Positions 1 to 64,000 of a stretch of DNA of 64,000 nt are shown in pieces (position 1 is the first letter of the stretch; every line of letters starts with the position of its first letter). The position numbers were made by a program, and so were the translations under genes. The notes beneath the pieces were generated by a model. It was not told the origin of the DNA. It ran no database searches and was given only the letters and a program-made list of their open reading frames with translations. The DNA comes from Gilliamella sp. App4-10 (lineage in GTDB: Bacteria > Pseudomonadota > Gammaproteobacteria > Enterobacterales > Orbaceae), in NCBI RefSeq assembly GCF_001690495.1, contig NZ_LZGS01000035.1, positions 496,001 through 560,000 of the forward strand, written 5' to 3'.

Positions 1-65
1 TATTAAGGCAAATTTAAAAACAACTAATCTCATATTTTTTTATTGTATTTTATAAAAAATCAATA

Positions 66-86
66 TTATGATTGATAATCATTTTT
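66..86. promoter_or_regulatory. Possible Fur box upstream of the lipoprotein operon
   Basis: The core GATAATCATT at 74-83 matches one half of the Fur consensus exactly, while the other half matches poorly (about 13 of 19 positions overall). It lies about 75 bases before the first lipoprotein start. The flanks are almost pure A/T, so a chance match is possible. Confidence 0.3.
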
Positions 87-159
87 AATCATATATTATT
101 TGCAGTTAAAATTTGAAATAATCCGGTAAATGAAAAGTAAAAATAAAGGACAAAAAAGA

Positions 160-831
160 ATGAATATAAAACAATTAATAGGAATAATGATAACCAGTAG
201 TTTATTATTTGGCTGTGCTAAAGAGTCTTCAAGATCTGTTGAATTACCAACAGTAAATAGCTATCGCTCTGAATATCAAGGTCTAAAAACGAATATTGCT
301 ATAGGTAAATTCGAGAATCGCTCTAATTACCAAAATGGTATTTTTTCTGATGGTGTAGATAGACTCGGTAATCAATCTAAAACTTTATTAATTAGTCATT
401 TACAGCAAACTAATCACTTTAATGTATTAGATAGAACCAATATGCAAGAATTAGCGACTGAAGCGAAATATAGAAAGCAGCAACAAAAAGTGATAGGTGC
501 TAATTATATTATCTCAGGAGATGTGACTGAATTTGGCCGCAAAGAAGTTGGAGATCACCAATTATGGGGCATTCTTGGTAAAGGTAAACAACAAGTTGCT
601 TATGCCAAAGTTACTTTAAATATTATTGACATACAAACAACTCAAGTTGCTTATTCGGTACAAGGAGCTGGGGAGTATAATTTATCAAATCGTGAAATAC
701 TTGGTTTTGGAGGTAAAGCTGGTTATGACTCAACTCTTAATGGCAAAGTACTAGATTTAGCGATTCGAGAAGCTGTTAATAATTTAATTAATGGATTGGA
801 TAATGGTACATGGAAACCCGTAACTAAGTAA
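160..831 (+). CDS. CsgG/HfaB-family lipoprotein
   Basis: Predicted outer-membrane lipoprotein of the CsgG/HfaB family, whose founding member forms the curli secretion pore. The ATG at 160 is chosen over the in-frame ATG at 130 because AAAGGA lies 9 bases upstream and a normal lipoprotein signal follows: short basic N-terminus, hydrophobic stretch, lipobox LLFGC with the lipidated Cys about residue 19 of this start. The mature part carries the family pattern of an Ile-Ala-Ile-Gly-Lys-Phe strand, a region on regulation of an unidentified ligand, and the segment GANYIISGDVTEFGRK. No curli genes are nearby. The next two genes are DUF4810 and DUF799 lipoproteins, the same trio as Neisseria NMB1164-1162 (from memory). 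The role is unknown; envelope assembly or transport is inferred. Confidence 0.85.
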   Translation: MNIKQLIGIMITSSLLFGCAKESSRSVELPTVNSYRSEYQGLKTNIAIGKFENRSNYQNGIFSDGVDRLGNQSKTLLISHLQQTNHFNVLDRTNMQELATEAKYRKQQQKVIGANYIISGDVTEFGRKEVGDHQLWGILGKGKQQVAYAKVTLNIIDIQTTQVAYSVQGAGEYNLSNREILGFGGKAGYDSTLNGKVLDLAIREAVNNLINGLDNGTWKPVTK

Positions 832-860
832 AAATTACAATTAATGATATAAGGATCATA

Positions 861-1226
861 ATGATGTTAAAAAAACAATGTTTTGTACATTTATTATTCA
901 TGGGGATGCTATTATTTTTGAATGGTTGCCAATCATCTCCTAAAACTATTTATTATTGGGATGATTATCAAGAGAATCTTTATAACTATACTCAATCTGA
1001 CAAAACTGGACATGCTGAACAAATTCAATCATTAGAACATATTATTGAAAAAGCAAAATCAGCAAATAAGCCAGTTCCGCCAGGACTGCATGCACACTTA
1101 GGTCTATTATATTCAACTGTAGGAAAAAAAGATAAAGCATTTGAACACTTTGAAGCAGAAAAATTGCTCTTCCCTGAATCAAAAAGCTTTATTGATTTTA
1201 TTGAACAAAAATATCAAGGACATTAA
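861..1226 (+). CDS. DUF4810 lipoprotein
   Basis: Small lipoprotein of about 120 residues with a basic N-terminus, a hydrophobic core and lipobox FLNGC near residue 23, so it should be lipid-anchored. The mature part begins with a YYWDDYQENLYNY-like segment typical of DUF4810. It continues with a helical, TPR-like section (LGLLYSTVGKKDKAFEHFEAEK) that suggests protein binding. AAGGA lies 5 bases before the ATG at 861 and 8 before the second ATG at 864; either could be used. It sits 29 bases after the CsgG-like gene and 3 before the DUF799 gene, so the three are almost certainly co-transcribed and probably act together. Function unknown. Confidence 0.8.
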   Translation: MMLKKQCFVHLLFMGMLLFLNGCQSSPKTIYYWDDYQENLYNYTQSDKTGHAEQIQSLEHIIEKAKSANKPVPPGLHAHLGLLYSTVGKKDKAFEHFEAEKLLFPESKSFIDFIEQKYQGH

Positions 1227-1229
1227 TCA

Positions 1230-1898
1230 ATGAATAATAAATTTACTGCGCTAGCAGGAACTATATTTGCACTTTTCATGCTAGTAGGTTGTGCAACAAA
1301 TAAAAAAGACTATGACTATACAGCATTTGAAGAAAGTAAACCTACCTCTATTTTGGTATTATTACCTACTAATCATTCAAACGAAATCAATGCGAGTTAC
1401 GGAGTATTGTCTCAAGTCACATTGCCTTTAGCTGAAGCAGGATATTATGTTTTTCCTGTTAATTTAACCAATGAAGTGTTTAAACAAAATGGTTTCACTA
1501 TTGCTGATGATATTCATTCGGTCACTTTAACAAAGTTACAACAAATTTTTAATCCTGATGCGGTGTTATATCTAAAAATAATAAATTATGGAACTAATTA
1601 TCAGATTATACAGAGTGATACTCGTGTTACATTAGAAGCGAAGTTAGTAGATGTTCAAACTTCTAAAGTAATTTGGACTGGTACTGCATCTGCATCAAGT
1701 ACTGAAAACCAACAATCGAGCAATAGCCTAATTAGCACGTTACTTTCAGCTGCAATTACACAAATTAGTGATACCGTTAGAGATCATAGTGTGACAATAT
1801 CCGGATTAGCGGCAGCGAGATTATTTACACCTCATCCAATAAAATATAATGGTATTTTATATGGTCCTTATGCTAATACCACCAAATTAGATCAATAG
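1230..1898 (+). CDS. DUF799 (GNA1162-family) lipoprotein
   Basis: Third gene of the lipoprotein operon, starting 3 bases after the previous stop. The N-terminus is a lipoprotein signal with lipobox LVGCA at about residue 21. The mature region resembles the DUF799 family, which includes the meningococcal antigen GNA1162: a beta strand ILVLLPTN, the segment PLAEAGYYVFPVNLTNEVFKQNG, then a Val-Asp-Val-Gln-Thr strand close to IWTGTASAS. The fold is related to the TolB-N/CsgG-type anticodon-binding-like domain (family knowledge). Location should be the outer membrane. The operon pattern implies a joint function with the CsgG-like and DUF4810 partners; no experiment-based role is known to me. Confidence 0.82.
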   Translation: MNNKFTALAGTIFALFMLVGCATNKKDYDYTAFEESKPTSILVLLPTNHSNEINASYGVLSQVTLPLAEAGYYVFPVNLTNEVFKQNGFTIADDIHSVTLTKLQQIFNPDAVLYLKIINYGTNYQIIQSDTRVTLEAKLVDVQTSKVIWTGTASASSTENQQSSNSLISTLLSAAITQISDTVRDHSVTISGLAAARLFTPHPIKYNGILYGPYANTTKLDQ

Positions 1899-1943
1899 TT
1901 ATTTATTAATATAAACAATATCTATTCTAAAAAGGTAGATTTT

Positions 1944-1964
1944 AGGCGGTATAAATTGCCGCCT
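1944..1964. terminator. Hairpin after the lipoprotein operon (weak terminator)
   Basis: AGGCGG and CCGCCT arms (6 bp) with a 9-base loop lie 46 bases after the DUF799 stop. No T-run follows on the plus strand, so intrinsic termination would be weak. Confidence 0.35.
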
Positions 1965-2084
1965 GATTACTAGTTAATAATTTGTATTCATATTTCTAAA
2001 CACTAACAAATCAATACGTAAGCAGATAGAATTAATTAGTTGTTTTGCTATTTTAACTATTCTATTTTGTCAGTTCTATCTTAA

Positions 2085-2973
2085 CAACCACGGGTTATCA
2101 AAATAACCATTCGTTATCTGTTCATCAATATTAAACAAGTTCAGCAATAGACTGGTGTTTCAGTAGCCGTTGTCGTTGACGACACTTGGGAGCATGCTTT
2201 TTTCTATACTATATCGGCCTGTTATGGCTGGCGGCATTAGTGAGGGTGTATTACAATTATTTAACGGCTACAGCAATATTCTTAATCAAGTTTATGATTC
2301 ATTTATTAGAGCATTAATTCTTGCAACGGTCGTGGGTAACTTTTTTTGCTATTACCTTTACTACCATAATGAGCCGAATTGGTGAAGTGAAACCACACTT
2401 AAGCGGTCATGGACAATTAATTTGATGGATTAGCTGTTGCTTTAAAAGAAGACAAAACGCCATTAAATGCTAGCGCTATGAGTGGCGCAGTGATGATTTT
2501 AGCCACATTATTTATCTTTGGTATGATTTTAGCAAAGATTACTCATTTTCCTAGCCCAGTATTAATGATTATTATTACAGCTATTGTAAAATATTTCCGT
2601 TTACGATTAGAAAGCGTGAAGAGTGGATGTCAGCAATGGTATGAATTTATCTCTGGTAATTTTACTTTTCCTCTCATAGCTGGATTAGGTTTGTTATATA
2701 TTGACTTGGGCAGTGATGTTAATGTATTAACTATCTTTTATTTTATTACAATTATTTCAGTCGTGTTTACCATTTCTATGACAGGTTTTGTTTGTAGTTT
2801 TTCTTAAAAAGGTATCCATGTCAAAGCAGTATGGGCGGAACTGGCGATGTAGCAACACTATCTACTGCAAATCGAATGAACCTAAAGCCTTTTGTTTTGC
2901 ACAAATAACTCGTTTAGGCGGTGCGTTAATGGTTATTAGCACCATAGCAATATTACATTACCTACTTATGTGA
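2085..2973 (+). pseudogene. Decayed 2-hydroxycarboxylate transporter (CitS/MaeP family)
   Basis: Three reading frames joined in order give the C-terminal two thirds of a 2-hydroxycarboxylate:Na+ symporter. At 2170 comes a segment with MAGGISEGVLQL and GYSNILNQ, matching the family signature before the first pore loop. At about 2340-2800 come SRIGEVKPHLSGHGQL, AVMILATLFIFGMILAK and QWYEFISGNFTFPLIAGLGLLYI. At 2788-2973 comes the closing QITRLGGALMVIS stretch. At least two frameshifts are needed and roughly the first third of the usual 430-450 residues is missing. It lies directly before an intact malic enzyme, so it was probably the malate (or citrate) importer of that locus. It cannot make a working transporter. 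Confidence 0.85.
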
Positions 2974-3095
2974 TAAAAAAAGAAATAAGACATTATGAGA
3001 AATTAGATTACATTTTAAAATGAAAAGATATATGAATACATAACATTAGAAAAGTGGATTAAATATATATTAAAAATAATTTGAAAGGAATAATT

Positions 3096-4250
3096 ATGAC
3101 AACAGTTCAAGAAAAAGCATTAGCAATTAGTAAACAAATGCATGGAAAATTAGAAATTCGTTCAAAAGTACCAGTAAATTCTATGGTAGATCTGAGTATC
3201 GCTTATACCCCTGGCGTGGCAGCAGTCTGTACAGAAATAGCTAAAAATCCAGCATCTGTTTACGAATATACAAGTAAACGTAATTTAGTTGCAGTTATCA
3301 CTGATGGCTCAGCGGTATTAGGACTTGGCAATATTGGACCAGAGGCAGCTATTCCTGTAATGGAAGGCAAAGCAATATTATTCAAACAATTTGCTAATGT
3401 AGATGCCGTTCCTTTATCATTAAACACACAAGATCCTGATGAACTGGTTAAACTTATTGCTGCATTAGCACCTTCTTTTGGTGGTATTAATCTTGAAGAT
3501 ATTAGTGCGCCACGATGTTTTGAAATTGAAAAACGTTTGCAAGAAATATTAGATATACCAGTATTTCATGACGATCAACATGGTACGGCTATTGTTGTAT
3601 TAGCGGCATTATACAATGCATTAAAAGTTGCAGGCAAAAAGATTGAGTCGACTAAGATTGTTATAAATGGCGGAGGCGCTGCAGGCTTAGCTATTGCTGA
3701 CATGTTATTAGCAGCTGGTGTAACCAATTTAAAAGTGGTCGATAAAGTTGGTATTTTATCTGAAGATAATAATTCATTACCACCGCATCATTTAGCAATG
3801 GCTAAAAGAACCAATTGTGAAAAACAAAAGGGCACATTAGAAGATGCTATTAAAGGAGCTGATGTTTTTATTGGAGTTTCAGCACCAGGCGTATTAAAGG
3901 CTGAATGGGTTGCAACGATGGCAGAAAAATCGATTATTTTTGCAATGGCTAATCCAACACCTGAAATATTTCCAGAAGAAGCAAAAGCTGCAGGGGCTTA
4001 TATTGTCGGTACTGGTCGTAGTGATTATCCAAATCAAATTAATAATGTATTGGCATTCCCAGGAATTTTTAGAGGAGCTTTGGATGCGAGAGCCAAAAAT
4101 ATTACTTTAGGAATGCAATTAGCCGCAGCCAGAGGTTTAGCAAGTATTGTACCTGACGATAAATTATCAGTAGAATGCATATTACCTAATGCTTTTGAAC
4201 CCAATGTTGCCAAAGTTGTGGCTGAAAGCGTAAAAAATGCGGCAAAATAA
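3096..4250 (+). CDS. maeE: Malic enzyme, short form (malate to pyruvate)
   Basis: Oxidatively decarboxylates malate to pyruvate and CO2 with NAD(P)+. The ATG at 3096 is chosen because AAAGGA lies 6 bases upstream; an upstream TTG at 3081 is part of that ribosome-binding region. The 384 residues match the short bacterial malic enzymes: catalytic Tyr in AYTPG (residue 37), Lys in MEGKAILFK (92), metal ligands in NLEDISAPRCFEIE and the FHDDQHGTA motif (158-166), then a Rossmann nucleotide-binding motif INGGGAAGLAIA near 193-204. The neighbours are a broken 2-hydroxycarboxylate transporter upstream and a broken CitB-type two-component system downstream, the arrangement of malate-fermentation loci such as Lactobacillus casei maePE-maeKR (from memory). 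The enzyme itself shows no damage. Cofactor preference cannot be read with certainty. Confidence 0.93.
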   Translation: MTTVQEKALAISKQMHGKLEIRSKVPVNSMVDLSIAYTPGVAAVCTEIAKNPASVYEYTSKRNLVAVITDGSAVLGLGNIGPEAAIPVMEGKAILFKQFANVDAVPLSLNTQDPDELVKLIAALAPSFGGINLEDISAPRCFEIEKRLQEILDIPVFHDDQHGTAIVVLAALYNALKVAGKKIESTKIVINGGGAAGLAIADMLLAAGVTNLKVVDKVGILSEDNNSLPPHHLAMAKRTNCEKQKGTLEDAIKGADVFIGVSAPGVLKAEWVATMAEKSIIFAMANPTPEIFPEEAKAAGAYIVGTGRSDYPNQINNVLAFPGIFRGALDARAKNITLGMQLAAARGLASIVPDDKLSVECILPNAFEPNVAKVVAESVKNAAK

Positions 4251-4285
4251 GTGTATTATTTTATTAGTTAAGTTGTATTAATAAT

Positions 4286-4325
4286 AAATCTGCTAATTAC
4301 CATTTTATTAGCAGATTTATTTATT
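4286..4325 (+). terminator. Terminator of the malic enzyme gene
   Basis: A perfect 12-bp stem, AAATCTGCTAAT (4286-4297) with ATTAGCAGATTT (4307-4318), and a 9-base loop, followed by a T/A-rich run ATTTATTATT, 36 bases after the stop. Confidence 0.8.
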
Positions 4326-4372
4326 ATTAGGTGAATATAAATTCACTGCATTGCTATCGAAAGAGCTATTAA

Positions 4373-4589
4373 ATGAAATACCTTTTAAATCGATTAACAC
4401 TTAAATATCAGTTTATCTGCTTGTTCTTTTTTTGGTTTTTATCTTATCAACTATTACTAAAAATATATTTATTATTCAATTGTTAATAATGAATATTTAC
4501 AGGCTTTTCGTCAACAAGTTGAAAATATCGCTAATATTATCTCTTCATCAAATAATATAATAAAAAGCATACAAACACCTATATCTTAA
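4373..4589 (+). pseudogene. Remnant of a CitA/DcuS-type sensor kinase
   Basis: The ATG at 4373 opens MKYLLNRLTLKYQF followed by a hydrophobic first membrane helix, then stops. In another frame the text continues NNEYLQAFRQQVENIANIISSSNN, which fits the start of the periplasmic PAS sensor domain of CitA/DcuS kinases. Everything beyond, including the kinase domain, is gone; the next readable unit is the response regulator at 4683. Two frames and stops make this non-functional. Assignment rests on the N-terminal architecture and on the CitB-like regulator that follows, so the exact family is inferred. Confidence 0.6.
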
Positions 4590-4682
4590 AATTTAGCTTT
4601 TCTCCAAATTGAAACCGAATAAACACGAATATTAACGCAAGTTTAAAGTATTATTACCACTTATATAGGGAAAAAGAGATTC

Positions 4683-5365
4683 ATGGTTGATGTTTTAATG
4701 GTTGAAGACGACCCTATAGTGGTAGAGCTTAATAAAAAATACATATAAATGGTTCCCGGTTTTAATTTAATGCTAATGTCAGTAATGGTGAACAAGCTCT
4801 ACATTATATTCATGACAATCATATTGATTTAGTCCTATTTGACGTATTTATGCCAAAACTCAATGGGATAGAATTATTGCAGCACATTCACATTAGTTAC
4901 TCCAAAATTGATATTATATGGTAATTGCCGCTTGTAAAACCAATGAGTTCAAACTGCACAGCATTTAGGTTTGATTGATTATATTGTAAAATCTTTCACT
5001 TTTGAGCGATTACGAACTGCATTGATTTCCTATCAAGAACGCATACGGTTGTTATCATCATCCAAAATATTCAACCTACATCAACTAGATGATCGGATTT
5101 TTGCCAAACCAGCTTATTATAACAAAGGGTTACCTAAAGGTATCGATAATCAAGCCTTACACAACGTTCAAGATGTTATTCTTCAATGTAATTGCGATTT
5201 TCCCATGAGTAACATAGTTGAGTTAATTTCGTTATCTCGTATATCGAAAAATACCTTGATTAATTTGAGGAACTCGACGAGCTTAAAAAGCATTTGACGT
5301 ACCTATTTATTGGTAGACCTGTCAAACGTTATATTTATCAAAATATAAATTATAATCTCACATAA
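4683..5365 (+). pseudogene. Decayed CitB/DcuR-family response regulator
   Basis: Frames combine into a receiver domain and a CitB-type output domain. MVDVLMVEDDPIVVELNKKYI is readable from 4683 and ends at a TAA. Another frame restores DLVLFDVFMPKLNGIELLQHI with the phospho-acceptor Asp. Then VDYIVKSFTFERLRTALISYQERI appears from about 4970, and a final frame gives the GRPVKRYIYQ end that is typical of the family, with stop at 5365. At least three disruptions occur. Such regulators switch on malate or citrate genes in response to the partner kinase. Its loss, with loss of kinase and transporter, indicates that regulated malate uptake at this locus is dead. Confidence 0.82.
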
Positions 5366-5483
5366 AGCACATTAATTATAATTATTTTGCATCCATAAAA
5401 TTAGAATTTCTAAACAAGAAATATTTTTATTAAGAAAGTATGATAAGCATAAAATAAAGAATATTTAGATAGATAAATTATTT

Positions 5484-6071
5484 TTACATAGTTATCTCAT
5501 CTAGTGATAAGCTAAAGCTTGGAGTAAAAACGTCTAAAAAGTAGTTCATTTCGGGACTATTACGTTCAGCTAAAGTCTTTTTTAAACGTTGTTCGGCCAA
5601 TTTAAATTCATTATTACCTGCACTCAATTCTTCAATAGTTTTAAGATAGGCACATAATGCGTCAGCCTGTTTTACGATGCTTTTTTCTGCTTCATCATAA
5701 AAATCATCATCGATTAATGCTCTAAAATCATCTTGTAACTCTTTAGGTAGCATATTAATAAGTTTATGTTGTGCTATTTTTTCAATCTTTTTATATTCAA
5801 CCGTGATTTGCGGATTATAATACTTTGTAGGTGTTGGTAGATCACCGGTTATGACTTCTGAAACATCATGATACATTGCCAATAATGCAATTCGCTCGGG
5901 ATTAACATTACCATTAAATTTCTTATTTTTAATTATTGCTAAAGCATGTGCCACAAAAGCAACTTGTAAGCTGTGCTCTGATACATTTTCAGTTCTTAAA
6001 TTACGCATTAAAGGCCAACGGTTAATTAGTTTTAATCGTGATAAATGAGCAAAAAAATGGCTATTATTCAT
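5484..6071 (-). CDS. yfbR: 5'-deoxynucleotidase YfbR (HD domain)
   Basis: Cytosolic metal-dependent phosphohydrolase that removes the 5'-phosphate of deoxynucleoside monophosphates. The 195 residues (E. coli about 199) start [22 protein letters not shown], as in YfbR. The HD-domain metal ligands are visible as His in [10 protein letters not shown] (about residue 33), His-Asp in [16 protein letters not shown] (68-69), and a late Asp in [10 protein letters not shown]. It lies downstream of lpxC on the same strand, but a terminator separates them, so it is probably its own transcription unit. Confidence 0.93.
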
Positions 6072-6097
6072 GTTATTATCTCTTCAATATAAAATAA

Positions 6098-6123
6098 AAA
6101 CGCTCCCATTAAAAATAGGAGCG
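6098..6123 (-). terminator. Terminator after lpxC
   Basis: Read on the minus strand, arms CGCTCC and GGAGCG are followed by TTTTTATTTT. It closes the dcw-lpxC transcription unit 33 bases after the lpxC stop. Confidence 0.82.
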
Positions 6124-6155
6124 CCTATAATATGAAACAATATTACTTTGTGATT

Positions 6156-7070
6156 TTACGCTAGAATAAGCTGTTGGGTACCCAACGCAAGTGGCACTGT
6201 TTGCTCTTCTGTAAATGTCACATATTCCCATGCATCTTGTTTCGCCAATAATGCTTGTAATAATTGATTATTCAATGCATGACCTGATTTATAACAAATT
6301 ACTTCACCAATCATATTATGACCACTCATATATAAATCGCCGATAGTATCAAGCATTTTGTGGCGTACAAACTCATCTTCAAAACGCAAACCATCTTCAT
6401 TAAGCACTTTATAATCATCAACCACAATTGCACAATCTAAGCTACCACCTAAGCACAAGCCTTTAGACTGTAACGCTTCAATATCACGCATAAAACCAAA
6501 AGTTCTTGCGCGACTGATCTGACGAATGAATGATTCAGACGAAAAATCTAATTGGTAACGTTGCGAACTACTATCGATAGCTGGATGATGAAAATCAATA
6601 GTAAAATCTAATCTAAAACCACTATAAGGTCTTACTTCTGCCCATTTATCACCATTTTCAACTCGAACTGTCTCTTTTACGCGTAAAAACCTTTTCAGCG
6701 CGTTTTGTTCAGCAATACCAGCATCAAGTAATAAATAAACAAATGGGCTTGCGCTACCATCCATTATTGGTATTTCAGGAGCATTAACCTCGATAATGAT
6801 ATTATCAATACCAAACCCAGCTAAAGCAGAATTAATATGCTCAACAGTCGAAATACGAACATTGTCTTCGTTTATTAAACAAGTACAAAGCATTGTATCA
6901 CGTACAGATTTTGCATCCACAGGAAAATCTACATGTGGATTTAGATCAGTACGACGATAAATAATACCTGTATTTTCAGGCGCAGGGCGCAATATCAAAG
7001 TAACCTTCTTGCCAGTATGTAAACCAACACCAGTTGCTTGAATAGTCTTTTTTAATGTTCTTTGTTTCAC
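6156..7070 (-). CDS. lpxC: UDP-3-O-acyl-N-acetylglucosamine deacetylase
   Basis: Zinc amidase of lipid A synthesis; carries out the committed step, removing acetate from UDP-3-O-acyl-GlcNAc. The 304 residues (E. coli 305) start [22 protein letters not shown]. Zinc ligands are visible as His in [12 protein letters not shown] (about 78) and the pair in [12 protein letters not shown] (His about 237, Asp about 241). The catalytic His lies in [14 protein letters not shown]. It is last in the dcw cluster after ftsZ, the usual enterobacterial order, and has its own terminator. In E. coli the level is set by FtsH proteolysis through the C-terminal tail; here the tail ends [10 protein letters not shown]. 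Confidence 0.97.
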
Positions 7071-7131
7071 TTTGCACCTACTTTTTGTTTGCGACTATTG
7101 ATTTTGACAATAAAAAATCAAATAAGTTCAT

Positions 7132-8271
7132 TTAATTCGCTTGCTTACGTATGAAAGCTGGAATATCTAAAATTTTATGATCTTCAAGAGAAGAGGCTGT
7201 TGGTTCATTAACAACCTTAGCCAATTTATCTTCTTGTTGTACCAATGTATTACTTTGAGAAAATAATTCATTATGTGATACAGGTTTAGGTATTTTGACT
7301 TCTGAACGTCTATCCATACCAATACCGGTTGCAACCACTGTTACTCGAATTTCATCAGACATATCAGGATCAAACGTTGTACCTACAACAACAGTAGCAT
7401 TGTCAGAAGCAAATGCTCTAACTGTACTACCTACTGTTTCAAACTCTTCTAAACCAAGATCTAAACCAGCTGTTACATTTACTAATACGCCTCGAGCACC
7501 CGATAAATCGATATCTTCAAGTAATGGACTAGAAATTGCCATTTCAGCGGCTTCTTCTGCACGATTATCACCACTAGCTCGACCAGATCCCATCATCGCA
7601 TACCCCATTTCAGACATCACCGTTCTTACATCGGCGAAGTCGACATTGATATGACCTGGTTTAGTAATAAGCTCAGCAATACCTTGCACAGCACCTTTTA
7701 AAACACCATTAGCGGCGGCAAAAGCGTCCAGTAATTTAACACCACGACCTAACACTTTTAATAACTTATCATTTGGAATAGTAATCAGTGAATCGACATG
7801 TTTTGCTAATTCAGAAATACCTTGCTCCGCAAAAGCCATACGCTTTTTGCCCTCAAAGCCAAAAGGTTTAGTGACAACAGCAACAGTCAAAATACCTAAT
7901 TCTTTTGCTATTTCCGCAACAACTGGGGCAGCACCAGTGCCTGTGCCTCCTCCCATTCCTGCTGCGATGAAAACCATATCGGCGCCTTCAATAGCACTAC
8001 GGATAACCTCACGATCTTCTTCAGCAGAATTCCTTCCAACTTCAGGGTTAGCACCTGCGCCAAGTCCTTTAGTAACATTAGTACCGATTTGAATAGTTTG
8101 ACCTACCTTAATTCTTTTCAATGCCTGCGCATCGGTATTTGCCGCAAAAAATTCAACACCCTCAATATGCTCAGCAATCATATGCTCGACAGCATTACCT
8201 CCGCCACCACCGACACCAATAACTTTAATGACTGCTGCTGGTTCATCATCTGCAACCATAGGCTCAAACAT
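7132..8271 (-). CDS. ftsZ: Cell division GTPase FtsZ
   Basis: Tubulin-like GTPase that polymerises into the Z ring at mid-cell. It has 379 residues. The N-terminal GTPase domain shows [13 protein letters not shown] (about 20-32) and the tubulin signature [11 protein letters not shown] (near 107). The T7-loop metal/catalytic region reads [16 protein letters not shown]. The variable linker is short, and the last residues [12 protein letters not shown] form the conserved C-terminal peptide that binds FtsA, ZipA and MinC. It follows ftsA by 81 bases and precedes lpxC. Antisense open frames in this gene are shadows of its codon bias. Confidence 0.98.
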
Positions 8272-8352
8272 AACTTATCTCCAAATTTACGATCTGCGAA
8301 CATTGTACAGATAATCGTCTACAATGTCCACGAAGTTCTTGAAATATATTAG

Positions 8353-9606
8353 CTAAAATTCTTTTTTAAACCAACCGGTCAATCGTTTAGCTATCCCTTT
8401 TAATGATGATTTATCACTATCTTTAGCTTCATCATTTAATAAACTCTGTTTCCCATAATGTAATAACCCTATAGTTGTTGAACAATAAGGTTTTTGCACA
8501 TAGTCGGTTAAGCCAGATATATTTAATGGCTGCCCAATACGAACTTGATTTTGGAAAACTTTTTCAGCGCACTCTACCATCCCTTTTATTTGAGCTGCAC
8601 CACCAGTTAATACAATACCTGCTGCCAATTGATATTTAACATTTTGTTTTTTTAGTTCTTCTTGCAATACAAGTAATTCTTTTTGTACTAATGAAAGAAG
8701 CTCTGAATAACGAGGTTCAATTACATCAGTAAGAGTTTGTCTTTGTAATGAACGAGACGGCCTTCCTCCAACACTTGGTACATCAATGACTTCATCTTTA
8801 CCAATTAGCGAACCTACAGCACATCCATAACGAATCTTAATATTTTCAGCATCCATTGGCGGTGCGCCAAACGCATAAGCAATATCACTAGTAACAACAT
8901 TGCCAGCATAAGGAATGACAACAGAATGACGTAAAGCACCACCAGTATATACTGTCACATCCATTGTGCCGCCACCTATATCAATTACGCAAACACCTAA
9001 TTCTTTTTCATCATCCGTTAAAACTGCATAGCTAGAAGCCAATCCAGAAAAAATAAGTTGATCCACTTTCAATCCGCAACGTTCGACTGCTTTAACAATA
9101 TTTCTTGCCATATCATTATGACAGGTGACTAAATGAACTTTAGCCTTCATTCTTACTCCGGATAAGCCAATAGGATTTTTAATTCCTTCTTGCAAATCGA
9201 TAGAATATTCTTGCGCAATGACATGCAAAATACGGTGCTCATCTAAAATTCTGACTGATTTTGCTGTATGAACAACATTGTCGACATCCTCTGCGGTTAC
9301 TTCTTCATCCGCTATTGGTACCATACCTATTTCATTTTGGCAGCGGATATGTTTACCTGAAAGACTTAAATATACTGAAGATATTTGGCAATCAGCCATT
9401 AATTCAGCTTGATCAACCGCACGTTGAATTGATTTCACGACAGACTCAAGATCGTTCACACCACCTTTATCTACCCCTTTTGATGGGCAGTGTCCCACAC
9501 CAATAATATTAACAATACCATCAGGAAGAACTTCACCAACAAGAGCGAGTACTTTGGATGTACCTACTTCTAATCCAACGACCAATTTTTTTTCTGTTGC
9601 TTTCAT
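8353..9606 (-). CDS. ftsA: Cell division protein FtsA (actin-like membrane anchor)
   Basis: Actin-fold ATPase that ties FtsZ filaments to the membrane and recruits later division proteins. It has 417 residues. It opens with the phosphate-1 motif VVGLEVGTSKVLALVGE, shows the phosphate-2 motif CVIDIGGGTMDVTVYTGG near residue 206, and the adenosine motif IVLTGGAAQIKGM near 340. The C-terminus is an amphipathic membrane-targeting helix, RLTGWFKKEF, close to that of E. coli. It lies between ftsQ (21-base gap) and ftsZ and is co-transcribed with them. Confidence 0.97.
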   Translation of the reverse strand: MKATEKKLVVGLEVGTSKVLALVGEVLPDGIVNIIGVGHCPSKGVDKGGVNDLESVVKSIQRAVDQAELMADCQISSVYLSLSGKHIRCQNEIGMVPIADEEVTAEDVDNVVHTAKSVRILDEHRILHVIAQEYSIDLQEGIKNPIGLSGVRMKAKVHLVTCHNDMARNIVKAVERCGLKVDQLIFSGLASSYAVLTDDEKELGVCVIDIGGGTMDVTVYTGGALRHSVVIPYAGNVVTSDIAYAFGAPPMDAENIKIRYGCAVGSLIGKDEVIDVPSVGGRPSRSLQRQTLTDVIEPRYSELLSLVQKELLVLQEELKKQNVKYQLAAGIVLTGGAAQIKGMVECAEKVFQNQVRIGQPLNISGLTDYVQKPYCSTTIGLLHYGKQSLLNDEAKDSDKSSLKGIAKRLTGWFKKEF

Positions 9607-9627
9607 ACTTCAGCCTTAATTTATTCC

Positions 9628-10458
9628 TTACTGCCCCATTTTTTCTCTTTGCACTGAAATACCGTTTTCGTAACGTAAATCAGCTACCGTTATTCTTTCA
9701 TTTTCTGGTACCCTTAACTGAATTTCCGGAAATAATTTAATGAATTGTTGATATCGATTTTCAATATTTTCACTACCTAACAACAACTTTATTTCTTGAT
9801 TTTCAAGGCAAACACCAGATGCACACTGTTCTACCATTAATTGCCATGCATTACGCTCATCAGTTATAGCTGTTTTTATATGTAATGCCAACTGATTATT
9901 AGCCAGTTTTTTAGAAAGATTCTCTAATTTATAATAAATTTCTAATGCCGTTTTTGCTTTACTCTCAGGACCATATAGTCTTGGTAACTGTAATTCGACA
10001 ATACGGTCAAGTGGCACACTAAAAACAATGCCATTTTTATCAAGTAAAAATAGATCATTCCAATAAAGTACAGGCTTATATTCTTCCACATAGGTAATTA
10101 GCCTATCTGGCCACTGTTTACGTACACTGGTTTGTTTTACCCACGGAAATCGCATTACTTCTTGTTGAATATCATTCACATCTTGTCCAATGTAGGTATT
10201 AGGCAACCCTAATCCTAGAATGGCCTCTCGAAGATCGTCCTCAGTTGTATAGGTATGTTCCCCGCTTAATGTTAATTGAGATAAAACCATTTGTTCGGGA
10301 TCATCCATCCAATTTTTAAAGCTTTGAACTACCCAAATACTAATAAAAATAATCATAATAAAGAACAAAAAACCCAACAACTGTTCTGTATTACGAAAGA
10401 TAAGCAGCCGCCTCCTAATTCTATCTTCTCTATGAGCTGCTTGTCGAACTTGTTTCAT
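9628..10458 (-). CDS. ftsQ: Cell division protein FtsQ
   Basis: Bitopic division protein of 276 residues linking cytoplasmic and periplasmic parts of the divisome through FtsB-FtsL. A basic cytoplasmic tail (REDRIRRR) precedes one membrane helix at about residues 29-50. The POTRA domain follows (LTLSGEHTYTTEDDLREAI with a glycine-rich turn), then the beta domain ending in VADLRYENGISVQ. It lies 13 bases after ddlB and 21 before ftsA. The sequence is less conserved than its neighbours, as is normal for FtsQ, but length, topology and position leave little doubt. Confidence 0.94.
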   Translation of the reverse strand: MKQVRQAAHREDRIRRRLLIFRNTEQLLGFLFFIMIIFISIWVVQSFKNWMDDPEQMVLSQLTLSGEHTYTTEDDLREAILGLGLPNTYIGQDVNDIQQEVMRFPWVKQTSVRKQWPDRLITYVEEYKPVLYWNDLFLLDKNGIVFSVPLDRIVELQLPRLYGPESKAKTALEIYYKLENLSKKLANNQLALHIKTAITDERNAWQLMVEQCASGVCLENQEIKLLLGSENIENRYQQFIKLFPEIQLRVPENERITVADLRYENGISVQREKMGQ

Positions 10459-10471
10459 AAAATAAGGCCAA

Positions 10472-11380
10472 TTATAGTGTTGCCAAATTTAAAATTCTGA
10501 ACACAAGTTCATTAAATGACCAACCATGTTGTTTGGCTGCCATTGGCACTAAGCTATGATCGGTCATACCAGGTGCTGTATTCACTTCAAGCAAGTACGG
10601 CTTTTGATTCGCATCAAACATAACATCGACCCGCCCCCAGCCTCTGCATCCAACAGCTTTATAAGCATCTAACGCTAATTTGCGAATCTGTTGTTCTTTG
10701 TTATCTGGTAAACCACTTGGACAAAAGTATTGCGTTGAGTCCGATAGATACTTTGCATCATAATCATAAAATTTGGTAGTGGGTTTAATGCGAATTGCAG
10801 GTAAAACCTCTTCACCTACAATTGCCACTGTAAATTCTGGACCAGCTAAAAATGATTCAATCATTATCGCATCATCATATTGAAAAGCCATGTCAATAGC
10901 ATTTTTCAATTCAGAGGCTTCATTAACCCGAGCCATACCTACACTAGAACCCTCATGAATTGGTTTTACAAATAATGGTAGTCCAAGTTGTTTTACAATA
11001 GCATCAATATCAACCATCTGCGATTTATTAACCATAACATAGTCAGCAACAGGTAGGTCAAGTGCTTTCCAAACCAACTTAGTTTTTAACTTATCCATAG
11101 TCAGCGCAGATGAAAGAATATCACTTCCAGTATAAGGAATATTTTGATAAGTCAACATTGCTTGAATGATACCATCTTCACCACCACGTCCGTGTAAAAT
11201 ATTAAATACTTTTGTAAATCCTTCTTCTTTCAATTGTGTGATAGCGTGATTTTTCGTGTCAATAAGATGGGCATCAATACCATTTGCCAATAATCCTGCA
11301 TGTACAGCTTCACCTGACTTAAGTGAAACTTCTCGCTCAGCAGAAGTACCACCATACAATACAGCAACTTTATCAACCAT
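10472..11380 (-). CDS. ddlB: D-alanine--D-alanine ligase B
   Basis: ATP-grasp enzyme that joins two D-alanines for the peptidoglycan stem. The 302 residues start with VAVLYGGTSAEREVSLKSGEAV, the substrate-binding N-domain. It shows FVKPIHEGSSVGMARV (ATP-binding and omega-loop region near 140-150) and ends with GWGRVDVMFDANQKPYLLEVNTAPGMT, which holds the metal-binding Asp, Glu and Asn. It starts 2 bases after the murC stop, so translation is likely coupled. It is the B paralogue by position. Confidence 0.97.
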   Translation of the reverse strand: MVDKVAVLYGGTSAEREVSLKSGEAVHAGLLANGIDAHLIDTKNHAITQLKEEGFTKVFNILHGRGGEDGIIQAMLTYQNIPYTGSDILSSALTMDKLKTKLVWKALDLPVADYVMVNKSQMVDIDAIVKQLGLPLFVKPIHEGSSVGMARVNEASELKNAIDMAFQYDDAIMIESFLAGPEFTVAIVGEEVLPAIRIKPTTKFYDYDAKYLSDSTQYFCPSGLPDNKEQQIRKLALDAYKAVGCRGWGRVDVMFDANQKPYLLEVNTAPGMTDHSLVPMAAKQHGWSFNELVFRILNLATL

Positions 11381-11382
11381 TT

Positions 11383-12831
11383 TTATAAAACCTCTTTTGA
11401 AAATAATTGAGTTTTAGCTAATTGGTGCGCTATACGACCAACACTACCAGCACCTTGTGTTAATAATAAATCACCACCTTGTAATATTTCTTGCATAATT
11501 TCGGGTAACAAATCTAAATCAGAAACATAAATTGGATCAACTTTGCCTCGATTACGAATTGAACGACATAAAGATCGGCTATCAGCCCCAGCAATAGGCT
11601 GTTCACCCGCTGAATAGACATCCAACATGACAAGTGCATCAACTTGAGAAAGTACTTGTGCGAAATCATCAAATAAATCGCGAGTTCGTGTATATCGATG
11701 TGGTTGAAATAACATAACTAAGCGACGATCAGGCCAACCATTTCTAGCAGCTTGAATAGTGGCATTGACTTCACTTGGATGATGACCATAATCATCAACC
11801 ATCATAATATCTCCACCATCAGCATGAGGAAAAACACCTAATAAATCAAAACGTCGACTAGTACCAGCAAATTTAGCTAATGCATTTATAATTGATTCAT
11901 CATCAATACCCTCTTCGGTTGCAGCAATAATTGCAGCTGCTGAATTTAAAGCATTATGTTTACCTGGTGCATTTAACTCAATATTTAAATCTTGGCGATC
12001 TGGGCGGCACACCGTGTAATAACTAACCCCTCGTTCTTGACGATAATTTTTAATAACTACATCAGCTTCTTCACTAAACCCATAAGTAATGACTTTACGT
12101 CCAACAATCGGCAATAATTCACGATTAATGGTATCGTCATAACACATAATCGCTAAACCATAAAATGGAAGGTTACGTAAAAATGAAATAAATGTCTGTT
12201 TAAGATTATCAATACTACCTTGATAAGTATCCATATGGTCTGGTTCGATATTTGTTATAATAGAGACCATTGGCTGCAAATGAAGAAACGATGCATCACT
12301 TTCATCTGCTTCGGCAATAAAATAACGACTACTACCCAATTGTGCATGAGTTCCAGCTGCTTTAACCAAACCTCCATTGACAAAAGTTGGGTCAAGTTTT
12401 GCTTCGGCATAGATTGCAGTTACCATTGCGGTTGTAGTCGTTTTACCATGAGTGCCAGCAATAGCAATTCCATAGCGAAAACGCATTAATTCAGCAAGCA
12501 TTTCAGCTCGTTGAATGACTGGTATACGCGCTTGCCGAGCAGCAATCACTTCAATGTTATCTTGTGAAATAGCCGAAGAAATAACAACAACACTAGAATT
12601 AATCACATTTTCAGCAGTATGGCCAATGACAATTTTTGCACCTAATGTTTCTAGATGTTGAGTAACCGCATTTTCAGCGATATCTGATCCACTAATTTCG
12701 TATCCTTCATTAGCTAAAACTTCAGCAATCCCTCCCATACCAGCACCACCAATACCCACAAAGTGAATATGTTTGACTCGTTTCATTTCAGGAATAATTG
12801 CTCTTAACTTCGCTAATTCCTTTGTATTCAC
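11383..12831 (-). CDS. murC: UDP-N-acetylmuramate--L-alanine ligase
   Basis: Adds L-Ala to UDP-MurNAc, the first amino acid of the peptide stem. I start it at the GTG at 12831: AGGAG lies 7 bases upstream and the product then begins [16 protein letters not shown], matching E. coli MurC; the longer frame to 12879 adds 16 residues not seen in the family. It then has 482 residues. [17 protein letters not shown] is the UDP-binding loop, [13 protein letters not shown] the P-loop (near 118-130), and [10 protein letters not shown] the C-terminal region. The 172 bases between murG and this start are longer than usual for the cluster and could hold an internal promoter for murC-ddlB-ftsQAZ (inference). 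Confidence 0.96.
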
Positions 12832-13003
12832 TATCGAACTCCTAATTATCCTTTTGTCGTATAGTTGTATGTACTTCATATATCATCATTGAACATTTTT
12901 ATCGTAGTTATTTTTATTCGTTCAAACAAATCATTGACTCAAACATACACCTAACCCGAAAGATTTTGACAAAATTATTACATAAATTCATATCATAAAC
13001 TTA

Positions 13004-14056
13004 TCATTTTATCACTGAATCAAGGGCTTTCGCCACTTTTTCTGTGGAATTTACAATAGATATTCCTTTAGCTTTAATTGCCATTTCAAGTAATTTGTCA
13101 CGATTCAAATTGAATAATAACTTTGATAACGATTCAACATTAAAATCAGGTTGTTCTATAATATCAGCCGCCCCTATATCAGCTAATGCTTTTGCATTCC
13201 AAAATTGCTGACGATCTTTATGCATAAACGGAATAAAAATAGCGCCAATACCGACAATTTGAATTTCACTAACAGTTAATGCCCCGCTGCGACAAATTAC
13301 AATATCTGCCCAACTGTATGCTCTAGCAACATCAGATATAAATTCAGTCACTTTATTATTTGTCATATCACAATCTTGATAAGATTGAATTACTGAATTT
13401 AACATTCCTTTACCCGTTTGATGCCATACCACATATTTATCCGACAATTGAGTTATCACTTGAGGCACAATGTCATTAAGAACTTTAGCGCCTTGGCTTC
13501 CTCCCATAACTAATACTCTAATTGGTCCATGACGATCTTTGAATCTTTCTTCAGGTTTTGCAACAGTTAAAAGATCATTACGCACAGGATTACCAACTAC
13601 TTCAGCCTTAGGAAAAGCAGTAGGAAATGCTTGCAAAACTTTAGTAGCAATTTTAGCCAGCCACTTGTTAGTTAATCCTGCAATACCGTTTTGCTCATGT
13701 AATACAACTGGTATGCCAAGGGTTTTGGCTGCGATCCCTCCAGGACCCGAAACATATCCCCCCATACCTAAAACAACATCAGGACGATAGTTTTTTAAAA
13801 TCTTTCGAGCTTGTAAAACTGCTTTTAGGATTTTATAAGGCGCTTTTAATAGTGCCATCATACCTTTTCCTCGTAGCCCTGATATTTCGATAAAATCAAT
13901 ATCAATACCATTTTCGGGGACGAGATGTGCCTCCATTCGATCGGCGGTGCCTAACCATCTTACTTGCCAACCTTGCTTCATTAAATAATGCGCAACAGCA
14001 ATACCCGGAAAAACATGTCCTCCTGTTCCCCCTGCCATAACTAATAATTTTTTCAT
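13004..14056 (-). CDS. murG: UDP-GlcNAc transferase MurG (lipid II synthesis)
   Basis: Peripheral membrane GT-B glycosyltransferase that adds GlcNAc to lipid I, making lipid II. The 350 residues show the glycine-rich loops [19 protein letters not shown] (residues 7-25), [14 protein letters not shown] (about 100), and [15 protein letters not shown] (about 185). The donor-binding segment [12 protein letters not shown] comes near 260. Its ATG overlaps the ftsW stop by one base, indicating coupled translation in the ftsW-murG order that also reflects use of lipid II by the FtsW-FtsI synthase. Confidence 0.97.
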
Positions 14057-15207
14057 TACTTTAATAACCTTATTCTTGCTTGCGCTTGTTGTTGTCTAAA
14101 TTCAAAATCTATTCTAAGTAATATGGCAACCGCAATACTCATCACGATAAGACTTGAACCACCATAACTAATAAATGGTAAGGTTAATCCTTTAGTCGGT
14201 AACATCCCTGATGTAACACCAACATTAACAAATGTTTGAAAACCAAACCATATACCAATTTCACAGGCCAAATAACCTGAAAACAATGAACCTTCATTCA
14301 AAGCCCGATAACCAATTGCAAGCGCCTTAAATGTCAAAAAGAAAAGTAATGACAATAAAGCAACCACTCCTATATATCCATACTCTTCAGAAATAATTGA
14401 AAAAATAAAATCAGTATGGCATTCAGGTAAATACCCCAATTTCAAGATAGAATTTCCCATACCTTGACCCGTAATTCCTCCACTACCAATTGCCATTAAA
14501 GATGCAACTAATTGATAACCTGAACCTGTTGCATCTTGCCAAGGATCAAGAAAGGTCAATAGCCGAGTTAATCGATAGGCTTCATATAAGATCAAGCAAA
14601 TCACCGCACCAACCCCTGTTAGCAAAATAGCAATAAATTGCCACAATTGAGCACCAGCAATAAATAAGATACCAATAGTCACCATAAACAAAACAATAAC
14701 TGTACCCAAATCGGGTTGCTTAAGTAATAAAATTGAAAGTACTGCCATGACAACCATTGGTTTAAAAAATCCCCAAAAACCACTTTGCACTTCTTCGGAT
14801 TTACGAGATAAGTAACCCGCTAAAAATAAAAAGAGTGCTAATTTTGAAAGCTCTGCTGGTTGAAAATTAAATACACCTAAGGGTATCCAACGAGATGCGC
14901 CATTAATTGAAGATCCAATACCTAACACAACGATCAACATAATAATAGCAATAATTAGTAACACTGAACCAAACTGCTGCCAACGTTGCATCGGGATATA
15001 CAACGTAATAAACATTAAAAATAGTGATAGTCCTAACTGAATAAGCTCTCGTTGTGTATAAAAGAAAGGATTACTTTCGCTAAATGACATCGATGCTGAT
15101 GTGACCATTATCAGACCAAATATCATTAAACCAAGCACAGTCCAAAGTAATGAATTATCAAATGGTATATTTGGATTAACTTGTTTTTTTATCCAAAAAA
15201 ATGTCAT
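14056..15207 (-). CDS. ftsW: Peptidoglycan polymerase FtsW (SEDS family)
   Basis: Integral membrane SEDS glycosyltransferase that polymerises lipid II at the septum together with FtsI. It has 383 residues and about ten hydrophobic helices, shorter than the 414 of E. coli mainly at the cytoplasmic N-terminus. Family marks include [32 protein letters not shown], the catalytic-loop region [35 protein letters not shown], and the end [16 protein letters not shown]. It overlaps murD by 4 bases and murG by 1. Identity as FtsW rather than RodA rests on the dcw location. Confidence 0.96.
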
Positions 15208-16538
15208 TGTTTACTCCTATGAACATATTCTTTGGCAAGTTTGGCAAATTGGTTTCCTCGATCAATATAATTTTTAAATTGATCGAGACTTGCACAAGCT
15301 GGGGAAAGTAAAACCACATCATTTGCTGCTACTTTTTGTGCAATAATTTGTATGGCATCCGCCATTGTTTCAGTCATTGTTGTGACAGCTGGTGCTAATT
15401 TAGCTAACAAATTACGATCACGACCAAAACAGAAAACTTCAAGATTGTTATTCAGTAAATAAGGAATTAAAGGCGAAAAATCCGCTGATTTTCCATCTCC
15501 TCCTAATAATAAATATAATTTTCCCTGACAAACAACACTTTTCAAGGCCGCTTCCGTGCTCCCCACATTAGTTGCTTTAGAATCATTAATCCATTTCACA
15601 CCATTTTGCTCAAAAACTAATTCAAAACGATGTGGCAAACCTTGAAATGAAGCAATTGTAGCTAAGCTTGACTGTCGAGCAATATTTAATTTATCTGCTA
15701 TAGCCAAAGCAGCTAAGGCATTAAGATAATTATGACAACCAACTAGCTTCATTACTTTGGTCGATAAAACAGGATTATTTTGAGCAATTAAATGTTCACA
15801 TTGACTATCTAAATGATAATCACCCATTTTTAATCCAAATGAGACACAAGCATGGTGCTTAGATATTGGTGAAGTTAATTTATCATCATAGTTAGTGACA
15901 CAATATTTTGCATTATGATAAATGCGTTGTTTAGCCTCGGTATACTGCATTAAACCAAGCGGATAGCGATCCATATGATCTTCTGAGATATTTAAAATTG
16001 TTGCAACTGTCGCTTGTAAACTGTAAGTTGTTTCTAGTTGAAAGCTTGATAATTCTAGCACATAGATATCGTAATCCTGCTTTAAAAGGGATAGTGCAGG
16101 TTCGCCTATATTCCCGCCAACACCGACTTTAATACCCGATGATTTAATGATATCACCGACGAGGGTTGTCACCGTTGTTTTACCATTAGCACCAGTGATA
16201 GCAACAATTTGCTTATTGGGTTGCGCAATTACTTCACGGCAAAAGAGCTCAATATCACCAATAATTTCAACCCCTTTTTTAGCTGCTTGTTGCAGTTCGG
16301 GCGTAGATAAAGCAATACCAGGGCTGGCAATGATTAAGTCTGCTTCAAGCAACCAATCAATATTTAATTCACCTAAATAGTAAGCAACACGTTTGTCTAA
16401 TTGCTCAATCCCTGATGGAGATGAACGCGTATCAATAACTTTAGGTATAACATTTTGAGCAAGAAAATACTCAACACAAGAAAGCCCTGTGATGCCTAAC
16501 CCAATAATAACAACATTTTTGCCCTGATAGCTAACCAT
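15204..16538 (-). CDS. murD: UDP-N-acetylmuramoylalanine--D-glutamate ligase
   Basis: Cytosolic Mur ligase adding D-Glu to UDP-MurNAc-L-Ala. It has 444 residues. The N-terminal Rossmann domain reads [19 protein letters not shown], the P-loop [19 protein letters not shown] lies at about 112-130, and the Mg/ATP region is [11 protein letters not shown]. The C-terminal domain contains [18 protein letters not shown] and [22 protein letters not shown]. Its 3' end overlaps ftsW by 4 bases and it follows mraY by 24 bases, the standard mraY-murD-ftsW order. Confidence 0.97.
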
Positions 16539-16562
16539 GACTCCATCCTGATTTATTCTTAA

Positions 16563-17645
16563 TTAACGCAACTTCAAGGTTAATAAACCAATCAATACTA
16601 ACATTAAGGATATAATCCAAAACCGAACAATAACGCGAGGCTCAGGCCAACCTTTTAATTCATAATGATGATGAATTGGCGCCATTTTAAATATCCGTTT
16701 ACCGCGTAATTTATATGAACCCACTTGTAAAATTACTGATAGTGTTTCAATAACAAATATTCCGCCCATTATCAGTAATAAAAATTCTTGTCTTAATAAG
16801 ACTGCAATAATACCGAACACACCGCCCAAAGCTAACGACCCAACATCGCCCATAAAAACCATAGCTGGATATGTGTTAAACCATAAAAAGCCAAGTCCCG
16901 CACCAATAATTGCGGTGCAGACAATCATCAATTCACCACTAAATTTAATATAAGGGATATGCAAATAAGCAGCAAAATTAACATTACCTGTTGCCCAAGA
17001 TACGAGAGCAAAACCAGCCGCAACAAAGACAGTTGGCATAATGGCAAGTCCATCAAGTCCATCGGTTAAATTCACAGCATTACCAGCACCAACAATCACA
17101 ACGTAAGTAAGCAGAATAAATAATAACCCCAATTGTGGCATAACATCTTTAAAAAAGGGTAAAACGAGTACTGTTACTGCGCTATCTTTCCCATAAACAT
17201 ACAGACCAAAAGCAACAATTAATGCAATAACCGACTGCCAAAAATACTTCCATCTTGCAATAAGACCAGCACTATTTTTACGAATCACTTTTAAATAATC
17301 ATCGGTAAATCCAATAATGCCATAACCAATTAACACAAATAAGGTGACCCAAACATAAGGATTATGAAGATCTGCCCATAAAAATACCGATAAGATAATG
17401 GATGCTAAAATAAGCACACCCCCCATAGTCGGCGTACCTTTTTTACTTAAATGTGATTCTGGTCCATTATGACGAACGACTTGACCAATCTGTAGTTTTT
17501 GCAGCCAGTCAATGACTTTTTGCCCCATAAATAATGAAATCGCTAACGAAGTTAATAAGCCTAAAATAGCTCTTACCGTTAAATAAGAGATAACATTAAA
17601 AAAGGTAAAATATTTAACTAAATATTCCGATATCCACAATAACAT
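16563..17645 (-). CDS. mraY: Phospho-MurNAc-pentapeptide transferase MraY (lipid I)
   Basis: Ten-helix membrane enzyme moving phospho-MurNAc-pentapeptide from UDP to undecaprenyl phosphate. Its 360 residues equal the E. coli length. Characteristic segments are [14 protein letters not shown] (about 70), the Asp-Asp pair in [10 protein letters not shown] (115-116), [18 protein letters not shown] (near 190) with the catalytic Asp, [13 protein letters not shown] (near 265), and the His-rich loop [17 protein letters not shown] (near 323). It follows murF by 4 bases. Confidence 0.97.
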
Positions 17646-17649
17646 AATT

Positions 17650-19023
17650 TTAATCCTGACTCACTTTGAGTTGTCCAATTTGAATTTTTTTGATAAGTTC
17701 TTCCATTTTTGCACTACGCGAACCTTTAATTAACATTGTTAAAGTAGGATGTTGGCATAACAGTGTTAACAGATAATTCACCGCATCTTGTTTATTATTA
17801 AAATGGTGACCGACACCACTATATTGGCTAATAAATTGACTTAATTTGCCGACACTAACTACACAATCAATTTTTTCATCATGAGCAAGCTCACCTATTT
17901 GTCGATGATATTTTTCAGCCTCAGCCCCTAGCTCCCCCATATCCCCGACCACTAAAATTCGATATCCTTGCCCTTTTGCTAAAACTTTAACTGCCGCCGA
18001 CATTGAACCAACATTAGCATTATAAGTATCATCCCAAATTAATTGGGTTTGATTTAATTTTATTGGAAATAGCCGACCTCTTACGGGTTTTAAAATAGCT
18101 AAACCTTGCTGAATTTGATTAAATGTTGCACCAACAGAGAGCGCTAGAGCTGATGCCGCAATAGCATTTGAAACATTATGTTGTCCAACTAGCGGTAATA
18201 TAATTGCACATTCACCTTTTGGTGTATGTAATGTAAATGTCGTGTGTTGAGCATATTGAATATTAGTAGCATAAAAATCGGCTGACGAATTGGCTAACGA
18301 AAATGTCCAAAATGTTTTATTTGTTAGCTGAGTAAACCATTTATCAGAGTAACTATCTAAATTAATAATGGCCATACCGCCATTAGTTAGACCTTGAAAG
18401 ATTTCACCTTTAGCTTTTGCCACACCTTCAAGCGAACCAAATCCTTCAATGTGTGCTTCAGCAATATTATTAATTAAAGTACTTTGCGGTTTAACAATAT
18501 TCGTGGTATAGGCAATTTCACCAATATGATTAGCACCTAGTTCTATCACTGCAAATTGGTCTTGCTTAGTTAAGCGCAGTAGTGTTAATGGCACGCCAAT
18601 GTCATTATTGAAATTACCTTGAGTATAAAGAGTGTGACCGCAATTTTGCAAAATGGCTGCAGTCATTTCTTTAACTGACGTTTTACCTGATGAGCCTGTA
18701 AGTGCCACAATCTTGGCTGTACTTTTTTGGCGCACAAAATTCGCAATTTCTCCTAAAGCTAAGCGAGTATCTTTGACAACAATCTGCGGTATTGCCTTAT
18801 CAAGTTTATGATCGACAATCGCTGCTATAGCGCCGTCTTTAATAGAAAGCTCTGCAAAAGCATGCCCATCAAAATTATCGCCAACAAGTGCAATAAACAA
18901 CGATTGTTTAACGATTTTTCGTGAATCAGTACAAATAGAATCAATCACAATACTTTCGTCTGGAATGTGATAAGTTTTACCATTCACTATTTTTTTTATT
19001 TGCTCAATATCTAATGGAATCAT
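17650..19023 (-). CDS. murF: UDP-MurNAc-tripeptide--D-Ala-D-Ala ligase
   Basis: Final cytosolic Mur ligase: attaches the D-Ala-D-Ala dipeptide made by DdlB. It has 457 residues. It shows the N-terminal sugar-binding ICTDSRKI and [11 protein letters not shown], the P-loop [15 protein letters not shown] (about 107-121), and [19 protein letters not shown] and [10 protein letters not shown] in the C-terminal half. The start overlaps the murE stop by 4 bases (ATGA), consistent with coupled translation. The tail [13 protein letters not shown] extends a few residues past the E. coli protein. Confidence 0.96.
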
Positions 19024-20570
19024 GATTGATTCTCTACTCCTAAAAGCCTTTTAACTGTTTCTTGATCTGAATAGTGATATTTAGTTTTACCCACTATTTG
19101 ATAATCCTCATGTCCTTTACCTGCAATTAAAATTACATCATTAGGTTTAGCTTGTTTTAACGTTTGTGTAATGGCTTGCACCCTATCAGTAATTATGTAT
19201 AGGTTGTCGGTATAATGTAAACCTTGTTGAATATCTTCAATAATTTTCATTTCATCTTCAGTACGTGGATTATCATTAGTCAAAACAATTTTATCGGCAA
19301 ACTGTTCTGCTATTTCAGCCATTAAAGGTCTTTTGCCACTATCCCTATCACCACCACAACCAAAAATTACCCATAAAGTTCCTTTACAATGAATTCGACT
19401 TGCTTGTAATGCTTTTTGTAATGCATCAGGAGTATGGGCATAATCGACGATGACCGTTGGACTATTTTTAGTATGAAATACTTCCATTCTTCCACAAATA
19501 GGTTTCAAAAAAGAAGCCATATTAATTACCGCAAAAAATGGGAACTCCAATGTTAAAAGCGTAGCTATAGCTAATAATAGATTTGAAACATTAAATTCGC
19601 CTAACAATCGGCTATGAATAATGGCATTTCCCCAACTTGATTCCATATGAATTTGGGCTCCTTTATCGTGGTAATCAATCATAGAAACCCCAACATAAGG
19701 TATATTTAATGTTTTTAATCGGCGCAATGTCTTAGGTTGGCATGATACTGCTGTCACTTGAGGAAGTTTTTCAATCCAACGTTTACCATATTTGTCATCA
19801 TAATTAATAATTGATTTACCGGCAGTTAAAACTTTTTTTTCTTTTTCATCAGGAGTAAATAAGGACCATTTTGCTTTTGCATATTTACTCATGGTTTTAT
19901 GGTAATCAAGATGATCACGACTTAAATTGGTAAATACGGTAGCTACACAATTTAGTCCTTTCACCCGATCCATTGCAAGTCCGTGAGAAGAAATCTCCAT
20001 GGACACAACTTTGACCTGTTTTTTTACAAAATCAGCTAATAATGTTTGCACATCTATTGCTGAAGCTGTCGTATTAGCTGATGGCTCAATTTGATTATAA
20101 ATTCCGTTACCAATGGTACCTAAAATAGCCGTTTTGTCATTAAGTAATGTTGTACATTGAGCAATAAGCTGAGTAACTGTTGTTTTTCCATTAGTCCCTG
20201 TTACGCCAATAACCGATAAATTTTTCGATGGAAAATGATAAAAATCATTGGCAATTAATGATAAACGTTGCGAAAGTTGAAAAACACTGATTTGTGGGAT
20301 TATAGGTTTATTATCTTTTTTAAGATAGTCAATTTTTAGATCATTTGATTTTCTCTTTGTTTCAATTAAGATAACAGCTGCGCCTGCTGAAATGGCTTGG
20401 GGAATAAATGTTCGTCCATCAACCGTATGACCTTTGATAGCAACGAACACATCGTTTTTTCCCACTTTACGACTATCAATACACAAATGATTAAGCGAAA
20501 AATTGTCTAATTTTAGATGACGACTTCCACCTAATAATTCAAATAATGTTTTAAATGAGCTTGTAGCCAT
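19020..20570 (-). CDS. murE: UDP-MurNAc-L-Ala-D-Glu--meso-diaminopimelate ligase
   Basis: Adds the third stem residue. The signature DNPR in LTNDNPRTEDE marks enzymes that use meso-diaminopimelate, so the wall should be the ordinary Gram-negative type. The ATG at 20570 is chosen because AGGTGG lies 5 bases upstream; an ATG at 20573 and a GTG at 20579 are closer to or inside that site. The product has 516 residues with P-loop IGVTGTNGKTTVTQL near 121-135, TVIVDYAHTPDALQKAL, and IFGCGGDRDSGKRPLM. It overlaps murF by 4 bases. Confidence 0.96.
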   Translation of the reverse strand: MATSSFKTLFELLGGSRHLKLDNFSLNHLCIDSRKVGKNDVFVAIKGHTVDGRTFIPQAISAGAAVILIETKRKSNDLKIDYLKKDNKPIIPQISVFQLSQRLSLIANDFYHFPSKNLSVIGVTGTNGKTTVTQLIAQCTTLLNDKTAILGTIGNGIYNQIEPSANTTASAIDVQTLLADFVKKQVKVVSMEISSHGLAMDRVKGLNCVATVFTNLSRDHLDYHKTMSKYAKAKWSLFTPDEKEKKVLTAGKSIINYDDKYGKRWIEKLPQVTAVSCQPKTLRRLKTLNIPYVGVSMIDYHDKGAQIHMESSWGNAIIHSRLLGEFNVSNLLLAIATLLTLEFPFFAVINMASFLKPICGRMEVFHTKNSPTVIVDYAHTPDALQKALQASRIHCKGTLWVIFGCGGDRDSGKRPLMAEIAEQFADKIVLTNDNPRTEDEMKIIEDIQQGLHYTDNLYIITDRVQAITQTLKQAKPNDVILIAGKGHEDYQIVGKTKYHYSDQETVKRLLGVENQS

Positions 20571-20582
20571 CATTTCCACCTA

Positions 20583-22361
20583 TTAATAAATAATCATTTG
20601 GCCATCAACTTGGCGATCTGGTTTTATATTCATCGTTCTAAGAACACCGCCCATAATTCGGCTAAAAACAGGTGCAGAAACCGACCCGCCATAATATTGA
20701 CCTGCTTTTGGGTTATCAATCACAACGACAAGAGAATATTTTGGCTCTGTTGCAGGGGCAATACCTGCGGTATACGCTAAATATTGATTAACATACCGCC
20801 CACCAGATAACTTTTTCGCTGTTCCTGTTTTAACCCCCACACTGTAACCAGGAACCGAAGCTTTAGTACCTCCCCCAGTAACAGCCACCGCTTCCATTAA
20901 TTGAACGACTGTTTTAGCTACTTTTTCAGCTACTACACGTTGACCTTTTACAGGCTCTGTGACTTTTAAAATTGATACCGGTCGATAAATTCCATAACTA
21001 CCAATGGTCGCATAAGCTCTTGCTAGCTGTAATGGTGTAACACTTAACCCATACCCAAATGCAAATGTCGCTCGTTCAATATCAGCCCATTTTCTGGTTC
21101 TATCAGCTGCAATTGAGCCACTAACCTCACCACCTAAACCTAACCCCGTTGGTTGACCCAATCCAAAGCGGCTATAGAACTCTACAAGATCGCCCTGCTG
21201 CATTTGTAAAGCTAATTTACTTACACCAACATTACTTGATTTTTCCAAGATACCAGCCAAATTGAGTGCTTTTTGATATGACACATCCTTAATTTCATAG
21301 CGATTAACATAAAATGGTCTAGTGTCAATAATGGTATTTAAATTAGCTATTTTCTTTTCTAAAGCTGCCATTACCACTAAAGGTTTAACCGTAGAACCTG
21401 GCTCAAACGCATCAGTAACAGCTCTATTTCTCAATAAATTATAATCAATTGATGAACGATTATTAGGATTATAAGATGGACTGGTTGCCATCGCTAAAAT
21501 CTCACCCGTATGTACATCAATTAATACCGCTGTTCCACTATCTGCTTTGTTAAATTCAACAGCTTGACTAAGTTCACTATATACTAGCGATTGTAAACGT
21601 GCATCTATACTTAATGTTAAATCCGATGCTGTTTCACTTTCTGTACGTTCTAATTCTTCAATTACGCGACCAATTCGGTCACGTCTTACTATTCTTTGCC
21701 CAGATTCACCAATTAGCCATTTATTGAAACTTTTTTCGATACCCTCAGAACCTTTTTCAGTACCATTTTCATCAATATCTGTTAAACCAATTAATTGAGC
21801 TATATTTTCAGCTGCTGGATAATAACGTTTAGATGTTTTCGCAAATGAAATTCCTGGTAATTTTAGTTTTTTTAAATAGTCAGAAATTGTTGGCGTTACT
21901 TGTTTAGATAAATAAACAAACCTCATTGACGAATTACCTAATTTTTGCTCTAGTGTTGACATTGGAATTTTCAGCGTTTGGGCTAACCCTTGCCACCTGA
22001 TATCATCCGCTTTAATCCCCCCTTTTTGTACAACAATTTTAGGATCCGCCCAAACATCAAACATTGGCACACTTACTGCTAACGCACGCCCATTACGATC
22101 GGTGATCATTGCTCTTGGTGCATCCATTTCTTGGTGACGAAGTGAACGCTTATTACCTTCGGCAATGAGTTTATCCGGTTCAATAATTTGCAGCAATGTC
22201 ATTCGAACAATAAGGCACATAATCGCCAAAATAATAAGACCATATACAATATAAAAACGATTTGGTGTAAAAAATTGTTTTTTACTATTCAACTTATTAG
22301 CTTTATTGGTTCTTGAAGCCTTTTTAGTTTTGCCTTTTTTATATTTAGTGACAGGTTTCAT
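20583..22361 (-). CDS. ftsI: Septal transpeptidase FtsI (PBP3)
   Basis: Class B penicillin-binding protein that crosslinks septal peptidoglycan; works with FtsW. It has 592 residues: a basic tail, one membrane helix at about 36-58, the pedestal domain, and the transpeptidase domain. Active-site motifs are intact: Ser323-Thr-Val-Lys326 in FEPGSTVKPL, Ser375-Ser-Asn377 in EKSSNVG, and Lys511-Thr-Gly in VKTGTAKK. The start codon overlaps the end of ftsL by one base. The N-terminal tail is unusually Lys-rich (KKGKTKKASRTNKANK). Confidence 0.97.
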   Translation of the reverse strand: MKPVTKYKKGKTKKASRTNKANKLNSKKQFFTPNRFYIVYGLIILAIMCLIVRMTLLQIIEPDKLIAEGNKRSLRHQEMDAPRAMITDRNGRALAVSVPMFDVWADPKIVVQKGGIKADDIRWQGLAQTLKIPMSTLEQKLGNSSMRFVYLSKQVTPTISDYLKKLKLPGISFAKTSKRYYPAAENIAQLIGLTDIDENGTEKGSEGIEKSFNKWLIGESGQRIVRRDRIGRVIEELERTESETASDLTLSIDARLQSLVYSELSQAVEFNKADSGTAVLIDVHTGEILAMATSPSYNPNNRSSIDYNLLRNRAVTDAFEPGSTVKPLVVMAALEKKIANLNTIIDTRPFYVNRYEIKDVSYQKALNLAGILEKSSNVGVSKLALQMQQGDLVEFYSRFGLGQPTGLGLGGEVSGSIAADRTRKWADIERATFAFGYGLSVTPLQLARAYATIGSYGIYRPVSILKVTEPVKGQRVVAEKVAKTVVQLMEAVAVTGGGTKASVPGYSVGVKTGTAKKLSGGRYVNQYLAYTAGIAPATEPKYSLVVVIDNPKAGQYYGGSVSAPVFSRIMGGVLRTMNIKPDRQVDGQMIIY

Positions 22362-22744
22362 TATTTACTCTTTATCACAATAACTGTTTCATTTTGTGGG
22401 GTCACATAAGACATACCTAATTGACTCTTAGCTTTCTCTTCAACACGTTTTGGATCTGCAAGAACATTTTCTTCAATAACTAAATTCCGCCATTCACTTT
22501 CTAATACATCTTGTTCTAATAAAAGTTGCTCACGCTCAAATAACTGTTTACGAACCTGTTGCGTTGTTATTAATACAGCACCAGCAGAAATAATAATCAT
22601 TACCAGTAATAACAATGAAATTTTTTGATGTCTGAATAAATCACCAATAATTAAACCAAATAAACTTTTACTTGGTCTTTTTTGAATATCTTTATCAATA
22701 TAAGTTTTATCTCGAAAATTATCATTGTTTTGGTTGCTATTCAT
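22361..22744 (-). CDS. ftsL: Cell division protein FtsL
   Basis: Small bitopic protein of the FtsQLB subcomplex that activates FtsWI. The 127 residues have a cytoplasmic tail of about 38 residues, one membrane helix ([19 protein letters not shown], about 43-61), and a periplasmic coiled coil ([25 protein letters not shown]) with leucines in heptad-like spacing. The end ([19 protein letters not shown]) is the usual FtsL tail. The start lies 8 bases inside the rsmH end. Confidence 0.94.
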
Positions 22745-23675
22745 TTTTCCTTTCTGCTACCCTTAATATTGCGCTTCGAGAACGAGGGTTATTATTAATT
22801 TCAATAGTATTAGGCTTAATTTTGCCAAGCGATTTTAATTTAGCACCACCATATTCTTTAATTTGTTGCACAGTTAGTGGCAATCGAGCAGGTAAATCTG
22901 GACCTTTACTTTGTTTACTAATAAATTGCTTTACAATTCTATCTTCCAAAGAATGAAAGCTAATAACCGCTAATCTTCCTTGATTTGCAAGCAAGGATAA
23001 ACTGCCAGTTAATGCTTGCTCAACTTCTTCCAATTCACTATTAATATAAATTCGAATAGCCTGAAAACTACGTGTAGCTGGATGCTTATTTTTATCTTTT
23101 CTTGGTGTTGCTTTTTCAATTAAATTAGCCAACTCCAAAGTACGGGTGATCGGCGAAACTTTATTTTGCTCCACGATCGCTCGAGCAATACGCTTGGCAA
23201 ATTTCTCTTCACCAAATGTCTTTAAGACCCACGCGATATCGTCTTCATCACTGCTGAGTAACCATTCACTTGCTGTTAAACCTTTATGGTTATTCATACG
23301 CATATCAAGTGGTCCATCACGCATAAAAGAAAATCCCCTTTCGGGGTCATCAAGTTGTGGCGATGAAACACCAAGGTCTAACAAGATGCCATCAATCTTA
23401 CCCATTAGTTCAAGTTTATCAATATATTGGTACATATTTGAAAACTCACCACGAATAAAAGCAAATCGAGGATCTGTTATCTGTAAGGCAACTTGCTCAG
23501 CACGCTCATCACGATCAATAGCAATCAACCGACCTTGTGCACCAAGTTGGTCAAGTATTAAACGAGAATGACCTCCCCGTCCAAAGGTACCATCAACATA
23601 AATACCATCTTTTTTTATATTTAATGCTTTTATAGCTTCGTTTAATAAAACAGTTGTATGTTGATAATCCATCAA
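22737..23675 (-). CDS. rsmH: 16S rRNA (cytosine-1402-N4)-methyltransferase
   Basis: SAM-dependent N4-methylation of C1402 in 16S rRNA; also called mraW. The 312 residues begin with [14 protein letters not shown] and the SAM-binding [15 protein letters not shown] (about 28-42). They continue with [30 protein letters not shown] and the end motif LEDRIVKQF. It lies 16 bases after mraZ and overlaps ftsL by 8. The pairing mraZ-rsmH at the head of the dcw cluster is nearly universal. Confidence 0.97.
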
Positions 23676-23691
23676 TCTTTTACTCTTATAA

Positions 23692-24138
23692 TTAAATAGT
23701 TAAACTTTTCAAATTATCTGATAAGTTTTCAATATCGGTTGGTAATGCAGCAATATCATCGTTAATTTGTTGATACCAAATCGCCTCATCCCAAATTTCA
23801 AATTTATTAGATTGACCAACAAACATTGTATTTTTTTCTAATTTTGCATAAGTACGTAACGAAGGTGGCAATAAAATTCGACCTGAACTGTCCATCAAAC
23901 ACTCAGTTGCATAACCCAATAACAATCGCTTAATTCTACGTTCAGCTTCTACAATCGTTGATAATGTTGCAAGCTGTTGTTCGATACATTTCCATTCAGA
24001 CAGAGAATAAAGCGTCAAACAAGAATGGTATAAACCAATTGTGCAAACCATACCTTCAGACAAAGATTCACGGTAACGAGTAGGAATTGCTAACCGTCCT
24101 TTATTATCTAAATTGACCGAAATTGCACCACTAAACAT
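23692..24138 (-). CDS. mraZ: Transcriptional regulator MraZ
   Basis: First gene of the dcw cluster. It makes a ring-forming DNA-binding protein with two AbrB/SpoVT-like folds that represses its own operon in E. coli. The 148 residues contain the paired motifs [15 protein letters not shown] (about 10) and [17 protein letters not shown] (near 87), the two DxxGR repeats expected. Its promoter region holds four operator repeats in exact 10-bp register at 24217-24251, supporting autoregulation here. Confidence 0.96.
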
Positions 24139-24216
24139 GAAAGTACCATTATTTATAAATTTCTTGTTAATTTTTATTTAATATAAATTATCAAGTTAAT
24201 TAAATAATCTATTTTT

Positions 24217-24251
24217 ACCACTAACCCCCACTTTTTACCACAAATTCTCAC
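24217..24251 (-). promoter_or_regulatory. MraZ operator: four GTGRN-type repeats, 10-bp period
   Basis: On the minus strand the order is GTGAG, GTGGT, GTGGG, GTGGT, each followed by a 5-base spacer (plus-strand complements start at 24217, 24227, 24237 and 24247). This is the spacing bound by MraZ rings in E. coli. It lies about 80-115 bases before the mraZ start. Confidence 0.8.
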
Positions 24252-24345
24252 AAAATAATAGGTTGTTGGTTAATTATTTATAAAAGATTGGTTTTCTTCC
24301 TCAAAATGAACAAATATCACAAAAAATCATAGACGGAAACATATT

Positions 24346-24481
24346 ATAGTTAAAAAATTTAAAGGACAGTTTAAAACAACAATTGGTAAATTGTGCCTTA
24401 ACCAATGCCTACCTTTTTATTGGCGAGTTAGCTAAACATTTTGGAGTAGGCGAAGCAACATTAGATGAGTGAATTAGCTAG
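24346..24481 (+). pseudogene. Relic of an IS3-family orfA
   Basis: Translation from 24346 gives IVKKFKGQFK; after a one-base shift it continues KQQLVNCALTNAYLFIGEL and then AKHFGVGEATLDE, then stops. This parallels the OrfA at 31424-31705 (MVKKFSIEFK, KQQPVDYALSHAHLSISEL, SNHLGVGKSTLDK). The start codon is ATA, there is one frameshift and two stops. It is an old copy of the same IS type, left at the edge of the island. Confidence 0.75.
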
Positions 24482-24522
24482 TTTTTACGACACAAAAAAT
24501 TATCTATATCAAAAAAATATTA

Positions 24523-25404
24523 GGGGCTGTTGATCTTTACTGTACATAAATTTCTCAACAATACATTGGCAGCCACATTAACATAAATGCCAGTTATACC
24601 ATACTGGCATAATTCCTTTCTAATTTATCGTATCTAGTTGATATTGAACGATATTTATTGATTCTAGCAAAGGCATTCTCGACTAAATGACGATAGCGAT
24701 AAAGGCACCTATCCATACTGCTTTTATCTATATCCTTACCATAATTACGTTTAGCAATCACCATTCGTCCGCCTTTTTGACGAACAAAGCACCGAAAAGG
24801 CTCGCTGTCATAACCTTTATCGGCTATTACTGTATTCACTTCATCGAGCTTTCCAACTAGGTTTTCTGCATAAGTGATATCATGTCGTTGTCCTTCAGAA
24901 AGCTCAAAACAAATAGGCAAACCACCACTATCAACCGCAAGATGAATTTTAGTTGAATGACCACCACAGCTCTGATCTATTTGCTCGGAATGCTCCGTTG
25001 CAGCACCTGTACTATGTTGATGAGCCCTGATAATCGAGCCATCTAGGAACACCCATTCAAAATCCGCTAGTTGTGATAAATGTTTGAAAATATCAACTAA
25101 TATTCCTTTTTTAGACCACAAATTAAATCGTCTATAGACGGTGCTCCATTCACCAAACTCTTCTGGCAAATCTCGCCAAGGAATACCGGTTCTCATTCGG
25201 AAAAGGAGCCCTTCAAACGTCATCCGATGCTCGGATTTATTATAAACTCGGCCGGTATTTTTCATTATTTGTAGTAGCTTTTCCCACCGTTTATCTGTTA
25301 GCATTGTTCTTGGCATGATGAATCGAGTTAGGGTTGTTTTTTGCAGAATTATTATAACTCACATCATGCCGTCTAAAAAATAATCACGAAAGATCAACAC
25401 GCCC
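24523..25404 (-). mobile_element. IS5-family insertion sequence, 882 bp, apparently complete
   Basis: Inverted ends are GGGGCTGTTGATCTTT (24523-24538) and, on the opposite strand, GGGCGTGTTGATCTTT ending at 25404: 14 of 16 positions agree. Both ends are flanked by TA (24521-24522 and 25405-25406), consistent with the 2-bp target duplication of the IS427 group. One transposase gene fills the element on the minus strand. Confidence 0.85.
24594..25316 (-). CDS. IS5-family transposase
   Basis: DDE transposase of 240 residues occupying nearly all of the IS element. The N-terminal DUF4096-type domain reads LTDKRWEKLLQIM and MRTGIPWRDLPEEFGEWSTVYRRFNLWSKKG. Catalytic residues are seen as Asp in FLDGSIIRAHQHS (about 95), Asp in VIADKGYDSEPFR (about 166), and Glu in HLVENAFARINKYRSISTRYDKL (about 214). 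Unlike many IS427-group elements, which need a frameshift, the gene is one open frame. No internal stop is seen, and matching ends and target duplication suggest recent, possibly still active, insertion. Confidence 0.93.
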   Translation of the reverse strand: MPRTMLTDKRWEKLLQIMKNTGRVYNKSEHRMTFEGLLFRMRTGIPWRDLPEEFGEWSTVYRRFNLWSKKGILVDIFKHLSQLADFEWVFLDGSIIRAHQHSTGAATEHSEQIDQSCGGHSTKIHLAVDSGGLPICFELSEGQRHDITYAENLVGKLDEVNTVIADKGYDSEPFRCFVRQKGGRMVIAKRNYGKDIDKSSMDRCLYRYRHLVENAFARINKYRSISTRYDKLERNYASMV

Positions 25405-25431
25405 TAATTTATCATTAATATAATTATCATT

Positions 25432-26253
25432 TTAAATGATAGTGTCATTAAAGTTTCTCCATGGGTGGTTATTTCTCATCGCTTTTTGATAATTACTTGG
25501 AGTTACCCCGAAATTTCGACGGAAAATAGCAATAAAACCACTAATATTATCATAACCTAAATTTAAAGAAATTTCTGTGATAGGTCTGCCCGCAACAAGC
25601 AACTCTAAAGCTTTTAACATACGTAGTTTCTGTCGCCATTCTGTGAAATTAAATCCAGTTTCATTTGTAAATCGACGAGTTAATGAGCGTCGAGAAATCC
25701 CAGCCCAAACGCTCCATTCATTAATGTTTCTATCGTCACTAGGATTATTAGACAAAGCTAAAGCAATTTTTAACAAACGAATATCTTTTGGCATTGGGAG
25801 TGCTATCTCAACTTGAGGGATTATACTAATCTCGTCGACAATCACTGCCATCAATCGCTTATGCTCGGGTTGCAATTCTGAATTATTCCATGTCATGGTT
25901 CGGGTAATTGCTTCACGCAATAGACTAGATAATTCTAGCATGCAGGGTTTATTCGGCAGATTATTACATTCGCTTTTTTGTATATAGATACTCCATCCGT
26001 GGAATGGCCCATGTGATCCGAGAAGAGAATGCTGTGTATCTGGAGGTATCCATATACCATGAGTTGCGGGTATTACCCATTGACTACTTTCCACTTCAAT
26101 TGAAATTAAACCTTGTAATGTACCAGCTAGTTGTCCTCTCGAGTGATGATGAAGTTCTGTTACTTTCACTGATGGGGATTTGAGTGATGCCGATATAATC
26201 ATAGGTTCGTTATCAGAAGAAGCGACCTCTGGAGAAATGAGTGAAATATTCAT
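25432..26253 (-). CDS. AraC-family regulator divergent from the cyclodipeptide cluster
   Basis: Transcriptional regulator of 273 residues. The N-terminal cupin-like sensor half contains LHHHSRGQLAGTLQGLISIE and WVIPATHGIWIPPDTQHSLLG, the pattern of the NimR/YeaM type of AraC proteins. The C-terminal DNA-binding half (about 170-262) has two helix-turn-helix units: NEWSVWAGISRRSLTRRFTNETGFNF and PITEISLNLGYDNISGFIAIFRRNFGVTPSNYQ. GAGG lies 9 bases before the ATG. It is transcribed away from the cyclodipeptide synthase gene with 236 bases between, and an inverted repeat at 26290-26318 lies in that gap. It is therefore the likely local regulator (inferred). The ligand is unknown, but the cluster product or its precursor is a fair guess. 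Confidence 0.9.
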   Translation of the reverse strand: MNISLISPEVASSDNEPMIISASLKSPSVKVTELHHHSRGQLAGTLQGLISIEVESSQWVIPATHGIWIPPDTQHSLLGSHGPFHGWSIYIQKSECNNLPNKPCMLELSSLLREAITRTMTWNNSELQPEHKRLMAVIVDEISIIPQVEIALPMPKDIRLLKIALALSNNPSDDRNINEWSVWAGISRRSLTRRFTNETGFNFTEWRQKLRMLKALELLVAGRPITEISLNLGYDNISGFIAIFRRNFGVTPSNYQKAMRNNHPWRNFNDTII

Positions 26254-26289
26254 TTATATGGCCTCTAAGTAATATTTTGTGGCTGGAAT

Positions 26290-26318
26290 TAGTTAGTAAT
26301 TTTTTGTTTTACTAACTA
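26290..26318. promoter_or_regulatory. Inverted repeat, candidate operator of the AraC regulator
   Basis: TAGTTAGTAA (26290-26299) and TTACTAACTA (26309-26318) are perfect 10-bp inverted arms separated by 9 bases, centre-to-centre 19 bp. The repeat lies 37-65 bases before the regulator start and 172 before the synthase start. No T-run accompanies it as a terminator would need on the plus side. Confidence 0.5.
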
Positions 26319-26489
26319 TCCTAAATTAGCCCAACTTAATTCAAATAAAATAAATATAACTATATATATTAAAAATAAATTAGCAATAAATCATGAATGA
26401 TTTAAAAAAAATATTATTTAATATAATTGATTGAAATAATTAATGTTATATATATTTTTATTAGCTAGCTGTCTAGAAAGAGGTATAAA

Positions 26490-27128
26490 ATGAAAGGAAA
26501 ACATGTTTTATTTGGCATAAGCCCTTTTAATTCCAAATTTAATGAAAATTACATTAAAAATATGTTGGAGTGGGGGTTTGATAATTATGATCATGTAGAT
26601 GTTTTACATCCACATGAAGAGGCTAAGTATCTTTTAATAGGAGCTGGAGATAATGAGGTAAAAGCACGTAAAAAATCACGAAAAGAATTTTATCGAATTG
26701 AAAGAGCTATTAATAATTATTTATCAATGTTTGGTCATGATTTTTTTGCAAAAAGAATATTAAAATTTTCCGATTTTTATGCTGACGAATTGTATAAAAA
26801 AAATGTAGAGATAATAAAAGAAGATTTTAAAAATAATGAGAATTTTCACTCATTATGTATAACTCAGTCATATAAAGCTATTTTGAATAGAAAAAACGCC
26901 ATCAGTAAAACATCTGAAATAAAAGAACAGGATATTATTATTGCTACAGAATATATAATAAGAGAAATTCCTTTTATTATTTCCCCTTCTTTATTGTCAT
27001 CTTCACTAACTAGTCTGCATATATCTTATTACTGTTCATGGCCAATAGCTGATTATGTTTATGCTGGAAAGTTAAGTATCAGCCCTAGTTCAGATACAAA
27101 AATTATTGTTAAAGATCATTCAATTTAA
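26490..27128 (+). CDS. Cyclodipeptide synthase (tRNA-dependent)
   Basis: Makes a cyclic dipeptide from two aminoacyl-tRNAs. The fold is Rossmann-like, as in class Ic aminoacyl-tRNA synthetases. The 212 residues show the family signature GISPFNSKF with nucleophile Ser11 (AlbC Ser37) and Asn14 (AlbC Asn40). The basic helix KARKKSRKEFYRIER (58-72) corresponds to the tRNA-binding patch. Tyr155 and Glu159 in ATEYIIREIPFI match AlbC Tyr178 and Glu182, and Tyr180 in SYYCSWP matches Tyr202. The residue after it is Tyr181, where NYH-type enzymes have His. AAGAGG lies 6 bases upstream. A CypX-like P450 starts 23 bases downstream, which favours cyclo(Leu-Leu) as product by analogy to Bacillus YvmC; the substrate cannot be read directly. 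Length is at the short end of the family. Confidence 0.9.
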   Translation: MKGKHVLFGISPFNSKFNENYIKNMLEWGFDNYDHVDVLHPHEEAKYLLIGAGDNEVKARKKSRKEFYRIERAINNYLSMFGHDFFAKRILKFSDFYADELYKKNVEIIKEDFKNNENFHSLCITQSYKAILNRKNAISKTSEIKEQDIIIATEYIIREIPFIISPSLLSSSLTSLHISYYCSWPIADYVYAGKLSISPSSDTKIIVKDHSI

Positions 27129-27151
27129 TTATTAAGTAATATGGAGGTAAT

Positions 27152-28333
27152 ATGTTGACTATGAACAATCATTTTCCAGGAGTGTTGTCTGATGAATATG
27201 GACAAGATCCATACAAATATATTGATTTATTGGATAAAACGGAGAACGTTATTTATGACAAAACTTTAAATGCGCATTTAGCTATTAGTTATGATGCTGT
27301 TCGTAGCATACTTGGAAATTCAGTATTATTTTCAACAAAACCTTTATCTAAAAGAGCTGAGCCAGTAATGAGGGGAAAAGTTCTGGCTCAGATGGAAGGT
27401 AATGAACATAAAATAAAAAAGAGCATGCTCTTACATCAGCTTACCGGTCGTGTGTTGAAAGATTATTATCACCCCAAACTGACAAATCTATGTGATTCAT
27501 TGTTAACAGAAATTATAACTAAGAACAAATTTGATTTTATTTCTGATTTTGGTAATAAATATGCTTTATTAACAACATTCAATATCATTGGTATTGATTA
27601 TAATAAATTAGACTGGTATCTAGAAAGATTAAAACTCATAGTTCAATTTGCGACTGGGTTTAATCTTTCAAAAGAGACTGAAGATATCGCACTATTTGCA
27701 TCTGAAGAATTGGAAAAAGTGATATTGGATTTAATCGATGAACGTAAAAAGTGTGCTGGAGATGATATTATTTCTTTTATTATTCATAATAGTAATGAAA
27801 GTGAAATATTAAGTGATAGTGAGATAGTCGCACTTTCATTAAACATTTTACTTGCAGCTTCAGAACCAGTTGATAAAGTTTTAGCAAATTGTATCTATCA
27901 CCTTTATAGAAATGAATCTTATATTGATCTAGTTATCTCCAATGATTGCAGCACTAATAGTATCTTGCAGGAAAGCTTACGAATTACACCACCTGTTCAT
28001 TTAATTCCACGCCAAGTCGAGGATGATAGTTGTGTTGAAGGTGTTAACTTAAAAAAAGGAGATTTAATATTTTCCTTAATACCATCAGCAAATAGAGATG
28101 AAAAATATTTTGAACACCCAAACACATTCAATCCACGAAGAGAATTTAAGGGACATCTTTCATATGGAGTGGGAATTCATGCTTGTATTGGTGCTCAATT
28201 TGCAAATATGCAATTAAATATCGCCCTTCAAAAATTAGTTTTAATACTTAAAAATTATAAAGAAATTACACCGCCAACGTTCGGTGGAATATATACGCGA
28301 GGCGCAACTCAATATAATCTGGAAAGAGTTTAA
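27152..28333 (+). CDS. CypX-like cytochrome P450 (cyclodipeptide oxidase)
   Basis: Soluble bacterial cytochrome P450 of 393 residues. Heme ligand Cys345 lies in YGVGIHACIGAQFA (canonical FGxGxHxCxG with Tyr for Phe). The K-helix Glu-x-x-Arg is in LQESLRI. The I-helix reads LLAASEPVDK and lacks the usual acid-Thr pair. Segments KRAEPVMRG, VLAQMEGNEH, PPVHLIPRQ and IYTRGA strongly resemble B. subtilis CypX (CYP134A1), as I recall it, which oxidises cyclo(Leu-Leu) to pulcherriminic acid. GGAGG lies 4 bases before the ATG (a TTG three bases on and an ATG at 27161 are alternatives). It sits between the cyclodipeptide synthase and an exporter, so oxidation of the cyclic dipeptide is the likely reaction; redox partners are not encoded here. 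Confidence 0.92.
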   Translation: MLTMNNHFPGVLSDEYGQDPYKYIDLLDKTENVIYDKTLNAHLAISYDAVRSILGNSVLFSTKPLSKRAEPVMRGKVLAQMEGNEHKIKKSMLLHQLTGRVLKDYYHPKLTNLCDSLLTEIITKNKFDFISDFGNKYALLTTFNIIGIDYNKLDWYLERLKLIVQFATGFNLSKETEDIALFASEELEKVILDLIDERKKCAGDDIISFIIHNSNESEILSDSEIVALSLNILLAASEPVDKVLANCIYHLYRNESYIDLVISNDCSTNSILQESLRITPPVHLIPRQVEDDSCVEGVNLKKGDLIFSLIPSANRDEKYFEHPNTFNPRREFKGHLSYGVGIHACIGAQFANMQLNIALQKLVLILKNYKEITPPTFGGIYTRGATQYNLERV

Positions 28334-28334
28334 T

Positions 28335-29699
28335 ATGAAGCAATCGATTGACCTGACAACCTCAGAAAGAAAGTTAGTGTTTGCTATGACACTATCTAGT
28401 ATATTGCCATTATTAGATAGCAGTATTGTTAATGTTATTTTACCCTCAATTTCGAATGACATTAATACCTCTTATGCTTATATGCAATGGGCTGTTACCA
28501 TATATATGCTTGCTTGCGCAGCTGGCATATTACTATCACCTTATGTACATGAAAATTTTGGACTCAAGAAAGCATGGGTATGCTCAATTTTTGTCTTTCT
28601 TGTTGGTTCTATATTAGTTGGATTTTCATATAATCTGGTTTCTTTAATCTTGTATAGATGTCTACAAGGTTTTGGTGCAGGAATTTTAATTCCTATTACT
28701 CAATCTACAATAGCAACTTATTTTGGTAAGGAAAGACTAAAGCCGGTTATGGCATTGATTGCTATTCCGTCAGTCTTTGCCCCTGCACTAGGGCCAATTT
28801 TTGGAGCAATCATATCAGAACAGTTAAATTGGAGAATAGCTTTTTTTATCAACATACCTTTAGTACTTATGGCTTTTTTATTTGGTAGAACGACAATGCC
28901 TGATAATAAAACGTCTAAATACAATATGAATATTTATGTATTAATGACATTTTTAATTGCTTTAATAATATTTTTCATCTCTATTAAAAATATCACTTCT
29001 GGGCATTTTTTTGATATTTTTAATATTATTATGCTAGTTTTAGGTATTGGTTTGATGCTGGTTTCGCTTATTATTAATAACAAGTCAGACAGTAAACTGA
29101 TCGATTTAAGTTCATTTAGTTGTATTCAATATTCGTTCGCAATAATTATGGGATTTCTGACGTCACTTATCTTTTTTGGTTTCATGATTTTTTTTCCTTT
29201 AATACAAGCAATAAATGATAATATATCTATTACATATATTGGTATGTTGCTAGCTCTACAAGGTGTAGGTGCCTGGTTGGCTAGAAAATTTATTTATAAA
29301 TCTCTAAGTGAGATAAATTCATTTCTAATTATTGGTGTAGGATTAATAATATCAGCAATAAGTATATTAATAATTCAAGTAGGTGGCAACGCCTTTGAAA
29401 TTATCGGTTTTACTGTTCGAGGTTCCGGATTAGGCGTCGCCACGATTGCTGTTCTCTCTTCTCCATTTGAGTTCTGTGATAAAAATCAAATTAAGGACAC
29501 GAGCGCTATCACGCGTGTTACACAGCAAATTGGTGGTGCATTTGGAGGCGTACTATCAGGAATATTAATCAACCTCACTCAACATCAAATAATTTCAATA
29601 AACTGCGCTTATCAGGCAATGTTTTTTGTGTCTCTGGCTTTTGGTTTTCTAGCGGTTATTGTCTATATTTTCTTTGGCCGAGTGAATACAAGGATTTAG
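28335..29699 (+). CDS. MFS exporter of the cyclodipeptide cluster (DHA2/EmrB-like)
   Basis: Major facilitator of about 454 residues with hydrophobic helices throughout, likely 12-14. Family marks include LDSSIVNVILPSISNDI in helix 1 and YRCLQGFGAGILIPITQSTIATYFG around helix 5, with the drug:H+ antiporter motif C in FAPALGPIFGAII. The ATG at 28335 is used because GGAAAGAG precedes it by 6 bases; it starts one base after the P450 stop, so the two genes are translationally linked. Exporting the oxidised cyclodipeptide, or protecting the producer, is inferred from position, as with YvmA in Bacillus. A strong terminator follows. Confidence 0.92.
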   Translation: MKQSIDLTTSERKLVFAMTLSSILPLLDSSIVNVILPSISNDINTSYAYMQWAVTIYMLACAAGILLSPYVHENFGLKKAWVCSIFVFLVGSILVGFSYNLVSLILYRCLQGFGAGILIPITQSTIATYFGKERLKPVMALIAIPSVFAPALGPIFGAIISEQLNWRIAFFINIPLVLMAFLFGRTTMPDNKTSKYNMNIYVLMTFLIALIIFFISIKNITSGHFFDIFNIIMLVLGIGLMLVSLIINNKSDSKLIDLSSFSCIQYSFAIIMGFLTSLIFFGFMIFFPLIQAINDNISITYIGMLLALQGVGAWLARKFIYKSLSEINSFLIIGVGLIISAISILIIQVGGNAFEIIGFTVRGSGLGVATIAVLSSPFEFCDKNQIKDTSAITRVTQQIGGAFGGVLSGILINLTQHQIISINCAYQAMFFVSLAFGFLAVIVYIFFGRVNTRI

Positions 29700-29704
29700 C
29701 ATAC

Positions 29705-29736
29705 AAAAAAACGGAACATGTGAGTTCCGTTTTTTT
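29705..29736 (+). terminator. Terminator of the cyclodipeptide operon
   Basis: AAAAAAACGGAAC (29705-29717) pairs with GTTCCGTTTTTTT (29724-29736) across a 6-base loop. The T-run makes it a strong intrinsic terminator, 5 bases after the exporter stop, and the A-run on the other side makes it bidirectional. Confidence 0.92.
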
Positions 29737-29948
29737 CGCTTATTCAACGATACTGCTAAGCCACTTATTCAGTATTGAACAATTGAATAAACTATAAAGA
29801 GTCTCAACCGCTGACGCAGGTTTCAACTTGAATAAGGTATTTTTTCTGTTTAAACTAATTTTCTAAACCACTTACACAGTGTAACGGTATACTTTTCTTG
29901 CAGATATTCTTAGCGGTATGAAAAAGCATCAACTAATAAGATTATCCC

Positions 29949-30002
29949 GTGACAAGACAACTAAGTAGTAAATTTAAAAGAGAATGTGCAGAATTAGTTC
30001 TG
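29949..30002 (+). pseudogene. 5' fragment of an IS3-type orfA
   Basis: From the GTG at 29949 the frame reads MTRQLSSKFKRECAELVL, the usual beginning of IS3-family OrfA proteins. Thereafter the frame runs antisense into a broken phosphopantetheinyl transferase. Only about 18 residues survive, so this is a junction scar rather than a gene. Confidence 0.6.
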
Positions 30003-30228
30003 AATTCTATATTTTTGGCAGGAATACCTTGTAGATATCTGCTCAGAACATCATGCACTAACATTCGGGTTACCAAATATTGGTGTTTATACTTGTCAAA
30101 GTATAATTTTGCCACTGCTCCAATTCCTGATGATTCAAAAATTGGACATAGTTGGTCAAAGCAAAATCGGGATTTATTTCCTCATTATAGGTAAACCAGA
30201 TGTGTATTTCATTTTCTGCTATCTTCAT
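29998..30228 (-). pseudogene. Broken Sfp-type 4'-phosphopantetheinyl transferase
   Basis: On the minus strand, the ATG at 30228 opens MKIAENEIHIWF and runs to FLNHQELEQWQ. After a one-base shift it continues LYFDKYKHQYLVTRMLVHDVLSRYL and GIPAKNIEF. These are the N-terminal strand and the first conserved helix of Sfp/AcpT-type transferases, which activate carrier proteins of polyketide, peptide or aryl-polyene synthases. The catalytic half with the Asp/Glu metal site is missing; the sequence ends at an IS3 orfA scar. It indicates that a carrier-protein-dependent pathway once lay near here. Confidence 0.75.
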
Positions 30229-30561
30229 AAAGCTTTCTACTTATTCTTTGGTTTCGTAAATACGGTTTAATTTGAAACTCCATTGACTGAACTAATCCAA
30301 GCTCATCTTTCAGGCAGCTTATTGAACTTTGATATCAAACTAGAGTTATCTGTACAGCAGGAAAGGCGCCTAGAATAGGGAAATGGCGATAAATAGTCAC
30401 TTATCTAGAGGTATTTAGGTCTAAATATAAGCCCAAATGCCTCAAAAAAGCACGGTTAAAAATTTAGTTTGAGTGAAGCTTTACCGTACAAAGGTCTCAA
30501 TAAAAATCAAAGTGGTTTATACATATGGTAATTTATCAGTACCTTGATCCTCGCCAAAATA
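30229..30561. other. Gene-free stretch between island relics
   Basis: About 330 bases without a supportable gene. A short open stretch near 30305-30377 (ending SVQQERRLE) is not recognisable. The last 60 bases probably include the outer end of the IS3-family element that follows. Confidence 0.5.
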
Positions 30562-31427
30562 TTAGACAGTGCCCGCCTCTATCATTTTTTCGTTTTGGTA
30601 ATATTGTTGTTCATATTGTTCAGGTGATACCCAGCCATTAGCTGAATGACGACGTATCCGATTATAATAGATTTCAATATATTCAAATAGTGCTTTATTA
30701 GCCAGTTTCCTCGTTTTGTAGTAACAGTCATGAATAATATGTGTTTTGAGTGTATGAAAAAACTCTCAACAACCGCATTATCAAAGCAGTTTCCTCTTCG
30801 ACTCATGCTTTGCCTGAGTCCATATTGTAACAATAACTGCTTGAAATCAGCACTGCCATATTGGCTTCCTTGGTCACTATGAATGAGTACATTTTTAGGA
30901 AAGTGACGCCGAAATAAGGCTTGTTTTAATGTATTACACACTAAATGATGGTCTATGTAGCGACTCGTTTGCCTAGCAATCACTTTTCGTCCATATAAAT
31001 CGATAATCACCGACAAATATAACCAACCTTCACCCGTTTTAATATAAGTAATATCGGTTACCCATGTCGTATTCGGCTTATCACGGTTAAATTTCCTATC
31101 TAACGTATTGGGCGCAATATTGAGATGAGCCTAGTTTGTTTTATACTTGAATTTACGTGCTGCTTTACTCTGTAATCCCAATTGTTGCAAAACACGGCTA
31201 ATTGTCCTTTCTGAAACTTGATAGTCCGCTTGCCTTGCATCATAAAGCAGGCTTGGCGCACCCAAACGGGCATTATGTTGCCAATTTTTAATATACTCGC
31301 TGAGTTTGGCTGATTTGTTTGCTCTTTTTAACCAAGCATCATAACCCGATGAACTGACACCAAGTAATGAGCATATCTTAGTAACGGGATAGCAGGTTAA
31401 ATGATTTTTCATATAAGCGTACTTCAC
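30562..31427 (-). pseudogene. Broken IS3-family orfB transposase
   Basis: The first part (31427-31131) reads MKYAYMKNHLTCYPVTKICSLLGVSSSGYDAW and on to RKFKYKTN, then meets a TAG. Past the stop the same frame continues AHLNIAPNTLDRKF and the catalytic core: TTWVTDITYIK, LIHSDQGSQYGS and VVESFF supply the DDE triad region. Near 30770 a shift is needed to recover the C-terminus (ALFEYIEIYYNRIRRHSANGWVSPEQYE), ending about 30562. Two lesions make it inactive. Confidence 0.82.
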
Positions 31428-31705
31428 CGACTTGGATTATTGATGAAGTACACATGCGCCTTTTTTAGTATATCATTGGCCATTTTCAGTTCTTTAATCT
31501 CTTTTTCTAACGCCATAATCCGCTGTTGCTCAGCCGTTAACTCTCGACGGCTGGTTTTATTCGGGGAAAGTTGCCTAATCCATTTATCTAGGGTTGATTT
31601 ACCCACACCTAGATGGTTGGAAAGTTCGCTAATAGAAAGGTGTGCATGAGATAATGCATAATCAACTGGTTGTTGTTTGAATTCGATACTAAATTTTTTA
31701 ACCAT
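31424..31705 (-). CDS. IS3-family orfA (helix-turn-helix protein)
   Basis: DNA-binding first protein of an IS3-family element, 93 residues from the ATG at 31705 (an in-frame upstream start at 31750 belongs to a fused foreign fragment). The helix-turn-helix reads LSISELSNHLGVGKSTLDKWI, followed by a leucine-zipper-like helix EQQRIMALEKEIKELKMANDILKKA. The frame end overlaps orfB by four bases, where a run of six A residues could allow frameshifting. Since orfB is broken, no active transposase results; this protein alone might still bind IS ends. Confidence 0.75.
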   Translation of the reverse strand: MVKKFSIEFKQQPVDYALSHAHLSISELSNHLGVGKSTLDKWIRQLSPNKTSRRELTAEQQRIMALEKEIKELKMANDILKKAHVYFINNPSR

Positions 31706-31835
31706 GATATTTATCTCGCCATTTATAGAAAGTTGAATTTCCCATGCCATATTTACGGCAAAGTTCCTTGACAGGGATACCGGCCTCAGCTTCTTTTAAA
31801 ATAGATACAATCTGATGTTCAGTCATTTTTTTCAT
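31698..31835 (-). pseudogene. 5' fragment of an IS407-group orfA, inverted
   Basis: From the ATG at 31835 the minus strand reads MKKMTEHQIVSILKEAEAGI and PVKELCRKYGMGNSTFYKW, then RDKYHG and a stop at 31698. This is the N-terminal half of an IS2/IS407-type OrfA. The C-terminal tail of such a protein is found on the plus strand at 31908-31958, directly outside this fragment's own inverted repeat. Confidence 0.75.
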
Positions 31836-31882
31836 GGTTAAATCCTCAGTGGATTAATAAAGAGAATTTTCTACTCTTTTGC

Positions 31883-31907
31883 TGTACTATTTTAAGGGGT
31901 AGTTACA
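31883..31907 (-). repeat. IS407-type terminal inverted repeat (left end, inverted)
   Basis: A 25-base end which read on the minus strand starts TGTAACTACCCC and finishes AGTACA. It resembles the repeat at 32799-32822 (TGTAAATACCCC ... AGTACA on the minus strand) and stands in the correct place before the orfA fragment at 31835. Confidence 0.65.
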
Positions 31908-32822
31908 GAACTGAGCTTAAAATCCCAGCTTCAGGAAGAAATCATAAAAAAGCTTTAGTGCCCACAAAGGCACGTAAAACGTGGGCACAGCAACTACAAC
32001 AAAATCATTCTGTTACTATTGCTATGAGTTGTGCCATTGTTGGCTTAAGCCGTTGTGCTTACTATTATCAACCTAAATTACTGGATGATTCGGTGATAAT
32101 ATCAGTATTAAGTACTATCACTGACAAGCATTTACGCTGGGGCTTTCCCAAATGTTTTAATCGCATCAGAAAGCTTGGCTATAAATGGAATCATAAGCGT
32201 GTTTATCGAGTGTATTGTGAGTTAAAACTTAATATTAGGGCTAAACGTGAAAAACGTATCCCCCCACGAACACTAGAAAAGCTATTGGTTCCTAATAAAC
32301 AAGGTGAATGCTGGTCAATGGATTTTATGAGTGACAGTAGTGGTAATCAACGTCGCTTTAGGACATTCAATGTCATCGATGACTTTAATCGTGAGGCGCT
32401 AGGCATTGATATTGCAGTAAGCTTACCGGTAGGGAGAATTACCCGTTATTTAGATAAACTGGCCGAATATCATGGGTATCCATTAAAAATACGAGTCGAT
32501 AATGGGCCAGAATTTACAGGAAAAACCTTTATAAACTGGGCTAAATCACATGATATAGCCATTGATTATATCCAGCCCGGTAGTCCTTATCAAAATGGCT
32601 ATATTGAACGATTTAATCGTACCTATCGCACAGAGGTATTAGATTTATATTTATTTAATAATCTGGAACAAGTAAGAAAGGTAACCGAAGAATGGCTAAC
32701 CAGTTATAACACCGAAAGACCTCATGAAGCACTAAATAATATGACGCCGATTGAGTATAAAACACTAAAACAGGCAGCTTAATTTTCTACGTGAGTTGTG
32801 TACTGGGTTTGGGGTATTTACA
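31908..32822 (+). mobile_element. IS407-group IS3 element, body without its normal left end
   Basis: Plus-strand element from an orfA tail (31908-31958, ELSLKSQLQEEIIKKL then TAG), through orfB (31958-32782), to a 24-base right inverted repeat (32799-32822) that starts TGTACTGGG and ends TATTTACA. The left end and orfA start are present only in inverted orientation to the left (31698-31907), so the element looks rearranged and immobile. Confidence 0.75.
31958..32782 (+). CDS. IS3-family (IS407 group) orfB transposase
   Basis: Intact integrase-core protein of 274 residues, with GTG start overlapping the orfA stop. It shows an HTH_21-type region (MSCAIVGLSRCAYYYQPK, RWGFPKCFNRIRKLGYKWNHKRVYRVY), then the rve core with the DDE residues: Asp in CWSMDFMSD, Asp in RVDNGPEFTGK, and Glu in QNGYIERFNRTYRTEVLDLYL. 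In a healthy element it would be made as an OrfAB fusion by -1 frameshift; here the orfA start is inverted, so the active fusion cannot form from this copy. Confidence 0.88.
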   Translation: MPTKARKTWAQQLQQNHSVTIAMSCAIVGLSRCAYYYQPKLLDDSVIISVLSTITDKHLRWGFPKCFNRIRKLGYKWNHKRVYRVYCELKLNIRAKREKRIPPRTLEKLLVPNKQGECWSMDFMSDSSGNQRRFRTFNVIDDFNREALGIDIAVSLPVGRITRYLDKLAEYHGYPLKIRVDNGPEFTGKTFINWAKSHDIAIDYIQPGSPYQNGYIERFNRTYRTEVLDLYLFNNLEQVRKVTEEWLTSYNTERPHEALNNMTPIEYKTLKQAA

Positions 32823-33011
32823 AAACCACCCTATCAGATTACCCACTCGACTGAACAAAAGGCGATTTTAGATAATAGCCAAGAGTGGGGCGTGTTTGAT
32901 GACGAAACGGGTGAACTTATCGACTATGGTCAATTTAAAAGACCCAAGAAAAAAGCCAGCCGAAAAACAAAAACAGCAAAACAAGCAGAAAAGCCCATAA
33001 AAGAGGATTAA
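32823..33011 (+). pseudogene. 3' fragment of an unknown gene cut by the IS element
   Basis: Directly after the IS right end an open frame runs PYQITHSTEQKAILDNSQEWGVFDDETGELIDYGQF, ending in a very Lys-rich tail (KRPKKKASRKTKTAKQAEKPIKED). The frame has no start of its own; an in-frame start at 32796 lies inside the IS. I do not recognise the family. The acidic core followed by a basic unstructured tail suggests a nucleic-acid-binding end. It shows that the IS sits in, or deleted into, a host gene. Confidence 0.5.
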
Positions 33012-33022
33012 TTGGTAAGGTC

Positions 33023-33046
33023 AAAGCACTGCTGATCCAGTGCTTT
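33023..33046. terminator. Hairpin after the truncated gene
   Basis: AAAGCACTG and CAGTGCTTT form a perfect 9-bp stem with a 6-base loop, 11 bases after the stop at 33011. The flanks carry few Ts, so terminator strength is uncertain. Confidence 0.45.
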
Positions 33047-33110
33047 GGAAGCAAAATTTATTGTAAAAATTCATTACCGACGCAAGTTGGCAAACAAAAC
33101 GGAAGAAAAT

Positions 33111-33809
33111 TTAAGATGCAGTCCAAAACCCTGTGACATTCACTTTGTCCTGCTGCAAAACAGCTCGAATAGGCATTTGATTAACATTATGATCTTTTTC
33201 GGCTTGTTCTAATACCTGCATTTTACTTTCACCAACTAAATGTAGATAGATATTTTTACTATTTAAAATAGTAGGTAACGTTAAAGTAATACGATCAAGT
33301 GGCGCTGTTAATGGTGTCATCCCGACAACTTTTCGACCTGATTTCATATCTAAACCGGCCGCTAAATTAGCTGCACCTGGAAATAATGAAGCGGTATGTC
33401 CATCTTCGCCCATACCTAAAACAATTACATCAAATGGCATCGGAATTTTATCTAACATCTTGTCAGTCATTTCGGCGCCATCAAATGGATTATCACAACT
33501 GTTTTTTAAACCGACAAAATTAGCCAATTTTGCATTGTTTTGTAATAGATGCGTCATCACTAACTTTTCGTTACTGGCATCATTAGTATCATCAACCCAT
33601 CTATCATCCACCAACGTAATAAAAACTCGACTCCATTCTATATTTTGTTGACTCAGTGATACAAATAATGGAATAGGTGTTTTACCCCCCGAAACCGCAA
33701 TAGAAGCATGTCCTTTTTGTACAATGGCCTGTTTTAATTCATTGACGATATGTGAGGTTAAATCTTCGATCAATAATTGACTATTTTGATATTTATTTAA
33801 CGTAAACAT
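33111..33809 (-). CDS. pgl: 6-phosphogluconolactonase
   Basis: Hydrolyses 6-phosphogluconolactone, the second step of the oxidative pentose phosphate pathway. This is the DevB/SOL type, not the beta-propeller type of E. coli. The ATG at 33809 is chosen for AAAGGA 9 bases upstream; a longer frame to 33851 would overlap zwf. The 232 residues show IAVSGGKTPIPLFVSLS (phosphate binding), FITLVDDRWVDDTNDASNEKLV, and MPFDVIVLGMGEDGHTASLFPGA with the catalytic-site His and Glu-Asp. It starts 13 bases after the zwf stop; the two are one operon. Confidence 0.95.
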   Translation of the reverse strand: MFTLNKYQNSQLLIEDLTSHIVNELKQAIVQKGHASIAVSGGKTPIPLFVSLSQQNIEWSRVFITLVDDRWVDDTNDASNEKLVMTHLLQNNAKLANFVGLKNSCDNPFDGAEMTDKMLDKIPMPFDVIVLGMGEDGHTASLFPGAANLAAGLDMKSGRKVVGMTPLTAPLDRITLTLPTILNSKNIYLHLVGESKMQVLEQAEKDHNVNQMPIRAVLQQDKVNVTGFWTAS

Positions 33810-33822
33810 AGTTATTTTTCCT

Positions 33823-35283
33823 TTATTCAAATTCGTGCCATGAATGCCCATCTTTAGTGATTAAGGCAACGGATGCGACTGGTCCCCAAGTTCCAGCTTG
33901 ATAAGTTTTTGGTGGTTCTTTTTCTGTTTCCCATGCACTAATAATTGAATCAACCCATTTCCATGCAGCTTCAACTTCATCACGATGAACAAATAACGCT
34001 TGGCGCCCCCGCATAACTTCAAGTAATAAACGCTCATAGGCATCAGCGCTTTGTTGGTGAAAAGTTTCGCTAAAACTTAAATCAAGTTTCGTGGTTTGTA
34101 AATTGTGAGTACTATCTAATCCCGGTACTTTGTTTAAAATTTCAATATCCATTCCTTCATCAGGTTGTAAACGAATCGTCAATTTATTTTGTGGTAATTG
34201 TGGATAAAATTCACTAAATAAATTAAGCGGTAATGGTTTGAAATAAACAACGACTTCAGAACATTTGCTCGGTAAACGCTTACCTGTACGTAAATAAAAT
34301 GGAACGCCCGCCCAACGCCAGTTATCAATATCAACTCGAATCGCAACAAATGTTTCGGTATTGCTTTTTTGATTTGCGCCGTCTTCTTCTAGATAGCCCG
34401 GTACATTAACACCATTAACAAATCCTGCTGTATATTGTCCACGAACTACTTTTTCGCGTATATTGGTTTTATTAATTGGCCTAAGAGCATTTAGTACGGC
34501 TATCTTTTCACTACGTAAGCTATTATCTTCTAGGTTAGCAGGTGGTGACATGGCAATCATGGTTAATATTTGTAATAAATGATTTTGCACCATATCACGC
34601 ATTTGGCCGGCTTTATCAAAATACCCCCAACGACCCTCAATACCTACTTGCTCAGCTACCGTAATTTCGACATGATCAATAGAATTACGATCCCAAAATG
34701 ACGCAAATACTGTATTGGCAAAACGTAAGGCTAAGAGATTTAGTACTGACTCTTTACCTAAATAATGATCAATACGATAAACTTGTGATTCACTAAAGAA
34801 TTTAGCCACCGAATCATTGATTTCACGAGATGATTGCAAATCAGTTCCAAGTGGCTTTTCCATCACAATGCGGTTTTGTGATTGATTTAAACCTGCAGCA
34901 GCTAGACCTTGGCAAATAGTTCCAAAAGCACCTGGATGCATTGCAAAATAGAAAATAGCGGGATGGCCTGAATCAAGTTTATTTTTCAATCCTGCAAAAC
35001 CAGCACTATCATTAACATCTAATTTATGAAAATCCAATCGTTGACTAAATCTCCGCCAAATACTATCGTCTAACGGCTCCGGCATAAATGAGATGAGTGC
35101 ATCTTTTGCAACTTCACAATAAGCAGCATGATCCCAATCAGCACGTCCTACGCCTAAAATCTTGGTTTGTTCAGGTAGTTTTCCATATTTTTCTAGTTGA
35201 TATAAAGACGGTAGTAATTTACGTCTTGTCAAATCCCCTTTAGCACCAAAAATAACTAAATCGCAAGTTGGGATATCAGACAT
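33823..35283 (-). CDS. zwf: Glucose-6-phosphate 1-dehydrogenase
   Basis: Oxidises glucose-6-phosphate to 6-phosphogluconolactone, producing NADPH. It has 486 residues. The coenzyme-binding start reads LVIFGAKGDLTRRKLLPSLYQL, the substrate motif RIDHYLGKESVLNLLALRFAN lies at about 170-190 with the catalytic His further on (DHVEITVAEQVGIEGRWGYFDKAGQMRDMVQNH). The C-terminal half includes PFYLRTGKRL and YERLLLEVMRG. It is transcribed with pgl. Confidence 0.97.
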   Translation of the reverse strand: MSDIPTCDLVIFGAKGDLTRRKLLPSLYQLEKYGKLPEQTKILGVGRADWDHAAYCEVAKDALISFMPEPLDDSIWRRFSQRLDFHKLDVNDSAGFAGLKNKLDSGHPAIFYFAMHPGAFGTICQGLAAAGLNQSQNRIVMEKPLGTDLQSSREINDSVAKFFSESQVYRIDHYLGKESVLNLLALRFANTVFASFWDRNSIDHVEITVAEQVGIEGRWGYFDKAGQMRDMVQNHLLQILTMIAMSPPANLEDNSLRSEKIAVLNALRPINKTNIREKVVRGQYTAGFVNGVNVPGYLEEDGANQKSNTETFVAIRVDIDNWRWAGVPFYLRTGKRLPSKCSEVVVYFKPLPLNLFSEFYPQLPQNKLTIRLQPDEGMDIEILNKVPGLDSTHNLQTTKLDLSFSETFHQQSADAYERLLLEVMRGRQALFVHRDEVEAAWKWVDSIISAWETEKEPPKTYQAGTWGPVASVALITKDGHSWHEFE

Positions 35284-35388
35284 GGTTTTCTCCTAGGATG
35301 GTATAATGTAATTATTCTATTATGTTGGATGGTTAGTGTACAGGTTAAATCATAACAATAGGCATTAGCCTACATTAGCTCTAAAACA

Positions 35389-35414
35389 AAAAGGTCACCA
35401 CAGTGGTGACCTTT
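35389..35414 (-). terminator. Terminator of rplY
   Basis: GGTCACC and GGTGACC arms flanked by A- and T-runs; on the minus strand the 3' side runs into TTTTTGTTTT, 41 bases after the rplY stop. Confidence 0.85.
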
Positions 35415-35454
35415 TGCTTGAAACAAAGAATTGAATAATATTCCAATACATAAA

Positions 35455-35739
35455 TTATACGCGTACAAAATCCATATGAACTAATTTTGGTTTAAATGCA
35501 TGACGTTGTACTGCTTGTACTTTTACTTTAACTGCTTTTCCGTCAACCTCGATAGTTAACACTTCAGAATAAAAATCTGGTTTTTCTTGCATATTAAAGA
35601 TTTGGTTGTGATCAAGCACAACAGAGATTGCAGGTTCAGTTCCACCATAAATGATGGCTGGGAATTGACCAGCGTGACGCAGGCGGCGGCTCGCACCCTT
35701 ACCATGCTCTTTTCTAACTTCAGCTTTGAATGTAAACAT
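35455..35739 (-). CDS. rplY: 50S ribosomal protein L25
   Basis: Binds 5S rRNA in the large subunit. The 94 residues equal the short, single-domain E. coli form, without the CTC C-terminal extension. Conserved parts are [28 protein letters not shown], which contacts the RNA, and [21 protein letters not shown]. It is a single-gene unit with its own terminator. Confidence 0.97.
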
Positions 35740-35924
35740 ATTTATTTCTCTTAATGATTTAAAATAAAAGCCAATTACAGGCGACCCAGTAGTTGACTAT
35801 CAAACTAGCACTTTAAAAAGTGGTGGGTGTGGATTATAAAGTGTTATCCCTGTAAACGCAATCAATTAATCTTATTACCAATGAGTAAAACATTGATTGC
35901 GTATGTGGCATAAATTATGAACGC

Positions 35925-36797
35925 TTAGAGCAATTCTATGCGAAAACCATAAGTAAATTTCTTATTGGAAGATAATTTCAATGGTTTTGTGATACAACCG
36001 GCTTCGACACAAACCATTGATTTATATTCATCATCGCCAAAATCCTCCATGGCTTTAGCTTTATTTATCCATGGATTCCAAGTAACTACATCACTGACAT
36101 TAGTGTTGGTTAATTGAATTGTTCGGATGCCATCAGTTATCGTTAGTTGTTTACTCGCATCAGTATAAATACGGTCGACTTCTTGATTAAAAGTTAATTG
36201 GCCTACTGTTGCTGGTTTGTTTTCAACTGCAAGTCGTTCTTGATAAGTTTCACCTAAACCTTTGACCACAACATGGTCAATGTTATCAATACCAAAATAA
36301 GTATGTAGCGCACTAGTTATATCAAAGTCAGCATAACAGCTTAAAGTAACTTCACAAGTTTTACCTAAATGAAGATTTAATGACACAGTAAAAGGTTGGT
36401 GACAATAAGGTTCTGTCTGCTGATTATTAGTAAGAGACAATATGAGATCAACGCCATTATCATCCTCTTTACAAGAGTCTAATTTCCATTCAACAATACG
36501 CGCAAAACCATGAGAAGGACTCCCTAATTGACCAAACCAAGGCCAGCAAACGGGTACCCCTCCTCGAATAGCCACCCCTTGTTTAAAATTTGTTTTGTCG
36601 CTTAGCCAAACAACGGGGGTTTGTTCAGTAGCGGGTTGCCAAAATAACAAATGTGCACCTTGTAATGTAACCGCTGCCTTGCAAGTTTTATGGTGAATAA
36701 CCACAATAGGGAGTTCACCATAAGTCGATTGCTTAACCGATGGGCTTAGTGATACGCCTGATAAGCCACTATCTAAAATCGCTTTATATATACTCAT
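35925..36797 (-). CDS. yeaD: D-hexose-6-phosphate mutarotase (YeaD-like)
   Basis: Aldose-1-epimerase-fold protein of 290 residues, predicted to interconvert alpha and beta anomers of glucose-6-phosphate. Characteristic parts are GAHLLFWQPATEQTPVVWLSDKTNF, AIRGGVPVCWPWFGQLGSPSHGFAR with the catalytic-site His, DITSALHTYFGIDNIDHVVVKGL, and VCVEAGCITKPLKL with a Glu near the end. Presence near zwf and pgl, which use glucose-6-phosphate, is suggestive, although rplY and a terminator lie between. Confidence 0.92.
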   Translation of the reverse strand: MSIYKAILDSGLSGVSLSPSVKQSTYGELPIVVIHHKTCKAAVTLQGAHLLFWQPATEQTPVVWLSDKTNFKQGVAIRGGVPVCWPWFGQLGSPSHGFARIVEWKLDSCKEDDNGVDLILSLTNNQQTEPYCHQPFTVSLNLHLGKTCEVTLSCYADFDITSALHTYFGIDNIDHVVVKGLGETYQERLAVENKPATVGQLTFNQEVDRIYTDASKQLTITDGIRTIQLTNTNVSDVVTWNPWINKAKAMEDFGDDEYKSMVCVEAGCITKPLKLSSNKKFTYGFRIELL

Positions 36798-36991
36798 ACT
36801 TACTCCTAAATAATAGATTTAATCAATAATTAATATCGGAATATATCGATAATTGTACGCTTTTTAACTTAATAATAAAAACACTATAGATGCCAAAAGC
36901 TTTTTTTAATAAACTGGAGTAAAATGGCACGCTATCAAAATAAGATAATATAGGTTATTTTTGTTAAAAAGTTTCAGGAAAGACTACGTTT

Positions 36992-38119
36992 ATGTATAAA
37001 ATCCCAATGAGCTTGTATATTCATATGCCATGGTGTGTACAAAAATGTCCTTATTGTGATTTTAATTCACATACCGTAAAAAAAACGCCAGATTATGAAG
37101 CTTATGTAGAGCATTTGATTAAAGATTTACAGCATGATGCTGTTTTTTGCTCAACCCGCTCAATTTATTCAATCTTTATTGGCGGAGGTACACCGAGCCT
37201 GTTTTCTGCTGAATTGATTGATAAATTATTATTGAATATAAATAAGATTATCCCCATAAATAAGAATGCAGAAATCACCATTGAAGCCAATCCAAATTCT
37301 GTAGATATAGAAAGATTCAATGGTTATCAGCAAGCAGGTATAAATCGAATATCAATTGGTGTGCAAAGTTTTCAAGCCGATAAGCTGGTTAAATTAGGGC
37401 GGATACATGATCCCAAAGAAGCAATCACAGCAGGAAAACTAGCCCAAAAATTAAATTTAAGAAGTTTTAATTTAGATTTAATGCATGGATTGCCAAATCA
37501 AAGTATTGATGATGCCATATATGACTTAGAACAAGCCATTGCTATCGCGCCGCCTCATTTATCTTGGTATCAATTAACTATTGAGCCCAATACACTATTT
37601 GGATCAAAACCCCCCGTTTTACCAGATGATGATAAACTTTGGGAAATTTATCAACGAGGTCATCAATTATTGACAAGCCATGGTTATCAACAATATGAAA
37701 CTTCGGCTTATTCTAAAGAAAATTTACAATGCCAACATAATTTAAATTATTGGCGATTTGGCGACTATTTAGGTATTGGATGTGGTGCTCATGGTAAATT
37801 AACACAACCTGATGGCAAAATTATTCGCACCATAAAAACGCGTCACCCAAAAGGGTATTTAGAAGGACGTTATTTAGATAAATATTATACGGTACCGGAA
37901 GAAGATCTGCCCTTTGAATTTTTTATGAATCGTTTTAGGCTTTTTGAACCAACGCCTAAACACGAGTTTGAACAACGGACTTCTTTACCTTTACAAACAG
38001 TTGAGAAACAAATAGCGACTGCCATTGGAAAATGCTATTTAATTGAAGATAAACAAAACTGGCAAATAACAGAGCATGGAAAGCTATTTTTGAATTCGTT
38101 ATTAGAGATATTTCTATAA
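36992..38119 (+). CDS. hemW: Heme chaperone HemW (radical SAM)
   Basis: HemN-like radical SAM protein of 375 residues that in other bacteria binds and delivers heme rather than acting as coproporphyrinogen dehydrogenase. The 4Fe-4S motif CVQKCPYCDF lies at about residues 15-24, preceded by LYIHMPW. FIGGGTPSLFS and EITIEANPNSVD are SAM-binding segments. GVQSFQADKLVKLGRIHDPKEA and NLDLMHGLPNQ follow, and the HemN C-terminal domain ends the chain. In E. coli the gene follows rdgB; here it stands alone. Confidence 0.93.
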   Translation: MYKIPMSLYIHMPWCVQKCPYCDFNSHTVKKTPDYEAYVEHLIKDLQHDAVFCSTRSIYSIFIGGGTPSLFSAELIDKLLLNINKIIPINKNAEITIEANPNSVDIERFNGYQQAGINRISIGVQSFQADKLVKLGRIHDPKEAITAGKLAQKLNLRSFNLDLMHGLPNQSIDDAIYDLEQAIAIAPPHLSWYQLTIEPNTLFGSKPPVLPDDDKLWEIYQRGHQLLTSHGYQQYETSAYSKENLQCQHNLNYWRFGDYLGIGCGAHGKLTQPDGKIIRTIKTRHPKGYLEGRYLDKYYTVPEEDLPFEFFMNRFRLFEPTPKHEFEQRTSLPLQTVEKQIATAIGKCYLIEDKQNWQITEHGKLFLNSLLEIFL

Positions 38120-38302
38120 ATAAATTATTGATATATATAAACCTATAATTAAATCACATTAATATTTACAATTATTTAACATAATAGGAGCTAACTATTT
38201 AATCAATAATTCACATAACTTTACATACATTTATCCAAAAAACGTGCATAATATCTCTCGACAATGCATTTATTTCATTGTTTTTCCTATTCCTTATGTT
38301 TT

Positions 38303-38331
38303 CCCAATAACTTTGTTATTGGGATTTTTTT
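38303..38331 (+). terminator. Plus-strand terminator 184 bases after hemW
   Basis: CCCAATAAC (38303-38311) pairs with GTTATTGGG (38315-38323) with a 3-base loop and runs into ATTTTTTT. It may end hemW transcription or an independent short transcript starting between 38200 and 38260. Confidence 0.85.
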
Positions 38332-38373
38332 GCCTGTAATTTTGATAACCCCATTGCTTTAAGCTTTTAATTA

Positions 38374-39342
38374 TTACTTGATAAAAGCACAAGAAAGAAA
38401 TTGTTTTAGTTCAACTAATGTGGAAGTTCCTTCCATAGGACCTTTTTTAGATACGGCTAATGCGCCACTCGCATTGGCATATTGCAATGCTTTTTCGACT
38501 GAATAACCTGCCAACATTAAACTGATAAATGTTGCACCAAAACAATCTCCCGCGCCTGTTGGATCAACGGAGTTTATTGTATATCCCCCAATGTGCAATA
38601 TTTGTAAATGACCTTGCTTATCAATTCCATAATAATTAGCACCTTTAGAACCGCCTTTTACCACAATGTGCTTAATTCCTTTGTTAAGCAAATTAATCAT
38701 GGTTTGTTGCTCACTTTCACCATTATGGTGAGAAAAATAACTAACTTCACTTTCACTCGGTAAAAAGATATCGGTATATTCCATTATGTAATCAAAAGAT
38801 TGCTCCATTTCGGGTATATCAAACATCTCTTTACGTAAGTTAGGATCGAATGAAATTGTACCACCTTTATTTTTGATAATATCTATTGCTTTACGCATAG
38901 CATCAATCACGCGAAACGAATAAAGCGATGACCCCATTACATGTAAATGAGTACAATCTTTTAATAAGTTTTCATTAATATGATTAAATGAAAGTAAACC
39001 ACATGCGCTATTTGGAATATTAAAAATGAAATCTCTTTCGTTAGCACCTTTATAAGTAACAAATGCACTGCCGGTATTGGCTTTATGATGTGAAGTAATG
39101 CCATCAATAATTACACCGTCATTTTTGAGGCGACTAATACACATTTTGCCAAAGGCATCTTTTCCGACACAACTAAAAAAGACAACAGGAAAACCTAATT
39201 TTGCAACTTGATCTGCAAATATTGCGGGAGCACCACTAACAAAAGGACCGATAAACTCTCCTGTTTGATCGAAACGTTGATTTTGTGTTTTCGCCAAAAA
39301 CTCAACCAACAGCTCACCTATCGTGCAGATTTTAAAATGCAT
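38374..39342 (-). CDS. PfkB-family sugar kinase
   Basis: Ribokinase-fold carbohydrate kinase of 322 residues. It opens CTIGELLVEFLAKTQ; the sugar-binding part is FVSGAPAIFADQVAKLGFPVVFFSCVGKDAFGKMC. The end carries the catalytic signature SVDPTGAGDCFGATFISLMLAG with the base Asp in GAGD. It is one base past the stop of the DeoR-type regulator on the same strand and divergent from a tagatose-type PTS operon. Phosphorylation of a free ketose such as tagatose or fructose is inferred; the exact substrate cannot be told from sequence alone. Confidence 0.85.
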   Translation of the reverse strand: MHFKICTIGELLVEFLAKTQNQRFDQTGEFIGPFVSGAPAIFADQVAKLGFPVVFFSCVGKDAFGKMCISRLKNDGVIIDGITSHHKANTGSAFVTYKGANERDFIFNIPNSACGLLSFNHINENLLKDCTHLHVMGSSLYSFRVIDAMRKAIDIIKNKGGTISFDPNLRKEMFDIPEMEQSFDYIMEYTDIFLPSESEVSYFSHHNGESEQQTMINLLNKGIKHIVVKGGSKGANYYGIDKQGHLQILHIGGYTINSVDPTGAGDCFGATFISLMLAGYSVEKALQYANASGALAVSKKGPMEGTSTLVELKQFLSCAFIK

Positions 39343-39343
39343 A

Positions 39344-40171
39344 TTATGTCTCCAAGATGTTTTGATAAGTCACACAATATTTATTGGAAATCAGCTGATC
39401 AAAATGAGTATCTAATAATTGTTGATGATATTCAGTCACAGCCGGTCGTGACAAAACCACCATATCAATATCAGTTAGTATCCCAATGCTATTGTTATCA
39501 TTATGGGCGATGCGTTGTGGCAAAATGCCGATAGTATGTGCCGCTTTTTTCATTATTTGTTGATAAGTTTTAACTTGTTCTAAATTTTCAATAATCAATT
39601 GATTATCAGAATTAATTGCACTTAATTCAATGATAAAATGCGTCACTGAAAATTGATTCAAGACAAAGTTAATCATCTTGTTATCTTGCAAAATATTGCC
39701 ATCAAGTAACACGCCACCAACAACAATCACTTCAGCATCGGTAAATTCTTTTGCTAATTGTGCGTTACTAATATCATTCATAATAAGTATTAATGATTTT
39801 TTGCTATGTAAAAATGGAATCAATTTCCTTATTAAATTGCCATGGCTTAAAAACAACGTATCACCATCATTAATATAACTTAAGCAGACTTTGACTAATT
39901 CAATATCACGACAATCACTAACACTTTGTGTATAACTTGGGGTAATGGTACTAGCCTGATTAAACACACTCTCTGGAGCAATATAAATCGCTCCACCAAA
40001 GGATCGCTTTAAATATCCTTGCTGCTCTAAATAAGTTAAATCTTGACGAATAGTCACATTCGAGACTTGAAGCAATTCTGATAACTCATCAACTTTAACT
40101 TCGCCTTGCTGACGAACTATTCCTGCAATTTGCAATCGTCGCTTTAATAGGGCTGAAGATGCTCTAGCCAA
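39344..40171 (-). CDS. DeoR-family regulator of the sugar locus
   Basis: Predicted repressor. The N-terminal DeoR helix-turn-helix reads RRLQIAGIVRQQGEVKVDELSELLQVSNVTIRQDL and ends in the classic YLKRSFGGA wing. The C-terminal sugar-phosphate-sensing domain contains LFLSHGNLIRKLI and VVGGVLLDGNI. I favour a TTG start at 40171, because GGGA lies 7 bases upstream and the product (275 residues) then begins close to the helix-turn-helix. An ATG at 40243 would add 24 residues without a ribosome-binding site. Repeats with a GAAAGTA core near 40364 and 40426 in the divergent promoter region are its probable operators. A sugar phosphate is the likely inducer. Confidence 0.88.
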   Translation of the reverse strand: MARASSALLKRRLQIAGIVRQQGEVKVDELSELLQVSNVTIRQDLTYLEQQGYLKRSFGGAIYIAPESVFNQASTITPSYTQSVSDCRDIELVKVCLSYINDGDTLFLSHGNLIRKLIPFLHSKKSLILIMNDISNAQLAKEFTDAEVIVVGGVLLDGNILQDNKMINFVLNQFSVTHFIIELSAINSDNQLIIENLEQVKTYQQIMKKAAHTIGILPQRIAHNDNNSIGILTDIDMVVLSRPAVTEYHQQLLDTHFDQLISNKYCVTYQNILET

Positions 40172-40291
40172 TTTGATTTCCCATGCTGTAGATAAAAATA
40201 AAGAAGCAGTGATAATAGAATTAATCCTATACTTGGTCAACATCAAACTAGATCAATGTTTTACCTTATAAATCATATTAATAATGCTTAA

Positions 40292-41371
<1,080 letters not shown>

Positions 41372-41382
41372 AGGTTGAGATG

Positions 41383-42303
41383 ATGATCTATACATTAACA
41401 CTTAACACGGCCATCGATATGAATATTCATTGTCATGGGCTTAACCCTAATAGCGTCAATCGCACATTACACACGAAATATAGTCCCAATGGTAAAGCAA
41501 TCAATGTTGCAATTGTCTTACATAACTTTGCTAAACCAACTTGTGCACTAGGCTTTTTTGGCGGGTTTTCAGGTAAATATATTACCGATGAACTGACAAA
41601 AATGCAGATTGAAACAAAACCCTGTTTTATTGACGATATTACCCGTATCAATATTTTTATTAATGATGGACAAAATGAATATAAATTGGTGAGTAAAGGT
41701 CCATTTGTACCGAACGATAAAAAAATCGAACTGCTTACTATCATTGAATCATTAGTCAACAATAGCTATTTAGTTATCAGTGGTAGTTTACCCAATAATG
41801 TTGAGCCTGAATATTATGAAACGATTTTAGATTTATGTAACAAAAAAAATATTCAAGTTATTCTTGATATTAGTCACAAAAAATTAAGCCAGTTACTTAC
41901 CTACAAGCCACTATTAATTAAACCTAATGATGATGAAGTCAAAGAGATTTTTGGTTTTGAAACCAGAACCACATCACAAATCATTACCACGCTAGAAACG
42001 CTACACGTGCAAGGTGCACAAAACATTTTATTAACCATGGGGGCTAAGGGACTCTACTTTTCTAATGGGGTGCATATTTGGTATTGCAATGCTGTAGCAA
42101 TCAAATTAATCAGCTCTGCTTGTGCTGGTGATGCTTCACTGGCGGCTTTTCTTAGTGAATGGTTGCCTGAGCAACAACATATTGAAAAATCAATGAAAAA
42201 AGCATCTGCGACTGGTGCTAACGTGGCCGAATCAGATGGATTAGGTTTATTAGATAAAGTCAATATTTATATGGATCAGCTTGAAGTGACCCAAATAAAG
42301 TAA
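41383..42303 (+). CDS. Tagatose/fructose-1-phosphate kinase (FruK/LacC type)
   Basis: PfkB-family kinase of the 1-phosphofructokinase/tagatose-6-phosphate kinase branch, 306 residues. It opens MIYTLTLNTAIDMNIHCHGL; NGKAINVAIVLHNF is the substrate motif, and LISSACAGDASLAAFLSEW corresponds to the GAGD catalytic region, with Ala-Cys in place of Thr-Gly but the Asp kept. The ATG at 41383 has GAGG 8 bases upstream; ATG 41380 is an alternative, and the longest frame overlaps gatY. Between gatY and a fructose-type PTS that yields a ketose-1-phosphate, it most likely makes tagatose-1,6-bisphosphate, like TagK (inference). Confidence 0.87.
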   Translation: MIYTLTLNTAIDMNIHCHGLNPNSVNRTLHTKYSPNGKAINVAIVLHNFAKPTCALGFFGGFSGKYITDELTKMQIETKPCFIDDITRINIFINDGQNEYKLVSKGPFVPNDKKIELLTIIESLVNNSYLVISGSLPNNVEPEYYETILDLCNKKNIQVILDISHKKLSQLLTYKPLLIKPNDDEVKEIFGFETRTTSQIITTLETLHVQGAQNILLTMGAKGLYFSNGVHIWYCNAVAIKLISSACAGDASLAAFLSEWLPEQQHIEKSMKKASATGANVAESDGLGLLDKVNIYMDQLEVTQIK

Positions 42304-42314
42304 GGGGGATTATT

Positions 42315-43733
42315 ATGAAAAAAATATTAGCTGTAACAGGCTGCCCAACGGGCATTGCCCATACCTATATGGCAGAAGAAGCCTTGAAAGCGGCTGCTGA
42401 AAAAGCAGGCGTTGAAATTAAAGTAGAAACCAATGGTGCAGGTGGGGTTGATAATGCCATTACCGATATAGATCTTGCGAGTGCAATGGGTGTTATTATA
42501 GCAGCAGATAAAGATGTCAATCCAAACCGTTTTGATGGATTGCCTGTTATTGAAGTCCCTGTCAAAGATGGTATTCATAAAGCAGCCGCACTAATTGAAC
42601 AAATCACTTCAGGTAAGGTTCCTATCCGCAAAAGCGATAAAAACGACACCAAAAACTCGGTTTCACCATCTAACCCAATAGATGTAAAAGAATCGATGGG
42701 TCGACAGATTTATAAACACCTTATGAGTGGTGTCTCTAACATGTTGCCTTTTGTTGTTGCTGGTGGGGTATTAATTGCACTCTCTTTTTTATGGGGAATC
42801 TATTCAGCAGATGAAACCAATGCACAATATAATGAATTTGCTGCATTATTGATGAAAATCGGCGGCCAGGCATTTGGTATTATGGTGCCAATCTTTACCG
42901 GTTTTGTCGCTTACTCTATAGGAGGAAGACCTGGAATGGTTGCCGGTTTTGTTGGCGGATTGATTGCCAATATGACCGGAGCTGGTTTTTTAGGTGGCAT
43001 TATTGCTGGTTTTGCTGCGGGTTACTTGATGCTTTATGTCAAAAAGTGGTTAGGCTGCTTGCCTCGTTCATTTGAAGGACTAAAGTCTATTTTTATCATG
43101 CCATTAATCGGTGTCTTTGTGATCGGTGCCGGCATGTATTTACTAGGCGGACCGATTGCAACCATTAACAATGCCATGAAATCATTCCTTGAATCATTAC
43201 AATCCGCTAATCCTATTTTACTTGGTATAGTAATTGGAGCCATGTGCTCTTTTGACTTTGGCGGTCCTGTCAATAAAGCAGCCTATGTGACTGGCACCAT
43301 GCTACTAGGTGAAGGTAACTTTTACTTTATGGCTGGAGTTTCTGCTGCGTGTATTGTGCCACCTTTTGTGATTGCTTTTTCAACGACTATTTTCCGCGAC
43401 AAAGCATTTACTGAAGAAGAACGTGCAGCCGGAATGGTAAACTATATTTTAGGTTCAACGCACATTACCGAAGGCGCCATTCCTTTTGCGGCAAAAGATC
43501 CATTACACGTGCTCCCAATCATGATGCTATCATCGGCCATTGCTTCTGTATTAACTTTCTTAAGCCAAATTCAAGTCCCTGCTCCCCATGGTGGTTTTTT
43601 AGTACTGCCATTGGTAAATAAACCTTTTCTCTGGGTGGGTTGTATTTTCGCTGGTGCACTTATTGGTGCCATATTATTAGGTTTAATACGTATTCATCAA
43701 AATCGACAATTAGCAATTAAAGTCACAGTATAA
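42315..43733 (+). CDS. PTS fructose-family EIIBC (sugar permease)
   Basis: Membrane transporter of the fructose PTS family that imports a ketose and phosphorylates it at C1. The 472 residues hold an IIB domain (about 1-100) with phospho-Cys in AVTGCPTGIAHTYMAEEAL, a linker, and a IIC domain of about ten helices (from about 140) with FTGFVAYSIGGRPGMVAGFVGG, the IIC signature SFDFGGPVNKAAYVTG, and LGSTHITEGAIPFA. The IIA domain is a separate gene downstream. Substrate is inferred from gatY and the kinase: D-tagatose or a related ketose. It follows the kinase by 11 bases. Confidence 0.93.
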   Translation: MKKILAVTGCPTGIAHTYMAEEALKAAAEKAGVEIKVETNGAGGVDNAITDIDLASAMGVIIAADKDVNPNRFDGLPVIEVPVKDGIHKAAALIEQITSGKVPIRKSDKNDTKNSVSPSNPIDVKESMGRQIYKHLMSGVSNMLPFVVAGGVLIALSFLWGIYSADETNAQYNEFAALLMKIGGQAFGIMVPIFTGFVAYSIGGRPGMVAGFVGGLIANMTGAGFLGGIIAGFAAGYLMLYVKKWLGCLPRSFEGLKSIFIMPLIGVFVIGAGMYLLGGPIATINNAMKSFLESLQSANPILLGIVIGAMCSFDFGGPVNKAAYVTGTMLLGEGNFYFMAGVSAACIVPPFVIAFSTTIFRDKAFTEEERAAGMVNYILGSTHITEGAIPFAAKDPLHVLPIMMLSSAIASVLTFLSQIQVPAPHGGFLVLPLVNKPFLWVGCIFAGALIGAILLGLIRIHQNRQLAIKVTV

Positions 43734-43790
43734 TTAACCAGTTGATATATCGATAACTTTTCGGTATATCAAAATTAATAAGGACGACAA

Positions 43791-44228
43791 ATGAGTCATT
43801 TAAAACTGACAACTAATGATATTTCAATCATAAGCGGATCTCACTCTAAGCAAGAAGCCATTCAGTCAATATCTGAAGCGATGATCAAAGCCGGTTTAGT
43901 TAAAGATGATTATACCCAAGCTATGTTTGATCGTGATGCGCAAATCTCAACCTTTTTAGGTAATGGCATCGCAATTCCGCATGGTACCACAGACAAACGT
44001 GATAGTGTCATCGAAACAGGGCTAAAAATAAATTATTATCCTGAAGGAATCTATTGGGATGAAGATAACAATATTGCTTATGTTGTCATAGGGATAGCAG
44101 CAAAAACCAATGAACATCTAGATATTTTACGGCAATTAACTCGTGCTGTAATTGCTGAAGATACCCTTGAACGCATTAAAGCAATTAATACCACTGAAGA
44201 TTTATTAAAAATATTACAAGGTAGTTGA
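43791..44228 (+). CDS. PTS fructose/mannitol-family EIIA
   Basis: Cytosolic phosphotransfer protein of 145 residues. The active His lies in FLGNGIAIPHGTTDKRDSV (about residue 64), with AYVVIGIAAKTNEHLDILRQLTRAV forming the rest of the fold. It passes phosphate from HPr to the IIB domain of the EIIBC upstream, from which it is separated by 57 bases. A long hairpin terminator follows 5 bases after the stop, ending the gatY-kinase-EIIBC-EIIA operon. Confidence 0.93.
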   Translation: MSHLKLTTNDISIISGSHSKQEAIQSISEAMIKAGLVKDDYTQAMFDRDAQISTFLGNGIAIPHGTTDKRDSVIETGLKINYYPEGIYWDEDNNIAYVVIGIAAKTNEHLDILRQLTRAVIAEDTLERIKAINTTEDLLKILQGS

Positions 44229-44233
44229 TATTA

Positions 44234-44281
44234 ATCATCCCATGATGAGATTGTATTCTCATTCATGGGATTGATGTTTTT
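44234..44281 (+). terminator. Terminator of the sugar PTS operon
   Basis: ATCATCCCATGATGAGA pairs imperfectly with TCTCATTCATGGGATTGAT across a 6-base loop, followed by GTTTTT. Confidence 0.85.
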
Positions 44282-44347
44282 ATGTTACTTAATACTAGTT
44301 GGCATTAGCTGTTAAGCTTAATCTTTGATTTAAATATAAAGTTATTT

Positions 44348-44494
44348 TTAAGATGTGAAATATTTAAACCTATTATCGATAATGCTCTTATTATCTATTT
44401 CCAATAATACTAAATTCCTTTTAAAGCTAAGACTAAAGACAATAAATTGTTCATCGATGTCAAAATAGTAACATCTATAATCTTCATAGTTCAT
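44348..44494 (-). CDS. Possible 48-residue protein
   Basis: Open frame from ATG 44494 to TAA 44348 reading MNYEDYRCYYFDIDEQFIVF and then a Lys/Arg-containing hydrophobic stretch. It lies in an otherwise empty 370-base gap between the PTS terminator and ribD. No good ribosome-binding site and no family recognised. It could be a residue of a decayed gene. Confidence 0.2.
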   Translation of the reverse strand: MNYEDYRCYYFDIDEQFIVFSLSFKRNLVLLEIDNKSIIDNRFKYFTS

Positions 44495-44651
44495 AGATAT
44501 GATATTTAAATATCTAGTTGCGATTGAAGGTATCAGTTAAAAACAAACAGACATCCTAATTTAAAATCAAAACCCAGATTTGTAGTTTTATAATCAATCC
44601 CATTTTAGCTTTTGACTATATCGCTTAATAGATGATTTTTTGTTAATAGAA

Positions 44652-45767
44652 TTATATCCGTTTTAAAATAACTCGCAGATCTTCGCCTACCATAACAACC
44701 GATTCAAATCGAAAATTTGGCGCCATTGATAGATTTTGTAAGTTAGGTAATATACACATATCTTTTGCATTATGACCAAGTAATTTAGGTGCGTAATAGA
44801 TAATCAATTCATCAATTAAGTTTTGTTCTATTAGAGCACCAGCTAGCTGAGCACCCGCTTCAACCCAGACAGAATTAATACCTTTTTGACCTAAAATTGT
44901 CATTAAATGCACTAAATCAATATTATTTTTTGGTGAGGATTCAACTATTAATTGAGTGTTAGGCTTATTGATGGAAATAGCTTGCTTCCGCACTACCCAT
45001 ATTTCGCCTAATTGCTTAAAAAGATTCTCATCACCGGTTAATTGATTTTGGCCATCAATAATGACACGAATAGGCTGCCGAATATTTTCGGCGGAATAAA
45101 CTTGTTTTATATCATCAGGTAACTCAGCATGTCTAACCGTTAAACTCGCGTTATCGGTTTGTACCGTTATGCGGGTACTTAAAATACAACTTGCCTGTGC
45201 CCTAAACTGTTGTACATCTTGTCTTGCCGCGCTTGATGTGATCCATTTGCTTTCGCCCGATGCCATTGCCACTTTACCATCAAGAGAAGTGGCAAGTTTA
45301 AGTTGTACATATGGAAATCCTGTTCGCATTCGTTTTAAAAAGCCTTGATTGAGCGTTTCAGCCTGCCTATCGAATACCCCAACAACCACCTCAATTCCCG
45401 CATCACGCAATCGTTTTATACCATTGCCCGAAACATTTGGATTGGGATCTTGCATGGCAATAACAACACGTTTAATTTGCGATTTGATTAGGGCATCGGC
45501 ACAAGGTGGCGTTCGACCAAAATGGCTACAGGGTTCTAGTGTTACGTATGCTGTTGCATCTTTAGCATTATTCCCGGCCATTTGTAGTGCATAAACTTCA
45601 GCATGTGGTAGCCCTGCTTTTTGATGATAACCTTTACCAATGATTTGATTGTCTTTTACAATCACACAACCAACATTAGGATTTGGTGATGTGGTAAAAC
45701 GACCAAGCTTAGCTAGCTCAATCGCTTGTTGCATATAAAAATAATCATTGTCGTTTATCATCGTCAT
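44652..45767 (-). CDS. ribD: Riboflavin synthesis deaminase/reductase RibD
   Basis: Bifunctional enzyme of riboflavin synthesis: deaminates the pyrimidine product of GTP cyclohydrolase II, then reduces its ribose. It has 371 residues. The N-terminal cytidine-deaminase-like domain carries the zinc motif HAEVYAL and PCSHFGRTPPCADAL. The reductase domain begins near FPYVQLKLATSLDGKVAMASGESKWITS and includes NSVWVEAGAQLAGALIEQNLIDE. It lies 8 bases after nrdR, the E. coli order, but the ribH and nusB genes that normally follow are absent here. Confidence 0.96.
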   Translation of the reverse strand: MTMINDNDYFYMQQAIELAKLGRFTTSPNPNVGCVIVKDNQIIGKGYHQKAGLPHAEVYALQMAGNNAKDATAYVTLEPCSHFGRTPPCADALIKSQIKRVVIAMQDPNPNVSGNGIKRLRDAGIEVVVGVFDRQAETLNQGFLKRMRTGFPYVQLKLATSLDGKVAMASGESKWITSSAARQDVQQFRAQASCILSTRITVQTDNASLTVRHAELPDDIKQVYSAENIRQPIRVIIDGQNQLTGDENLFKQLGEIWVVRKQAISINKPNTQLIVESSPKNNIDLVHLMTILGQKGINSVWVEAGAQLAGALIEQNLIDELIIYYAPKLLGHNAKDMCILPNLQNLSMAPNFRFESVVMVGEDLRVILKRI

Positions 45768-45775
45768 CTGGGGTA

Positions 45776-46228
45776 TTATTTCTGTTGTAACTTGGCAATT
45801 TCATTACTAAATTGTTCGATATCATCAAAACTAAAATAGACCGAAGCAAAACGAATATAAGCAATTTTATCTAAGTTTTTGAGTTCTTCAATCACATAGT
45901 CACCAATTAATTTTGCTGGAACCTCGCGTTCACCGGTTGCTCTAAGTTTGGATTTTATACGTGTTATCGCATCTTCAATGGCATCAAAACTCACTGGGCG
46001 TTTTTCAAGTGCCCTTTTGATACCATTACGTAATTTATCCTCATTAAATGGTTCACGAACTTTATTGCTTTTAATGACATTAGGCATAATTAATTCAGCA
46101 ATTTCAAATGTGGTAAAACGTTCATTGCACTCGACACACTGGCGACGGCGACGAACTTGATATCCTTCACCGACAAGACGTGAATCAATCACCTTTGTAT
46201 CATCTGCATTACAAAACGGACAGTACAT
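45776..46228 (-). CDS. nrdR: Ribonucleotide reductase repressor NrdR
   Basis: Zinc-ribbon and ATP-cone repressor of ribonucleotide reductase genes. The 150 residues start with the four-Cys ribbon CPFC...CVECNERF (Cys 3, 6, 31 and 34 approximately) containing RRRRQC. The ATP cone follows, [29 protein letters not shown], and it ends with [19 protein letters not shown]. It pairs with ribD as in other gammaproteobacteria. Confidence 0.97.
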
Positions 46229-46420
46229 AACAATATCCTTATAATGACATAATTAAGCTTACAATAGCTGAAAATTTTAATTTAAACAAGGTTGATTAGT
46301 ATCTTCTATTTTTAGATAGGGTGGTACAAGTAAATTTAAGCATTGAAAATGAAGATGATGACTGTGAGGATAAAATTGGCTAGTCAATGAAGTAAACAAA
46401 TAAGGGGCACTATCATTAAG

Positions 46421-46452
46421 TAAAAAATGCCGTCGCCTATTGGGCAACGGCA
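46421..46452 (-). terminator. Terminator of the threonine operon
   Basis: GCCGTTGCC and GGCGACGGC form the stem on the minus strand (loop about 4 bases), followed by ATTTTTTA, just after the thrC stop. Confidence 0.88.
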
Positions 46453-46458
46453 CAATAT

Positions 46459-47748
46459 TTACCAATCTAAGTTAATTAAAAAATCACGTAATTTGGCAAA
46501 ATCATCAGGCATATTATGGGAAAGTAATGTCATATCTGCACGTTCCGCTAGCGCTTTTGGCAGTGGAATTGACTTGCCAAGAATATCTTCAACCACCTCT
46601 TTAAATTTAGCTGGATGCGCCGTACCTAAAAATAGACCATATTCACCGTCTTGCAGTTGATCACGTAATACACGGTAAGCAATTGCACCATGGGGCTCTG
46701 ACAAATAATTTTTTTGATTAAGTTCACGAACGGTCTGCTTAGCAACTTCATCAGACACAGCAGCATGACCAAGTGATTTAAGTGCCCAACCTTCTCTTTT
46801 ATAAATTTCCTCAATTCGAGGCCAATTATTAGGTTGGCTAACATCCATTGCATTAGATAGCGTTGCAACTGTTGCGTGAGGTTCCCATTTTCCGGTTTCT
46901 AAATATCGTGGTACGGTATCATTCGCATTTGTTGCAGCAATAAAGCGTTTAATTGGTAAACCCATTGTTTTTGCAAGCAAACCAGCTGTTAAATCACCAA
47001 AATTACCACTTGGTACTGAAATCACAAGTTGTTCACGTTGCTTAGGCGTTAGTTGTGCATAAGCTTCAAAGTAATAACAAATTTGCGCTAGCAATCGGCT
47101 AATATTGATAGAATTAGCAGAATTCAAACCAATGTTAGTTTTTAATTCCTCATCATCAAATGCTTTTTTAACTAACGTTTGGCAAGCATCAAAGTCACTT
47201 TGAATCGCAATAGTATGGATGTTATCACCAAGTGTACAAAAAAGTTTTTCCTGTAATGGGCTAATTTTTCCCGCGGGATATAAAATTACGACCCGAATAT
47301 TAGGTAAATGATAAAATGCATGGGCGACAGCGGCTCCAGTATCACCAGATGTAGCGGTTAAAATAGTAATTTTTTTATCTGCTGCAACTTGGACTAATGC
47401 TTGCGCCATAAAACGTCCACCAAAATCTTTAAATGCGAGCGTTGGCCCGTGATAGAGTTCTAGTGAGCCAATATCTGCTTCTACCGATTTTACAAGGGCA
47501 GGAAATTGGAACGCATTGTTAACAAGCCTATGCATATCATCAAAGCTGATCTCATCACCAATAAAAGCAGATAAGATTTTAGCACTACGAGTCACAAAAT
47601 CGAGTGTTAATAATGATTCAATTTCGTTTATAGAAAACTTAGGTAGCTCTTGAGGGAAGAATAAACCTTGCCCTCTTCCTAATCCTTGTTGCACCGCATC
47701 AGCAAAACTAACTTGCTGGTAATGATCTTTTAAGTTATACAATTTCAT
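46459..47748 (-). CDS. thrC: Threonine synthase
   Basis: PLP-dependent enzyme converting O-phosphohomoserine to threonine. The 429 residues match the E. coli type, starting MKLYNLKDHYQQVSFADAVQQGLGRGQGLFFP. The PLP Lys lies in GPTLAFKDFGGRFMAQAL (about 107), and the phosphate loop is SGNFGDLTAGLLAK. It is the last gene of the operon, 113 bases after thrB. That gap is wider than usual and contains a small hairpin, but no clear stop signal. Confidence 0.97.
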   Translation of the reverse strand: MKLYNLKDHYQQVSFADAVQQGLGRGQGLFFPQELPKFSINEIESLLTLDFVTRSAKILSAFIGDEISFDDMHRLVNNAFQFPALVKSVEADIGSLELYHGPTLAFKDFGGRFMAQALVQVAADKKITILTATSGDTGAAVAHAFYHLPNIRVVILYPAGKISPLQEKLFCTLGDNIHTIAIQSDFDACQTLVKKAFDDEELKTNIGLNSANSINISRLLAQICYYFEAYAQLTPKQREQLVISVPSGNFGDLTAGLLAKTMGLPIKRFIAATNANDTVPRYLETGKWEPHATVATLSNAMDVSQPNNWPRIEEIYKREGWALKSLGHAAVSDEVAKQTVRELNQKNYLSEPHGAIAYRVLRDQLQDGEYGLFLGTAHPAKFKEVVEDILGKSIPLPKALAERADMTLLSHNMPDDFAKLRDFLINLDW

Positions 47749-47861
47749 AATATATTCCAGTTATCTTTATGCTTTAATTTTGTGCTTTTTCTGATATTAA
47801 CTTAATCAGCAAAAAGTTGGCGTCTTCTTAGGTTTAACTCGATTTTTTATAATCAATAAAC

Positions 47862-48800
47862 TTAGATCACTCTTGCACCTTGGGTATCTATTTTACAAAT
47901 ATGGGTAAAACCTTCATCATTTTGTAAATAACTATGTTTAAGCAGTAATTCAATTTGCTGAGCAGTTTCAAGCTTATCGGCAATCACAAACATTGTTGGA
48001 CCAGAACCGGAAATACCCGATGCCAACGCACCAAGTTGTTTAACCCGTTTTTGTGTTTCATCAAAGTGAGGCAATAGCTGTTTACGATAAGGTTCCGCAA
48101 TATTATCAAAAAGCATTGTCGCAGCTAGCTTAGATTGCTTGGTATAACAAGCATGCAAGAACCCACCAACATAGCGCCCATGCGCTATACAATCAGCTTT
48201 TTGATACTGGGCAGGTAATATTGCGCGCGCATCAGCGGTTGAAACCTTAATGCCTGGATATGCCATTACCCAGTACCACTCTTCAAAATGCGGTATCGAT
48301 TCACTAATGATGCCCATTTCATCAAGGATAAGTTGCATTCCACCCAAATAGCAGGGCGCCACATTATCATAATGCACACTACCCGAAATACGTCCTTCAA
48401 GTTCCCCCATCATTGAAAGCATTTCAAACTCATTAAATGGTTTATCAAAAAACTCATTTAAAGCAACAAATGCCCCAACCACAGAGCAAGCACTTGATCC
48501 TAGCCCCGAGCCAATTGGCATATTTTTTTCAAGCGTCATACTGACAGGCAATTTTTTACCCATTGCTTGGCAAAAGCGCTGCCAACATTGATAAACAATA
48601 TTATATTTAGGATCATAGGGTAGTTTTTTGACAAATTGACCTTTGCTAGTAAGGGAAAATTCGTTAGTAGATTCAACGGTAATACAGTCCCCCAGCATCG
48701 CACCACTAATCGGGCTAATTGCTGCACCTAATATATCAAAGCCAACACTAATATTGGCCATTGATGCGGGTGCATAAACAGTTAAAGATTTATGACTCAT
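47862..48800 (-). CDS. thrB: Homoserine kinase
   Basis: GHMP-family kinase making O-phosphohomoserine. It has 312 residues. [21 protein letters not shown] forms the N-terminal part, the phosphate-binding loop is [26 protein letters not shown] (about 85-110), and [17 protein letters not shown] is the third GHMP motif. It starts one base after the thrA stop, so the two are tightly coupled. Confidence 0.97.
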
Positions 48801-51257
48801 TTAACCCCCAATTTTGCCAGATGTAGTTCGTAAAATATCAGCAAAAACACCTGCTGCTGTGACATCATTCCCTGCACCATAACCACGTAAGACCAAAGGA
48901 ATTGGTTGGTAATAACGTGTATAAAATGCTAAGGCATTTTCGCCATTTTTGACTTTATAAAGAGGATCTTCACTATCGACAGCTTCAATTCTAACACTGC
49001 ATTGATTGTTTTCGATGCTACCCACATAACGTAATACTTTACCTTGTTTTGCCGCTTGTTCTGATTTTGCTTTAAACTCTAAATCTAATTGCGGTAATTT
49101 AGCCATAAACTCATCAATACTACCTTGTGCATATTCAAGAGGTAATACGGACTCGACATTGATTTGATCCAATTCTAATTGTAAACCTGATTCTCTAGCT
49201 AAAATAAGTAACTTTCTAGCTACATCGGTTCCAGATAGATCGTCTCGAGGATCAGGTTCAGTAAAGCCTTTTTCTTTTGCTAATTTAGTGGCTTCGGACA
49301 ATAACATTCCCTCATCAAGTTTTCCAAAAATAAAAGAGAGCGAACCTGATAATATGCCAGAGAATTTAATTAGTTCATCCCCAGCATTAAGTAGATTTTG
49401 TAAATTTTCAATAACGGGTAAACCAGCTCCAACATTGGTGTCGTACTGAAATTTACGTTTACTTTTTTCGGCTTCTTGACGTAAACGTAAATAATAAGCC
49501 ATTGAACTTGTATTTGCTTTTTTATTTGGCGTGACAACATGAAAGCCATTAGCTAAAAAGTCTGCATATTTATCAGATATTTCACAACTAGAAGTACAAT
49601 CAACTAAAATTGGATTAAGTAATCGATTATTTTTAGCAAACTCAATAATTCCATCTAACGAATAACTATTTTCACTGTGCTTAATTTGCTCTCGCCAATT
49701 TGAAAGATCGATACCATCGCGATTAAGAACGTTATGTTTAGAATTAAATAACCCACAAACACGCAAATCGATCTGTTTGTTTTTAAGCCATGCTTGTTGA
49801 CGTTCGATTTGATCGATTAATGCACCACCAACACCACCAACACCAATCACAAACACATCAAGCATTTTATCAGTACCAAATAACATCTGATGTGCAACAC
49901 GTACGCCCATCACGGCAACATCATTATCAACCACAACTGAAATAGACCGTTCAGATGAACCTTGTGCTATAGCAACAATATTTATATTGGCTCTAGCAAG
50001 TGCTGTAAAGAAGTTAGCCGATAAGCCTCGCAATGTCCGCATACCATCGCCCACAACGGAAATAATAGCAAGTCTTTCGATCACTTCAATCGGTTCAAGT
50101 AATCCATCTTTTAGTTCTAAGAAAAATTCATCGCTCAATGCTTCTTCTGCCCGATAAAGTTCAGTTTGAGGTATACAAAAACTGATACTATATTCTGATG
50201 AAGATTGAGTAATAAGTACGACTGAAATACCTGCATAAGACATTGCAGAAAAAACACGTGCTGACATACCAACCATACCTTTTAATCCAGGACCAGAAAC
50301 ATTGATCATTGCCATATCATTTAAATTGGTGATACCTTTTACTGGTGTAGTTGAATCAACAACATTAGCACCAATCAGTGTTCCCGGTGCATCGGGATTA
50401 TTCGTATTTTTAATTAAACAAGGGATTTGGAACTGGGCAATAGGTAAAATTGTTCTTGGATGAAGTACTTTTGCACCAAAATATGAAAGCTCCATGGCTT
50501 CTTGATAAGACATCGTTGTAAGCAGTTTAGCATCGGGTACAATACGAGGATCACAGGTATAAACACCATCAACATCTGTCCATATTTCACAGCTATTAGC
50601 GCGTAAGCATGCCGCGAGTACCGAAGCTGAATAGTCTGAACCATTACGCCCAAGAACAACTAACTCGCCTTTCTCATTACCTGCTGTAAAACCAGGCATT
50701 AAAATAATATGATCTTGTGGGATACGCATTTCACTAATTCGGTGTGAAGACTCTGCAATATCGACCGTTGATTCTAAATAGCTACCTTCTGCAATTAACA
50801 TTGCGACTGGATTGATTACAGTAACTAAATGCCCCTTAGCTTTTAATAGTTCTACCATAATGGCGATAGAAAGTTTTTCACCACGACAGATAATTGATGC
50901 ATTAATGCTATCAGGGCATTGACCTAATAAACCAATACCCTTAAGCAATTGCTTAATATTATTTAATTCATCAAGCGCAAAGCGCTTCATCTGTTCATAA
51001 GCAAAATTAGGTTGTGCTTTTGCAATACCTTCTAATAAATCAGCAAAGATTTTTTCAGCATCATAGATATTATTTTGTATATCTTGTCCTGCAACTGTTT
51101 TTTCAACCATTGCAACTAAATGGTTGGTAATTTTAGCTGGTGCCGATAAAACAGCAGCGGTTTGCTCTTGTTTAGCATTATTTTTAATAATCTCTGCAAC
51201 TCGCAAAAAACGTTCTACGTTAGCAACAGATGTTCCTCCAAATTTTAAAACTTTCAT
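48801..51257 (-). CDS. thrA: Bifunctional aspartokinase I/homoserine dehydrogenase I
   Basis: First and third enzymes of threonine synthesis in one chain of 818 residues (E. coli 820). The kinase domain begins [23 protein letters not shown] and includes [20 protein letters not shown]. Two ACT-type regulatory regions follow (about 310-460), [23 protein letters not shown] and [14 protein letters not shown], which in E. coli give threonine inhibition. The dehydrogenase starts near [16 protein letters not shown] (about 468) and carries VTPNKKANT and [22 protein letters not shown]. It is controlled by the thrL attenuator about 160 bases upstream. Confidence 0.98.
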
Positions 51258-51418
51258 ATCACACCTTACTTATTATCATAATTTATGCCATTATTATTTG
51301 AGTTATTGTTTTTAGCGCTTGCTTATAGGTATCAAAAAAATCTTGTAGTATTATCACGCTATTTTCATTTTTAACTTATTTCTTTGTTTACGTTAACTAT
51401 ATTACTTTCATACAAAAT

Positions 51419-51446
51419 AAAAACCCGCCTTTAAGGGCGGGTTTTT
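51419..51446 (-). terminator. Attenuator terminator of the thr operon
   Basis: On the minus strand AAACCCGCC pairs with GGCGGGTTT and is followed by TTATTTT. The 5' arm is complementary to GGGCGGGTT overlapping the last codons of the leader peptide gene (51467-51475), giving the alternative antiterminator pairing. Confidence 0.9.
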
Positions 51447-51464
51447 TAATATCTTTTGGAAAAA

Positions 51465-51536
51465 TCAACCCGCCCTAGATCGCATAATAGTACCTAAAGT
51501 GCCAATGATGTTTGTCATACTAGTTAAAATTATCAT
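51465..51536 (-). CDS. thrL: thr operon leader peptide
   Basis: Open frame of 23 codons starting at the ATG at 51536 with GAGGG 5 bases upstream. It begins MIILTSMTNIIGTLGT and ends in RSRAG. It contains four Thr and five Ile codons, the two amino acids sensed by the E. coli thr attenuator, and ends in Ala-Gly like E. coli ThrL. The last codons overlap GGGCGGGTT, which can pair with the terminator arm downstream. Ribosome stalling at scarce Thr- or Ile-tRNA should therefore free transcription into thrABC. The sequence shows all the required parts; the family itself is not alignable beyond this. Confidence 0.87.
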   Translation of the reverse strand: MIILTSMTNIIGTLGTIMRSRAG

Positions 51537-51575
51537 GATTTCCCTCGGAAATTATTAAATTAAGCTCAAAACAAA

Positions 51576-51603
51576 ACAGCCCGACATTTTCATGTCAGGC
51601 TGT
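51576..51603 (-). terminator. Terminator upstream of thrL
   Basis: ACAGCCTGACAT-type stem (12 bp with one wobble, loop of 4) on the minus strand followed by TTTTGTTTT. It ends the small unknown gene and insulates the thr operon from it. Confidence 0.85.
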
Positions 51604-51606
51604 AAT

Positions 51607-51936
51607 TTAAAAAACCTTTTTGCTGTTTTCGTACTCATTGACAACTTTATTTAATGCTAGATATATGCTTTGAGCATCTTGTTTCTTTAATGCTTCATCT
51701 AAAATATTAAGATACGATAACATCAATTTTTGATTATCTTCGGCAAATTGTGGAGATATTTCCTGATCTTCATATAACATAACATATGTGCGAGCAAATC
51801 CAAAAATCAAAAAATAAACTGACGCATTTTTTGGATCTTCTTGAATTAGTACTCTCATTGCATTTCGTAGTTTTACATAACTATCTGTACCAGGCAAACT
51901 TGTCGCAAATGTTTTCGTTACATCAGAAAATGTCAT
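51607..51936 (-). CDS. Hypothetical protein, 109 residues
   Basis: Not recognised. From the ATG at 51936 (longer frame starts with a TTG at 51951) the product begins MTFSDVTKTFATSLPGTDSY. It is predicted mostly helical, soluble and without signal peptide, with segments VKLRNAMRVLIQEDP, FLIFGFARTYVMLYEDQ and SYLNILDEALKKQDA. The spacing of acidic and hydrophobic residues suggests a small helical bundle. It has its own terminator and stands between ydfG and the thr operon, so it is a single-gene unit on the minus strand. Codon use looks like neighbouring genes, supporting a real gene. Confidence 0.7.
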   Translation of the reverse strand: MTFSDVTKTFATSLPGTDSYVKLRNAMRVLIQEDPKNASVYFLIFGFARTYVMLYEDQEISPQFAEDNQKLMLSYLNILDEALKKQDAQSIYLALNKVVNEYENSKKVF

Positions 51937-52074
51937 TGCCTTAAACCTCAATCAAATTCATAAGAAGAAAGGATAGCAACCCATTAGCAGAAGTGCAAGT
52001 CTATTTTGTTTACCAACCATAATTTTTTTGTTTCCAGTAAAAATCAGCTACAAAACTCAATAATAAGGATTATA

Positions 52075-52830
52075 TTATTTATCTTCTTTACAAACAGTCA
52101 ATCCTGCCGGCGCTTGTGCAACAGGCATTATTTCAATTGAATTGACATTGAAATGAGTTGGTGTATTAACTAACCAAGAGACAGTATTGGCAATATCTTC
52201 AGGAGTAATAAATTCAACGCCTTGGTAAATCGCTGAAGCCTTTTCGTTATCGCCATGAAATCGAACATTTGAGAACTCTGTACCACCACATAATCCAGGC
52301 TCAATATTAGTGACCCTTACTTTTTTTCCTAATAAATCTGTCCGCAAATTAGCACTAAACTGTTTAACAAAGGCTTTAGATGCACCATAAACATTCCCAC
52401 CTTTATAGGCATAAGTGCCAGCCACAGATCCAAGATTAATGATATAACCAAAATTGCGATCAACCATTTCTGGTAAAATTTGTCGAGTTAAATTTACTAG
52501 CCCAATAATATTGGTTTCAATCATTGTTTCCCAATCGTTATAATCTGCTTCATAAGCAGGCTCTAAGCCTAATGCTAAACCTGCATTATTAATCAAAACG
52601 TCTATGGGTTGGAATTCATTCGGTAATTGTAACAAAATGGTATTCACTGCATCTTTTTTAGTTATATCTAATGGCAATGACAAAAAATTAATACCTAATT
52701 CATCTGCAAGTTTTTGTAGTTTATCTATACGCCTAGCTACACCTATTACTTTATAACCGTCTGCAATTAGCTTACGGCAAATGGCTTGCCCAAAACCAGA
52801 GGATGCACCAGTAACTAAAGCTATATTCAT
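52075..52830 (-). CDS. ydfG: NADP-dependent 3-hydroxy acid dehydrogenase YdfG (SDR)
   Basis: Classical short-chain dehydrogenase of 251 residues that in E. coli oxidises L-allo-threonine, serine and 3-hydroxypropionate-type acids and reduces malonic semialdehyde. The NADP motif VTGASSGFGQAI lies at residues 6-17 with Arg in GVARRIDKL favouring NADP. NNAG is followed by Ser in LGSVAGTYAYKGGNVYGASKAF, where Tyr-x-x-x-Lys forms the catalytic pair (about 147-151). The end NSIEIMPVAQAPAGL matches YdfG. Confidence 0.93.
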   Translation of the reverse strand: MNIALVTGASSGFGQAICRKLIADGYKVIGVARRIDKLQKLADELGINFLSLPLDITKKDAVNTILLQLPNEFQPIDVLINNAGLALGLEPAYEADYNDWETMIETNIIGLVNLTRQILPEMVDRNFGYIINLGSVAGTYAYKGGNVYGASKAFVKQFSANLRTDLLGKKVRVTNIEPGLCGGTEFSNVRFHGDNEKASAIYQGVEFITPEDIANTVSWLVNTPTHFNVNSIEIMPVAQAPAGLTVCKEDK

Positions 52831-52961
52831 ATTAAATCCCCTTATAAACTAAAATGAAAATTTGAGTATATTTCGATAAACTACAATATGCATACACAAC
52901 AAATAAACTAAAACACCTACTTCCCTGAAATTTTTTCACAAAAATATTTATCTAATACGTA

Positions 52962-52988
52962 TAAAAAACCCGCTTAATGAGCGGGTTG
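52962..52988 (-). terminator. Terminator of uspA
   Basis: AACCCGCT and AGCGGGTT form the stem on the minus strand with a 4-5 base loop and a TTTTTT run, 13 bases after the uspA stop. Confidence 0.88.
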
Positions 52989-53000
52989 ATATTTAATACT

Positions 53001-53453
53001 TCATTTAGCAGATTCTTGCACAGGTTCTTCATCTTTTAATGGCACAATTAAAGTATCAATATGAGTACTATTGATAAGTTGACGAGCAGAAGACATTAAC
53101 TTACTCCAAAAGTCCTGATGATGGCCACACACGACTAAATCAGCACCATATTCGTGAATTGCCTCAATTAATACTTGGTCAAATTCTCCATTTCCTGAAA
53201 GAGTGTGAGCAATAGGATAACCCGCATCATCTGCCAATTTATTTAATGCAATGTGTGCATCTTCAGTAATTCGATCTTTCATATCATTCATATTAATATC
53301 AACCAAACCAGTATAAAGATCAGAATAGTTAATACCAACATGAATCAATGATATTTGAGCATTATACGGCCTAGCCATAGAAACTGCTTTTTCGACAAGA
53401 ACTTCACTTTCAGGCGATAAATCCACTGCAACTAATATGTGTTTATAAGCCAT
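53001..53453 (-). CDS. uspA: Universal stress protein A
   Basis: Cytosolic stress protein of 150 residues, opening [27 protein letters not shown] like E. coli UspA. The UspA fold continues with [21 protein letters not shown] and [25 protein letters not shown], ending in [12 protein letters not shown]. The Gly-rich ATP-binding loop of the other Usp class is absent, as in UspA itself. It follows pitA by 64 bases on the same strand; uspA and pitA are also neighbours in E. coli, though the uspB gene between them there is missing. Confidence 0.94.
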
Positions 53454-53517
53454 AATACGTTACTCCTTCCTATTTGATGCTCAGGTTAAATTACAAATTG
53501 ATATTCTCTTTTTACTA

Positions 53518-55032
53518 CTAAATTAATTTTTGAGCAAGCCAAAAAAGTGATCCAGATAGCAAAATCGAAATTGGAAGTGTTAAAATCCATGTTAACGCAA
53601 TATTTTTAATGGTTTTACCCTGTACTCCACCACCATCAACGATCATTGTACCAGCAACAGATGATGAAAGAACTTGGGTTGTCGATACTGGCATACCGGT
53701 ATAACTTGCAATCCCAATTGATAAAGCCGTTGTGATTTGTGCCGACACCCCCTGTGCGTAAGTCATACCTTTTTTACCAATTTTTTCACCTATAGTAATA
53801 GCTACACGCCGCCACCCTATCATTGTTCCAACTGCCAACGCCGAAGCTACCGCAATAATGATCCAAATAGGCGCATATTCAACAGTTTTGAGCAAATCAT
53901 TATTTAAAGATTTTAAATATTGTTTGTCTTCTGGTGGCACATTAGGTTGTTTGGCAACATGCAAAACAGTATCAGATAAACATAATAATATACGTCTAGC
54001 CTGAGATCGTTGTTCTACATTTAACGATTGATAATCATTAATTTTATTAAAAAGTGAATTCGCTATTCCAATAGTGATGAAGGAACGAGAATAATCACAA
54101 TGATATTGATTCAAATCTGTAATAGGAATGTTTGCATCAATCGCAGATTGTTTACCTATCACAGTTGTTAAATCTTCACTATGCGAAACAAAATACTCTT
54201 CAATATTATGGATTGCATTACGGGTATTAGTAATATCATAAGTAGGAGCATTCATATTAACGATAAAACCAGCAGGGGCAATTCCCATTAACACTAACAT
54301 TAATAAACCAATTCCTTTTTGCCCATCATTAGCACCATGAGAAAAGCTCACGCCAGCAGCCGATATAATAAGCATGATACGGATCCAAAACGGTGGCTTT
54401 TTCTTGCCATAGAGTTTTTCACGCTGTTCAGGCGTCATAAAAATACGTTCTCTTTTTTTACTGCTCTTTTTACTTTGCCCTTTACGTGTCCAATATTTAC
54501 GTAGAAAAAAGATCATTAACCCGGCAATAACAAGACCAACTATTGGTGAAATAATCAAGGATAAAAAGATTTGGAGCATCTTAGGGATATTAAGCGCATC
54601 AATGATTGATGTATCCATAATCAATGCATTTGCAAGTGCCACTCCAATAATAGAACCAATTAAAGTATGTGAACTTGATGCAGGAATACCAACATACCAA
54701 GTACCTAAATTCCAAATAATTGCTGCAAATAAAATAGAAAATACCATAGCAAGCCCATGAGCCGAACTGACATTAAGTAATAAATCAGTTGGTAACAAGT
54801 GCACAATTGCATAAGCAACACTAAGCCCACCAAGTAACACGCCAAAGAAATTAAATACTCCTGCCATAAAAACTGCGAGTTGTTCTTTAAGTGCCCTTGT
54901 ATAAATAACAGTGGCAACAGCATTGGCGGTGTCATGAAATCCATTGATAGCCTCGTAAAAAAGTACAAAAAGTAAAGCAAAGGCTAATACTATAATGGTT
55001 GAAAATTCTAAATCAGCAAATAGATGAAACAT
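53518..55032 (-). CDS. pitA: Low-affinity phosphate transporter PitA
   Basis: Proton-coupled metal-phosphate permease of 504 residues (E. coli PitA 499), with about ten membrane helices in two halves around a hydrophilic loop. Both repeats of the family signature are visible: [23 protein letters not shown] near residue 27, and [28 protein letters not shown] near 220-245. [24 protein letters not shown] and [19 protein letters not shown] form the paired substrate loops. The loop includes a Lys/Arg-rich stretch ([11 protein letters not shown]). Confidence 0.95.
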
Positions 55033-55101
55033 AATATATCTTTCTGTTGTTAATTAGCACCACTATTATCCTTGAGAATAGGCTAATGAGCAAAACAATT
55101 T

Positions 55102-56073
55102 TTACATTTTTTGTTGGGCATAACGTGCCGCTAAAAAGGCACAAATCATTAATTGGATTTGATGGAAGATCATTAAAGGTAAAATCATAATGCCTATTAT
55201 TGATATGGGAAAAAGAACACTTGCCATTGGAATACCACTCGCTAAGCTCTTTTTCGAGCCACAAAATACAATTGTGATTTCATCTTCTTTGCTAAAACCT
55301 AAAAATCTTGCACTATAAGTGGTAATAAATAACACTATAGTCAATAGAATAATCGAGAAAAATAGAATGTTTAATAATGATAAAAAACCAACTTGCAACC
55401 ATATACCATTAACTACCGCATCACTAAAAGCAACATAAACTACTAATAAAATCGACAGGCGATCTATTTTAGAAATAACGCTTTTATATTTATTTATCCA
55501 TTTGCCAATAAAACGTCTAGATAAATGCCCAACAATAAAAGGCAACATCAGTTTTAACATAATAGAGCTAATCGCATCAATTATGTTCATTGATGTCGAA
55601 GCTTGGGTATGCATTAATAATCCAACCAAAAGAGGGGTAATAAAAACACCTAATAAAGTTGATGCAGATGCACTACAAACAGCTGCTGCTACATTACCTT
55701 TTGCTATTGAAGTGAAAGCTATAGCTGATTGTACTGTTGCCGGTAAAACACAAAGATAAATAAAGCCTAAATAAATATCTTGTGATAAAAAATTTGGCAC
55801 CAACAATTGCATCATCAAACCTAATATAGGAAAAATCACAAAGGTAGTAGCAAATATTAATAAATGCAATCGCCAATTCTTTATGCCAACAACAATTGCT
55901 TGAAAAGAGAGTTTGGCGCCATGCATAAAAAAGAGTAAGCCAATAGCGAAGGTTGTAAGGTATTCAAAAACAGTTTTGGTTTGTCCTTCACAAGGAAAAA
56001 CACTAGCTGTAATCACAACACAAATTAAAATCCATAAAAATGAATCAATCTTAAATCGTTGCAGTATATTCAT
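55102..56073 (-). CDS. YfeH-like SBF-family transporter
   Basis: Membrane protein of 323 residues in the bile acid:Na+ symporter superfamily, YfeH (SBF-like, PF13593) branch, with about ten helices. Typical segments are FAIGLLFFMHGAKLSF, FIYLCVLPATVQSAIAFTSIAKGNVAAAVCSASASTLLGVFITPLLVGLLM (the crossover motif in the first half) and FCGSKKSLASGIPMASVLF in the second. The ligand is unknown. It lies 69 bases upstream of pitA, probably a separate unit. Confidence 0.88.
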   Translation of the reverse strand: MNILQRFKIDSFLWILICVVITASVFPCEGQTKTVFEYLTTFAIGLLFFMHGAKLSFQAIVVGIKNWRLHLLIFATTFVIFPILGLMMQLLVPNFLSQDIYLGFIYLCVLPATVQSAIAFTSIAKGNVAAAVCSASASTLLGVFITPLLVGLLMHTQASTSMNIIDAISSIMLKLMLPFIVGHLSRRFIGKWINKYKSVISKIDRLSILLVVYVAFSDAVVNGIWLQVGFLSLLNILFFSIILLTIVLFITTYSARFLGFSKEDEITIVFCGSKKSLASGIPMASVLFPISIIGIMILPLMIFHQIQLMICAFLAARYAQQKM

Positions 56074-56102
56074 GGTTTTTAGTGTCTTTAATTAAAAACA
56101 AT

Positions 56103-56127
56103 TAAAAAAATCGCCACAAAAGTGGCG
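56103..56127 (-). terminator. Terminator of rpoD
   Basis: CGCCAC and GTGGCG form the stem with a 4-base loop; on the minus strand it is followed by ATTTTTTTAAT, 21 bases past the rpoD stop. Confidence 0.87.
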
Positions 56128-56147
56128 TTATATGTAAATGATAAAAT

Positions 56148-57986
56148 TTATTCTAAGAAACTACGAAGCACATCGGATCGACTTGGATGGCGCAACTTAC
56201 GCAAGGCTTTAGCTTCAATTTGACGAATACGTTCTCGTGTAACATCAAATTGTTTACCGACTTCTTCTAGCGTATGATCCGTATTCATATCAATACCAAA
56301 TCGCATACGTAACACTTTGGCTTCTCTTGGCGTTAATCCAGATAAAATATCACGTGTCGCACTGCGTAGGCTTTCAGACGTAGCTGCATCTAACGGTTGC
56401 TCAAGAGCAGTATCTTCAATAAAGTCACCTAAATGGGAATCTTCATCATCCCCAACAGGTGTTTCCATTGAAATGGGCTCTTTAGCAATCTTAAGCACTT
56501 TACGAATTTTGTCTTCAGGCATTTGCATGCGTTCTGACAACTCTTCAGGCGTTGGTTCACGACCAATCTCTTGTAACATTTGACGTGAAATACGGTTTAG
56601 TTTATTGATTGTTTCAATCATATGTACTGGAATACGAATTGTTCTTGCTTGGTCAGCAATGGATCGAGTAATGGCTTGCCTAATCCACCAAGTCGCATAG
56701 GTTGAAAATTTATAACCACGACGGTATTCAAACTTATCAACCGCTTTCATCAAACCAATATTACCTTCTTGGATAAGATCTAAGAATTGTAATCCGCGAT
56801 TGGTATATTTCTTCGCAATAGAGATAACGAGACGCAAATTAGCCTCAACCATTTCTTTCTTAGCACGGCGTGCTTTAGCTTCACCAATAGACATGCGCCG
56901 ATTAATATCTTTGATTTGCTCAATAGAAAGGTTAGTTTCTATTTCAATTTGCTGCAATAGATTGATCTGAACTTGAATAGGTTCTTCAAATTCTTTCAAA
57001 CTTATAGCAAATGCGCCTTTAGCTGTTAATGCCTTTTGATACCAGCTCATATTATTTTCATTACCAGTAAAATGCGTCATAAACTGCTTTTTCGGCATTT
57101 TGCATTGTTCCACACAGATCTTCATAATTGCACGTTCATGTGTTCTAACGCGCTCCATCATGCTTCTCATGTTATTAACAAGAATATCAAACTGCTTAGC
57201 AACTAAACGAAATTGTTTGAATATTTCTGATAAGTTTTCAATCTCTTTTTGCGCTTTTTTATGAGCTCGACCATATTTTTTAATAGCATCCGATGTTTTA
57301 TCATGTTGCTCTTTTAATTCAGCAAATTTAGCTCTGGCAACTTCAGGATCAATAGAAACATCATCATCAGTTGAAGAATCGCTTTCTTCATCCTCATTCT
57401 CATCGTCGCTATCATCAATGTCAATTTCGGTTTCACTAACTAACTCTTCAGGTAGTTCTTCAGAGACTTCCTCAGCATTTGGATCAACAAAACCGGTAAT
57501 CAAATCAGATAAGCGAACCTGTCCGCTTTCGATCAAATTATATTGCTCTAAAAGATAGGTAATGGCTTCTGGATATTCGGATACTGACGTTTGAACCTGA
57601 TTAATGCCATCTTCAATACGTTTAGCAATATCAATTTCACCTTCACGTGTTAACAACTCAACCGCGCCCATTTCGCGCATATACATACGAACAGGATCGG
57701 TTGTTCTACCAATTTCTGACTCAACATTAGATAATACTAATGCTGTTGCTGCTTCAACGGCTTCCTCATCAGGGACATTATCTGAAAGTAATAACTCATC
57801 AGAATCTGGGGCTTCTTCAAGCACTTGAATGCCCATATCATTAATCATTTGGATAATATCTTCAATCTGATCTGAATCAATAATCTCTTCAGGTAAATGA
57901 TCGTTGACATCAGCATAGGTCAGGTATCCTAGCTCCTTACCTCGAATGATTAGGAGTTTTAGCTGTGATTGAGAATTTTGCTCCAT
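56148..57986 (-). CDS. rpoD: RNA polymerase sigma-70 factor RpoD
   Basis: Primary sigma factor of 612 residues (E. coli 613). It opens [31 protein letters not shown] (region 1.1) and has an acidic nonconserved insert ([21 protein letters not shown], about 190-212). Region 2 includes [55 protein letters not shown], which melts and reads the -10 box. Region 4 ends with [31 protein letters not shown] for the -35 box. It is last in the rpsU-dnaG-rpoD operon. Confidence 0.98.
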
Positions 57987-58068
57987 AAAAGGTATCCACT
58001 TTAGTTATTTGGTCATCTATATTATATATGTAGAACTATATCTGAAAATCTACATATACCCTATATAT

Positions 58069-59850
58069 TTAGTCTTTTTTTGATAAAACAAGTATTAAAG
58101 TCGCCAATTCTTTTTTCTCTGCGGTACTTAAACCAGAGACTCTCTCTTTTGCGATTAGTTCATCTTGCCTTTGGGCGAGTATATTATCATATAACTCTTT
58201 TAAAGTATGTGAAAAAGTTGAATCTATTTCATCATCTTGATAATGACACTCCCATGTTGATAAACGATTTAATTGTTTATAAAACGGTCTATCTATACAC
58301 TCTGTTAGTATTTGTGCTGTCGTTATATTGGGATAACGTTGACATAATTCAAGTAATTCAATAAAGATCTCAATACCTGCCATTTTAACTTGGCGAATCA
58401 CATTAATATCAGAAACTTGTTCAGCAAGATTAGGATATTGAAGTAATAAACCGATTAAAACACGCATAGTGGTTAATTTTATTTGTGATACAGGGGCTCT
58501 TTCTTTTGCCTTTTCATTACCTTTGTATCGATTGTCACTCATTAATTGCTCTAGTTGAGAGACATCAAGCAAACCTAAATAATTGCCAAGTTTTTGTAAT
58601 AAATTTAATCTAAAAGCTTTTGCCTTAATTTGATCAAGTAGTGGTAAAGCTAGCGAGCTCAATTTAGCTTTTCCTTCAGCAGTTTTTAAATCAACCTGTT
58701 TCAAAAGTTCATCAAATAAAAACTTTGATAAATTTGAGGCCTCATTTAAATATTCTTCAAAATCCGCTTTACCAACTTTACGAATAAAGCTATCCGGATC
58801 TTCATCTTGAGGTAAAAAAGCAAAGGTAATTTTCTTACCATCGATTAAGCAAGGCAATAATACATTAAGAGCCCGCCAAGCGGCACTTCGCCCAGCATTA
58901 TCGCCATCATAACAAAATATTACCGAATCTGTTGCTCTAAATAATAACTTAATATGTTCTTCTGACGTTGCCGTGCCTAAAGATGCAACAGCATAATCAA
59001 TACCATATTGAGCAAGCGAAACCACATCCATATAACCTTCAACCACGATGAGTTGTTGAGGATTACGATTCACTTCTTGTGTTTCATAAAGTCCATAAAG
59101 TTGGAAACCTTTATGAAAAATTGGAGTTTCCGGAGAATTAATATATTTCGCAGGATCATTAATGATAGTTCTTCCACCAAATGCTATGACATTTCCTTGC
59201 CTATCACGGATAGGAAACATGACTCGTGCCCGAAAGCGGTCATATTGATTACCACTATCATTGGTTACTTGCATGCCTGCTTGTTTATAAAGCTCTGCTT
59301 CAGTCTTAGTTTTAACAATATTTTGTGAAGTTAATCGCCAATCATTAGGGGCATAACCAATTTTATATCTGGCTATAATTTCAGCGTTAAGACCTCGATT
59401 CTCAAGATATTTTTGAGCATCGATAGATGTTGGTAATGCTAATTGCTGCTGGTAGAAATCCGTGATTTTAGCCATCAAGGTATACAAATCACGACGTACA
59501 TTTCGAGATTCAATATGTTTAGATTGATCAATTTCATTGTTATCACTATCAATATAAGGTACTCGAATTCCTTGCATACTAGCTAATTCTTCAATAGCTT
59601 CAGGAAAAGACAACCGTTCATATTGCATTAAAAAATTAACAACCGATCCCGATGCACCACATCCAAAACAGTAATAGATCTGTTTTTTCTCATTAAGCGA
59701 AAAAGAGGCTGTTTTTTCATCATGAAAAGGGCAACAACCAAAATAGTTATTCCCCCTTTTTTTCATTTTAACGCGTTTACTAATCACATCGAGAATGCTA
59801 GTTCGAGCAATGAGATCTAAGATGAAATCGCGGGGAATAAGACCTTTCAT
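58069..59850 (-). CDS. dnaG: DNA primase DnaG
   Basis: Makes RNA primers for replication. The 593 residues have the N-terminal zinc-binding domain with CPFHDEKTASFSLNEKKQIYYCFGC (Cys and His ligands, about 40-65). The polymerase core carries the Toprim acidic motif VVEGYMDVVSL (near 265) and FCYDGDNAGRSAAWRAL (near 307). A C-terminal helicase-binding domain ends at TAEKKELATLILVLSKKD. It is 145 bases downstream of rpsU, across a hairpin (T1), and 82 bases before rpoD. Confidence 0.97.
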   Translation of the reverse strand: MKGLIPRDFILDLIARTSILDVISKRVKMKKRGNNYFGCCPFHDEKTASFSLNEKKQIYYCFGCGASGSVVNFLMQYERLSFPEAIEELASMQGIRVPYIDSDNNEIDQSKHIESRNVRRDLYTLMAKITDFYQQQLALPTSIDAQKYLENRGLNAEIIARYKIGYAPNDWRLTSQNIVKTKTEAELYKQAGMQVTNDSGNQYDRFRARVMFPIRDRQGNVIAFGGRTIINDPAKYINSPETPIFHKGFQLYGLYETQEVNRNPQQLIVVEGYMDVVSLAQYGIDYAVASLGTATSEEHIKLLFRATDSVIFCYDGDNAGRSAAWRALNVLLPCLIDGKKITFAFLPQDEDPDSFIRKVGKADFEEYLNEASNLSKFLFDELLKQVDLKTAEGKAKLSSLALPLLDQIKAKAFRLNLLQKLGNYLGLLDVSQLEQLMSDNRYKGNEKAKERAPVSQIKLTTMRVLIGLLLQYPNLAEQVSDINVIRQVKMAGIEIFIELLELCQRYPNITTAQILTECIDRPFYKQLNRLSTWECHYQDDEIDSTFSHTLKELYDNILAQRQDELIAKERVSGLSTAEKKELATLILVLSKKD

Positions 59851-59887
59851 GATAAATTTTCAACCAATTCTGGTATTATAGAAAGAC

Positions 59888-59916
59888 AACAAGCCGTATC
59901 AAAAATACGGCTTGTT
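59888..59916 (-). terminator. Internal hairpin between rpsU and dnaG (T1-like)
   Basis: AACAAGCCGTAT and ATACGGCTTGTT form a perfect 12-bp stem with a 5-base loop; only a broken T-run (GTCTTTCT) follows on the minus strand. The E. coli macromolecular synthesis operon has a terminator, T1, in the same place, which lowers dnaG expression relative to rpsU. Confidence 0.85.
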
Positions 59917-59994
59917 AGAATTCTTTATATTAAAAAATAAAAAATTGATTTTAATATCAATTCAAGTTTTCAGTATAAATAATCTTAAAAACAA

Positions 59995-60222
<228 letters not shown>

Positions 60223-60329
60223 TCAAATTTGTTTAATATCACAAGGGACTAAATTTAGTGCGCAATTTTACCTCTAATCAATATATATTGTAAAGTAAAA
60301 AATCGAATTATTCTAAGAGAGCAAATTAA

Positions 60330-61406
<1,077 letters not shown>

Positions 61407-61429
61407 TATTTATTCATATAGACATTGCC

Positions 61430-61452
61430 GCTCTTTCCTAATTGGAAAGAGC
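61430..61452 (+). terminator. Hairpin downstream of hemB
   Basis: GCTCTTTCC and GGAAAGAGC form a 9-bp stem with a 5-base loop, 23 bases after the stop. Only a weak T content follows (ATTATTC). Confidence 0.55.
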
Positions 61453-61522
61453 ATTATTCGCCGATTGATCATATTACAATCAGCAAATTGCATTAATAAT
61501 CATACTATGTAGTAGCAATACA

Positions 61523-61558
61523 TTTTTGTATCTTCTTAGTTCATCGAAGATACAAAAA
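61523..61558. repeat. Perfect 13-bp inverted repeat
   Basis: TTTTTGTATCTTC and GAAGATACAAAAA around a 10-base loop, in the gap between hemB and the zinc-ribbon gene. Neither side has a T-run after the stem, so it is not an ordinary terminator. A regulator site or old IS end are alternatives. Confidence 0.4.
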
Positions 61559-61701
61559 ATTAATAAATACAAACAGGTTAACACTCATACTAGGTCAAAT
61601 GTTACTCTTCGCTAAAAAGCGTAAAAAAATTTCTGGATAGCTATATGTTTAAGTAAAAATTTGATAACATTTGCGGGGGATAAGCGATAATGGAATAAAA
61701 A

Positions 61702-62478
61702 ATGATTTATGAACTCGTACCAACCGAATTATATGATGAATTGACAGCTTTTTATCATGATCTAGAGAAAATCACATCGCAACATACAGAATTTTGTCCA
61801 TTTTGTAAAAAAACTAAATTTTACATAATTCGTTCAAAACCCACTAAAACATATCGTTGTAAAAATTGTCATAAATATTTTACCGTTTCAACTAATACAC
61901 CCTTCAATCGTTTAATGCCCTATAATTGGTTAGAGATTATTTTTACTAACCGCATAAACAAGATGAGTTATCACGAAATTGCCAAAAAACTTGAAATTTC
62001 ACACGAAAAGGTCATACGTCGAGATCGAGCTATTATTCATTATCTTCAAATCCATTACCCATCATTGCATAAGTGGTATACACATCAAAAGCAAGCCACA
62101 TTAATTCCAACCTTGGCTCAACAATATAAAATTATTAAAGCTAAAGTGACAGACTTATTGAATGAACAAAGCCCAACTTGTATACACTGCGGATCCAACG
62201 AAACAACCAAAGTGGGTTCACGTACTTGTTACCGCTGTAAGCGTTGCCGGCATAGTTTTAATACTTTAAGCAACACCCATTTAAACCGTATACCAAAACC
62301 TGAATTATGGCTACAATTCATTGATCTACTTGTTTCTGGAGCTAATAATTTACAAATAGGAAAAACTCTTAACTTACACAATGATACTGTACGTAAATGG
62401 CGATCTGCTTGGTATTACATGATGAAAGATTGGCATTGCGATGCTCTTGCCATTTGGTGCAAAAATAAAAATCAATAA
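61702..62478 (+). CDS. Duplicated zinc-ribbon/helix-turn-helix protein (DUF746-like)
   Basis: 258 residues built as two similar halves. Each has a four-Cys ribbon and then a transposase-like helix-turn-helix: first half CPFC (32-35), CKNC (53-56), then TVSTNTPFNRLMPYNWLEI and SYHEIAKKLEISHEKVIRRDRAI; second half CIHC, CKRC, then NTLSNTHLNRIPKPELWLQF and NLQIGKTLNLHNDTVRKWRSAWYY. This matches the DUF746/IS1595-like DNA-binding head, but no DDE catalytic domain follows. It may be a domesticated or stand-alone DNA-binding protein. The start has only a weak ribosome-binding site, and no operon partners are seen. Function unknown. Confidence 0.75.
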   Translation: MIYELVPTELYDELTAFYHDLEKITSQHTEFCPFCKKTKFYIIRSKPTKTYRCKNCHKYFTVSTNTPFNRLMPYNWLEIIFTNRINKMSYHEIAKKLEISHEKVIRRDRAIIHYLQIHYPSLHKWYTHQKQATLIPTLAQQYKIIKAKVTDLLNEQSPTCIHCGSNETTKVGSRTCYRCKRCRHSFNTLSNTHLNRIPKPELWLQFIDLLVSGANNLQIGKTLNLHNDTVRKWRSAWYYMMKDWHCDALAIWCKNKNQ

Positions 62479-63106
62479 GGCAACAATGAACAACGATCAA
62501 CAAATAATTTGTTAACTGAACATATTTCCAGATAACTGGATAAAAAAATTACTCTATAAATAACTTACTACAGTTACCAAGTGCAGTAATTAATAATTAT
62601 TTTTTTATACTGAACCAAAGCTTTTACCGTTTAGTAAAATGATTAAACAGCAACATATTCAAGGGTCTTCAAATAAAATAATTTAATAAAATAAACAAAT
62701 CTTTATTACTAATTACGATTTAGAAAGGTTATATCATGAAATTAGCTATGGCATGGACCTCACCAAAAATATTTATGATATTGCTTTTGTTTCATCCAAA
62801 AACTGTTTTGGCATAAAGAAAAATGGTAACGATTATAGACGCAAACTCAGAATTTTATGAGCAAGATCATATAGAACCCGTGTTATGTAATGCGAATAAG
62901 TAATTAGAAAAAACCATTATCAAAACCTTTAAATTAGCATCAAATGGTAACACCATCATTAATGATAAAAATTAATAAGAAATTGAACTACCTAATATGG
63001 GTACTTATTCGGATTATAATCAAAACTTCGATTAGACTAAAATGGTTTGTATTACAATAGGCAACGAGTAAAAAACCGCCAATCGAATAAGGACAGTTCA
63101 ATATGA
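62479..63106 (+). other. Decayed region with signal-peptide-like relic
   Basis: About 630 bases without an intact gene. From the ATG at 62736 a short frame reads MKLAMAWTSPKIFMILLLFHPKTVLA, like a secretion signal, then stops. Further short pieces follow up to about 63060: TIIDANSEFYEQDHIEPVLCN, IIKTFKLASNGNTII, ELPNMGTYSDYNQNF. They may belong to one lost secreted protein, but I cannot name it. Confidence 0.35.
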
Positions 63107-63910
63107 TTAGTCATTTCCATATTCATCATATTCGCGACAAAGTATAATTGTATCTTCAATTAAACGTCTAGCAATAGTGCCATATTTAGGAATTTTAGGC
63201 AATTCTGTATAATGATACCAGTTTGCTTCGATGAGTTCGTTTTTGTCTACTACTATTTCACCGCTATCATAATCAGCTAAATAACCCATCATTAATGAAT
63301 TTGGAAATGGCCAAGGTTGTGATCCTACATAACGAATATTCTTAATTTTTATTTTTGATTCTTCAAAAACTTCCCGTTCAACTGCTGTTTCCATTGTTTC
63401 ACCAATTTCAGTGAAACCAGCTAAAATAGTATACAAGTTATCTTGATTATGCCTAACATGCTTTGCTAATAAAATTTTATTTTTGCGGCGAATAGCCACG
63501 ATAATAGATGGTGAAATTTGTGGATAGTAACGCTCTTTACAATGGTCACACATACAACACCATTCTGTATTACTAATATACATCTCATGCCCACAATAAC
63601 CACAATATTTATGGGAACGGTAAAACTCAGAAAGTTGAACTGCTCGACCAGCCATATTAAATAAGGATTGATCAGTCCTATCAAGTAATGGACGAATTGA
63701 ACTCATCGAATTTTTCATTTCATAACAAATCAGCCAAGCCGTTAGCCCTTTCCATTCGCCTATTGGTTGAGCAAGTTTATTCGTAAAACCTAGCTCATCA
63801 GCACACCCGACAGGAACTTCACCATCAGGCAACCACAATCGACCATTAGCACTTACAAACCAGTAACCGATTTCATTACCAGTTAAATTAAATTGTTGCT
63901 GTATATTCAT
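63107..63910 (-). CDS. nudC: NADH pyrophosphatase NudC
   Basis: Nudix hydrolase that cleaves NAD(H) and removes NAD caps from RNA. The ATG at 63910 gives 267 residues aligning with E. coli NudC; an upstream extension to 63967 runs through a terminator hairpin and is rejected. The four-Cys zinc site is [29 protein letters not shown]. The Nudix box reads [26 protein letters not shown], with [11 protein letters not shown] just after, the segment that marks NADH specificity. Confidence 0.95.
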
Positions 63911-63936
63911 ATAATTAACACCAAAATAAAAACGAA

Positions 63937-63962
63937 AAAGGAGGATTTTACTCCTCCTTTTA
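63937..63962 (-). terminator. Terminator before nudC
   Basis: AAAAGGAGGA and TCCTCCTTTT form a 10-bp stem with a 6-base loop. It lies just after the stop (63970) of a minus-strand gene that enters from the right edge. Confidence 0.85.
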
Positions 63963-63969
63963 ATCAATA

Positions 63970-64000
63970 TTATTTCTTTTTCTTCTCGTGAAGTCCTTTT
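63970..64000 (-). CDS. C-terminal end of a gene running off the window
   Basis: On the minus strand the last codons read KGLHEKKKK followed by TAA at 63972-63970, then a terminator 7 bases on. Too little remains to name the product; the Lys-rich tail only suggests a basic C-terminus. Confidence 0.5.

Follow-up and report, generated by a model that had tools for sequence, protein, structure and literature searches.

In Bacillus and Staphylococcus, the pulcherriminic acid cluster yvmC-cypX-yvmA-yvmB (pchR) consists of a cyclodipeptide synthase (CDPS) followed by a CypX-type cytochrome P450, together with a linked MFS pump and a regulator, and the locus described here resembles it in this make-up. 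Among gammaproteobacteria, Photorhabdus luminescens is described, as far as the accessible part of the report goes, as having a pulcherriminic N-oxygenase with a CDPS making a leucine cyclodipeptide (PMC5767969), and Gilliamella has been assigned the antiSMASH class "CDPS", with a tendency towards bumble-bee strains (PMC9598484). An earlier note on the present DNA knew of no such cluster described from this kind of organism, which is too strong in view of the pulcherriminic-type cluster of Photorhabdus and the CDPS class of Gilliamella. In yeasts, according to the part of PMC12342472 available to us, the PUL biosynthetic genes have no sequence relation to the bacterial ones, Pul3 both imports and exports, and some species keep PUL3 without producing pulcherrimin. 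For bacteria, furthermore, a 2019 paper (PMC6613138, in the part accessible) suggested that cheater cells might exploit the pulcherrimin producers next to them.

Here, we examined a stretch of 64,000 nucleotides from Gilliamella sp. App4-10 (hereafter, the window) and the counterparts of its CDPS-P450-MFS cluster in other genomes. The new point is a repeated loss of the synthesis genes with the pump and the regulator kept, which is visible only across those other genomes.

Organization of the cluster

The features are listed in Table 1. As the earlier note had it, an AraC-family gene diverges from three tightly spaced genes, and the coordinates bear this out, with gaps of 23 bases between the CDPS and P450 genes and of 1 base between the P450 and MFS genes. 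The regulator scores 82.2 bits with PF12833 (HTH_18; cut-off 33.6), and an AraC rather than a MarR protein is thus confirmed to stand beside CDPS, P450, and MFS genes in a gammaproteobacterium. The MFS frame is open from an upstream GTG at 28284, where the listed ORF begins, while translation probably starts at the ATG at 28335. The terminator had been called strong, and its folding agrees (-17 kcal/mol for 56 folded bases, z -4.8); a simple scan did not list this hairpin, probably on account of the T tract, into which the stem extends. A sigma-70 scan gave 21 sites, fewer than the 25.7 of the shuffles. We infer the perfect inverted repeat in the divergent promoter to be a candidate site for binding of the regulator, the same repeat scan having returned 25 inverted repeats from this AT-rich promoter. 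By eye, a varied form of the repeat was seen in the promoters of other genomes. The terminal inverted repeats of the flanking IS5-family element match at 14 of 16 positions.

Table 1. Features of the cluster in the window and segments deleted from related cassettes
Feature	Position in window	Strand	Basis or remark
IS5-family insertion sequence flanking the cluster	24519-25408		transposase 24594-25316; profile and terminal repeats
AraC-family regulator (HTH_18)	25432-26253	-	divergent from the operon
Perfect 10-bp inverted repeat TAGTTAGTAA-N9-TTACTAACTA	26290-26318		divergent promoter
Cyclodipeptide synthase (CDPS), 212 aa	26490-27128	+	profile match; residues Ser11, Tyr155, Glu159, Tyr180
CypX-like cytochrome P450, 393 aa	27152-28333	+	profile, BLAST, tree
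MFS transporter, 454 aa, best match DHA2/EmrB type	28335-29699	+	
Rho-independent terminator hairpin, 13 pairs	29705-29736	+	
J1 deletion, 1599 bp (G012, G374)	repeat copies 26566-26574 and 28165-28173		joined at 9-bp repeat
J2 deletion, 1168 bp (G017, G023)	26509-27676		counterpart missing
J3 deletion, 1745 bp (G001, G015, G020, G013)	26505-28249		counterpart missing

The synthase and its likely product

The profile search suggested for the synthase was run and places it in the CDPS family, with scores above the cut-offs of both PF16715 (131.6 bits against 27) and TIGR04539 (136.1 bits against 45). The catalytic residues named in the earlier note, Ser11, Tyr155, Glu159, and Tyr180, are all present and invariant across seven aligned CDPS (that of the window and six others). 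At what we take to be the positions of the NYH signature, the window enzyme has Asn14-Tyr180-Tyr181 instead of Asn-Tyr-His, so that it falls outside this subfamily; His occupies the third position in five of the seven aligned enzymes, the exceptions being those of the window and Citrobacter, both with Tyr. The subfamily names follow the accessible part of PMC5767969.

The product of the cluster is uncertain, since Tyr181 stands where NYH-type synthases have His, and cyclo(Leu-Leu), the product of YvmC, with which the earlier note compared the pathway, is not secured for this reason. The cluster might instead make a different oxidised cyclodipeptide, neither derived from cyclo(Leu-Leu) nor chelating iron; besides Tyr181, the identity of only 27-33% between the window CDPS and the enzymes of Bacillus, Staphylococcus, Marinomonas, and Winslowiella would fit this alternative, as would a P450 that lies on a long branch and scores under the TIGR04538 cut-off (see below). 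We nonetheless regard it as rather unlikely, because the best match of the CDPS among solved structures is a cyclo(Leu-Leu) synthase, YvmC being among the seven matches, and two CypX proteins head the corresponding P450 list by a wide interval. The product is probably, if with some uncertainty, a hydroxamate derived from cyclo(Leu-Leu). The CDPS would couple two residues borne on aminoacyl-tRNAs, most likely Leu. Oxidation of the cyclodipeptide ring by the P450 would then give a hydroxamate that binds iron; its export would fall to the DHA2 pump, and switching of the operon to the AraC protein. The window cluster is complete and probably working, the probable outcome being production and export of an oxidised cyclodipeptide that binds iron.

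The P450

By profile, alignment, and tree, the P450 is a divergent relative of CypX. It scores 94.5 bits with PF00067 (cut-off 22.8), and its 359 bits (E 2e-107) with TIGR04538, "cyclodipeptide synthase-associated P450", lie under a curated cut-off of 500 bits that was exceeded in none of 14 control genomes, B. subtilis included. In the search of solved structures, the two CypX proteins came first with 256 and 247 bits, and the third match had 145; structure 7ow9 is presumably the staphylococcal CypX-type protein. Identity is 37% to B. subtilis CypX and 39% to the staphylococcal protein, within an overall range of 36-39%. Membership in CYP134 takes more than 40% identity, and the 37% to CYP134A1 leaves the window P450 outside that family. 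The sequence blocks said to be held in common with Bacillus CypX (RAEPVM, VLAQM, LIPRQ, and YTRG) were found in both solved CypX proteins. A position outside the CYP134-like clade had been named as part of what would refute the earlier reading; in our tree, the window P450 lies inside a 12-row CypX clade with support of 99/99 against four outgroups, albeit on a long branch (1.81), where the program warns that long branches meet.

A class-wide search with this P450 at E 1e-30 hit 2 of 369 genomes, namely its own and G492 with a 25% match. A second, weak P450 hit in G017 (18.7 bits) was dropped, tblastn with the window P450 giving 23% identity over 30 residues (E 4.2).

The pump

The transporter scores 122.5 bits with PF07690 (MFS_1; cut-off 33.4). 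The earlier note had equated it with YvmA, which our rankings do not support: the window pump ranks as DHA2/EmrB (TIGR00711, 185 bits with a cut-off of 230; Bcr/CflA, 80), whereas the YvmA-like pumps of B. mojavensis (Bcr/CflA 120 bits with a cut-off of 201; EmrB 83) and S. haemolyticus (98.5 and 50 bits, respectively) rank as Bcr/CflA, a ranking rather than full membership since all three are under the cut-offs of their best families. BLAST between the DHA2-type and YvmA-type pumps gave short 21% matches only. An MFS motif pattern applied to 11 pumps found no match in any of them; as the intact Citrobacter pump was also unmatched, the fault lay with the pattern.

Fate of the cassette in related genomes

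The genomes searched are species representatives (44 of the family, 35 of the genus). With MFS and AraC as bait, both genes were found in the same 10 of the 44 family genomes and are whole in all ten; in the genus, the CDPS exceeds its cut-off in 2 of 35 genomes and a P450 family signal occurs in 5 of 35. With P450 and CDPS as bait, no match was accepted in the genus genomes without MFS and AraC, and 26 of the 35 show neither MFS nor AraC at the thresholds used, five of these being less than 90% complete. One of the ten cassettes is intact (that of the window genome only), one has a frameshifted synthase, and eight are internally deleted, the first CDPS codons being joined to the P450 tail by one of three deletions (J1-J3, Table 1). 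The idea that an ancestral pump-regulator pair received CDPS and P450 later was rejected for these eight copies, because their deletion joints carry the beginning of the CDPS gene and the end of the P450 gene. J3 leaves an in-frame mini-ORF, and all four of its junctions coincide exactly, with no more than 1 bp of homology; J3 is therefore probably one event, and the divergence among its four genomes would postdate the loss. By length alone (1821 of 4008 bases), the chance that four of four inactivations fall in the synthesis genes is about 0.04.

The pump and regulator have mostly stayed under constraint. Among the J3 genomes (six pairs), dN/dS is 0.13-0.31 for MFS and 0.08-0.20 for AraC, as against 0.39-0.98 for the P450 remnant; the J1 pair gives 0.15 and 0.17 for MFS and AraC. 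In the J2 pair (G017-G023), the remnant has 11 nonsynonymous and 4 synonymous changes and MFS has 4 and 7, the nonsynonymous rates per site differing with p 0.0016, while the AraC value of 0.38 comes from seven changes, too small a number for a verdict. Compared with the intact window P450, the J2 remnants show lower ratios, about 0.36 (G017) and 0.22 (G023), and their rate differences to MFS have p 0.008 and p 0.31 over paths that include the time before the loss. It might be argued that the losses are recent and that pump and regulator are unbroken merely for want of time, and G000, G011, G017, and G023 are indeed little diverged. Such plain decay is, however, very improbable: the J3 MFS genes have dS of 0.39-0.81 in five of six pairs with dN/dS of 0.13-0.18 and whole frames, and true decay looks different, namely as in G038 of the order draw, where the MFS gene accompanying a J1-like P450 remnant is broken and AraC is missing. 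Retention of the pump is thus not universal, as is also seen in G239 of the same draw, which has a CDPS but, on inspection by eye, neither P450 nor pump within the 3.6 kb examined. Read from these sequences, the usual fate in the genomes searched is loss of the synthesis genes by internal deletion, with pump and regulator whole and mostly under purifying selection; eight deleted cassettes and one frameshifted cassette of the ten show the transporter-only "cheater" genotype in terms of sequence (synthesis lost, transporter whole and constrained).

Judged by synonymous divergence, furthermore, the cassette moves horizontally between bee-gut relatives, the deleted form included. Between G012 and G374, which belong to two genera, dS is 0.13 for MFS and 0.20 for AraC against 2.38 for FtsI and 1.93 for ThrA; between the window and G011, it is 0.00 for MFS against 0.68 for FtsI and 0.75 for ThrA; and MFS dS is below ThrA dS in 43 of 45 pairs. 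Among plasmids, the P450 at E 1e-40 found nine records, all Staphylococcus or Priestia at less than 60% identity, the CDPS at E 1e-12 found ten records, and at the DNA level nothing matched the window cassette; phages gave no P450 match at E 1e-20.

What the pump and the cluster may do

Since pump and regulator are kept whole under purifying selection after synthesis is lost, they appear useful without it, and we infer that they enable cells without synthesis to tolerate, or to profit from, the chelator of their neighbours. The benefit might alternatively be unrelated to the cyclodipeptide, the AraC-MFS pair being a generic drug or metabolite efflux system beside synthesis genes that are simply dispensable. 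DHA2/EmrB, the best family of the pump, is indeed a drug-efflux family, and AraC-MFS pairs of unrelated function exist, such as NimR-NimT. Yet the MFS gene (E 1e-90) was found in 10 of 394 genomes drawn from the order, each of the ten copies with CDPS, P450, or their remnants, and the homologous pumps of Citrobacter, Marinomonas, and Winslowiella also stand behind CDPS and P450, which makes this alternative unlikely.

Useful as the pump may be for the cyclodipeptide, its direction is a further matter. By analogy with yeast Pul3, which transports both ways in the part of PMC12342472 available, the MFS protein might take up the iron-loaded compound, as a "cheater" would. This reading is kept alive by deleted cassettes in G374, G020, and G001, which adjoin TonB-dependent receptor and ABC or RhtX/FptX-like genes (three settings as a raw count), that is, siderophore receptor and importer loci. 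In the window, G017, G012, and G015, however, no iron genes were recognised next to the cassette (mostly by eye; two flanking ORFs each in G012 and G015 were scanned), and the best match to a Fur consensus was no better than in shuffles for all 10 promoters, so that we make no claim of Fur-dependent iron control. With an efflux-type family and no outer-membrane receptor in the cassette itself, import is doubtful, and a role in efflux or protection is somewhat more likely.

On balance, we moderately favour the reading that the cluster serves a pulcherriminic-type product, that relatives lose its synthesis and keep a useful pump and regulator, and that the cassette is mobile. More tentatively, and short of an even chance, bee-gut bacteria might have taken, independently of yeasts, a path from producer to beneficiary of a pulcherrimin-type chelator, with at least three separate deletions and a selected cassette that crosses genera and settles by siderophore-uptake loci. 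These bacteria offer a natural series, namely complete, synthase-broken, three deletion types, and decayed, and germ-free hosts exist for the bacteria of this animal gut according to the accessible part of PMC13293248; the cheater question is hence directly testable.

Comparison with described systems

Citrobacter braakii ATCC 51113 has the genes in the same order with identities of 56% (AraC), 58% (CDPS), 68% (P450), and 52% (MFS) and a CDPS with the same N-Y-Y signature. Its cluster is complete and adjoins genes for an Fe(III)-binding protein, permease, and ATPase as well as a phage-type integrase; of 17 genomes searched from its genus, only 1, its own, has the pump, and E. coli genomes gave no megablast match to the cluster. 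Marinomonas (with AraC) and Winslowiella share the gene order of the window, and the pumps behind CDPS and P450 are 52% (Citrobacter), 29% (Marinomonas), and 28% (Winslowiella) identical to the window MFS by BLAST. All four clusters, Gilliamella included, have a DHA2-like pump immediately after the P450, and three have an AraC gene alongside, which suggests that they form a type of their own. The Photorhabdus cluster, known here from the accessible part of its description alone, is alike in being a gammaproteobacterial CDPS with a pulcherriminic-type N-oxygenase (PMC5767969). Compared with yvmC-cypX-yvmA-yvmB, the window has a DHA2/EmrB-ranking pump instead of a Bcr/CflA one, placed directly 3' of the P450 gene in the same direction, an AraC instead of a MarR regulator, and a CDPS and P450 of 27-33% and 36-39% identity, with the His of NYH replaced by Tyr. 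The likeness to yeast PUL1-PUL4 lies in what becomes of the cluster: the transporter persists in non-producers, and so does the regulator in the relatives of Gilliamella, whereas in the bee-gut bacteria, unlike the yeast cluster, the deletion remnants and the transfer of the pump cassette are visible.

Results

The complete cluster lies in a genome of 2.43 Mb (53 contigs), where the genes for the cyclodipeptide synthase (CDPS), P450 and MFS pump run opposite to that for the AraC regulator with intergenic gaps of 23 and 1 bases and end at a 13-pair terminator hairpin; all four proteins passed their Pfam cut-offs. The cluster is flanked by mraZ and zwf (named by eye), with an IS5-family element adjoining one side and transposase pieces (by eye) on the opposite side. 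In the CDPS, the catalytic places are occupied by Ser11, Tyr155, Glu159 and Tyr180, all invariant among the seven aligned CDPSs. Asn14 is common to six of them, and the last catalytic Tyr is followed by His in five, but by Tyr in the window and Citrobacter braakii ATCC 51113 proteins. These two are also equally short (212 residues in the window); the other five (230–256 residues) are extended at the N terminus. The best solved-structure matches of the CDPS were a cyclo(Leu-Leu) synthase (2.7e-26), BtCDPS and the Bacillus synthase YvmC. The earlier note had likened the P450 to CypX. Its top solved matches were both CypX proteins, with scores of 256 and 247 bits and 39% and 37% identity, the next P450 reaching only 145 bits. 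In a 16-row tree, the CypX set including the window P450 was supported at 99/99 against four outgroups, and the window and Citrobacter P450s formed a pair (100/100), but the window branch is long (1.81) and carries a long-branch warning, and the tree does not settle the branching order inside the set. We lean towards a cyclo(Leu-Leu)-derived hydroxamate as the product. The CDPS of another genome, G239, has the full NYH signature; neither P450 nor MFS was seen nearby (by eye, 3.6 kb covered), and the neighbouring genes, also named by eye, resemble azoreductase and nitroreductase types.

Coordinates of the features in the window and in loci of other genomes
Feature	Source	Coordinates
CDPS gene with homopolymer runs	window	26490-27128
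CDPS with NYH signature	G239	L012:1429-2121
Cluster end with phage-type integrase and DUF2857 gene	C. braakii	L017:8577-11503
941-aa SIR2-domain protein	G012	L053:4739-7564
Truncated dihydroxybenzoate-AMP ligase	G374	L054:7344-8177
Type I-F cas3 and cas1	G015	L056:3960-8233

The family was then surveyed in 44 genomes, 35 of them of the genus (thresholds: MFS E 1e-60, AraC E 1e-50). Orthologues of MFS and AraC occurred in an identical set of ten genomes, namely nine genus members and G374 from another genus, and were arranged as a divergent pair in all ten. Among the 35 genus genomes, CDPS above the cut-off was found in two, one copy being broken, and a P450 family signal in five. The AraC–MFS interval is fully intact in the window genome. 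In the broken copy (G011), the CDPS has a frameshift and three more base changes, and the P450 and MFS proteins are the same as those of the window; this amounts to 4 changes in 639 CDPS bases versus 0 in 2547 taken for P450 and MFS (p 0.0016), where zero follows from protein identity and, for MFS, also from zero synonymous changes. The frameshift falls in one of the homopolymer runs of the gene, and phase variation or an assembly error is conceivable besides decay. G011 matches the named record Gilliamella sp. Choc5-1 at every one of 11,171 compared bases, which places the window genome, a member of its genus group, in Gilliamella. The other carriers show three internal deletions joining the CDPS start to the P450 end: J1 (1599 bp, between two copies of a 9-bp repeat; G012 and G374), J2 (1168 bp; G017 and G023) and J3 (1745 bp; G001, G015, G020 and G013). 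Since all eight deleted copies keep both these ends, the deletions are losses. At J3, the CDPS start is left in frame with a mini-ORF, which stops 1 base before the pump start codon in two genomes and overruns it by 17 bases in the two others, and which could serve translational coupling to the pump.

The pump and regulator reading frames are uninterrupted and close to full length in all ten carriers (MFS, 454–455 residues; AraC, 264–285 residues with varying C-terminal tails) and are under constraint. Across the six J3 pairs, dN/dS was 0.13–0.31 for MFS (the top value, 0.31, being that of the closest pair, with 42 changes) and 0.08–0.20 for AraC, and 0.39–0.98 for the 27-codon P450 remnant. 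The J1 pair gave 0.15 (MFS) and 0.17 (AraC); the J2 pair gave 0.17 (MFS), 0.38 (AraC, 7 changes) and about 0.73 (P450 remnant). Against the intact window P450, the J2 remnants showed about 0.36 (G017) and 0.22 (G023), and the contrast in rate with MFS gave p 0.008 and p 0.31, respectively. In G038, from another family of the same order, a P450 remnant is present, MFS carries 18 stops, and no AraC match was found within the 15 kb examined, which counts against the retention reading.

The cassette, either complete or reduced to AraC and MFS, also moves between genomes. Between the window and G011, dS was 0.68 (FtsI) and 0.75 (ThrA) versus 0.00 (MFS) and 0.01 (AraC); between G012 and G374, of two genera, it was 2.38 and 1.93 versus 0.13 and 0.20. 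Of 45 pairs, 43 had a lower dS in MFS than in ThrA. Within the 13 pairs listed, two ran the other way, G012–G001 (MFS 0.29, ThrA 0.13, AraC 0.78) and, barely, G015–G020 (MFS 0.78, ThrA 0.75); such pairs would also be expected from a moving cassette. In alignments of at least 250 bases, similarity was limited in many pairs to the stretch from about the AraC end to about the MFS end; flanks were also common to window–G017, window–G011, G013–G020 and G020/G013–G374. The dS contrasts together with this limited sharing indicate that the cassette travels, in its complete as well as its deleted form, and disagreement between the MFS and AraC trees indicates that its parts recombine.

Iron-related genes adjoin several copies. 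Next to the G374 cassette are two ABC half-transporters, an AraC gene and a TonB-siderophore receptor that scores 258 bits against a cut-off of 223.5. The receptor and ABC genes appear whole beside a dihydroxybenzoate-AMP ligase reduced to its C-terminal half (profile residues 263–525), possibly a second siderophore with synthesis gone and uptake retained. G020 shares a region with G374 and has the cassette on the opposite side of it; the neighbours there are an RhtX/FptX-like MFS (130 bits, under the cut-off of 356), a TonB-siderophore receptor (262 bits), ABC genes and an AraC gene. G013 has the same setting, judging from 95.5% identity over 18.8 kb. Neighbours of the G001 cassette are two ABC genes, a piece of a condensation domain and a TonB receptor that is split across two ORFs and, at 119 bits, stays under the cut-off. 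The Citrobacter cluster adjoins a periplasmic iron-binding protein (PDB 1y9u, 1.7e-150), a permease and an ATPase, and ends at a phage-type integrase and a DUF2857 gene, which suggests that it is part of an integrative element. Beside the cassettes of the window, G017, G012 and G015, no iron genes were recognised, mostly by eye; among the flanks of G011, G012, G015, G017 and G023, the ORFs scanned with profiles were those of G012 (2 of 11), G015 (2 of 12) and G023 (2 of 8). The G015 cassette adjoins type I-F cas genes, and that of G012 a SIR2-domain protein, a possible phage-defence gene.

Discussion

Among the papers that searches of the open-licence PMC literature brought up, none names this locus in its title or the opening of its abstract. 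"CDPS" is given in PMC9598484 as one of eight antiSMASH classes across 147 strains of Gilliamella, with a tendency towards genomes from Bombus and with the terms "P450" and "MFS" absent from its main text, and a pulcherriminic N-oxygenase from Photorhabdus luminescens is reported in PMC5767969. The cluster itself is therefore a new member or variant, and the pattern that the same searches did not find in print is synthesis loss with pump and regulator kept.

As for known systems, the order CDPS-P450-DHA2-like pump is common to all four gammaproteobacterial clusters compared, three of which are accompanied by an AraC gene. DHA2/EmrB was the top family of the window pump (185 bits) and, like it, the Citrobacter pump (173) stays under the 230-bit cut-off, which the Marinomonas (265) and Winslowiella (231) pumps exceed; Bcr/CflA ranks top for the Bacillus (120) and S. 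haemolyticus plasmid (98.5) pumps, both under the cut-off of 201. The comparative-genomics section of PMC6613138 reads patchy cluster presence as loss, with the regulator sometimes absent, and reports no transporter-only genotype; elsewhere that paper raises the possibility of bacterial pulcherrimin cheaters. The yeast PUL cluster offers the closest parallel: according to PMC12342472, Pul3 takes up pulcherrimin, exports pulcherriminic acid and is retained by non-producers. Gene content, the losses, the constraint and the transfer are established from the sequences, and the pump retained in Gilliamella and its relative may have a comparable role.
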